NCBI RefSeq assembly: GCF_018143015.1
Contig: NC_054741.1
Span: forward strand, 12,523,736-12,587,735
Length of the DNA stretch: 64,000 nt
From: Lytechinus variegatus
Taxonomy: Eukaryota; Echinodermata; Echinoidea; Temnopleuroida; Toxopneustidae
Direction of reading: 5' to 3'
Part shown: piece by piece, positions 1 to 64,000 of the stretch
How the letters are laid out: every line of letters begins with the position of its first letter
Position numbering within the stretch: position 1 is the stretch's first letter
Notes under the pieces: model-generated
Database searches by the model: none
Seen by the model: the letters and a program-made list of their open reading frames with translations, nothing else
What the model was told of the DNA's origin: nothing
Translations under genes and position numbers: made by a program

Positions 1-2630
1 GACTACCCCCCCCCCCTCCCATTGAATTGTCAATTAACTGCAACTTTAACAGAGATGCTTTGGGAATTCCTACATGAAAGGCACAGCCTGAATTTTGGTG
101 TGGAAGAGAATTTCTCTCTTTTTTTTCTTCAAAGTATGCTACAAACACTGACCAGAAGTGATGTCAAATTTGGAAGAAAAAAAAATCAGGGAGTTTAGTA
201 ATGAAAGGTTTGTCTGTGAATTTACCCCCAAGCCAATCAAGCTGCAAGATTTACATTAGTTTACAATAAAAATGATAATAACTGATTATTTTGTTTCATG
301 AAATGCTCCCATGCATGTTTAATTGTCTCTGGGAGGTGGAGATGGTCTTCATCTTTGTAAAATGATTGCATAAGACCCTTCTTTTCCTGATAAATTAACA
401 TTTTGGTGCTATGTGAATACTTTTTCTATATATATATATCTGTTTCATCATTGATCCCGAGTTTATCACAACTTGAATTTGTGAACAAAGGATAAAAGTA
501 ATACTGATTGTGAGATTGTTCAATATATTTCATACCTTTCTGTGACATTTCATTTGCTATTCTAAAGTGAGTTAGAAAAATATATAATGTATTCTGTCAA
601 TGTAGGTTTCACAAACAGACCTGGAAGAACTAAAAAGAGTAAAGTAGAATTGGTACTTTTTAAAATATTTTTGTAATTTTCATTCCTGTTTGAAGAGATG
701 ATTGACTTAAAAACACTTGCCCTTGTCAGAATTAAGGACTGAACAGCAGAGACATTGTTCAGTCCTTGTTCTATATATTCTCTTTACTTATATATTTTGT
801 ACAACCAATTAATATAAGGTTCATATAAAGTGATGATCATGGATGTGTAATTAACTGGATACTTATCATCCATCAGTGATAATTGAAAATGAAAACAAAA
901 TTATCAAACAATACTAGAATATTTATATCATTTGGTACACCCACACCAAAATATGGACATTATGCCATTTGATATGATATAATACATTTGATTTGTCTGG
1001 AGTTGGTTTCGTTAATGTGACTAGCATAACTCTTGTGTCCTATCCTCTTGTACTTATAATTCTGAAATACTGTCATGTGACCAGTACTCGTCATGTGACC
1101 TTGATTGTAATTGTATATAACCATGTGACACATTCAATCATCTCATTTTTTTTTTTGCTGTACCACCGTGTTGTCTATGAATAAATGCAATATGGAAACA
1201 TTTTACTTTTTTGCAAATGTCTAATTCATGGTGTGTTTCTAGGGGGCTCTGATAAAGAACAGCCACCTGTTATATCATTTCCTATTAAAAACGTATATTA
1301 CAGGATTAATGGCCGTACGCAGCGGGGGCAGCTACCCTCCCCCAGAAATGTTGAAAACATTTACGCATCTTGCCCCCCTGGGCATAAGAAGCACAGCTTG
1401 TACACTAGGCCAGCGAAAACGACACCATTAAAAAATCATGACATTAAAAGAACAGAAAAGGATTTTATAATACAGGAGCATATCCAACATTGTCCCATGG
1501 GGGGAAGAAACATTTTTTCATTTTCCCCGTTTTGCTGCCTGAACAGCTAAACAAAATTGGGGGGCGGGGGGAATCCTATACTGACTGAAATTTATTTCGT
1601 TAGCTGTGTATATTTTGCAATATTAAGTATTTCATAATGACTAAATAAATTATGTAGACACAAAGTGTGAGCTGATTTTTGTTTACATTTAATGTATTTA
1701 GACCTGAAAACACAGAACAAAAATTGTTGCGAGCATGAAGCAAATTTCTTTATGCTGAACTGAAAAGGTAGCTCAAAAGGAAGAGAGTACAAATGTCACC
1801 CAAGTATAATGCGAGTGCAGAACGCAAGATGATTTTTTTTTCAGACCTAAAATGAGTCTCCTTTTATCTTTTTTCCCTTTCTTCCTTTTTCATTTTTTTT
1901 TTGGGGGGGCTGCATACGTGTGGGGGTTTCCAATACCTTATATTAAGGAAAATGATATAAAATGACAGGCACGTGATTTTTATACAAGGGAAAATGCCTC
2001 GAAAAGAAAAGGCAAAACAAAATAAAATAATATCTTTCAAAAAAGTTAAATATGGATAGGATCAAATTGAAAAACTTGGAAGAATTTTCAGAGTGTAGAA
2101 AATAAATTGATGAGTACAGTGTGGATGAAGGATAGGTTGGGGGGTCTACCCCCTTGCGGCCTTCCTATTTTATTTTATTTTTGATTGAGAAAGGGAGAAG
2201 GTGGCAGTGTACGGAAGTCGAGTTACGACGCATGCAGTATGTCGCAGCTAAAAAAAAGAAGAGAGGAACCCCAAATGTCTTCATTTTTTTAGTAATAGCC
2301 TTTTTTCTTTTTTTTTTTTTGCTTTAACAAATATTGGGGACTAAAAACTTATCAAACCCGTCTTAGCGAAAAGCTAGATCCGTATATGATATATTTGGGA
2401 GAGAAATGAAGATAAATACATCGTAAACTAAAAAAAAAATTCATTCTAAAAACTAAGACACAAGTATAAGATACGTCCTATTTAAGCCTTGGAATTTGGA
2501 AAATATGTGTATTACAAGCATGATTATATCCGATACTGGCACACTTAGCACAGCTTCATGATTACAGACACTTCGGTCAAATCACTAAGGGTATACTGAA
2601 TACTTTTCCAAAGTTGAGAAAGACATGATA
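1..2630. other. Intergenic, no gene seen
   Basis: AT-rich sequence with many T and A runs. The longest open frame (1185-1550) has no recognisable domain and its G/C-run segments (for example around 1318-1380) look like decayed repeat DNA. Nothing else is supportable. Confidence 0.6.
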
Positions 2631-2635
2631 TGGGC

Positions 2636-2790
2636 AGCGGAACGGTTTTGAAAGTGGGGGGGGGGGCTGACCATGCAAAAAAAAATCTGATGGTCATTCT
2701 TATACGTTTTTGTACATTTTGGAAAAATGGGGGCTGAAGCCCACCAACCCCCCCCCCCCCCCCCCCCGGTTTCTGCAGCCCCTGCATGAT
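2636..2790. repeat. Poly-G/poly-C-bearing dispersed repeat
   Basis: Contains a run of about 11 G near 2657 and a run of about 18 C at 2750-2767, with GGGGGCTGAAGCCC between and TTTCTGCAGCCCCTGCATG after. Several other places in the window (15320, 28190, 58560) have comparable homopolymer tracts attached to repeat DNA. Confidence 0.4.
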
Positions 2791-3119
2791 CCAAATGATG
2801 ACCAGAAATTTGCAGTAGAAAAAATACATTCAATATTATATAAGCACCTAACTTCATAGTTAGCTTTGATTTTCAGACAATGTAAAATCATGTAATTTAC
2901 CTAAAAGCAAAATCAAGGGAGACCCGCCACCAAGCTAATGTGCATAGGCAAGATTTGGATAGAGTTAGTTTTGGTCTTTCGGTAATGTATGTGAAAAATA
3001 TGATATACAGTCTAACTACTCACTTTATCTCATCAGTTACACTTTTATTAGTTATCGCCTCGCATGAACGTATAGTTTGGCAGAGACCCGTAGTGTTCAC
3101 TTTTCCTGTTGGGCTGTCA

Positions 3120-3430
3120 GGGGCGGAAATCTTTCCCAAAAGGTAGGGGGACAAGGGGCTGGAAAATTTGAAAAAAAAGGATATCACCCCAAATTTCAGG
3201 TCTATTCGACGAAAATAAATTTGACAAGCCAAAAAAAAGAAAAGGTTATCATCCTAAAAGTAAGGTCATATCGTCCTAAAATACATGTTTTATTTCGATT
3301 TTGAATGAAGAATTTCTTGCCATCATAAAGGACCAAAATAGTAGGGGGACATTTGATATTGTGTCCCCCCTACTATTTTGAGTAGGAGGGACACGTCTCC
3401 CTGCCCCCCCCCCCCTACTGATTTCCGCCC
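3120..3430. mobile_element. Short inverted-repeat element (MITE-like)
   Basis: Begins GGGCGGAAATC (3121) and ends GATTTCCGCCC (3420-3430), a perfect 11-bp inverted pair, with inner GGTAGGGGGAC and CCCCCCTACT also complementary. No coding sequence inside. Confidence 0.55.
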
Positions 3431-3491
3431 ATGTGGGCTGTTACAACGTTTGTTCAACTTGCTCTCATTTCTTTATTTCTGCATCAATTAA

Positions 3492-4078
3492 AGGGATGGC
3501 CCAGGCTGGAGATATTTATATCTCAATAAATAGAGTAAAATTCACAAAGCAAAATGTTTAAAATTTAATCAAAATCAGTTAACAAATAACGTTATTGAAT
3601 TTTAAAGATTTGCATTATTCCAGTGAAACAGTTCTAGGCATTTCTTTATGAATATTCATTAGGTGGGCTGCTGATGTCATACCCCACTTGTTCTTTTTTA
3701 TTTTGTTATATGAAAGTAGGTTTATTCAAATTATTTCTACCAAGAACTAAAAAAATTGGAATGACCACTGATTAAGTGCGTAATTATTTATTACCGCAAC
3801 TAATTTCATCATAATGGAGACACATCATTTACACATGTATGTCGAAATAATGAAGCATTTATGATTTCATGTAATAACATAAGAAAAGGGAAAGTGGGGA
3901 TGTGACATCATCAGCACACCTAATGACTATTCATGACGATTTGCATATAACTGTTTTCACAAAATATTGATAAAGTTTAAATTCAATAACTTCGTTATTT
4001 GTAATCCGAAAGTTTTAGCAGTTTGCTCTGTGAATTTTACTCTATTTATTTGAATAAGGATATTTCCAGCCGGCATCA
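3492..4078. mobile_element. Palindromic MITE, TTAA-type left end
   Basis: The left end follows TTAA at 3488-3491 and reads AGGGATGGCCCAGGCTGGAG. The right side, AAGGATATTTCCAGCCGGC, is its diverged inverse. Inner words such as AGAGTAAAATTCACA and TGTGAATTTTACTCT pair across the element. Right-half relatives of this family are seen near 37740-37872 and 53000-53132. Confidence 0.6.
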
Positions 4079-4154
4079 TGAGCTGGCACATTGTGAGCCC
4101 CTGTCAGAATGATCGAGTCAAAGGTTATCAGGGGTCAAATGATACGCATATACA

Positions 4155-4373
4155 TTCGTAATTCCGAAGCTTCGTTATTCCGAAGGTTCGGTTATTCCGA
4201 AGGTTCGTAATTGCGAAGGTTCGTTAATCCGAAAACGAAATGAGGTTCGTAATTCCGAAGGTTCGTTAATCCGAAAACGAAATGAGGTCGTAATTCCGAA
4301 GGTTCGTTAATCCGAAAACGAAATAAGCTTCGTTAATCCGAAAAGTTGATAAGGTTCGTATTTCCGAAAATTA
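4155..4373. repeat. Tandem array of ATTCCGAAGGTTCGT-like units
   Basis: About a dozen alternating words TTCGTAATTCCGAAGG and TTCGTTAATCCGAAAACG in direct series, with the period changing between short (about 18) and longer (about 43) units that include AAACGAAATGAGG. Tandem repeat DNA; no coding meaning seen. Confidence 0.75.
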
Positions 4374-4424
4374 AATTCATTCTTTAAAAAAAATGTTCAA
4401 TTTGCTCTCATTTCTTTATTTCTT

Positions 4425-5392
4425 CGGTGCGTATAAAAAAAAAGTTTTCACTTTGAAAAAGCCCTGGGAATTAAAAAATCTACAACATATTGGTAATTTT
4501 TTCACATATAATCCTGGGTTTGGGTCTCATCTATCCAATGAAAGTAAAAGTTTTGACAGAATGTTACACTTGAGTAAGCACTGTCCATTTTTGTAAAGCT
4601 CACAGAAATCTGCGCAGAAATTCTCGTTTTCACGCTGTGTCAAGGGCAAAGGGTGAAATCAAATTCACCCTGCAAAACTTTTCTCATACATTTCCCTTGC
4701 ACTTTTAGTCAATTTAAATAAAACAGATACATTCAAGCATTTTGGAACAATTTTGCCACCCAAATTGAAATTTCAACACTTACTATAAGCACAACCTTTA
4801 CCATTTTTGTGCCAGTTAGCTCTTAGGACATACCTAAATCTGAACAGTTTATATCAGATATCTCCAGCATTTTTCCACTAAGTTTTTATCATTTAAAGTG
4901 GGTTAACGTTTCATTTTTTATTTAATACTTGTTTCTCCACACCTTGTCCAAGCCTAAAAATGATTTACAAAATAAAAATCAAGCCTAAACCATTTCATGT
5001 TAATCACAGCTCAGTGTAAAGCAAATATCGACACGATGGCCTCGGTGTGTAGGGGAATGGGGTGGGGCGCAATACACTCTTTCAAGTATTTTGGGCAAGG
5101 AAACAAGTTAAATAGGTAAAAGATATCTTCAAATCATACTAGCTAAATTCAACGTGTTCTTCATGATTAAGGTCTACTTTTATCCTCACCCCTATTTCAA
5201 AGCTTATACCTGCGCAAATCATTTTTCACTTACTTTTGAAAAGCAAGTCACTCAAGCGGAAATATTCATTATATCGTCATTTGCTTAAATGGATCTGTAC
5301 CAATGTTAAAATGTGAAAAAATCTTCAGGATATTACAAATGTATATTTTACAGGGTTTTTTCAAGTGTAAACTTTTTTTTGATACGCACTGT
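4425..5392. mobile_element. DNA-transposon remnant with about 40-bp terminal inverted repeats
   Basis: Left end CGGTGCGTAT followed by an A-run, GTTTTCACTTTGAAAAAGCC; right end CAGGGTTTTTTCAAGTGTAA and ATACGCACTG. The two ends pair over about 40 bp. TA follows the right end, as in Tc1/mariner-type elements, but TA is not seen on the left. The interior has no transposase frame. Confidence 0.55.
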
Positions 5393-5399
5393 ATATCAA

Positions 5400-6980
5400 G
5401 TTTTATCACACTTGGTTCAAAATCGTGGGCAACAGTAGTTTCTCGATGATGACGGGATCAAAGGTCATCTAAGGGCCACAAGGTCATTTTTTTGTTCAAA
5501 TTGCCTTCACTTTTTTCATATCTGCATCAATTCAATCGTGCTTAGATAGTTAGTAGAAACATAGACATGGTAGAAACGATCCTTGGGTACTAAGTACCTG
5601 ACAGTGTGCTCGTTAGGATGAAAAGTTCAAGTGTCACGGAGAAGTCAATTATTTTTGTTTTAAAATCATTTTATTACTTCTTCATATAACCAAGGAGCTT
5701 GATATAACATCTGAAAATAACGAATAACACGAAATCGTTAACATAACTGAATCAGAATTCATATTTGAAACAATATGAAATGGACATTCCAAAAGTAAAC
5801 TAAGAATCATTATCTATATAGGGGACGTACATGTTTCTTTAACAATTATTTCACAAAGGGAATAGCAATATGCATAATAAAATCCTTTACAATTAAGTTC
5901 TAGAAATCCCTCAAAATGCAATCATAATACGCAAACATACTTATAATCTACAGATAAATCTCAAGTTGAACATGATTTTTCCCTTTACAATACCATTCAA
6001 TCAAAGTAATTTGACGAAGCTTTAATAAAACACACCACAAAAGAAAACACACTCCACGGTCCACCTGGCCACCCCCACCCTCCCGATAAACAAAGAATAA
6101 GAAGAATGAGAGAGAGCTAGAGATAAAAAAAAAACCCTATACATCAATAATGTGTTTCCCAAAATTCCCCAGAACTGAGCCACTAATTGTTGTTAGTTCA
6201 TTGTTACTTTTATTTCATTGATGACATGTACAATGTTGTGTAGAATTGAAATAAACTTGAACTTGAACTCAAATGGTCCGAATCCCCCCCCCAAAAAAAA
6301 AATAATAAATAAATAAATAAAGGGGGGGGGGTGGCTGGCATTATCAAAGGATTTCCTGTCATAAAGACAAGTAAGGCCTATTCTGGCATGATATAGAATT
6401 TGTTCATTTTAACAAAAATTTGTTATTTTTTACTGAATATTGAATTAAGTGCCCTCTGATTATGTATTTATTCAAATGCTAATAGACAGAGTAAATTTGG
6501 ATTGATCACGATTTTTCAGTTTTATGAGTTTCCTCCTGTAAGAACGGCATAACATAGTACCACAAAGAATAATCAAATTGTCGTCTTTATCAAGATGTTG
6601 ATATTGTATCGAAATTATTACTAAGGTTTTGGACGCCTAATCATGTAATCATCTTTTTGGGGGGTCTCATTTCAATACCGGAAGTACATATTTGGCGAAA
6701 CAGTACACACCCACATACCGGCTTATGAATTATTCATTACATTGCCCGCGCGTATTTTATAAGGTTCATAGTCTAGCTTGCTTGATTCAGAGACTAGTCT
6801 ATCGGGAATTCGAGTTTTATAAATATATTTAGTATTGGTGCAATTCATGAAAAAAAATTATTTAAAAACTGCTTTAAATAATAATTAATACATATATGTT
6901 TGCAGTTTACTGATCAAAAATATTGAAATATGATAGATATTTTTTGAAATTGTTTAAAAGGTAAGTAACATTAGACTACT
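5400..6980. other. Intergenic, no gene seen
   Basis: AT-rich DNA. The stretch 6180-6272 ends AATAAACTTGAACTTGAAC, the short tandem-repeat tail typical of CR1/L2-like LINE 3' ends, so it is probably a LINE 3' remnant. A simple AATAAATAAATAAAT run is at 6301-6320. No coding sequence seen. Confidence 0.45.
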
Positions 6981-7159
6981 ATGCCTTTCACCTGTCATTC
7001 AGACATTGAGGTCACAATGGAAATTGCGTACATGCAACGTGACTTGTACTTGGATACTGCGTCATACTAGTATTGCACTGCTCTATTGCATAAGTTATCG
7101 TGCATTTCGTTGCGGATTCCTCTTTCCTTATTGCTTTAGTGTGATTATTTCTTGAAGTT
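6980..7159 (+). promoter_or_regulatory. Probable PRELID3 5' flank and 5' UTR
   Basis: The first coding exon has no recognisable splice acceptor close upstream, so transcription probably starts within a few hundred bases. I see no TATA box. A pyrimidine-rich stretch (CCTCTTTCCTTATTGCTTT, 7120-7138) could be near the start site. This is inference only. Confidence 0.3.
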
Positions 7160-19023
<11,864 letters not shown>

Positions 19024-22000
19024 CAAAGGCTTGATTCCTGATGTAGCTAGTATTATTTATGAGTCTGACATCTGTTTTGACATACAGTCACAAGTCCACC
19101 AGTAGATAGAGAGGGCGCTAGTTGCTTGGACTTGTCTCAATATATTGCTTCTTCAGCCTTAAACCAAAGGGATATTATCTTTGTGTGTGTTTAATAGTGT
19201 GAAACCCTTTTGGTATAAGGCTGGAAAAATTGTCTTCCATTATTATGAAGATAAGACATAATTATATTGCAGTGTTGTTAACTGCTGTTCGATCAGTACT
19301 GTACTTAGCTTAAGGAACCATTACGAAGCAGTAGTATTTGAAAGTGACAAGCCATTGGATAACAGATAGAGAATGGGAGCTCCTGCATAGAGACTCTTCA
19401 AGTCATGAGTTGATTGCAGTCTATAGACCTTATGCATATGATGTAATCATTTTGTAGCGCCCTCCCTCAGAGGATATAAGAATATGCATAAATGTATTTG
19501 TCAGAGATGTGCCAGCTGCAAATCACCAATGCATGCAATGCAATGGCTTCATTCTCTAAGATGGCAGGGCATTGACATCAATGCATAAAGACTATTGCTT
19601 TGTAAGTGGACCAAGCTTCTAATCGATCTACATATAATTATCTCATTCTTTCTTCCACTGTATATGTAGAGAGTGTTAGTGGGAATAAGGTGACTTATGT
19701 CTGACAGAGCAATATCTCCTAGCTTTGTACTTAAGGATAGAAAATCCGTTTCTTTGACAGTCATGAAGCTCTGGCCTTAGACATTGCCCTATGACAATAT
19801 CATTTTCAAAATGCAGACAAAGTCTGTGTCAACTTCTGAATAGATTCTAACATCAAACAGCATAATGGTAGCTATTGTATCTCTAAGATACGTGGTTATG
19901 TTGCGTAACTAGGGATATGAAAGGATCATTTATTTCTATGACAGAATGTACAAAAGGGGTCACGGAAATGCTAGTGGCTACTGCGCAAAACTCACTTTTT
20001 CCTTTGGTGTAGAGACACAGAATGAATGCAAGTTAAGATACCTCTTGCATTGTTCGATATTGTTCGATGAAGAAACTTTTTTGTCATTTCCCCGATTCCA
20101 AACCTGATTGATCTGAGTGGTACATTGCTGTTATACCACTGTAATACAGGTAATGGGATTGATATTGGCAGCCATTTTAACTGTACTATAAAGTGAGAAT
20201 GAGAAAAAATGTGCAAGGGAGACAAGAAATTGACCTCTGGGGAATATTTCATGAACAGTTATTTTGATGGACTTGTTAAAAGCTACCAAAATCGGATTGT
20301 CTCAGAGCACATTTGTAAGTAAAAACCAGACTGTTTGCATCATGAAACACTCCCTTGTTGACAGGTGGCCTTAATAGAAAGGTTTCTTTAGTAGCACATG
20401 CTGTAATAAAGAAGTGCATTCAAGAGGGAAACTGATAAATGGAATTGTGATGAAAGCAAGTATAGCTGTAATTATCACCAAAGCAAGTATAGATGTTGGT
20501 ATTCAGTTCTAGTTGGTACCTTGGTCTGGAACATAACTACACCTGTAAGCTTGCCATTTTAACTGTCTAAAAGCATAGTACAAGTTTCAGTTCACTGGGT
20601 TCATGCTGCCTTTTAAGAGTATTGTAGTGAGTTAACAAACATAGGTGGTAGAGTCGATTTGTTGAGAACTTTTGGATGGAATGTTTTATGAAGTTCTATC
20701 AAAAGAATGTAGTAGCTGTTAACAAAGGAATGAAGCTTATTAAGAAAGATATGGTGGGATATGTATTATTCAATTGGTAAAATGAAGAGATTAACCTGTC
20801 AGCCCAAAGTAAAGACTCGTTGATTTGCTTGTTTAGTATTTGACTGCTACTTGAATTTATCAACAGTCTGCTTTGTGTTCATGGCATACAAAGTTATTGG
20901 TATAGATCAGTGCAATATACAGCATTCACAAGTACCTATTACCAATGTCACTGCCTTTCCAATATCCTGTTGAAAGACATTATTTTAGGAAATTCCATGT
21001 CATCACAAACAGGTGATATGTCAGGCATTGTTAGTAAAGTTTTGGCAAGCTCAGTGTCTTACATTGCTTCACTTCACTGATTTTGTATGCCATGAACACA
21101 AATCAGACTATAGTGCATCAAGCAGTGAACATGCAAATCAAATGTCTCTATTTGGTGGACTTGTGATGGATGTTTCATACTACATGTACATATATACAGA
21201 TAGAGAATTATATTTATTTGTGGTAAAAAAATAAAAAAGGACCAAAAAAGGACAAAATATGTAAAAAAAAAACAAACATAAAAACGGAGATAGATGAAGG
21301 GTTAATTGGTATTATTTCAAAGTGTGTGGATGATTGCTTAATTCTGGAATAATTTATAGCCCTGATAATCTTTTATTGATGTGGTAAATTGAGGGTGTAG
21401 CTTGCAAATCTAGTTTGAGAGATTCATTTGGCCTTTAATATCAAACCTGCCACTTGGTGAAATTTTATGTATGTGCGTTGCATGATGTACATGTATAACA
21501 GCATATCATCACTGGGTGTTGAAAAGCTGTATCTCAATAATTTGAGTCCTGAGAGCTATGACATGAGTACCAATTCTCTTTTGCCTGCATGTAGAATCTT
21601 CTCTCTTTACATGAATTAGGAAACTGTTTTCAGACAATACATGTATATGGATTTGCCATGATTTCCATATTTTTTACTGCATTTTCTAAGCTGTTCTCAT
21701 TTTTTTTTTTAATTTGAGATAAAACGTTTTTACATCCCAGCAATGATATGCTTTATCAATTTTTTTTTATGTACTCTTAGAAAAGTGATGATTTTTTTTA
21801 ATCATGTCATTATGTCATCCATACAATCCAGGAAAACATGTCTTTTAATCCCCCCTCTCCTCAAAAAAAAGAAAGAAATAGGGACCTGTGATGTTAATGT
21901 GCCTTTATTTCTGAAATTGGGTGTGATGTGGGGATAAAAAGTCATAATGCAAATATGCAATTTTAGTTCTACTGCTATCTTGTGACATTTGTTTACTTCC

Positions 22001-24120
22001 ATTGCATTTTAATGAATTTATTCTTGTAGTTTGGATTATGTCATGTTTGCAAGTTCACTCAAAAAAAGGTGTGATTTTTTTTTTGAAGGAAGCTGAAGCA
22101 TCTTGGCAATAAAAATTTATAATACTTTTTAAAAAATGTAATGTAATTTTCTTTTTATTTTTTTCTCACAAACTTGTGAATTTATCTAGGTTTACTTAAA
22201 AAAATATTAGAAGTGACAAGAACATTCCAGCAAAGCTGTTTTGTGAGGTGTATATTAGAATGTATACAATTAATGTTGTGATTATATATATTTTTAAAGC
22301 TTGTGTCCTGTTAACACATGTGTCAAAGGTGGAGGGAAATTTTATTGTGTCCCTAATGAGACAAATGGGGAAAAGAAATATCTTATCCAATGCTATTAAA
22401 CTGATTTACTACCACTTCCTCTTTTCCAATATTTCCATTAATTGTATGACAATATGAAGAAGAATAGAGAAATAGTCAACAAATTTAAGTATCATGGCAA
22501 TATCGTTGAACAACATAGCATTTATCAAAAGAATTGTGTTATTGTTATAACCACAATAGCAATAGACCTACTCAGTTCTTCAACTCACTACACATGTTTC
22601 CTTCATTATAAATTTGAAATTGGTCAGATAGATTTTATATTTGAATATAAATTGAAATTAGTTATTTTATTATTCGCCTTTTTTATTCTTCTTTCAATGC
22701 ATGGGACAGTACATGTATGAAATTTGTCTGCCATCACTAATGATATTGACAATTATATTTCAACTTTGCCAAACCCATCAAGAAGTTACAATATCTTCCA
22801 GCCTAGATTTATACGTTTGAAGAAATAATGGCAATTTATCGATATTTTTCACATGAATGTAACTGTTAGTTTTAAATGCTTATGTTTGTGCTAGCTTTTT
22901 CCAATGCAAATTTCTTTAACTTCAGATTAGATGAATTAAGTTGATAAATTATATATCAGTAATATTTCAGAGTATTGAATCCAAAGCATTTTATTGTTCT
23001 TTGCCAATATTCAGTAAAGTGAGATTTAAAGGGAAGTTCACCCTGAAGAAATTCTTTGTTGTAAAAATAGCAGAAAAAATAATAAAAATATTGGTGAAGG
23101 TTTGAAGAAAATCTGTTAAAGAGTAAGAAAGTTATTAGAGTTCAAAGTTTTGGATTTTTTACGTCATAAACGAGCAGCTGCCCCATGTGTTATGTAATAT
23201 AAAATGCATGAATTTCAAATTTTGTATGGTTCCTGATGACTTAATTTTGTTTTCTATTCATGACTGGGTGTGAAATGATTTTGTCTATTGATATACAAAA
23301 GGTACAGTGAAAACCATTTTCAATTTTCTGAGAAAATGACATTTCATTGATTTTTTACCATTCGCTTTACAGGAATGCTGCTCGCATATGACGTCACAAA
23401 TCAAATAATTGAAATTCTAATAACTTTTTAATTATTTGATGAATTTTTCTCAAACCTTCGGCAATATTTTTTATTATTTTTTCTGATGTTTTTACAATAA
23501 ACTTTGTCAGGGTGAACTTACCCTTTAAATATGTAGGCATTTAGATTTTTTTTAAATAAAAAATGAAAATTTATCTTGGCTTTAATTCAAGCTTGAAAAT
23601 GAATGGTATCTATTTGATTCTCAGGAATTGTTAATATGTGTGAGATGCACATGGTTGTGATTTGTTGAGGTTAAAATGTTTCTGTTTGATGTTTAATTGA
23701 TCTGAATCATGACAAGCTTTTGCTTTGTAAATCATTAACGCAATTATGTACTGTTATATTGTATGTATAGCACAATTTTCTCCTATTTATTTACCTTGCT
23801 GTTTATTTCATAGTTGATTTGCTCATTTTACTTAAAAGTAGGAAGTTGGGGAGGTTGTGTTATAACAAAAATCTATCAATGCAATGTGTACGGTATGTGT
23901 AGAGGAAACGGCTGCTGATATGGTTGACCAATAGATTACCAGATGTTAATAAACTTTATACATAGCATTTTTTGTTATTATTTACCTATAAATGTAAAAT
24001 CGAAAATATATGCAATTATTTATTGTGAAAAATAATCCCACAAATTCAAAAGAATATCATTTTTTGATGAATTTTGTGTAGAATTATGGTGTATTCATGG
24101 AATAAAGACTTACATATGTT
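19024..24120 (+). other. Probable long 3' UTR of PRELID3
   Basis: No coding sequence is recognisable between the stop codon and about 24120. The stretch is T-rich, carries fewer repeats than its surroundings and ends with poly(A) signals AATAAA at 23948-23953 and 24101-24106; an earlier AATAAA lies near 20405. One TTAA-flanked MITE interrupts it at 23030-23524. A 5-kb 3' UTR is long; use of an earlier signal would make the rest intergenic. Confidence 0.4.
23030..23524. mobile_element. MITE with TTAA target duplication
   Basis: TTAA at 23026-23029 and at 23525-23528 flanks a 495-bp element whose ends are AGGGAAGTTCACCCTGA and its inverse TCAGGGTGAACTTACCCT. The interior has no coding capacity. 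TTAA duplication is the signature of piggyBac-type transposition, so this is best read as a non-autonomous piggyBac-like element. Confidence 0.75.
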
Positions 24121-24129
24121 GTAAGTATA

Positions 24130-27100
24130 AGGTTTAGTCAAAGTCTAGTATGATTTCATATTTTGGTTGAAATACAAAATTATTTTTGTGTGAAGTTATG
24201 AAAATTATGGGCTTTTGGGTATGTATGTCTGATACATGAATCTGTATAATTCTGCAAAGATTGCAAATTTGTAATTGTACTATTTTAACCTTCATTCGAA
24301 AGAAAAACCGGTGTAAATTTTGCAATTAAAAATTGAACTTGATTTTAGAACATATGCGGAATGTGACCGTGATTTGTGTGTTTTCTCGTCTGAGTTTTTC
24401 ACAGCCAGTTTCGAGATTGAAACTATTCGTCTTCAGGGTAGTGCCAGGGTATGTCAATGAGCGGGGGGAATCTTAGTTGACTTTTTCTTTCTCTCTCACT
24501 CTCGAATAAGAGGAGTACTACAGACTTTAATAACCCAGACCTCTCTCTAGCTGTTGCTTTCTTTTTTCCCCTCCCCCTTTTAATGAAAACATGTATAATA
24601 TATTTTATTTTTCGGTATATGAGATCTTGTGCATGAAAATTTAGTTTAACAGCTTTTCGATTATCAAGAACTATAAAGAAGTTGGCCTATTTAGTATGTT
24701 GATTAAAATAGCTAACACTAAAACAGGTGACTAAATCTGATAACTTTGATCAGATTCAAATTTTAACAAAAAAATGACGAAATCATCTTCAGGACACTAA
24801 AATGTTCTAGTGATAGTCCATTGTTAATTGAAATAATCACATTATTGAATCTTTACCAAAACTTTTAGTAAAGATTTATTTTGCTGGTGAATAAACAACT
24901 TTTTTCAAGAACATATAGTACTATACCTCATTCATTTGAAATTAACTTTTGGGGAGATAATGTTTGACTTTGCCAAATGCTGTCAACACCAACCCTCCGA
25001 CCATTTCTTTTGTATTTTGCGATTACTCCACCCCATTTAATAACACCAAAACTTTTACTTTCTTTCAAATTAATGTTTAACCTTTTCAAATGAACCGCGT
25101 AGCGATGATTTAATTTTGGAGGGGGCGGTATATATAAGTGCACGCGAAGCTGGCCAACCAACACCTTACTGAGCGCGCTCTCTAGGGGGGAGGCGCAAAG
25201 TTTTCGTTATCTCATCAATTCAAATCAAAAGAAGACATCAATTGCGTCTACTATATCAGCCCGAATTCAATAATTGCTGTGATTTAAAAATAAATTATAA
25301 ACGCCCCAAAATGGGAAAAGATTTAGGGAATTCGAAATGATTCCTCTTCCCACGCGAAGCGCGAAACAAAGTATTTTATAAATTTTGAGGACAGAAAAGG
25401 TCATGCACGGAGTGGTACAAAATGCCTATCTTGGTCAGATAAGATTTGATAAAAGAAAAATTGCCATATTAATTATCGCAAAACGGGATAGATCGATAGG
25501 TATGAGAGAAACGATATTCTTTCCCGCGAATGGCGTTGAAGATCAGAAATTTCTCTGAAATCTTAACCTGTTCTTATTCATTTCTAAATTTCATTTTTTT
25601 AGATTATTTAACTCGATTTACGAAGAAAAAAAAGCTCAAAATGGGAAAGAGATGATGCACGGAGAGAAATCTCTCCTTTCCCATATACTGTGGTTTGTTT
25701 TTATCATTATGCGCTTCCATAATGATTAAGAAATTTGAGTGATATTCTAATTTCAAATTAATGGCGCAATAAAAACACACATGAGATGGATATATATGGA
25801 ATAAAGTTGCATCGTATATTGTATATAGCACAGCAGGGGTTTTATGAATGCCTCTTTTAGCAGATATACTTGCCCAAAATTACTTGCTATACAAAGCGAA
25901 AAAAAATAACGTGATATGGTATCAGGGAGTGGCCGCAGTGTTTACCCGCATCGACGAGAAGAGAGGAAATTTTGTGTTAATGTAATTTTTAGAAATACAA
26001 TTCATGCTTTACAACAATGAATATTAATTTCTGGAAAGAAATACATGAGTCCCGATAGCCGGGAGGGGAAAACGGAATAAAAAAATTGTGTGGGAAACAA
26101 AGGGGAAATGCAATTTTAACCTTTTTATGAAGAGAGAGAAAAAAGGCTCGTTAAGATTTTTATTCTTTTAAAAAAAAAGTATGAAGGATGAACATTTAAG
26201 CCATTATTCCCTTTTCTTCATTTGCTTTTCTTTTTCTCTCTTTTCCCCTTTTCATTCTATACGGGGACTTTTTGGGGGGGAACCGCCTCCACCCCTCCCC
26301 CCTGTTTAAAATGAAAATTATGATCCCCGATGCCAATATAAAAAAGATCCCGAACGTTTCAGAATAGAGACACAGATCTATGTGATTATGTGAGGAAGCG
26401 GGAGACCGAACTTCACCAAGTTAATGCACTTACACGTTATAAAGACTAGTGTATATGCATTTTCAATTCAGCTTCAATGGACTAACAAAAAATTGTCAAA
26501 ATACGTTGGTTAGAATCTTTAAAAAAAAATTATTAATAGGCCTATTGATCATTTTAGTCCGGGTCGGACATTTTCCAAGAGAGAGGTTCTTAAGTGTATG
26601 AGACAGGGGAGCACTTCGACTACCCCAAATTAGTTTGATATATGATTTGATTTATTTATTTACCAACAATATTCACATGTTTACAGGTTTTAAAACAAAT
26701 TGAATAAAAGTACATGTATGAAATATACAATGGTAAATGGGACCAGGGGTCCGTTTCATAAAACTTGTTACAATAATAAATTGACAATAACAGTTATAGG
26801 GTACTGTCTGATTGGCTGATAGTTAATTTGTTATAAAAAAAAACATCTTGCATTTGTTATTATAACAAGACTTTATGACACGGGAGCAGAAAGCACTAGT
26901 GCTTGTCGAGTCTGGCCCCACATATTACACATGCAATTTTTTTTTAGAACAAACACAATACAAAAATTAAATGACAACATACTCGATCCTTGTAAAGGGT
27001 TGTCAGTAACATTTAAAAAAAAAAGATCTTAACTGCAGTAATTTTATACTGTACAGTACATGTAGGTAGTGTGAATTCATGATAAAAATTTATTTCAGAG

Positions 27101-27500
27101 AATTCATAAGACTTTTTCTGGATCTCTTCAATTTGATTCCAAGTGGAACTTTATTACAGAAATCACTACCAAAAAAAGAAAGCGAAAATTGACCTTGAAT
27201 TGTTTAAGTCTTGCTGGAAGATTTACTTTATGGCCTTTCTTTTGTTTTGTAGGATAACTGTGCTCAATTAGGTTACAATAATGTGCTTAGGAGTAAGGTA
27301 AGTTATGATCATGCAGGTCATACATAAAGGTACAGTTTTTATTAAAAAAATTTATATAAAAAAGGAGTACGATCCCTGCAGAAGAACGATCCGACCCTGG
27401 TACTGAATAGCAGAACAGCATATCCTCTATGATTATAACGACATAGAAAAAAACAAGGCATTTTCTCATACTCCGGTACCACAACTTATGACGAATCACA
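24130..27500. other. Intergenic region between PRELID3 and the eIF4E-binding gene
   Basis: No gene is seen. Around 26641-26665 the sequence GATTTGATTTATTTATTTAC and the following segment look like the 3' end of a LINE in reverse, but I cannot read protein from it with confidence. A small foldback lies at 26746-26885. Confidence 0.45.
26746..26885. mobile_element. Short foldback MITE
   Basis: GGGGTCCGTTTCATAAAACT at the left and AGACTTTATGACACGGGA at the right pair imperfectly; CTTGTTA and TAACAAG are next inside. The same ends are seen in the larger element 52158-52881. Confidence 0.5.
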
Positions 27501-27527
27501 GCTATTCTTAAACTGAACAATATTGAA

Positions 27528-27737
27528 GTGGGCGGAGTTTGCCAATCGTCTGCAAATAAAAACTCCCCATTTACGGTATGCAGCGCAGGCATGTATCCAG
27601 CACATCGAAGACACACACCGGATGTATCGTCACGCGGCGGCCAGGCTTGACCCTCGGCCTCGATCGGATCTGTCATCCTCATCTTACTGTTTAGCTTTGA
27701 CTTTTTCTTCTTTCTGTCACGCCCATTCAGTTCCAAA
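27528..27737 (+). promoter_or_regulatory. Putative promoter and 5' UTR of the eIF4E-binding gene
   Basis: GTGGGCGG (GC box) at 27528-27535 and CCAAT at 27542-27546 precede a GC-richer stretch with CGCGGCGGCCAGG (27632-27644). No TATA box. The start codon at 27738 follows in the context CCAAAATGG. Inference from motifs and position. Confidence 0.4.
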
Positions 27738-27979
27738 ATGGAGTCCCGTACACGAATCATGAGGTCATCTCAACTTGGATTGCCACCTCGGTCCTCCATG
27801 ACTGTGACATTTTCCCGTGACACCTTGGAACGAAAGGTGGAAGCCAATAAACCCCAACAACTTCCACGGAATCCTGATCAGAAGCTTGAAAATATTAGAA
27901 AAATAAGTGGGAAAGATGCGGACCCAGTCCTCACGAGCTTGGTGAACTACCACAGCAAACTGCTTGGGGCTTCGGGGAG
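27738..27979 (+). CDS. eIF4E-binding gene, coding exon 1
   Basis: Residues 1-80 plus two bases, MESRTRIMRSSQLGLPPRSS onward, ending KLLGASG. Donor GTAAGG. The first ATG of the frame is used; no upstream in-frame ATG was noted. Confidence 0.8.
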
Positions 27980-30900
27980 GTAAGGTGCTACTGCTAACCT
28001 AAGTCCTAACTCCTTGTCCTACACTTTTCTGTTTCAGAAAAGTGTAGGACAAGGAGTTTTGCCTGAAGATTGGAAGAGTGCTAATGAGTAATGTGACCCC
28101 TGTATTCAAAAAGGGTAGCAAATCAGAAGGTAGGAACTGTACAGGCCTGTAAGTCTGACATGTGTTATTTGTAAGCATAGGCGGATCCAGGGGGGGGGCC
28201 CCCCTATTGGCGGAGCAAAAAAAGAAAAAAAGGGGAAAAGGAAGGAAAAAAGGGAAAAGAGAGGAGAAAAGAAGGAAGGCAAGCATAAGAGGAGGAAGAT
28301 GAGTGAATAAAATAAGACAAGGGGAAGACTTGGAAATTGTTTTTTTTTTATCTTTCATGTCGGGATATAAAATTTTGCTCGCGCTTTGCGCTCGCATTGC
28401 CTTTTAGGTGATATCTTGCTCAATATGGATCTTAAAATATCAAATTCTGAAGTCAATATACAAAACATATTTCAGCTTGGAAATTGAACGTTCATTATTT
28501 TGTTTTATTTACAAATTGATTTTTTAAAAGTGTAAAAATTTCTGTTTTATGGTCTGAATATTAACAATTTCTGCTTGCGCTGCGCGCTCGCAAAATTTGA
28601 TTTGTCAGGTACCTATTATTTTCCTGTATTCCATGAAGTTCTCAAAATATCCCTATTTAGGTCAGATTGTCAAAACGTATCAGCTAGCGCTGCACGCTTG
28701 CATTTTGATTAGTGAGTTATGTATATCTCAATATTAATTCTAAAACAAACTACTTAAAATCACCATTTGATGACAATTAATCATAAATTTCTGCTTGTGA
28801 TTTGCGCTCACATTGATAGATTTTAAACTCATGCATCTTAGGCATAATTACAAAAGTGCTTTAAATGTCAAATTTTCAGGCCATAATATTAATAGATTTT
28901 GCGCTCTCATGCTTAGGAAGAGAAATAGGAAGATAGTCATCATTTTCTTATGATGACATAATGTCCTTATAGAATATCCCGGTCCTATGTCAAAACTCAA
29001 AGTAACAATAATTGAAAATATCAGCTCTGTTTTAACTGTGATCCTTCTTCACCTCACAATTTTTCCACAAACTGCTTGCAATACAGAGCTTAAAGTGACC
29101 CCTTTTCAGATGTGAATATCATATATTTTTAGCTCGCGCTCCGTGCTCGCTTTATTGATTTTCATGGTAAAAAAAAAATTAGAATACCCAAATTCTAGGT
29201 CGATATCTCAAACACACGTTTATTCAGATACGCAGCTTGTTCTCCATTTAAATAATTATCCAGTTTCAGATAGCAATATAAAAAATTGTCTTCTCGCGCT
29301 TTGTGCTCGCATTATTAATGTATGAAAATTTCCAATAGCTTAACCTTTTCATGATTTACAAAACATGAATAGAGTGTCAAGAATTTTTCAGCTCGCGCTT
29401 TGCGCTCGCATCAATAATGTTCAGTTTTTGTCTTATATATCCTTTCCACGATTACAAAAAGTGCTTAAAATTTCCATTATTCAGGTAGAAATGTCAAAAA
29501 TTTTCAGCTCGCGCTCGCAATATTTGAATGTTGAAATAATATGTAACGTCTTAATGGCTAAGTTCAAGCAGTCCATAACAAATACGTTTTCGATCAGCTC
29601 AAAACGGCGGCGTCAACATCAAATCTTAACCTGAGGTTAAGTTTTTGAAATGACATCATAACTTAGAAAGTATATGGACCTAGTTAATAAAACTTGGCCA
29701 TAAGGTTAATCAAGTATTACTGAACATCCTAGTAGAGTTTCATGTCACATGACCAAGGTCAAAGGTCATTTAGGGTCAATGAACTTAGACCATGTTGGAG
29801 GATTCAACATCGAAATCTTAACCTGAGGTTAAGTTTTTGAAATGTCATCATAACTTAGAAAATATATGGACCTAGATCATGAAACTTGGACATAAGGTTA
29901 ATCAAGTATCACTGAACATCCTGCATGAGTTTCACATCACATGACCAAGGTCAAAGGTCATTTAGGGTCAATGAACTTTGGCCGAATTGGGGATATCTGT
30001 TGAATTCCCATCATAACTTTGAAAGTTTATGGATCTGATTCATGAAACTTGGACATAATAGTAATCAAGCATCACTGAAAATTTTGTGCACGTTTCAGGT
30101 CTCATGATTAAGGTCAAAGGTCAATTAGGGTCAATGAACTTTGGCCGAATCGGGGGTATCTGTTGAATTACCATCATAACTTTGAAAGTTTATTGGTCTA
30201 GTTCATTAAACTTGGACATTAGAGTAATCAAGTATCACTGAACATCCTGTTTGAGTTTCAGGTCACATGACCAAGGTCAAAGGTCAATGAACTTTGGCCG
30301 AATTGGGTGTATCTGTTGAATTACCATCATAACTTTGAAAGTTTATGGATCTGATTCATGAAACTTGTACATAAGAGTAATCAAGTATCACTGAACATCC
30401 TGTTCGAGTTTCAGGTCACATGATCAAGGTCAAAGGTCATGTAAGGTCAATGAACTTTGGCCATGTTGGGTTATTTTGTTGAATAACCATCATATCTCTG
30501 TAAGTTTATTGGTCTAGTTCATAAAAAGTGGACATAAGAGTAACCATGTATCACTGAACATCTTGTGCGAGTTAGAGTAGTATTCAAAGTCAACACTGCT
30601 GCTATATTGAACCGCGTGATGCAGGTGAGACGGCCAGAGGCATTCCACTTGTTAAAAATATGTAACGTCTTCATGGCTAACTGCAAGCAAGTCCTTAACA
30701 GTACCTTTTCCATCAGTTCATTTCTGCTCGCGCTTCACGTTCATAATAATTATTCACTTGCATACACATCTTTTTTCAGGATAGCCCAGAATGTTCAAAA
30801 CTTTTAGAAAAAAGTACATAAGATTCCCCCCCAAAATAACTTGCGACTTCTTAGTAAACTACAAGCTCTTGGAGTCAAAGGGAAAATGCATGCATGGATT

Positions 30901-33900
30901 AGTGACTTCCTGCTTGGTAGACGTCAAAGGGTCGTTGTCAGTTGTCAACATTCCCACTGGTCAGAAGTTTGCAGTGGAGTACCCCGGCCAGGGCAGTGTT
31001 CTCGGCCCCATTTTGTTTTTAATGTATGTTATGATCACCCAGATTCAGTGCAGACTTCAGCCAAACTGTTTGCTGACGATACTAAGTTGTATGTTCGTTC
31101 TGATGTTCCAGGGGCCACCGGTAAATTGCAGGATGATTTGACTGAGCTTGAGGCCTGGGCTGAGAAGTGGCAACTACGTTTTCACCCAGATAAATGTACT
31201 GTGTTGAAGATTGGAAGAAGTATTTCTGACTCTGAGTATCATATGACCAAAGGTTCACAATCGGTTGTTCTACGTGAATGTGAGAGTGAGAGAGATTTAG
31301 GAGTTCAGGTAGACTCACGTCTTTCTTTCAAGGAGCACATTTCTAAAGTGGTGTCAAAGTCTAATAGACTGCTTGGTATTATTAGAAGAACTTTTGTACA
31401 TTTGGATAAGACCTCTATTAAGCTTTTGTTTAAGGGTATTATTCGCCCTATCTTAGAGTATGGCCAGGCTGCGTGGTCACCGTATAAGCTGGGTGAGCAG
31501 AGGCGGTTAGAAAGTGTCCAACGTAGAGCTACTAAATTGATCCCAGGTATTAAGCACCTACATGTATCATACTCTGAACGTCTTCGCCTCCTGAAATTGC
31601 CATCACTCAGTCACCGACGTAAAAGAGGTGACATGATTGATGTGTACAAATATCTGCATGGTTACTATGATTCAAGTTCTGAACTTTTCTATCTGAGACA
31701 TGGTGGTAAAACACGTGGTCATTCCTTAAAGCTAGAGAAAAGATATTCGCGTCTTGATGTGCGTAACTTTTTCTTTGCTAACCGAGTGATAGATGTGTGG
31801 AATAGTCTCCCAGAAGATGTAGTTACTGCTTGTTCAGTGATTGCTTTTAAGAATAGACTGGATAAGCATTGGGAGAAGATTGCCTATGACTTTGAGTAAT
31901 TTTTGTTTCTTGTGTGTTTCCATGGAATTTTTCACTGTCTACGATACCTCTGCCACCCCTCCATGCCAACATAAGTAGCGCATCTAATTTTGTCTGAAGG
32001 AGAGCAGCAATAGACATTTCTACTTTGATCGATGAACAGGCTTCGTCCTACAACATCGTTGGAGTAAACTAAACTAAACTAACCTGATTTGTGGTAATGG
32101 TGGTGTTGATGAAATCCGATGTTACGTGGCCATGCATGATCAGGCCTAGTGAGTGTGGCTGAATTTGTACCGGTATGTAGGCCTATGTTTTTTTTTTTAA
32201 GTTTTAGGTACCGGTAGGCCTACCATGCTTTTACAAATATATACCACTTTAGTACCACTCAGTAAGGTGGGCCTCACTCATCCTGCATTAACCCAAGGAA
32301 CTCCCGCCCGCGTAGCGGGCAGGAGCCCAGGATCTTACGTGCAATTATGCATACTCTCCTGACAAGCGTGAAGTATGGTCAAAATAATTCACCGAATAAA
32401 TAGTTAAAACAGAAATCAAGCACTTACCACGATTATATGGATGATGGTCTAACGAGTGGCAGTTTTTCTGACATCTGGGCACAGACTGGAACCTCGATCG
32501 GCCATTTTGTTACAAATCATAACAAAAATGGCCGATCGAGACGGGGGTAGAAGGAGAGAACTCCCTGGGTTAACCCTGCATCAGTCCAAACCATTTGCAC
32601 AATTGTACACTTATAGTACTTGTACTGTAGAAACTAGTATGACTACATGTATGTCCAGACTCAACTCCAGACAAGAAAACAATTTCTGGGACTGTCTTGA
32701 GTCCTGAGAACCAGGAACATTTCATGAATTGTTTGAAAGTAGACCTGAAATGTTTAGGATGCATTTCAGTTGTTGAGAAGATTCAAATATGAAAATGATG
32801 ATTTTATCTTGATCTCAATTGTCAGCGTTTGGACATTTAACCTTGCATCGACCCCATCTTACATTTACAACTCACTGAGTAGTGTAATATAGTGATACTA
32901 GATCTACTACCAACTACCAAATCTGTAGGCCTAATTCTTATTTTTGTAATTATTGATTTTTGTTTTCAAAATTTTAGTTTATTGTCACTTTTTAAATTTA
33001 GACATGGAGAGTCAAGAGACCATAGTCTTTTGATGGTGCTGGCCAATGCACTATGATCATACTAACTTTCAAAATATTGAAGCCAAGGGGCAAACAATTG
33101 CTATGACAGTCATTAGGCCTACATCAGAAACATTCTGGTTCTAATGGAGTTTGATCTTCATTTGATTTTTAAGCCTATTGTTGCAAATCATATCTGGGAA
33201 GTAGGCTTATATATAGTTGATGAAAACGTAATTGCCCTGGTGTTTTTTTTTTATAAATTCTTAATAGTGTGAGCCCTTGTGTAAAGTTGTATTTGACTTT
33301 TCACTGATTCTAATTTTTTGTTTTTCTGGTTTTAGAATATTTTGCTCCTCAGATATGCTTGCCAGTAGGATTTGGAATCAAATTGAGTTTAATTAGCTTA
33401 GACAGTGGGCCACTGATGTATTTATGGGACAATTGGTTGCATAAAAGATAAAAGTAAAAACAGGGGGGGGGGGCAAACATAAAGATGATTATCCCCTTCA
33501 ATCCATAAAGCAAAGACCAGGGTCAAAATTATGGTAGGGTGCTTTTTAGCACTAACGGTAAGGCTTATATGTTGCAAAAATTGACCCAATGCCAACACTT
33601 GCTCAGGGTGCTTTTCCTAGATACTCCATCACTAACTCCCTAAATCATGTTTCCCACTTTTACAGCTCTTTAGTTTTTGTCTGCGAAGTATCTGGGGGTA
33701 ATTAAAAGAAACTACAATTTTTTATAAAGACCCTTATTAGGTTTATAATTTGTATTTGTTTTGAAAAAAAAGTTGACAAATCCCAATCAATTATTGGGGT
33801 GGTAATTTATTGATTGAAGACAGATTGAGGCTGGTAATTGTTGAACAAATTTTCAACTCATATCAATCACATCAGTTGTTAGTTTTGATTACTACTAGGG

Positions 33901-36900
33901 AAGAAAAAAATACAAATGTCTCTGGGCAATTCGCCCCCTAAATACCCTCAAGAGCCCTAGAAAAAACTGATATAAAATGTAGCAAATATTGGCTTATGAG
34001 CTCACAAAGTATCCACAGAAGGTGTTCTGTTGATTTTTTTTTCTTTTGCCTGCTTCTATATAAATGATTCCTTTTATAACAAGCCACAATAGACCGAGTT
34101 AAGTTCTATCAACTCCTGTACATTCAGTATTCATTTCAGTCATATCCAAATTATTCTAGCTTGACATTTGCATCTAAGATTTCTCAAAGGTGGACTGACA
34201 GTAACATTTTGAATGAAATTTAGCCCTTGAAATGGCTATTTCAGTAGAGTGTACGTGTAGCACTTGGAAGAAGAAATTACACTGTATTTTGTCATTGCCC
34301 CCATTTTACCCTGAATAACATTTCTTTCAGATTTCAGGGTCATCTCAGCTCAAAATGTGGTCTGCTGTGTAGAGACTAGTTTGAACACATGTTTTTATAG
34401 TGTATAGCATCTTACTTTTCCTCTGATTTTACCACTTCTACTATATAATGTCACATGTAGTCCCAGGCCACCCTCCTTAACTGTTATTAGCAAGAATCTG
34501 TAATAATTTTAAATTGTCCTTGGGCCAGTTGCAGAATGATTTGCACTTAATGTGAAGTAAAAAAATCAAGTGCAAACTTACCTTTTATGCATCGTACATT
34601 GGTTTGAAAATCAAGTTGCATTTACGTTTTTTTTTGTTGCATTTCATTTGTCAAATTTGTGTTTGATCCATTTGATCGCATCTCTTTAATATTGCAACAA
34701 GGCCCCTGGAAATGAAACCTCTCAAAATGTGCAGACTATTTTTTTTTCTAAGATGGTATAAAAACAAAAGCAGGTATCAACTCATCAGAAACATTTAAAA
34801 ATGCCAAATTATTTTCCATACCAGAAATCATCCATGTAAGCTACCCCTTTCCCAATTTGCATGGAGGACTATTTTCTGTGTGGTGAAAATTGCCCAGTAG
34901 TTTTTGTTACAGATCATGCAGGATTTTGCAGATGTAGCTGCTTCAGCAGTTTGTTATCTCTTTGGGCAATCTGAGGTACTTAGTATCTGAGAGTAATTGA
35001 TCTACAATCTTTATTCACCGACAGGTGTTTGACATATTTTGTAAACTGGAGAATTTTCAGTTTACAATAGCATGGACATTCCATGGAGTAGGTCCATGGT
35101 CATTCTAAGGGCAATTCCACTTGGATCCAAGTTAATTTTATTAAAAGAATGAAATACACTTTAAGAATAAAATCGAAAATTTCATGCAGTCCAGATATTA
35201 AAGTCATGTTCATTCATCTAGCTGGTATTTATGAAACATTGATACTGGTTTGATTCAAAAGAATGAAATTCACAAACATAACAGGCTGGATTCATACAGT
35301 GAAGATAATTGACTTAGCAAGGCTTGTATCATGAAATATTTTTATATGCCAAAATATATCCACATATATATATATATATATATATATATACTTGAACTGT
35401 GATCAAGGACCTTTTTTGAGCATGGGGGGTGGCAAAATCTCCCCTGACCCCCTGTTTAATTTTTTTTTCTATGCTGTGATATGTAACAGGACCAGCTATT
35501 TTCATTTAACTAAGACTTCATCTTTGTGTGTGTGGTGATGTAGGGTTTTGTTTCACTACCTAGTCATGGAAAATATTACCTGATAATTCTCCCAGGATCA
35601 TAAAAAGAAAGGAAACTATAGATTTTAATCTCAAACAGTGTATTGAGAGTGTTGCTTTACCTGAATCTTTGAGCAAAGGAGAAAATGACCAGTAGTTTAT
35701 TTGATCTATTCCCAGTAACAATGCCCACTATGAGTTAATCCTAGGTGTGAATGGCCCTTCAATTACCTTAATTATCCCATTACAACTCCCATTGTGTTGA
35801 CACTGCCATGCTAAGCTGGTCATTTACACTAGCTAACAATAGAACACATAACCAGAAGAGGCTTACAGGTAGCCTTTTCATTGTGATTATTGAGCTTAAT
35901 ACAAGCCTGTAGGTTGAGATGATTTTGAGTTTTGCCAGGGTTTGTTTGTGCATGTACTTACACATGTTTCTTGATTAGACCAGGCTTTTTTTTATTCAGA
36001 TTAACTTAATTATGGTTTTAAGTTTCATTCTATGACCACTGACCCCCTCTCCAAAAAAAATAAACAAGGGTTTACAAGAACAAACAAGAGATGAGTGTGC
36101 AAAATGATCTTTAACTTGAAAGTAGTTTTTTTATTAAGGCAGAAAAATAAGTTTGGTAACAAATCTGTCACAGAATCCAAATAATGTTTTTCAAATGTTT
36201 AATTTTGTGTCTGTGATGTAAAAAACATGCAAGTAGCCACCAAGTGTGTCAAGTGATATATTTATATATGTATAGTTCCATCAAGTTTTAATCTTATATT
36301 TTCAAAAAGATTTTTTATTTCGAAAACAATATATTCAGTCATCATGGCTTTTTGGATTTTTTTTACATGAAATGTTGGGGGCAGTCATTCAGCTGTTTGT
36401 ATGTGAGATTACAAAATCAAACTTTGAAAATTCTGTTTTCTGTTATTTGAGTCCTTGATATCTCATCAACTCTTAGACAAATGAGAGGAACATCAAGGCC
36501 AATCAAAGGGGCATCCACGGCCATGGCTTTCAATGGCCCTAGAATCTCTTAGAATCTGATGAAAAATGATGAAAAAAATCAAGGACTGAAATGAAAGAAA
36601 TTATTAACGAGTTGTCCTTTTTCCTTTCAATTCTTACTAGGCACAAAAATGATTTTGCCAAATGCAAATTTTGAATAACTTGCCAAGACTGTGTTATTTA
36701 ATCCATTTAGTTTTCTTTGGATTTTTTATATGTTCATTATTTCTACACAATTGACTTGTATATATGTGAATGGAATAAAATCAAATCCTTTTTTTTCTTG
36801 TTTATTTGCTGTAGGTCATTTGACTTAATTGTTGGTAAGCTGAGTCATCTCTTAAAAACCAATGGATACTACCTGGATTCCAAGTATAAAGGTAATATTA

Positions 36901-39900
36901 TGTAATCACAAAATTAATTGAAAAAGTGATTCAAATATATCTTGTATACTTTATAATTTTTCTTGTCTGTATTTACATTTGTGATTATTATTGCAAAGTT
37001 CTGTTGTTACCTTGAGTTTTCTTTGTAAATATTGTTATTAAGTATGTTTGATTACACTCATGATTTGAAATAAGAAATCCATGATAAACTTGATCATTTC
37101 CCTTTTCTGACATTGGCATGTTATGATACTCGGGTATGTGTACATTATTGACCCATTACAAAAAGTTTTGGACTGACTTTAAAAAAAATCATGTAAATAA
37201 AAAAAATGTCATCCAATTTTTGCTGAAACAGGCAGTGTTTTGCCAGTTTAATTAATGATTATACAGTATTTATTTAAATCACTTTACACTGAGCCTGCAA
37301 ACTCCCTTTATTTGAACAGATTATAGAGTAAACATCTGACAAGAAAAACAATGAAAAATTCATCTAATGTGACAAAGAATTACTAAGGTTGTCATTATTT
37401 TTAATTTCTGTGAATGTCCTCATTAATATTCGATGAGTGAGCTAGCGATATCATCTCATTTATTTTTTTCCTGGAGAGGGGTTATTTTTATGAAGAAATT
37501 GTGTTAATATTGCCCCCCTTGAAAAATCGGAGAGACTTCTGATATATCATGAAAGATAATTGCTGAATTTTTTGTTGCAAAAGAGGCATGCTATTGAGTC
37601 TATTGACACACAAGTATGAAAATATGAAATATTTATGATTTCACTCAAAGTTAGAAAAGGCACAGTGGGGAGATTCCATTATCAGCCCACCTTTTTCATA
37701 TTTATGATGAAATGTATAGGCCTACATATAAATGTTTTCACAAAATATTACCAAACTTTGAGATTCAATAACTTTATTATCTTTTAATCATGTGTAATAA
37801 AAACTTGTTTTGCTCACTGAATTCTGCTCTATTTGTTAAGATATTGTGTTCAGTCCCGAGTCCCCCTTTAAGAAACAAACTGATTTATTGCCTTTCATGG
37901 CCTGATTATGGCTATTCTTAAGAATAAGTTGGTCTCATAGGAGATGGACAAAGAACCTGTTGATTTCCCCCATTCCAAAGAGCCCATTAAAATGTGACAG
38001 TGAGAGTTTATCTTTCACCAAGGCCTAAGCTGCATACTATATTCTGTGTGTTACACCTTTATGATATTTAGGCCCTACATGTAGCTGAATCATAGCCTTC
38101 CTGTATTTCTTTGAATCTTCCTGTGTAGAGTACTTTTAAGATGAGTATTCCATTTCGAAGGATGCTGAATAGTGTGTTATGATTTTTTTTGTAATAACTT
38201 TGTTGATTAGTACATTTCTCAGTGAAAATGAAATGCCAGCTTATGAATAAAAACCTTTCAAGGCTACAGATTTTGACTTGCATTTATGCTATATGATAAT
38301 ATCACAGACTTCTCCTCTGATAATTTTCCATTACAGCTTGAGCTATTGTAAAGTGTGTAGAAACAAGATATATTGCAAACCAACTACAGGTGCTTTGAAG
38401 AGGCCGTTCTCATTACGCATTCTAAAACTAGTTTACTGGAAACCGATTCAGGAAACCACTTTGGAAGATCGATTTGCTAGCGTTCCCACTTGATCACACG
38501 AAAGTGGTTTTCAAAATCACTTCACGTAAAGCGCTCTTGTTGCTATGGAAACGCTCTCAATGGGGTGACACGTTTCGAGCGAAATTCGAAACCACAGCAT
38601 AAGCATTCTACACCTGTCGTGTGGAGTAGCGCGCTCAAAATGTGCGAAGATCGCTTCCCGAAGAACGGTTGTGTCCTCACTTACGCTAAAACCAGTTTAA
38701 CGAGGCAAAGTGATCTTGAAAACTTCATCGCAAGGTGGTTTTCGAAACTGGTTTGAAAGATCGCCTCCAAGACCGCTTTGACCGTTCTCACTACGCGTTA
38801 AACTAGTTTCCACTAAACTAGTTTTAGGAATATAGTGAGAACAGCCTTTAGGTTTCATCCCAAATCCTGTACCAAGGTTTGAAGTGATCAGTTGTCTGGT
38901 CACTAAAAAGCTCCTTGTGGGTGGTGACCAGTAAGAACCAGTACTACATATGCCTTCAATAGAATGAGCTCAGAATGAATGTGTTTGTTGTTTATCTGTT
39001 TCAGCGGGTGCTTTCATAATACCCAGTTAATAAAAATATAAGGAATTAATCATGCCTCAAAATACCTGATTTATTTCTTATATTACCTTTTCACAGTCAC
39101 ACCCATCTGAAGTTTTGAACCAGATTGAGTACCCAAATTTATGACCATGTACATGTATGAGTACCAAATAAACATTCCTAAATAAGAATTACTCGATATG
39201 TGCCCCAAATCTTCTTGTAATTTGCTTGAACACAATTTCCTGCAAAAGTTCATGATTAACTAACCTGCTATCATTTTCATTCAGAGATATTTCAAGTTAT
39301 TTGCCTTAACACTGGCAAAGTGTGATTTTTTTTCTGACCTTTTTCTAATCTTATTAGCATCCCTAATTGAGTGTGTCTGAAAGCCCCCTTTTTAAACGAA
39401 TTTGAAATCAGCCGTGATTTTAAACATTGAATTGCCATGACACCTATGCCTATTCTTGAAAACCCGTGTTGATTTTTGTCATTCCCTGTACTGTATAGGG
39501 CCCATGGACGCCTTGTTCTTTGCTATCAGGAATCTGATTGTAGACACAGAGAAGAGTGAGATCTCTAGGACCAGACTGTTAGAGAACCTGGAACTCAGGG
39601 CCAAGACATGGGGTCATGACCCCTTAGAGCTTCCACAACCTCGTGTAAGTGGTCTACCAGCACTCTCAGTCCATCCTGGATTTAAAGGGAACTTTCCTCT
39701 GATATTATTTTTTTTTTAAATAAAAACAGAAAGAGCTCATTAAAGAGTGACGGAGTAATGGATCTTTGAAATGTTGATTTGGTGATATCACATGCGAGCA
39801 GCACCTACATGTGTGTCATGTGTTTGTAAAATGCCCATTTTCTTGAAAAGCTGATAATTATTTTATGTCCATTCAGTGTATCATGAGACATACGTTTCAA

Positions 39901-42900
39901 ATACAGTTAAATGAGAAAATTATTTCACTCATGAATCATTAAAAAGTTGGAATTGTTCATTGTATATTCATTTTCGTGGTAACTAGAAAGCCTTTTGATG
40001 GGTCAAATTGAAACTTGGCATATATGGCAGTGATAATCTAGTGATAATCTGATATGATTTGGGGGGTCATGAAGTTGAAGGTCATGGCCCATTGCCACAG
40101 TAATTTATCTATCCAACTGATAAAGTAGCATTGTTCATAGTTCATCAGTGTGTGAATAGATGTATGTGTGTATGAGAATGACTATAAGATTACGAAAGTT
40201 TATGAAAATTTGAAAGCATGGTTCATACACTGATAGCTTATTAAGCACATCCAATAACAAATGTTCGTTTTGTCATAGGGTGTTAAATTAAAGCTTGTTT
40301 CTGAGATTACAGCATTGATAAGCCCTCTGTTTAAGTGGATCATGGACCTACTAGAAAGTGTGGGCTCATTGATTTAAAATAGTATGCTGTATTTTAAGTA
40401 ACAAGCATAATTAAGAGGTGCATTAAATCTGCGTAAACCATGGTTTCAGTCCATTTATGAAAGACCACCTTAAAGCCTATATGACAGGTATTCTAAAGTC
40501 TGGTTTAACTTCGGCTATGGTCTAACTCTGTGCTAAATTAATGGGAAGCCAAATCAATAATGTCAAAATATTGTTTTTATTCTATGTTTCATATGTTTAC
40601 TGTGCTATAGTGGTGAAGAAAACTAATTCAGTTATCATTCCCAGATAGTCGTGAATCATCTGAGTAAGAGATGAGCTGACAAATCCAACTTGTACTTTTC
40701 AGAGATTTGTGTCACAATTGGCTTTCCATAGTTAACCACAACTTCAGATTAGAGTTTGAATTAAATTTGAGTTCAGAATACAGGCCTATTATATGTGTGT
40801 TTGTGTGTGTGTGTGTGTGTATATTCTTATGAATTCAGTATTTTGCTATATATACAGTCATCATTGACTCCAAACCTATCGATGTTATGTCCTTGGTAAT
40901 GATGTAATAACTCTACCATTGTGATTGTAGTATGTCTGTACCTATTCTGTCTTTACAGGCTCATTTACAAGACTTGCCTTCTCCTACAAAGCCACCTGCA
41001 GTCACCCATCCTCAGGATAATGCACCTACTGAATGCCTATCACCACCTTATAATGGTAATATAGTCAAACTAAACTTATGTGCTTAAACCTACAAGGGGA
41101 GACATACAAATGTTCTCAACAAGAGTTTCTTGAAACACTTCCCTTTTAATCATCAGTCTCTGGTCCTTGATCATTTGACTCGATCCAGTCACTAGAACGC
41201 TTAAAAATGATATTTTGTCTACCCAGAGTTATACCAAGGCTCCACACTAACCTTTTTCTTTGTGGCCCAATCAGTCCATCAAAATAATCAATTCCATATT
41301 TTTGGTGGCTCTAAAACAATAAAAAACATGACAATTTATCAAAAGTTTGTTAGCCCAACTGACCACCAAGTGTGAGCATTTCCAGAATTTAGGTGGCCCG
41401 ACTCTCAAGTTTAAGGTTGCACTGGGCCACTGCTAATGTCAAGCCCTGGTTATACCCATAGTTCTGTAATATAATTTTCTCAAAGTATTAGGTTAATATG
41501 TGAATTTGGTAGAAGTCAATTAGAACGAAAATAAAGGAAAGGCTGTTTCATATACATGTAGGTTGAACTGATCTTCAATGAAAGATTGTTAAAAAAACTT
41601 TAGCTTCATTTTTGTCTCACCTGCGAAGCAAAGTGAGACTATAGGCGCCGCTTTTCCGACGGCGGCGGCGGCGTCAACATCAAATCTTAACCTGAGGTTA
41701 AGTTTTTGAAATGACATCATAACTTAGAAAGTATATGGACCTAGTTAATAAAACTTGGCCATAAGGTTAATCAAGTATTACTGAACATCCTATTAGAGTT
41801 TCATGTCACATGACCAAGGTCAAAGGTCATTTAGGGTCAATGAACTTAGACCATGTTGGAGGATTCAACATCGAAATCTTAACCTGAGGTTAAGTTTTTG
41901 AAATGTCATCATAACTTAGAAAGTATATGGACCTAGTTAATAAAACTTGGCCATAAGGTTAATCAAGTATTACTGAACATCCTAGTAGAGTTTCATGTCA
42001 CATGACCAAGGTCAAAGGTCATTTAGGGTCAATGAACTTAGACCATGTTGGAGGATTCAACATCGAAATCTTAACCTGAGGTTAAGTTTTTGAAATGTCA
42101 TCATAACTTAGAAAATATATGGACCTAGTTCATGAAACTTGGACATAAGGTTAATCAAGTATTACTGAACATCCTATTAGAGTTTCATGTCACATGACCA
42201 AGGTCAAAGGTCATTTAGGGTCAATGAACTTAGACCATGTTGGAGGATTCAACATCGAAATCTTAACCTGAGGTTAAGTTTTTGAAATGTCATCATAACT
42301 TAGAAAATATATGGACCTAGTTCATGAAACTTGGACATAAGGTTAATCAAGTATCACTGAACATCCTGCCTGAGTTTCACGTCACATGACCAAGGTCTAA
42401 GGTCATTTAGGGTCAATGAACTTTGGCCGAATTGGGGATATCTGTTGAAATCCCATCATAACTTTGAAAGTTTATGGATCTGATTCATGAAACTTAGACA
42501 TAATAGTAATCAAGCAACACTGAAAATTTTGTGCAAGTTTCAGGTCTCATGATTAAGGTCAAAGGTCATTTAGGGTCATGAACTTTGGCCGAATCGGGGG
42601 GTTTCTGTTGAATTACCATCATAACTTTGAAAGTTTATTGGTCTAGTTCGTTAAAGCCTGTGTATAGCTTTGGTAAAGGGTCAATAATGTGATTGATAAT
42701 CGAATATCATCTAATATGACAGTCTTACTGAAGCGTAGAGACCGTTAGATATTTTTCCAACTGCACTTCTCTGAGAAAATTTCAAATATTCAAATCTTGG
42801 ATATATAGCGCCCTCTCTCGGCGATGCTTGTTTTAAATTAAAAAATGGGCATTCAAGCACTTATCTTATAAATTTAGTGATTAGATATCCAAAAGTTACA

Positions 42901-45900
42901 GACAAAGAACATATCTTGAAAGTTTCAGCCCATTCCATGATTTGGAATAGGATTTAATTGAAAGACAAAAACACACAGATATTTTAATTTGATCGGGTGA
43001 CCCGATAAAGTTAAATTTCCATGTAAAATCGCAAAATTTATCATGTAAAACACATTTTCATTTCATATCCTCCACATCATAACTGTTATAGGGCATATCC
43101 ATTCATATTAGCTAGCAATGAATTGGAATAGTGATAGGTGCATTTTGGTGGATTTACCAAAACTATACACAAGCTTTAAACTTGGATATTAGAGTAATCA
43201 AGTATCACTGAACATCCTGTGCGCGTTTCAGGTCACATGACCAAGGTCAAAGGTCAATGAACGTTGGCCGAATTGGGTGTATCTGTTGAATTACCATCAT
43301 AACTTTGAAAGTTTATGGATCTGATTCATGAAACTTGTACATAAGAGTAATCAAGTATCACTGAACATCCCGTTTGAGTTTCAGGTCACATGATCAAGGT
43401 CAAAGGTCATTTAGGGTCAATGAACTTTGGCCAAATCGGGGTATCTGTTGAATTACCATCATAACTTTGAAAGTTTATTGGTCTAGTTCGTTAAACTTGG
43501 ACATTAGAGTAATCAAGTATCACTGAACATCCTGTGCGCGTTTCAGGTCACATGACCAAGGTCAAAGGTCAATGAACTTTGGCCGAATTGGGTGTATCTG
43601 TTGAATAACCATCATATCTCTGTAAGTTTATTGGTCTAGTTCATAAAAAGTGGACATAAGAGTAACCATGTATCACTGAACATCTTGTGCAAGTTAGAGT
43701 AGTATTCAAAGTCAGCACTGCTGCTATATTGAACTGCGTGATGCAGGTGAGACGGCCAGAGGCATTCCACTTGTTCAATTATACTCTGTTGGGAAAAGAG
43801 AATTCATATATTCATCATTGCTTTTTTTGGAATGATTTCACCACATTATTTATCCAAAATATCAAGTGAGACCTCATTTAAAATCAATATGATGATTAGA
43901 ATATAACTATTATGTTTATTTCTTACAGCTTCTGGGCGTTACTCCCCTATCCCTCTACCTCCTGTCCAAGTTGCCCCTCCCAGTCCCGACATGGAGGCAT
44001 TGACCCATGTGGCCAAGGCCACTCCGTTTCCTGATGACACTGATGACGATGAGGAAGACGATGACCAGTGGCTGACGACATCGGACATGACCTACGAGTC
44101 TGACAGCTCCGAGGAGTTCATCATGCCAGAGCGTGAGGTAGAGGATCTTATGATGGAATCTACCACAGATCTTGATGATGAGCTTTCCAGGCTGCTGGCA
44201 GCAAAGCTCCCTGATAGCTACAAGAGGAGAGGTGAGTTGAAGGCAGAACTGCTGCCAATTTGAAAATTGCAATGTTACCCATAATCTATACCAGCATGCC
44301 TAAATAATTTCTCTGGGCAAAGGCCATTCCATCTGTTAGTTAATTCTAACTTGTTGGCTAGACTTCACCATCCCTTTTCAAAAGTCCCGGGCCTCGTCTT
44401 ACAAAGTTGCATTTGCGTTCATCAATTGTAACTATGGAAAGCCAGCAACGTTAACATAGAAAAGGCATGTTTGTTCAAAATGGTTTCTAGATCTGATAAA
44501 GTTTCTTGACCATTCAGTATTTTCCTTTTTGTTTACAAAATGACAAAGTGCAAATTTCCTGATTTCCTGAAGAAAAAAATTGCAATAATGGATTTCCATT
44601 TATAGTGGATGATGATCAATTACATATCTTTGTTAGATGGGACCCAGATCAGCCTGAATGTAATCTTTGCCAATAATTCCCACTCTTGAAAAGGTAACGT
44701 TACTTCAGCTCAATCTATAAAAAGTTTTAAAGATTAATACATACTTATTCAATTTCATTTGACATCTTGTCCCCAAAAAAGAAAACAAGAGGATATTACA
44801 ATGATGAAATACATCATTATGCTACTTTCAAGCACTCAGATTCACTCTGTGGAGTGTTTAAGATGCTAATTGCCATTATTTACCTAGGTTTAGCTAAGTT
44901 GCCGTACTAGCACCCCAGGGCTTAAATTAATCAAAGTCCATCAATTTTAATCGCTGTGAATTCCTTTTTGATTGGTCTTTTTTACCTTGGAAGTTCATTG
45001 TGCCATTTTTTTCACTTGGGCTGGAATATAGAAATGTGCCTTTAAGAAAAATGACATTCCTCTTTAATATGTAGATTTCAGTATGGCCTTTGCCCTCAAA
45101 ATGAATTTATATCTCTATCATCTTTGCAGTGAATGATGGCAAACCTGTGCGCTACACCAGATCCTTCCTGCTTGACCTGTGGAAATCTCCCTATTCCAAA
45201 GAGATGCCGTCAGTCCTGAAGCATACCATCTCCCATAGTGATGTGTCCTTTATCATCCAGGTCAGTCTCGCATATAGTGGATATTGACTTCTATAAATAA
45301 CTCCTCGATCACACAAAATACAAGCTATTGATTTAGAGAAGAATCAATATATTGATACTTCTGCATTTTGCAAATCTGAAGTGAAGAGTTACATTAGTTT
45401 GTTGATATAAAGGAGAGAGGAATGATATAATTTACACGTGCTGTTACTGAAGAAAATGTGACTCATTCCATGAACATTTCAAAGAGAATTTTATAATTGT
45501 AATTTGATTATTTTATTGAGTAAACTACTGCTGATGCACATAAATATGTTGCTTTGCCAAATGAGTATCCTTTTGATTTCATATTATTCAGAGGCATGCC
45601 TTTTCTGATCCTGGAGTGCTGTTTCAGCAAGGATCAATGGATGATATTTATCTGAGGCCATCTCACCTCAAGGCAGACCCTAACTCAAGAGTTAGATCAT
45701 CCAGTGGCAGATCTTCCAGTGGCAGAAGTACCCCAGACCCCAAAGCTTCTGATGGAGATGCTACCAGGATGAGGGCCTTGAGCTGGCCCCAGGGAGCGGC
45801 AGCAGCAGGGAAACCACAACCAGATGTAGAAGGAGGAGGAGAGAGACTGGTCCAAGGCAGGGAAGGAGCTAGGCAAATCCGAATAGGGGCAAGGATTGAC

Positions 45901-48322
45901 AGTCCAAATCCTGCAACTTGGCAAGGAGCAAGAAGAATCAGTGAAGGTGACGGCCAAGAAGGACGACCAGAAGCATCCTTGAGATCGAATTCACCAGATG
46001 ATTGGCGCAGGCCTGGATCTACTGCTGGAATTTTGGGAGAGACTGGTACCAGTGCTGCGATATTAGGAGAGAGGCCAAAAAGGAATACAAATAAACAAGA
46101 GCCCTTGGCAGCAGCTGCAGAAGGAGAGGAGGTTGTGCTGAGACCACGTTCTCCAAGAGATTGGGTCCAAACTGGCCCTGCATTTGGGACTTTTGGAGAT
46201 AGGGCTGGTCAAAACATGAGGAGACCGATTACCCCAAGAAAGGAGGAATCTTTACGGCCACGCTCTCCAAGTGATTGGCGCAGACCGGGATCAATTTCAG
46301 GATTACTTGGAGATGGGGATGCAAGAGCGGTGAGGCCTAGGCTCTCCAATTCTCCAGGTGTAGCAGGAGATGGGGCTGAAGAAATGTTACAAGAGAGACC
46401 AGGATCATCTGGACGACATTCACCAAGTAATTGGGGCTGGCCTGGATCTAGTTCAGGGATACCTGGAGATGAGGGTACAAGAGTTGCTGGACTTGGACTC
46501 TCCACCCCCTCTGCAGTTGTAGCAGGAGGTGGAGATCAAGAACGGCCAGGTTCTAGACGACGCTCACCAAGTGCCGGCAGTCAAGAGGTAAATCTTTCCC
46601 TGGTAATCTAGTGATGAAATCAAACTGTTGGATCTTGACATTTAAGAGTCAGTCTTCAGCTTGTACGACATCAATGGCTTGGTTTCCAATGTATTCAATA
46701 TAATATTTCACTAATTCAATGTGTAAATAAATAGATTTGAATGATAATTTGCTGCAACAGTGATTTTATGATACGTGGACTAATCCCTAAAATATTGTGT
46801 CTATAAAACTGTCTAATCTGGCTTTATACACCCTTTTTTCCACCCACTTCTTAAGCCCATATGATTGGCAACAATCTTTAATGCGGTATATTATTAAACA
46901 TCTTTTTACTGCTTCTGTCATTAATTTGAAATGTTTATAAGACAATTTTGCACCAAGATTCTATGTAAAAATATTTGCATCAATTGAATTAAACCTCTCA
47001 ATCATCACCTTAATATTTCTTCTCATGTTTGTGACATAGGCTGGTGCCATGAAGGTCCGATTTGATCTGCCTGATCAAAGCAGCGAGGATGACATGAAAA
47101 CTAAAGACTCCCAGAGGAAACAAGCAGCTACGTCAACCCATGTACTCCTTACACCACGTCAGATTCTTGGAGATGGGGTACGTGTGTTTGCTTGTTGGAT
47201 TAATCCACTTGGGACAATCTGTGCACATTTTGTGATTTGGTCCAAAAAGTTGGTCCATTTCCACTTGGTCTACAAGCAGTTGGTCTTCTCACATATTTTA
47301 AAACCACACAGGCTGAACCCATTTGGTCTTTTCTCAATTTGGTCCAATTGGCATGCTGTCATATACACTACTTTTGGTCTAATATTGATACCCACTTCGT
47401 GTAGTTGTCATTTAGTCTAATGCTCAGATCGTCTAAATTTCACTTTGTCTAATTATTTTACATTTTGTGAAAATGCGGCTCATTGATGCTTTATTTAATC
47501 ATATAGACCAAGTGGATATTAAATGAGATGGGTGTAGCCTAACTTGAAATAAGTCAAAATGGTAAATAGGCTAAATAGTCATTAGACTAAATAAATTAGT
47601 TGACAAATTGGTTGTGGACTTACTAGGATTAGACCATTTGGGATGAGACCAATTGGAAAGTAGACCTCCCCCCAAAAAAAAAAAATATATATATATATAT
47701 ATTTTATCACCATCTTTAGTTCAATGTAATGAATGTTCAAAGGATAATATTCCCTGCGATTATCGAATTGGCAACTTGGCAAAAAAAAAATGTCAAAACC
47801 ATCTTTTTAATTTCTATCCAACATTCTTTAATGATATCCATCTATTTCTGGAACATTAACTTTGAAAGCAGAAAATTGGAAATGGGACACCAATATATGA
47901 ACACAGTCAAGTGGGTTTTTTTTTTAGGATTTCTTTTTTTTTATTGTTTTTTGAATCACCAGAGTCCTGTTTTAGAAACAACTTTTTCTTTTTTTACAAA
48001 TACACAATGGGTATAAAGTTTTAACTATCTGCCAATCAAATAATTGAATGATTTATATCATTGCAAATTGTTTATAATAACAAGTTTTGAAATGGTGTCC
48101 CAGGAATGAAGTTTGTTATTAATGCAAAGATTATATATTTTTCAACAGGCTCAACCAGACGGGGGCACTGACATGTCTCCTTCGACACTGCCGATGGGAT
48201 TCGCTCCTCAGACCGAGATCCCTACCTTTAGAGAAGTCTTTAGAGAGGTCATTGAGAAAGGGATCACTACCGGGGCACCAGGACCAGCCATGGACATCAG
48301 GGCAAAGTCACCTGAAATGTGA
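27738..48322 (+). CDS. MIF4G-like, eIF4E-binding-motif protein with SPxDW repeats (complete, nine coding exons)
   Basis: Exons 27738-27979, 36815-36891, 39499-39644, 40959-41055, 43929-44231, 45130-45260, 45592-46587, 47040-47177 and 48149-48322 join in phase with GT/AG borders to 767 residues plus TGA. Residues about 50-145 look like the end of a MIF4G fold (RTRLLENLELRAKTW at 131-144 is the typical last helix). Residues 223-233 are acidic. YTRSFLL at 297-303 fits the eIF4E-binding motif YX4L-phi, followed by WKSPYSKEMPSVL. Residues 333-664 are rich in R, S, G and P with repeated SPxDW units. The C terminus has TPRQILGDG and FREVFREVIEK. A translation regulator that binds eIF4E is likely. 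MIF4G plus a 4E-binding site resembles invertebrate Mextli, but I see no KH domain, so no name is given. Confidence 0.82.
28008..28058. repeat. Perfect 23-bp hairpin at the 5' edge of the LINE fragment
   Basis: The 23 bases 28008-28030 (AACTCCTTGTCCTACACTTT and on) are the exact reverse complement of 28036-28058, with the loop GTTTC. The right arm is LINE coding sequence, so the left arm is a short inverted copy of it. Confidence 0.85.
28176..29604 (+). repeat. GCTCGCGC-type tandem-repeat element, left part
   Basis: Begins AGGCGGATCCAGGGGGGGG, followed by a purine-rich stretch and then units of roughly 100-200 bp, each marked by a word like GCTCGCGCTTTGCGCTCGCA (28377, 29131 and 29391 are the clearest; variants near 28565, 28683, 28795, 29290, 29506). 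Inserted into the LINE. The right part is 30654-30830. Confidence 0.65.
29605..30653 (+). mobile_element. 192-bp-unit element, copy 1 (left-truncated)
   Basis: Starts at CGGCGGCGTCAACATC and ends GCAGGTGAGACGG, GGCATTCCACTTGTT. Holds about five repeat units, each with AGGTCAAAGGTCA (29756, 29948, 30111, 30274, 30427). The flanks (TATGTAACGTCTTAATGGCT before, TATGTAACGTCTTCATGGCT after) are related copies of the GCTCGCGC element, so it is nested in it. Confidence 0.75.
30654..30830 (+). repeat. GCTCGCGC-type element, right part
   Basis: TATGTAACGTCTTCATGGCT, CCATCAGTTC, then GCTCGCGCTTCACGTTCATA. After about 30820 the sequence returns to the LINE. Confidence 0.55.
30841..31899 (+). pseudogene. 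Reverse transcriptase C-terminal part, non-LTR retrotransposon
   Basis: The frame holds WISDFLLGRRQRVVV, LFADDTKLY (catalytic Asp pair, codons at 31075-31080), LGVQVDSRLSFKEHI, YGQAAWSPY and LESVQRRATKLIPG, an order typical of CR1/L2/jockey-like RTs and their thumb. Around 30985-31030 the conserved GSVLGPILF reads in a different frame, so two compensating frameshifts disrupt the palm. The N-terminal half is missing. The C-terminal 290 codons are intact, which suggests moderate age. Confidence 0.85.
32285..32580. mobile_element. Foldback element with inner hairpin
   Basis: TTAACCCAAGGAACTC at the left and GAGAACTCCCTGGGTTAA at the right are inverted ends. Inside, CTCGATCGGCCATTTTGTTA (32493-32512) pairs with AACAAAAATGGCCGATCGAG (32521-32540) around a short loop. 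GCCCGCGTAGCGGGC near 32307 is another small hairpin. Confidence 0.6.
33000..36814. other. Rest of intron 1 of the eIF4E-binding gene
   Basis: No gene is seen. Contains an AT microsatellite (35364-35390), homopolymer tracts and, near 34520, GGGCCAGTTGCAGAATG, possibly one end of a MITE related to 17990-18300. Confidence 0.45.
36815..36891 (+). CDS. eIF4E-binding gene, coding exon 2
   Basis: RSFDLIVGKLSHLLKTNGYY and LDSKYK. Acceptor TTTGCTGTAG, donor GTAATA. The AG|G split codon restores Arg and the frame agrees with both neighbours. Confidence 0.82.
37320..37872. mobile_element. MITE remnant in intron 2 of the eIF4E-binding gene
   Basis: The right part (TTCACAAAATATTACC, TTCAATAACTTTATTA, ATTCTGCTCTATTTGTTAAG, CCCCCTTTAA) matches the right half of the element at 3492-4078. 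The left end is not clear. Confidence 0.4.
38399..38851. mobile_element. MITE with AGGCYGTTCTCA ends
   Basis: AGAGGCCGTTCTCATTACGC at the left and TAGTGAGAACAGCCTTTA at the right are inverted. Next inside, TAAAACTAGTTTA and AAACTAGTTTTAG also pair. Several AAACTAGTTT/GGTTTTCGAAACTGG words repeat inside. No frame is recognised as protein. Confidence 0.6.
39499..39644 (+). CDS. eIF4E-binding gene, coding exon 3
   Basis: Residues 107-155, GPMDALFFAIRNLIVDTEKS onward; ends LELPQPR. Donor GTAAGT. Contains LLENLELRAKTW, the MIF4G-like last helix. Confidence 0.86.
40793..40822 (+). repeat. GT microsatellite
   Basis: TGTGTGTTTGTGTGTGTGTG in intron 3 of the eIF4E-binding gene. Confidence 0.85.
40959..41055 (+). 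CDS. eIF4E-binding gene, coding exon 4
   Basis: AHLQDLPSPTKPPAVTHPQD and onward to SPPYN; a proline-rich linker. Acceptor CTTTACAG, donor GTAATA. Confidence 0.82.
41228..41450. repeat. Possible MITE in intron 4
   Basis: AAGGCTCCACACTAACC at the left and, inverted, AGGGCTTGACATTAGC at the right, with GTGGCCCAATC/GGGCCAC inside. The inverted match is weak, so this is tentative. Confidence 0.35.
41614..43775 (+). mobile_element. 192-bp-unit element, copy 2 (longest)
   Basis: Ends GTCTCACCTGC (41614-41624) and GCAGGTGAGAC (43743-43753) are perfect 11-bp inverses. The unit start CTTAACCTGAGGTTAAG recurs at 41686, 41878, 42070 and 42262, exactly 192 bp apart; further units are more diverged. Seven perfect AGGTCAAAGGTCA sites lie at 41817, 42009, 42201, 42556, 43244, 43397 and 43559; an eighth at about 42393 has one change. 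A TTAA-flanked MITE (42655-43175) is inserted. It fills most of intron 4. No protein frame. Confidence 0.85.
42655..43175. mobile_element. 521-bp MITE with TTAA duplication inside the 192-bp-unit element
   Basis: TTAA at 42651-42654 and 43176-43179. The ends AGCCTGTGTATAGCTTTGGT and ACCAAAACTATACACAAGCT pair. The parallel unit at 43481-43500 reads GTCTAGTTCGTTAAACTTGG without the insert and serves as the empty site. Confidence 0.85.
43929..44231 (+). CDS. eIF4E-binding gene, coding exon 5
   Basis: Residues 188-288: ASGRYSPIPLPPVQVAPPSP, then a strongly acidic DDTDDDEEDDD run and SDSSEEFIMPEREVEDLMME. Donor GTGAGT. Confidence 0.87.
45130..45260 (+). CDS. eIF4E-binding gene, coding exon 6 (4E-binding motif)
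   Basis: Residues 289-332 with VRYTRSFLLDLWKSPYSKEM. Y297, L302 and L303 give YX4L-phi, the motif by which 4E-BPs, eIF4G and other partners contact eIF4E. Acceptor TTTGCAG, donor GTCAGT. Confidence 0.88.
45592..46587 (+). CDS. eIF4E-binding gene, coding exon 7 (SPxDW repeats)
   Basis: 332 residues in one open frame. About four degenerate units of 35-40 residues share SPxDWxxPGSxxGxxG(D/E): SPDDWRRPGSTAGILGE, SPRDWVQTGPAFGTFGD, SPSDWRRPGSISGLLGD, SPSNWGWPGSSSGIPGD. The frame continues a little past the donor GTAAAT at 46588 before a stop. Confidence 0.85.
47040..47177 (+). CDS. eIF4E-binding gene, coding exon 8
   Basis: AGAMKVRFDLPDQSSEDDMK onward, ending LLTPRQILGDG. Acceptor GTGACATAG, donor GTACGT. 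Phase 0 on both sides. Confidence 0.82.
47185..47668. repeat. Foldback of TTGGTCT / TAGACCAA words in intron 8
   Basis: The left half has many words like ATTTGGTCT, GTTGGTCC, TTTAGTCTAA; the right half has TAGACCAAGTGG, TTAGACTAAATAAA, TTAGACCATTTGG, TGAGACCAATTGG. The sequence pairs over much of its length with many mismatches. Confidence 0.5.
48149..48322 (+). CDS. eIF4E-binding gene, coding exon 9 with stop
   Basis: 57 residues, AQPDGGTDMSPSTLPMGFAP, then PTFREVFREVIEKG, ending KSPEM and TGA. Acceptor TTTTCAACAG. The FREVFREVIEK helix is charged and amphipathic. Confidence 0.82.
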   Translation, partial: AQPDGGTDMSPSTLPMGFAPQTEIPTFREVFREVIEKGITTGAPGPAMDIRAKSPEM

Positions 48323-49160
48323 TCCCCACAACATCGGGATATTCATCTCACCTCATCAGATTTTCATAACTATGACTTGAATTGAATTCACAAGTGTTTA
48401 ATTAAACCATTGATGAGGATTGCACTCTGCAAGTGTACTAAAATACAAATGATAAATGTACATTGCTAATGAGAATGCTACAAGAGAAAGTGTTGAGATA
48501 TTGGGCCCTGCGTGAAAAAGAGATACAATTGACATATACTTTTGATCATATCTTTCTGTGCATGGTATCATACATATTAAAAGATTGATTGTAAGGTTGA
48601 TTGTAACTTTTTGTGTTACAGGGCTCTTATTCTGTACCTATTTTGTTTACAAAAATCCCTGGGCTGGTATTCAATTGCAAGTATTAATTTTTTAATAAAG
48701 TAAAATGCGTACACTTGTATTCTAAGTAATTTACTTTATCAAGCCAACTTTAAGCAAAATACTTATACCTTTTTGACGCAATAAAAGTTTGAGCAAACCA
48801 ATGCGCAATATATAGCGCAATGTTTATGACTGCGTATCACGTTTGTAAATTGCACGCAAGCGAGACTCAAGTCTGGTTGGCAGCTGACTTAGATTTAAGC
48901 AAAATACCATACCCAAAATATGCAATTGTCTTGAATACCAAAGATGGTTAAGTATTTCACTTAAGCAAAATACTGAGTGAAATAATTAATATTCTGGCTT
49001 AAGTATCAAATTGAATACCTGCCCTGGTGTTTTCAAACTGTGGCTTAACCCAAATAATTTGGGATTGCTATGTGGTAATTAATGTGACAATTAATAGTTA
49101 TGTTCTATGCATTTTTATAATGGAGTTGAGAATAAAAAAGAACACTTTGCAATAAAAACA
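48323..49160 (+). other. Probable 3' UTR of the eIF4E-binding gene
   Basis: Follows the TGA. AATAAA at 48694-48699 lies inside the MITE 48659-49026; another AATAAA is at 49151-49156. If the first is used, the transposon supplies the poly(A) signal. Confidence 0.4.
48659..49026. mobile_element. Palindromic MITE in the 3' UTR region
   Basis: Ends CTGGGCTGGTATTCAATTG and CAAATTGAATACCTGCCCTG are inverted copies. Inner words AAGTATT, AAGCAAAATACTTA and AAGCAAAATACTGAGTG recur. 368 bp, no coding sequence. Confidence 0.65.
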
Positions 49161-50083
49161 ACTCTTCTGGACTCACGCTTACAACTCATTGTCGTACCAT
49201 ACAGGCTTGGTTCTCTGTATTGAAGCAGTATTCATTGAATGAAACCTTTTGTGAAGATTTTGTCTTTATTTTTTTTTAGTTATATTTCAAAATTATCTTT
49301 CAGTTTGATAAATGATATGTTGATCAAAGTGCCTTAAAATACATTGTGTGTGATCTTGAAGCAGCTTTTTATTCAATTGTTTGGGATGCATAATTGTGTA
49401 GTTTTCATTTGGTTTGAAAACGAATCTTTCAGTCTTCAGTTGATTTTTTTAAAGATGTGTGTGAGTTGTGTACCTCATTTTATTACTTGCCATTTTATTT
49501 TTTTTGTATTATAATCAAGTTCTGACTCATTTAATAGTTTCTGGCTGATATTGAGAGTACTCATTTTTATTAACCCATTTCTTTTTTTGACTGGGATTAT
49601 AACTCTGAGAAGCATCTCATTGAAATGTATTCAATATGTGTATGTTTTATTTTTTATCTTGAGTTTTTATTATTTGTGGGGGTAAAAGTGCCTTAAACAT
49701 TTCCTGAGATATTGGCTGAAAGATAACCCAAAGATGTCTTCCATTAAAACTTGATTTGATGTCAACAGTACTTTGTGATTTACAGTATTCATGTATAAAA
49801 CAAGACATTTTGGGTGAGAAAATAATTTATTGTAACTTTTGGAATCTTGAATTCATGTTTTTTTTTTGGGGGGGGTAATTATTTGTTTGTAGCAAATAAT
49901 TACAGGTGCATCTGTCAATTTTGCATTGCATAATCGGGGGTGGTGGGATGGAGAACGGGCATTCGTAAAGATGTATTGTGCCGTGTGGTTTTGATTAGCA
50001 GAGAAACACAGGGGTGTGGCTGTTATGGTAACTGCTGGATAGTAACCACTTTTCAGTGTTGCAACTTTCATGAAACCCTCTCC

Positions 50084-50243
50084 TGGGGCCTGTTGCATAA
50101 AATTTATTGTAACTATGCCATACAGTGGTATCTCGAATCCTGGAATCCTTGATTCTGATTGGCTGTTGAGCATTGTTACCATGGTAATTACCATTGGATG
50201 GCATAGTTAGCATAATAGTTCAACTTTAATGCAACAGGGCCCT
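50084..50243. mobile_element. 160-bp foldback MITE
   Basis: TGGGGCCTGTTGCATAAA at the left and TTTAATGCAACAGGGCCCTG at the right are inverted; the centre has GATTGGCTGTTGAG and GTTACCATGGTAATTACC. A related half-copy is near 61990-62100. Confidence 0.65.
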
Positions 50244-50439
50244 GCTCCAACAATTATTTGACTTAATGCAGTTTCCACTTATGAAAGATTAAGTTAACTC
50301 ATGCAGACCTAAATATAGTTTGAGAGACATTATTCAATACTTGATTTCAGTTTGTTTTGTAAGTAACCAGTACTGCATATGTTTTGGTGATAAAGGTAAA
50401 ATTAAATTTGTGTGCTTGCCTTTGCTGCATTAAATAGGA

Positions 50440-50466
50440 TTAGTAGGAGTAGTAGTAGTAGTAGTT

Positions 50467-50533
<67 letters not shown>

Positions 50534-50660
50534 AAGTAGTAGTAGTAGTGGTAGTAGTTGTAGTAGTAGTAGTAGTAGTAGAAGTAGTTGTAGTAAAAGT
50601 AATCTGTATTATTTTTAGTGGAAGTACATGTAATAACAGTATTATTATTAATATTAGTCG
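50440..50660 (+). repeat. AGT/GTA trinucleotide microsatellite
   Basis: About 50 mostly perfect TAG repeats with scattered TTG and AAG variants. The open frame across it gives a serine run and is not a gene. Confidence 0.95.
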
Positions 50661-51179
50661 TAGTAGTATAAGTAGTTGCAGTATATAGTTAAGATTTTAA
50701 GTATGTTGTGTGCTACCATTAATGTGCCAAAGATGTTTTGTGTGTAAGTATATAAGTTTTTATTTCATGATTTTCATTTCTATGCAAGTGCATTTACTCT
50801 TTGCATTTAGTCATGTTACATTCTTTAAATTGTAATGGTCTCCTTGGTGCCTTATGCTGTTTACACCATATGCTTCACAAGTTTGATATAAATCAGACCA
50901 AGAATTCAACAATGTTTATTTTCACAATTTTGTTGTGTTCAAATTCACAATATATTCACTTTGCCTAAACATACCTGAAAGTGGAATTTTATGAAGTACA
51001 TATTCAAAAAGCCAAATTAGACTGCCATGAAATATTACATGTACACAGATGTTTAATATTGTTTGCATGTGTCTGTTTTGTTGTCTGTTAAGGTTTTTTT
51101 TTAATATTCACATGCATACACTGCTTGGAACTTAAACAGAAACAGCGCCCCAAACCCCACTTGCTTGTTAATCATTTTA

Positions 51180-51727
51180 GTCTCGCCTGCATAGCAGAGC
51201 AAGGGTATAGATGCTGCTCTTCTGATGGTGGCGGTGTCATCAACATTGAAATCTTAATCAAGGTTAAGTTTTTGAAAAGTCGTCATAGCTTAGATTAGTG
51301 TATAGACTTAGCTTTTGAAACTTAGACATAGGGGTAATCAAGTATTACTGAATATCCAGCCTGAGTTTCAGGTCACATGACTAAGGTTAAAGGTAATTTA
51401 GGGTCAGTGAACTGAGACCATGTTGGGGGAATCAACATCAAAACTTAACCAAGGATTAAGTTTTTGAAATGTCATAACTTTAAAAAAATTTCAATCTAGT
51501 TCATGAAACTTGGACAAGAGATTAATCAAGCATCAGTGAACATCCTGCATGAGTTTCACATCACATGACTCAGGTCAAAGCTCATTTAAGGTCAACGAAA
51601 ATTGTACATCACTATCTTACAAATGTTTTTCGTGAATAATTATTCAATTGTTGTTTTTAAAGTCAGCACTGCTGCTATATTGAATCGCGTGATGCAGGCG
51701 AGACTGCCAGAGGCATTCAGCTTGTTT
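51180..51727 (+). mobile_element. 192-bp-unit element, copy 3 (short, two units)
   Basis: Ends GTCTCGCCTGC and GCAGGCGAGAC (51694-51704) are perfect inverses. Contains AATCTTAATCAAGGTTAAG and two degenerate units; the DR1 sites are damaged (AAGGTTAAAGGTAA; CAGGTCAAAGCTCA). The right end GGCATTCAGCTTGTT matches the other copies. Confidence 0.75.
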
Positions 51728-52286
51728 TTTGTTGTTATCAGAGCTAGATATGAACATGTCAACTGTAAATGCCTGTGTCAACTTAAGTATTATAAGTAAG
51801 TATGTGTTATGTTTATGTGATATATGCAACTAGGTATTATGTTATGTTTTAAGCGTAGTCCCTCCCAGTTATCTATTATATTTTTCTTAAACTGAGATCA
51901 ACTTTGCTATCCAGTGTTTACTACCATAGTAACATTGCTTGAAATCTTATCAAAGCTAGAATTCCATTCAAGGTACCATTGAATGGCAAATTTCCTTAAG
52001 AGTATCTGTATGCAAGGGGAATGTAACATGAATATAGGTATGCATGTGTTTAAATAAAAAAGTAATCTCATTAAATTTGAATTGAGGTCATGTAAGTCAT
52101 GAGAACTGCTGAGACTTACATATCTCTTATAAAATTGCAGGTAAAGGTTTTTAAAATGGGGCCTGTTTCATAATACTCATTAATATAATAAATTTGCCAT
52201 AACAGTTAAAAGGCAATGAAATCACTTAATTTTATATGCTGATAGTAAAACTTGTTACAGTACTTGTGCATTTGTTATTTATGAAG

Positions 52287-52620
52287 TGCTATGGTGTAGT
52301 GGCTCTGACTCTCCTTTTGTTATCAGAGGGTCATGTGTTTGAATCCCACTGCAGCTCAGCACCCTTTGGTAAGGCTTCAAACCACAATTTGCCACTCTCT
52401 ACCCAGGTGTTAAATGGGTACCCAGTAGGATGTGAATGTCATTGTAGCTTGTCCAGCATTGTGTGTGCCCCATTGGCGACTGGCTGGAACACTCCACAGG
52501 GAGTGTAGGATGTGCATATAATGTGTGCAGAAATGACTAATTGAATCTGATGAATAATACATCTATAAGTGCTTAGATATGTTCAATGTGCCATATTTCA
52601 AAAGAGCATTTTAAATAACC
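52287..52620 (+). mobile_element. tRNA-derived SINE
   Basis: TGGTGTAGTGG at 52293 is a Pol III A box and GTTTGAATCCC at 52337-52347 is a B box, about 33 bp apart, as in a tRNA. The body has GTTAAATGGGTACCCAGTAG and the 3' part GTGCCATATTTCAAAAGAGC, a LINE-like tail. The open frame within is not a gene. Confidence 0.7.
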
Positions 52621-52627
52621 AGGGAGA

Positions 52628-52841
52628 GGGGGTGTTTCACAAAGATTTAAGTATGATTTAGAGGCGCACTTAAAAATGTCTAGTTGCGTGCGGTATAAAA
52701 TATATGACAGAATTGATCAGATCATGCTAAGAGGATGCACACCACCACGTATACATTAATCAGATTGCGCGTTGCATGTCAGGTTGCATTGGCAGTTAAG
52801 TGCCACTTAAATCATACTTAAATCTTTGTGAAACACCCCCC
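52628..52841. mobile_element. 214-bp MITE with long terminal inverted repeats
   Basis: GGGGGTGTTTCACAAAGATT at the left and AATCTTTGTGAAACACCCCC at the right; the arms are perfect through TAAGTATGATTTA, about 33 bp, and then loosen. Confidence 0.8.
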
Positions 52842-53568
52842 TGATTATATTATTATAACAAGTCTTTATGTCATAGGACCCTGGGTTGTGTTTCACAAAG
52901 AGATATGCAGTAATGTCCCTTAGCAAGAGATTAAGCCTTATCTACATTTACCTTACTCCCAAGTACAGTAAGGTAAATAAGTACCTGGTGTGAATTCATT
53001 TCACAATATATAAGACTCAAATTCAATAGCTTCGCTATTTGCTTTCAGATTTTTATGATTTTTTTCAGCATTTGCTCTGTAAACCTTTTTTATTTTGATA
53101 TATATAATTTCAGCCCAGATTACCCCTTTAAGAGGCACATTGAGACTTCAGATGTTTAAATACATGATAAAGTATGTGCTGTACTATAAATAAATATTAT
53201 CGTTATAAACATTTGTTTTTACTTAAGCTCACAGTTGTATGTGCTGAATGATACATTTTTGTATTGATGATATCTTGTTGATACCAAATACATGCACTTA
53301 AGCTGGAATATTATTGTAGTAAAATCCTTAGGGTATAGTTTGGAAACCTTGAAATTTAAATTTATGTATAATTGTTAATTCATCTGAAACTTTCCCCATG
53401 TTAATGTTTCAAACCAAATACGAACCAGCAGCCTTATATAGCACCACCATAAGTTCTCAGCTACTCAAATCTGGTCAGATTCCTGACCCATACTGCAACA
53501 TTATCAGCAGTGTAGTCTTATAATATAGTTCCACTTGAATGCTACCACACCAATATGATACTCAATAC

Positions 53569-53936
53569 AAAGGACAAGTCCACCCCAACGAAAAGTTGAT
53601 TTGAGTAATAAGAGAAAAATCCAATAAGCATAACACTGAAAAGTTTATTAAAATTGGATGTAAAATAAATTTATGATATTTTAAAGTTTTGCATAATTTC
53701 ACAAATATGCACATCCTGGTCGTTATGTAAATGAGGAGACTGATGACATCATCCACTCAATATTTCTTTGGATTTTATTGTATGAAATATGAAAAATTCT
53801 AATTTTCTCATTGTCCTGTGAAGCAAAGTTTTATTTCTCCCAGAACATGTTGAATTACCATTGCTTAACATTTTATAATGCTTGTCTGATTGTTCTCTAT
53901 TGACTCAAATCAACATTTTTCTGAGTTGGACTAGTT
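53569..53936. mobile_element. MITE, second copy of the 17035 family
   Basis: AAGGACAAGTCCACCCCAAC at the left; TTTTTCTGAGTTGGAC at the right. The internal CTCATTGTCCTGTGAAGC, AAGTTTTATT and CTATTGACTCAAATCAAC match the intron 4 copy in PRELID3. Confidence 0.6.
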
Positions 53937-53949
53937 ATTTTTAATACAC

Positions 53950-55200
53950 AGTCAATTAGAGACCACAGACAGTGTTGGTCAGTTCGCTCTCCCTCAGTTA
54001 AACCGTGGAGGAGAAATAAACTTCTGTCTACTAAATAAAGCAGACAAATGTATGCAAATTGCACATGCATACTTGGAAAACACCTTTAATTAAAGGATCA
54101 TTCATTTTATTATGTATTTATGTTTTTATGATTCATTCCCTATTTGTTTATTTATAGTTATTTATATATTTTCTCATTTATTCATTTATTTGTATTTATT
54201 CATTTGTATGTTTAGTGAAATTTTCCCAAAAAGCATAAATATATCACGTGACTTGGATTCTGGTTTCTATGTGGTACAAACAACTTAATTTTTCAATTTT
54301 TATTAACTTTTTTTCTTTTGAAAAGGATTTGTTTTCCAGAATTATGGAAATTGAGTCCACAGACTCCAATTTGCAAGGTTTATCTCATGCAAACTTCATC
54401 TGGCCTTGTTGCTTAAAAAATGATGTTGATAGATTTTTTTTCTTGATATATGATACTCCATCCATCATTCTCCTTAATTTAAAGGAAATTTAGTTGCCAT
54501 ACGTTTCCTGTACAGCTAGGTCTTTATGTAAACATGACTACTCTATGTATTCACTCAGATTAAATTAAATATGTTAATATGTTGAGACGATCTCATAGGT
54601 ATAAGATGTGAATGTCTTTGTTGTTGCCTGTTTAGCATCCCAGGAATTCTTGAAAAATTGACAGAGTATAGATCTTTGTCACACAATTCAACATTCCAGT
54701 ATTTGATATGTAGAAAGAAAAAAATGGTTTTTAAGTAAATGCTAATTGATTAAATTGAAAAAAAGGTTACATGAAAAATCTGGAGCCATTGAGTGCAAGT
54801 AACAAGCTACTTTTACTGGTTACCTAAACCCTGCTTTTTAATAGGCTAAAAGTAATTTGATCATAAAAATGATGTTTTTTATATATTTTTGTGAAATCTG
54901 GCCCATGTCTTTTATTAGAAATTGTTTGCTTCACTAACGGTCACATTAACTAATGTCCACTTGACCTTACCCCATTCAGTGTTTATAGATTAACTTTTCA
55001 TGAACTTTTTTCGTATGACAAACTTTCAAAAAAATACTGGTAGGCCAAGGATTGTGTAGAACACTTAATAGTAGAAAGTAGGTTTGGCCAAAATGGTGTT
55101 AGACCAAGTGAATATAAACCAAATATACACACAGATACAGAAACCCTTGTGTCAAGAATTAGTCAAGACACTATTAGTGCCTCAAGCATCAAAGGGGATG
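53950..55200. other. Intergenic, no gene seen
   Basis: AT-rich DNA with ATTTATT words (54105-54215). No coding sequence, RNA gene or clear repeat is recognised. Confidence 0.5.
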
Positions 55201-55204
55201 TGTG

Positions 55205-56497
55205 AGTCTCTTTACCCCCCCCCCCCCCACAATAAAACAGAGAGATGGGGAAAGTGAAAGAGATAACAGGAAAGAGGGAGAGGAAATAAGGAATATTGAC
55301 GAGGGGGGGAGGGGAATATGCATTAGCGAATGGTCCTGCATCCCCTTAACAAAACAAAAATAGGGTGAATGGGAGGGGAGATTGAAAAGTTGGGGCCAAA
55401 ATTACCTTGTTCCTATTCTTAACAATAAAGAGAGTATGATAGAGAAAGAGCACAAAGGAAAGTACAAGAAAGTAAAGACAGAAAGAAATAAAATGTTAGA
55501 ACATGTATAGGCCTATATATCAAAATGTGTTGAAAAATTAGTGTGATAGGAAAATAAAACAGTTGAAACTTATTTTTCCTCGCAAAATGGGAGCCTGCAG
55601 GGAGGCGTTGCCTCCTGTTATATCATATACAGTAAGTAGAGAAGGAAAGGAAGTGGGAAGAGCAGAGAGAAAGGGGAGGAGAAAAGACAAATGGAGAAGG
55701 AAGAATGAGGCCGGGATCGACACTATCTTGCACTCACAAACCTCATCCAAAAAAAGGGCGAAGGTTAAAAAGGGGAGAAAAAAAATCAAATTTAGGGAGA
55801 GACCTGGATGAATGAGCGCTGCATCTCTTAACCACAACTAGGCCCCAAAACGGTGGTAAAAGGGTATAGAGAACAAATGAAGAAGAAGCAGTCCGAAACG
55901 CGAGCGGATTTTTATTTTTCATTTATTTATTTTTTCTTAGTGACAAGCTTTGCTTTTTGCCAAAGTTTGCTCTCTCATTTTCTTCCCTTTTATCTTTGAT
56001 TCCTCTTCTTTTCCTTTTCCTTCCCTTACTTTTCGCCCCCCCCCCTGGTCTTCTTTCCCTTTGCTGTCGCCTTTTCGCGCTATAGGGGACAGTGGCCTCT
56101 TGAGCCCCAGGGTCCACCTATATCTTTTATTTCCCTTGCAATCTATTTAATTTGGTTAAAGAGGCGACAAGGGATTTAAGCCTCAGAGATTCACGCTTTT
56201 CATTAATATATAGATTGAATTTTGGTTACGTTCCTGTACTCATTTTTTTTCCTTTTCCATCTTTGTTATATCAGAAATGTTGCAAGGCCTTTTCGGCACG
56301 GTCTCCCCCCCCCCCCATTTCCACTTTCACTTCCACTTTTCCTTCCCCAAATTCTCTTCCACTTCTTTCCCTTCTCTCCTTCCTTTTTTCTGGAGGGGGG
56401 GGTGAGGCCCTTGCCTTAGCAAACCCTGTCTTTTATTTATACATCAACGTAAGGCCTGGGCAAAGGGCGTTCACCTTTAAACTGCCGTTGTCCTGTT
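55205..56497. repeat. Purine block followed by pyrimidine block
   Basis: 55230-55800 is rich in A and G on the + strand (GAGAGGGAGAGGAAATAAGG type); 55950-56495 is rich in T and C, with C runs near 56036 and 56307. The open frames in both are low-complexity translations. Confidence 0.6.
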
Positions 56498-56881
56498 TTC
56501 CCGTTTCCTTTTTCTTTATTTTGCTTCTCTTTTCCATTCATTTGATTCCCCTATATCTTGTCCTTTTTTTGCATGTCTTTCTCTATATATAGGAGTCCTT
56601 CTATTTTTGTTTTAAACTTTTCCTTTTTCTTCTTCTGTTGTCTATCTTCTTACTCCTTTAATTCTTCCCCTCCCCTTTCCATTCTTTTCCTTCTCTTCTT
56701 CACTTTCCCCCATTCCTTTCATTCCCTTCTCACTCCCCTTCCCTTCCTCCTTACTTTTCTCCCTTCCTTTTCTTTCCCCATTTTTTTTTGCCTATAGTCC
56801 CCATGAATCCATGTAAGGTAAGAAAGGGCAAGGAGGCGGATAGATGGGTTTAATCACAATATGAAGTTGTTGTTTGTCAAT

Positions 56882-56889
56882 ATTTATAT

Positions 56890-56921
<32 letters not shown>

Positions 56922-56939
56922 TATATATATATATATATA

Positions 56940-56976
<37 letters not shown>

Positions 56977-57485
56977 GTGTAAAGTTATACATGTTACAAC
57001 AGCTTTTGGCAACTCTTTTTTTTTATTAGAATATTGTAAAGAAATGGATGAAGAGAACAATGGTAGGCGTAGCTTAAATCAAGGTTCCCCATGCAGAGCT
57101 ATCTACCCTTTGGAAAAATTGGTGATGCCGAAAAAAATTTCTCTGCCGGGAATCGAACCCGGGCCCCCAGCTTTGAACGCCGGTGCCTTAACCACTAGAC
57201 CACAGAGACGGGTTGTAGTGGTTAGGGCGAACCCAATCCGATTGACCGTCAGATAGACAGATTTTCGACACTATTCCAATTATAATTTCCTTTGTCAGGT
57301 GAAGGTGGGTTTAGTACAATGACAAGCCTATAGTGTCGAAAATCTGTCTATCTGACGGTCAATCGGATTGGGTTCGCCCTAACCAATCGGCATCACATAT
57401 CTCTGGGGAACCTTGATTTAAGCTACGCCTACCATTGTTCTCTTCATCAATTTCTTTACAATATATATATATATATATTCTTTCT
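56882..57485. mobile_element. Palindromic insertion with AT microsatellite and tRNA-like gene
   Basis: A TA microsatellite (56884-56972) leads into an inverted repeat: 57033-57110 and 57219-57285 pair with 57328-57462. Arm words include GAGAACAATGGTAGGCGTAG, GACCGTCAGATAGACAGATT and their inverses. The left arm alone holds about 88 extra bases (57131-57218) with the tRNA-like sequence. Confidence 0.7.
57139..57208 (-). tRNA. tRNA-like sequence, anticodon UCA (tRNA-Glu-related, probably a pseudogene or SINE head)
   Basis: On the minus strand: acceptor TCTCTG/CAGAGA, A box TGGTCTAGTGG, anticodon stem CCGGC/GCTGG, loop GTTCAAA, T arm CCGGGTTCGATTCCCGG with a perfect B box GGTTCGATTCC. A run of seven T follows two bases after the discriminator, a Pol III terminator. 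With U33 placed as usual, the anticodon is UCA (57174-57176), which reads UGA. The acceptor stem is one pair short, so function is doubtful. Confidence 0.6.
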
Positions 57486-58134
57486 TTTAGTGACAGATAA
57501 ACCTCACAATATCAAACTAGGACATTGAATCACGCAAACTGATAGTATCACAATTTGAGAATTATACTCTTTCCTTGAGCAGACTCGAAGATTTTTGGGT
57601 GCGGTAAACAAAAAAGTATACGGTACAATCCCGGAGTGCAATTTATCGATAAGTGGTAATTAACCGATATAATTATTTGCCTGGTCGCCTACTAAACCTT
57701 GCTGTAAGCTTTTTTTAAAGGAAATCTCTTGATTTTCCTTATTCTGGTTTCTTCTTTTTCCATTTCGTATAATTTCTCTTCATCTTTTCCCCTTTTCTTG
57801 TTCCTCACTCCTTTTTCCCGTTTCCCTTTACCCCTTTTCCTTTCTTTTGCTTCTCTTTTCCATTCACCCTTATCTCTTTTCCTTCTTTTGCTTCTCTTTC
57901 TCTGAGAGTCCCTCTATTCTATTTTATTTTCAACTTTTACTTATCTTTCTTCTCATGTTTATCTCTTACTCTTCATTCTTCCCGTCCCTTTCCATTCTTT
58001 TCCTTCTCTTCTTCACTTTCCCCCATTCCTTTCATTCCCTTCTCACTCCCCTTCCCTTCTTTCACCTTCCTCCTTTCTCCTCGCCTTTCTTCCCTCCTCA
58101 AGTTCCCTTTCCCCTTTCTTCTGGGGGGGGGGGG

Positions 58135-58600
58135 GGTTCACCGATCGGCCCCATGAATCCCAGTAGGGTATGAAAGGGCAAGGAGGCGGATAGATGGGAG
58201 TAATCACAATATTAAGTTTGTCAAAATGACAGACAAACATCGCATGATATCAAAGTAGGAAAATGAAAATGACACAAAGTGATAGTTTAATTGTTTTTAT
58301 AAAACTAACGGTTTTTGGTGCGGTTAACAAAAAAAGTATATTGTGCAATCCCGGCGGGCGTGCAATTTATTGGTAAGTGGTAAATAACCGACATAATTAT
58401 AGTCGCCCACTAAACCCTGCTATAAAACTTTCTTTAAAGAAATCTCCTGATATTTCCTTATTGTGGTTTCTTCTTCCTTTCCATATTCTTTCTCTTCATC
58501 TTTTCCCCTTTTCTAGTTCCTCACTCCCTTTTCCTTTCCCTTCCCAGGGCCATGGCAACTTTTTTTTTTTTGGGGGGGGGGGGTGGGGGGGTGCTAAAGT
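58135..58600. repeat. G-run bearing repeat segments
   Basis: Runs of about 13 G at 58123-58136 and 58573-58584 (the latter after an 11-T run). Probably parts of the duplicated low-complexity block. Confidence 0.5.
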
Positions 58601-59325
58601 AAATTTGAAAAGAGGTTCACTTTAAATTGAAGGTCGTTTTGGTACCACAACATTTGACAAGCAAAAAACAATCAAAAGGGTTTCAACACATAATGTTGGC
58701 CATTTTACATACATTTCTCAAATTTTACCCACCTACCAGAATCCCAGAGGAGGGGGTGCTGCCTAATGAAAATAATACACGAAGCACCCCTTGTGGAAAA
58801 TCTTGGAGGTGCTCCCCTGCTTCCCAGGGTCATGCCCCCTCCCCTCTATCATCCGAAATCTCAGATCAACAAACTCGTAGAACTGATCGCATTGAGCTCC
58901 CTCTTTAGTTCAACCAAGAGCACTAAGACGGAAGTAAAACTGATAAACATTATATAGATCTATATGGCCAGCGCCACACCATTGTATACGAATAGGACTA
59001 AGTGAGACTCTGCAGTATCACCGTCATACAACTTTTGGAAATAGTGTTGAACTTGATTATTCTAATGTTTCAGGTCACAGTAGTAGTTATATGGTAAGGC
59101 ATTTTGTATTTTTCATCGTTTCTGATATCAAAGAAACTGCAGTATTTACAAATCCAGCGCAAGAAAGTAAAAAAAATCCGATGTGATGAAGTGAACGTGT
59201 GTGTTTCATCAGTTCATTTGTGATCTAACTTAGTCAGTGCAAGTGGCAGTGGTTATTTTTTGGCCGCAGCGCCGGCAGGAAGTCAACATAGTCTGTGTGG
59301 TAGATTGTGGCAACTGTATGATTAG

Positions 59326-59585
59326 CCAGGAGGCTCCGGGAGAGTAAAAATCATTGTCAGGTGATTGTAATAAACGTAGGCTTACTCTCCATGGAGCCAG
59401 GGACGGTTGGACCTGTGTAGGCAGCTGGCAGTTGTCTATTTCGTGACCGTCACGTCATTGGAGTTTTTTTAAACATTTTTAATTAAAAAAAAAAATTATC
59501 CTCGTACAAGACGGCTCGCTATCGTGCAGCCACCATTGCATTAGGGGATTATATAGGGGGTTAACAATGCAAAATCCCCCAATGG
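59326..59585. repeat. Hairpin-plus-block repeat, copy 2
   Basis: GAGGCTCCGGGAGAGTAA and TTACTCTCCATGGAGCC form a hairpin; then CAGCTGGCAG, TCCTCGTACA, GACGGCTCGC, GTGCAGCC and a GGGGG/CCCCC pair, as in the copy at 12174-12460. Confidence 0.55.
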
Positions 59586-59684
59586 GTCTTATCAATTTTT
59601 GTCTTTATGTCATAAAAATAAAAAGAACTGTATGATGGTGGGCCCCATGTCTGCGCACTCATTCACTTTGCACACGATTCGGGG

Positions 59685-61013
59685 ATTTTGATGACAAAGG
59701 CTGCATTTTGAGGCCGTCACATGAAATGCCCTGAATTCATTTTTTTTCCACCATTTTGAGTCGGATTTTTTAATGAATACCTGCCTATGTATTGTGTAAA
59801 GTTCGTGCGCGTTGCATATCTTCTTTTACTAGAATCGCGCAGATATGCGGGCGCGCAAACTTGAGAGACCGTGCAGATATGGGGGAACTGACCATACCAA
59901 ATTAAAGATTATCATGCCGTTTTGGCCTGAAATGCACCAAAACCGGGGAAAAATCAACATAAAAGGGGAAAAAACAGTGACTTAACTTACTTTGGCTGTT
60001 GTGCAACTTCACTTCCCTGTTTTATCTGAACTTAATACATACATGACATAAACATATGTTCATTGACTGATTGAGTCCCTGTACGATTCAAGCTAGAACT
60101 TCGATCTCTTTATTGGTGAGTGGAGACAACGGAGTTCAGCGGAACAACCAACATAACAGAGACCGAAGTATGCCATCGCTCTGCCATCTATGACTATGCG
60201 CACCGAGTATTTTGGAGACAGCAATGTTGCTCCAAAATATACTTGTTTTCTTAAGGTTACTTTTGACTGAGCCCAAACTTAAATGTAAATGGGTTGTAAG
60301 TATATGGTATGGCAAGTTCCCCTAAGTCTGCGCAGTCCCCCTTGTCTACGTCTGCACTACCTCAAGCGAAGTTCGTGCAGGCATTCCCTGATCCCAAGAA
60401 TCAGTGGAATATTTTCCCAAACTCTTCGAATATTTCTGGTATTTTCTGAGACATCCAATATAATATAAATTGGCCTGCGACCGATCGCATGCGATGTTTT
60501 GAAATCGGTAATGAATAATACGTGTGAGGAATTAGATACTGGCCCAAAATCACCAATTTTGAGGATAACCAGAGGATGGACACAGAGTGAAATAAGGGTG
60601 AAGAGTAAGACATTACGCTACTTTTACTTGATGCGATAATTCCTCTTGCAGCTCCAAAAAGCTAAACTGGAATTCTCGTTATATTTTTTTCTTTAATTTT
60701 TACAACAAATAACTTTTTGATCCCACCTTTGTCACTCGGAATATCAGATCGAGTTCACGGTCCCAAAGTTCGGGTAGATGGAGTGTAGTGTAGCGGTAGT
60801 GAAGTGGAGCCTGCATGAACTTCGCTCGAGGTACATCTACGCATTAGCGTATCTGCGCAATTCTAGTTAAAGAGATACGCAATGAACATAAACTTTACAC
60901 GTCTAATGCATAGACAGACATTATTTACAAAATCCGACTCACAATGGTGGAAAAAAAATGAAATTTCGCATTTCTTGTGACAGCCTCAAAATGCAGCCTT
61001 TCTAAGTCAAAAT
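59685..61013. mobile_element. 1.3-kb foldback element upstream of PLCG
   Basis: 59685-59848 (AAGGCTGCATTTTGAGGC, CCACCATTTTGAGTCGGATT, AGAATCGCGCAGATATGC) is repeated inverted at 60847-61013 (GCGTATCTGCGCAATTCT, AATCCGACTCACAATGGTGG, GCCTCAAAATGCAGCCTT). A second, inner inverted pair is GGGGGAACTGACCATACC (59881) with GGTATGGCAAGTTCCCC (60308). No protein frame. Confidence 0.65.
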
Positions 61014-61541
61014 CTTTGTAATCGTAGCCTAGATACAAGACACGGTTAGAGGGCGACAATATCATGAGCAGTGCCAACTTAGATAAAAAAAAATACTTGC
61101 ATTGGCTGATAAATATGAATCGTAAAATACTTGGATCAGCCGATAAATATCATGAATTATATGATTCCTCACACTGCATGCATGATGGCTATCCTTCTGT
61201 GTAGGGGGAGAAAGTATTTAAAAAAAAAAGAAAAAACTCCAAACAGAGTCTAAATAATATTAGTCTCTCCCTTGCCTTACTAATTTCAATAGTATGAATT
61301 GCGACTGTGCAAAGGCTTAATTGAGTAGTGACAAGACTTGGTATTCTGAAAAGTCTTGTAATTGCATACCACTCAATTGGTGGATTTCCCTTTGGGAAAA
61401 AGTAATGGTGATTAAACTTAAAGGTCCATTAAATGTAACTTAAGACTAGTGTGACTTTAAATCTTAGTGAAACACTGGTCTAATTATTTTGCACATAGTC
61501 CTGAGGGGTAAAAAAAATCTCCATTCTCTTATTCTTTGTAG

Positions 61542-61647
61542 ATTGTTTGTGGAGCTTGGGAATCTTAATCAGCCATTGCTGCTGTGACGGGTGAGCCGTA
61601 CAGAGGATCCTTGGGGGGTCATTGGTGTTGACTGCTGGTGCTGGAAG
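61542..61647 (+). other. Probable 5' UTR part of the PLCG exon
   Basis: A plausible acceptor TATTCTTTGTAG ends at 61541. From there to the start codon there is no stop-limited coding need; an upstream non-coding exon is likely but was not identified. Confidence 0.4.
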
Positions 61648-61840
61648 ATGGCGGTGATACAGAACGGCACCATGGAGCTAACCGAACAGGACATACACAG
61701 CATGCAGCACAACCTGGCCCTTGGTACGCTCTTGACCCGATTCTATGGTCGCAAGAGACCCGAGCGGAAGTCTTTCGAGGTCAACATGGAGACCAGGCAG
61801 GTTGTATGGAGGAGGCAGGGAGGACGAACTGAAGGAGCAA
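61648..61840 (+). CDS. PLCG1: Phospholipase C gamma, first coding exon (gene continues past the window)
   Basis: 64 codons plus one base: MAVIQNGTMELTEQDIHSMQ, then LALGTLLTRFYGRKRPERKS, FEVNMETRQVVWRRQGG and EGA, with the donor GTGAGT at 61841. The LxxGTxxTxFYxxKRPERKxF and VxxETRQxxWxR pattern is the start of the N-terminal PH domain of PLC gamma; vertebrate PLCG1 has PERKTFQVKLETRQITW here. Family role: an SH2/SH3-bearing enzyme that hydrolyses PIP2 to IP3 and diacylglycerol after tyrosine kinase activation; in echinoderms a PLC gamma is known for egg calcium release at fertilisation. The split codon A|.. fits the conserved Ile after EGA. Later exons are outside. Confidence 0.9.
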
Positions 61841-64000
61841 GTGAGTCAACTAAATTAATTTTAATATTTCATCGATAGATAAATAGACAACTGGTGTGTG
61901 TGTTTCATAAAGCTGTTCTTAAGTTACAAGGCCTTTGCAAATGGCTGGTAACCCTTTCGTTGGAACGAAATCAAGAACATTAAAAATCTGGGGCTCGTTT
62001 CATAAAGAGTTACAATTGTTGTAACTTTGCCATTATGGCAACTACCATGGTAACCTTGATTTTGATTGGCTGGGGTAGTCATATTAATTATGTTGTCATA
62101 TTTTGAACTTCATAAGCGATAAGTAAGATAACAAGTGAGTACATTAAAATCAGTTACGAACTGAAAATAAAGATTCACTTGGCCCGACAGTGAAAGAGTT
62201 GTTAAGATTTCGGCAAGATACATGCACACAGTCTTGTCCCTCTGCCGCGCTGAGCTAACAAGAAAAACTAAAGAATATATACATGTATAAACAGGGGTGG
62301 GAAGTGGAGAAGTGAGAAGGAAGAAGAACAACAAAGAGAGAGAGAGAGGGGAGAAAAGGCCAGACACCAGTGGTATATCTGACATAAAATTGTCAAATCT
62401 TTTTCAGTCTGGGGAATATTCAAAATGTGTACTGCATCAGAGAGATGCAATATTTGAAATGAGCATGCACATATCTGAAAGGTGTTCTGTAAACTGTGAT
62501 ATCTCTTGACTAACCGATAGATATTACACTTTAATTGAATGTCTGTATCAAAAGTTTGGCAGGTAGCAACAGAGAGAAGCTTGTCTCATAAAATTGATGA
62601 CACAATCATCTAGTTCTCATGCAATTCCTCCTCTAATTTCAAATTTAGAGCAGAAGTATAAGACACTGCCTTTTAATGAAAATGGAAATTGTGTCTCATA
62701 TAACATTGCAAATCTATGGTAAGATTTAGAATTCTTTTTCTGTTAAAATGTTTCGCATCTTTATATCCTTCATATAAAAGTCTGGATGAATGCTGATCAT
62801 TTGTACTGCAAATATTCATTTTTTATATGGACTCTAAGACAAGAATTAATCTTATGATAAGAGTTTTGATCTTTTAGAATCTAATTACAATTGTGCTTGT
62901 CTTTACAGTGTATTTGTCAAATTGTGATACTCCGGTAATTAATAGAAATCTTCTAGGGTAGTATGATGCGTGTAATTTCCATGTTTTTAAGTGTAGCTGT
63001 GGATAGAGCAGTGTTTGAAGTCCTTTAACAGGGAATGAAACCAACTGGTCAGTATGTTTGGGATTGTTCTTCAAAGCCACATTGCTAATTAGTTTCATTA
63101 TAATGTCCAGTAGATTGTAGTTCAGTATGACTAAGTTTCTGCAGTGTGTTCATGCCCACTTCCGATTTGTTTGAAGGATTCAGAGCTTATAGTTTCTCAT
63201 TAATAATCTACATCACTTTATTAAATGAATATCAATAAACAAATAGTGTTAAAGTTTTTCAGACGCATTTTATAAACTGAATAATAAATAGTAAAAGAGA
63301 GCCCATGACATGATGGCCCTTCCTTTCTCAAGAAAGGCAGATGAACATAAATAACAGTAACATGAAATACCAAAAGAGGTACCATGATGAAATTATAACC
63401 AACCAAAGCATTTAACTCAATAGTCATGTTGGAAAATTTGGTTAAAAAGGCATTCTACTGTTAATAATCACAGAGCTACCAAGTCTCACGCATTATGTGT
63501 GAGACTCAAGCATTTTGGACTCTTGTTCATCCCCTCAAATCTGTCTCACGCAACTATCACAGCCTATCCCCATATACATTGTACACAATGTCTGTGATCT
63601 CACTCAAGTTCACAGAAAATCTCATGCATAGCTGGTCTTTGAACTTTGCATCTCTGCAATCATGTTGATTTGTTACACCAGTATACTCTTGAATTGGTGT
63701 GAAAATCATCCTAGTTTTTCGCAGCATACATGTACAGTATGTAGTCAGAAACTTTAAGATTTTTTTTTAAAAATATTTTTTACTATGCTTCTTTGTTCCG
63801 AAGAAAAAAAAGGTTACTAGAAAATGTCTAAAAAACACCTGAGTTCTTTTAAAAAATTACTACACTACCAATAATTATATCAAAGGAAATAGACAATTTT
63901 TTAGGCAGATTTGTGTAACTATTGAGATAATTTCACTGTAGGAAATGGCAATAGTAATTTCCACATTGTAAAAGTAATGGTGATGATGGTGAACTAATTT
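61841..64000 (+). other. PLCG intron 1 (start)
   Basis: No second exon is recognised before the window ends. 61990-62100 holds a half-copy of the 50084-50243 MITE (GGGGCTCGTTTCATAAAG, GATTGGCTGGGGTAG). 63478-63640 has TCTCACGCA words repeated on one strand. Confidence 0.55.

Follow-up and report, generated by a model that had tools for sequence, protein, structure and literature searches.

The window analysed here, a stretch of 64,000 nucleotides of the sea urchin Lytechinus variegatus, carries four insertions of one repetitive element, which follows the plan of non-autonomous Helentrons (HINEs). Two young insertions (E1, E2) hold all perfect DR1 sites of the window, and two older ones (E3, E4) hold none. 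Splice-like signals around E1 and E2 fit exon ends at about 27979 and 41055 and an exon start at about 43929, as well as an exon at about 39499-39644, and therefore both insertions are probably intronic, as the first-pass annotation had placed them. Its naming of the host as an eIF4E-binding gene was not confirmed: Pfam searches with 13 distinct frames or joins selected from the 160 open frames listed, and PDB searches with two queries, yielded nothing significant for the host gene. Among the Pfam hits the strongest were to DUF4120 at E = 0.052 and to LeuA_dimer at E = 0.04, neither of which reaches the curated cut-off, and the best PDB scores were E = 0.82 and 0.61. One open frame gave a significant match, to a fragment of a reverse transcriptase (PF00078, E = 1.1e-5), although it too stays short of that cut-off.

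Anatomy of the element copies

The features of the four copies are as follows.

29605..30653, + strand: E1, HINE plan, 5' end absent, 3' end present; five full units with a perfect DR1 and one partial unit
29756, 29948, 30111, 30274, 30427 (span 29756..30439), + strand: the five perfect DR1 sites of E1 (motif scan)
30621-30631: 3' subterminal inverted repeat (subTIR) of E1
41610..43775, + strand: E2, complete, HINE plan; eight units with a DR1, perfect in seven and off by one base in the other, and partial units, with paired 11-bp subTIRs
41614..41624, + strand: 5' subTIR of E2, GTCTCACCTGC, followed by the inverted repeat GTGAGAC and a GGC microsatellite
41817, 42009, 42201, 42556, 43244, 43397, 43559, + strand: the seven perfect DR1 sites of E2; mismatched site at 42393 (motif scan; span of all eight 41817..43571)
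42655..43175, strand not assigned: nested insert that splits one unit of E2, with terminal inverted repeats and TTAA on both sides
43743..43753, - strand: 3' subTIR of E2, exact reverse complement of the 5' subTIR
51178..51726 (51.2 kb), + strand: E3, older complete copy with two units, whose DR1s have two and one mismatches
51180-51190 and 51694-51704: subTIRs of E3, GTCTCGCCTGC and its reverse complement
about 10757..11010 (10.8 kb), - strand: E4, decayed copy with one unit and no intact DR1

The first-pass annotation had rightly described transposon arrays; more precisely, the tandem units occupy the centre of an element with the HINE plan. E3 and E4 are further copies in the window that it did not record.

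HINEs have paired subTIRs of about 11-13 bp. Exact 11-bp subTIR pairs are present in E2 and E3, while E1 keeps the 3' arm only. The subTIRs of E1 and E2 are the same, and those of E3 differ from them at one of 11 positions, with the change on both arms. For comparison, the family criterion given in PMC4067079 is identical subTIRs of at least 11 bp. A search for a subTIR at the ends of E4 found none, and its single unit, leaving the DR1 aside, has diverged by 32.5% from the consensus of the young units. In E2, the inverted repeat beside the 5' subTIR (GTCTCAC...GTGAGAC) is predicted to form a DNA hairpin well beyond shuffled sequences (z = -3.96); that of E3 is weaker, as seen without a shuffle control. 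A similar 3' hairpin is predicted in E1, E2 and E3, barely more stable than in shuffled sequences (z = -0.61, -0.49 and -0.66). The last 60 bp, in windows that stop one base beyond the element, agree at 58/60 positions between E1 and E2, 54/60 between E1 and E3 and 53/60 between E2 and E3. HINEs insert at TT and make no target-site duplication; the flanks of our element are T-rich. The nested insert in E2 has arms of 27 nt including the TTAA (93%), and unsplit units of the type that it breaks were recognised by eye at 43480-43510 and 30195-30235.

DR1 sites and their conservation

A motif scan of the window recovered twelve perfect AGGTCAAAGGTCA sites, all on the + strand and all where the first-pass annotation had put them. 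The unit at 42393 carries a thirteenth DR1 with a single mismatch, reading AGGTCTAAGGTCA. The spacing of the sites is not a uniform 192 bp, as had been claimed, but 192, 163, 162 or 153 bp, and 688 bp across the nested insert. A third half-site a few bases on, reported before for many units, was found in 10 of the 13 young units; it lies 4 bp past the second, reads GGGTCA in nine and AGGTCA in one, and creates a DR4. The other three lack it owing to a 10-bp gap. The sequence GGTCACATGACC, said to lie directly upstream of the DR1, is exact in only three of the 13 young units and has one mismatch in seven more. E1 and E2 contain every one of the 12 RGKTCA DR1s and 10 DR4s in the window, and an intact DR1 occurs in none of the three units of E3 and E4.

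Since the motif was picked after inspection, chance matches to a short sequence have to be weighed. With up to two mismatches allowed, the window holds 19 DR1 matches, whereas 100 shuffles gave 1.96 on average and never more than 6. In 20000 shuffles of one unit, with both strands counted, an exact DR1 arose once, an RGKTCA DR1 19 times and a DR0-5 187 times. Chance is thus refuted for the twelve copies and hardly credible as a general account; the site itself may first have arisen by luck or through a 7-bp duplication.

The first-pass annotation had held that the DR1 core is kept where the rest of the unit has diverged, and had named selection or recent spread as causes. For the rate tests we used 16 units from the four insertions, 13 young (E1/E2) and three old (E3/E4), and the 149 alignment columns with a letter in at least 12 of the 16 units. 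In three units the 10-bp gap was shifted to an equivalent place that keeps the second half-site in the DR1 columns. The limits of a 55-bp block around the DR1 and eight lineage representatives were picked after inspection of the alignment.

By parsimony on the 16 units, the 13 columns of the DR1 take five steps, or 0.38 per column, versus 1.07 per column elsewhere. The DR1 is the joint-lowest of 137 13-column windows (permutation p = 0.015), tied with two others, one of which is the DR1 shifted by one base. Circular shifts score as low in 2 of 148 cases with 16 units and in 8 of 148 with the young units, in 12 of 13 of which the DR1 is exactly shared, more than any other 13-mer except its own one-base shift. 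To this extent the core is indeed kept, but when each lineage is represented by a single unit, 25 of 137 windows lie at or below the DR1 score, and within the 55-bp block the DR1 is indistinct (permutation p = 0.25 for all units, 0.14 for young units). Pooling the 13 young units in a Fisher test gives p = 4e-8, a result that was not used because it counts related units as independent.

Selection on the DR1 core is favoured by the 16-unit parsimony but not supported by the within-block permutations, the one-per-lineage sample and two further comparisons, and was set aside. Half-site columns have 0.43 extra states versus 0.36 in the other columns of the block (p = 0.78, a small sample). Five E1/E2 unit pairs, whose differences may partly predate insertion, differ at 1/65 positions in the DR1 versus 21/641 elsewhere (p = 0.71) and so show no constraint. 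In the old copies, 4/36 positions are mismatched in the DR1 versus 95/382 outside (p = 0.067). The low step count, the exact sharing and the old-copy mismatches may therefore reflect a slower change of the surrounding block.

This block is the lowest of 95 55-column windows, with 0.40 extra states per column versus 0.90 outside, and takes 31 steps in its 55 columns versus 120 in the 94 others on the 16-unit tree. It could be kept for the element's own use, for example by binding a protein of the host germ line, be it a nuclear receptor or not, or by recombination between units, with intronic copies decaying afterwards. Related bivalve satellites are reported to have two conserved segments (PMC5139131 and PMC7492417), which favours such a role, whereas the post hoc block limits and the small sample of 16 units from four insertions speak against it; we regard it as a tentative second reading. 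Receptor half-sites are disfavoured as the reason for the conservation, because their columns are not slower. Improbable, in our judgement, is a more specific version, in which the block would be a platform for host nuclear receptors, made up of DR1 and DR4 with a reverse DR1-like site added in some units, and would be kept since receptor binding opens chromatin for the Helentron-type element; each insertion would then deliver a site cluster, and some would become hormone- or lipid-responsive enhancers.

Common descent of the sites

The units of E1 pair by type with those of E2 on the tree, and in seven pairings they differ at 1-8 of 111-149 positions. Together with the absence of intact DR1s from the older units, this bears out the suggestion of recent spread. 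The 12 sites are not independent events; they are a single site repeated with the tandem unit of the element. Very probably the arrays form the core of a non-autonomous element with the HINE plan, and the perfect sites are inherited copies that decay after insertion.

Array growth and transposition would explain the DR1 pattern. One ancestral unit would have held a run of GGTCA half-sites, giving a perfect DR1 and a DR4, and some unit types would also have carried the reverse-strand DR1-like NGGCCAAAGTTCA. The array presumably grew and shrank through unit duplication, and the element would have entered the region on four occasions spread over a long time, probably mobilised in rolling-circle fashion by an autonomous Helentron partner with Rep/helicase. 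The 12 perfect sites would then be copies from a recent master, so that their perfection would mainly mean common descent; after insertion they would decay like the remainder of the unit, and host receptors would not usually use them. The weak folding of the 3' hairpin (z = -0.49 to -0.66) counts against this explanation.

Receptors may bind the sites. If a host nuclear receptor bound the copies, the sites could act as intronic enhancers of the gene, and there are numerous perfect DR1s between likely exons; other elements have spread motifs with demonstrated binding (PMC3252374, PMC1785376, PMC6914339, PMC4384637). The comparison of E1 with E2 shows no constraint, however, and neither of the window's other copies, E3 and E4, has an intact DR1, which makes such co-option very unlikely.

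The element has counterparts among known systems. Cg_HINE of the Pacific oyster (PMC7492417) is a non-autonomous Helentron with central satellite-like repeats. It has in common with our element a 5' subTIR some 11 bp long near a complementary inverted repeat, a microsatellite, a 3' subTIR, an array of units of about 160 bp in a single orientation relative to the ends, T-rich flanks and copies in non-coding parts of genes. The 11 oyster elements were likened to ours by plan, not by sequence, and ours has a 192-bp unit type besides the 163-bp type. DINE-1/HINE elements of Drosophila and a mite (PMC4067079), likened by features rather than sequence, share subTIRs, central repeats, a T-rich target and the 5' inverted repeat; folding lends no support to a 3' palindrome in our element. 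The bivalve satellites BIV160/Cg170 (PMC5139131) share units of about 160 bp, an association with Helitron-like elements and conserved segments. The BIV160 reverse primer stretch, the only primer compared, finds no counterpart in the window even when three mismatches are allowed.

Pattern scans of viral and prokaryotic contig collections found no relatives of the unit except for one 18-base pattern, and this silence says little because of the nature of these collections. The pattern matched four viral contigs with one common local sequence; we took these for chance, because only unit positions 110-137 align, with E = 0.0058 in a four-locus search. In the library of open-licence PMC papers that was searched, no paper combined "Helentron" with "nuclear receptor", or "satellite DNA", "nuclear receptor", "binding site" and "Helitron".

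Alu repeats are SINEs. Their DR2 and HNF4 sites (PMC1785376, PMC3252374) are likewise a case of a mobile repeat multiplying nuclear-receptor motifs, with binding seen by ChIP, whereas the sites described here are known from sequence. Helitron-type elements also disperse protein-binding motifs in Drosophila (ISX, with MSL motifs; PMC4384637) and in Arabidopsis (RC/Helitrons with PHE1 motifs; PMC6914339); function was demonstrated in both, whereas here there is the motif alone. In ISX a 10-bp deletion created the motif, whereas three units of our element have lost a half-site through a 10-bp gap. Precedents for such spread are known.

At present, the element mainly illustrates how a repeat can mimic selected regulatory DNA. 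If it is abundant in the genome, it would supply many ready-made DR1/DR4 clusters, and receptor ChIP and motif scans in this species would need to allow for it. It would also serve as a natural experiment on whether satellite-like arrays in Helentrons seed receptor-bound enhancers.

Receptor-type sites and their carrier elements

Twelve perfect AGGTCAAAGGTCA sites are found at the twelve positions claimed by the first-pass annotation, all on the forward strand, and the unit at 42393 is a thirteenth whose DR1 has one mismatch. With up to two mismatches allowed, the window holds 19 matches, against a mean of 1.96 and a maximum of 6 in 100 shuffles. A profile built from the 13 DR1-centred stretches and run over the window detected two further copies (E3 and E4) of the element that carries them.

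Element copies in the window
E1, 29605..30653 (+): young copy with DR1-bearing tandem units, without a 5' end
E2, 41610..43775 (+): young copy with DR1-bearing tandem units, complete
E3, 51178-51726 (+): older copy, complete
E4, ~10757-11010 (-): older copy, decayed
Nested insert, 42655-43175: 521 bp within one unit of E2, carrying terminal inverted repeats and bordered on each side by TTAA

DR1 sites follow each other at intervals of 192, 163, 162 or 153 bp, and of 688 bp across the nested insert. E1 and E2 contain every RGKTCA-type DR1 (12) and every DR4 (10) of the window, and beyond the four elements a scan for DR0 to DR6 yielded one DR0 and one DR3 only. Reverse-strand NGGCCAAAGTTCA occurs eight times in E1/E2 and once in E4. 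The GGTCACATGACC motif said to precede the DR1 is exact in 3 of the 13 young units, and seven more carry it with one mismatch. Two near-copies of it, one mismatch each and 18 bp apart, are located at 1071-1100 (-), outside all element copies. Three of the 13 young units lack the third half-site because of a 10-bp gap between GGTCA repeats that spares the DR1; since the long form is present in older copies too, the gap is likely a deletion by slippage.

Splice-like signals fit exon ends at ~27979 and ~41055, an exon at ~39499-39644 and an exon start at ~43929, so that E1 and E2 are probably intronic, as had been proposed. The name "eIF4E-binding gene" was not confirmed by Pfam and PDB searches of selected open frames.

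E1 is flanked by two 60-bp stretches (29542-29601 and 30661-30720) that are 83.6% identical, so E1 itself may sit inside older repeated sequence. Just downstream of E1, at 30808-31899 (+), a 363-aa open frame includes a fragment of a reverse transcriptase, whose match to PF00078 (E = 1.1e-5) is below the curated cut-off. Further repeats are a TAG trinucleotide array of ~52 copies (50441-50595) and a tandem array of TTCGTTATTCCGAAGG-like units with several periods, including 16, 26 and 42 bp (4155-4370).

Element anatomy and shared descent

Both complete copies carry subterminal inverted repeats (subTIRs).

SubTIR pairs, 11 bp, exact reverse complements
E2: 5' GTCTCACCTGC, 3' GCAGGTGAGAC
E3: 5' GTCTCGCCTGC, 3' GCAGGCGAGAC

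The E2 and E3 pairs differ by one base, and this difference is mirrored at both ends, which suggests, from two elements, that subTIR pairing matters. With at most one mismatch, the pattern has two extra matches in the window (11497 and 48856), both outside the four copies. The ends of E4 yielded no subTIR. In E2, an inverted repeat adjoins the 5' subTIR, accompanied by a GGC microsatellite and T-rich flanks. Compared with shuffled sequence, the 5' hairpin of E2 has higher stability (z = -3.96), and for the 3' hairpin no clear advantage emerges (z = -0.49 to -0.66). Identity over the final 60 bp is 58/60 between E1 and E2, 54/60 between E1 and E3, and 53/60 between E2 and E3. This anatomy follows the plan of non-autonomous Helentrons (HINEs) known from oyster (PMC7492417) and from mite and Drosophila (PMC4067079).

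In the unit tree, every E1 unit clusters with the E2 units that share its type; some types are present in additional copies in E2. Paired E1/E2 units show 1 to 8 differences per 111-149 positions (7 pairings). Outside the DR1, divergence from the young consensus amounts to 20-23% in E3 units and 32.5% in E4. The type-wise grouping and the low pair divergence show that the twelve sites derive from one or a few ancestral units, which multiplied within arrays and were later copied by transposition. As a whole, the observations are best explained, with good confidence, by element arrays of the HINE plan whose sites were copied from a shared ancestral site.

Conservation of the DR1

The first-pass annotation held that the DR1 is kept while the unit diverges. 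The tests, like the whole analysis, cover four insertions within 64 kb. Parsimony over all 16 units (13 young, three old) is in agreement: the DR1 takes 5 steps in 13 columns, where the remaining 136 columns average 1.07 each (permutation p = 0.015), and 3 of 137 windows score as low, counting the DR1 and its one-base shift. Circular shifts scoring as low number 2 of 148 (16 units) and 8 of 148 (young units), and the 13-mers most exactly shared by young units are the DR1 and its one-base shift (12/13 each). These results favour the claim but are partly circular, because the DR1 had been chosen for looking conserved.

Other comparisons give it no clear support. Within a slow-changing 55-bp block that contains the DR1, and whose limits were drawn after inspection of the data, steps per columns are 5/13 versus 26/42 in the rest for all units (p = 0.25) and 1/13 versus 12/42 for young units (p = 0.14). 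With one unit per lineage (8 lineages), the DR1 has 5 extra states and 25 of 137 windows are equal or lower; half-site columns average 0.43 extra states versus 0.36 for the remaining columns of the block (p = 0.78). Five E1/E2 pairs differ at 1/65 positions in the DR1 and 21/641 elsewhere (p = 0.71). None of the three old units has a perfect DR1; their mismatches amount to 4/36 in the DR1, with three gapped E4 columns left out, versus 95/382 elsewhere (p = 0.067). Taken together, a block of ~55 bp changes slowly, the DR1 inside it is not clearly special, and constraint after insertion is not visible, at little power.

Origin of the first site and precedents

When one 192-bp unit was dinucleotide-shuffled 20000 times and both strands were scored, the exact DR1 arose once, any RGKTCA DR1 19 times and any DR0-5 187 times. 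Because the DR1 is so rare in these shuffles, a single origin by pure chance is unlikely; the origin would require just one half-site and a 7-bp duplication.

Dispersal of binding sites is described for DR2 and HNF4 sites by Alu repeats (PMC1785376, PMC3252374), for PHE1 sites by RC/Helitrons in Arabidopsis (PMC6914339) and for MSL sites by the helitron ISX in Drosophila miranda (PMC4384637). No paper that joins Helentron with nuclear receptor was found in the searched open-licence PMC literature. Site dispersal by mobile elements is thus already known, and the putative Helentron-type carrier of receptor-like sites is a new example of it.
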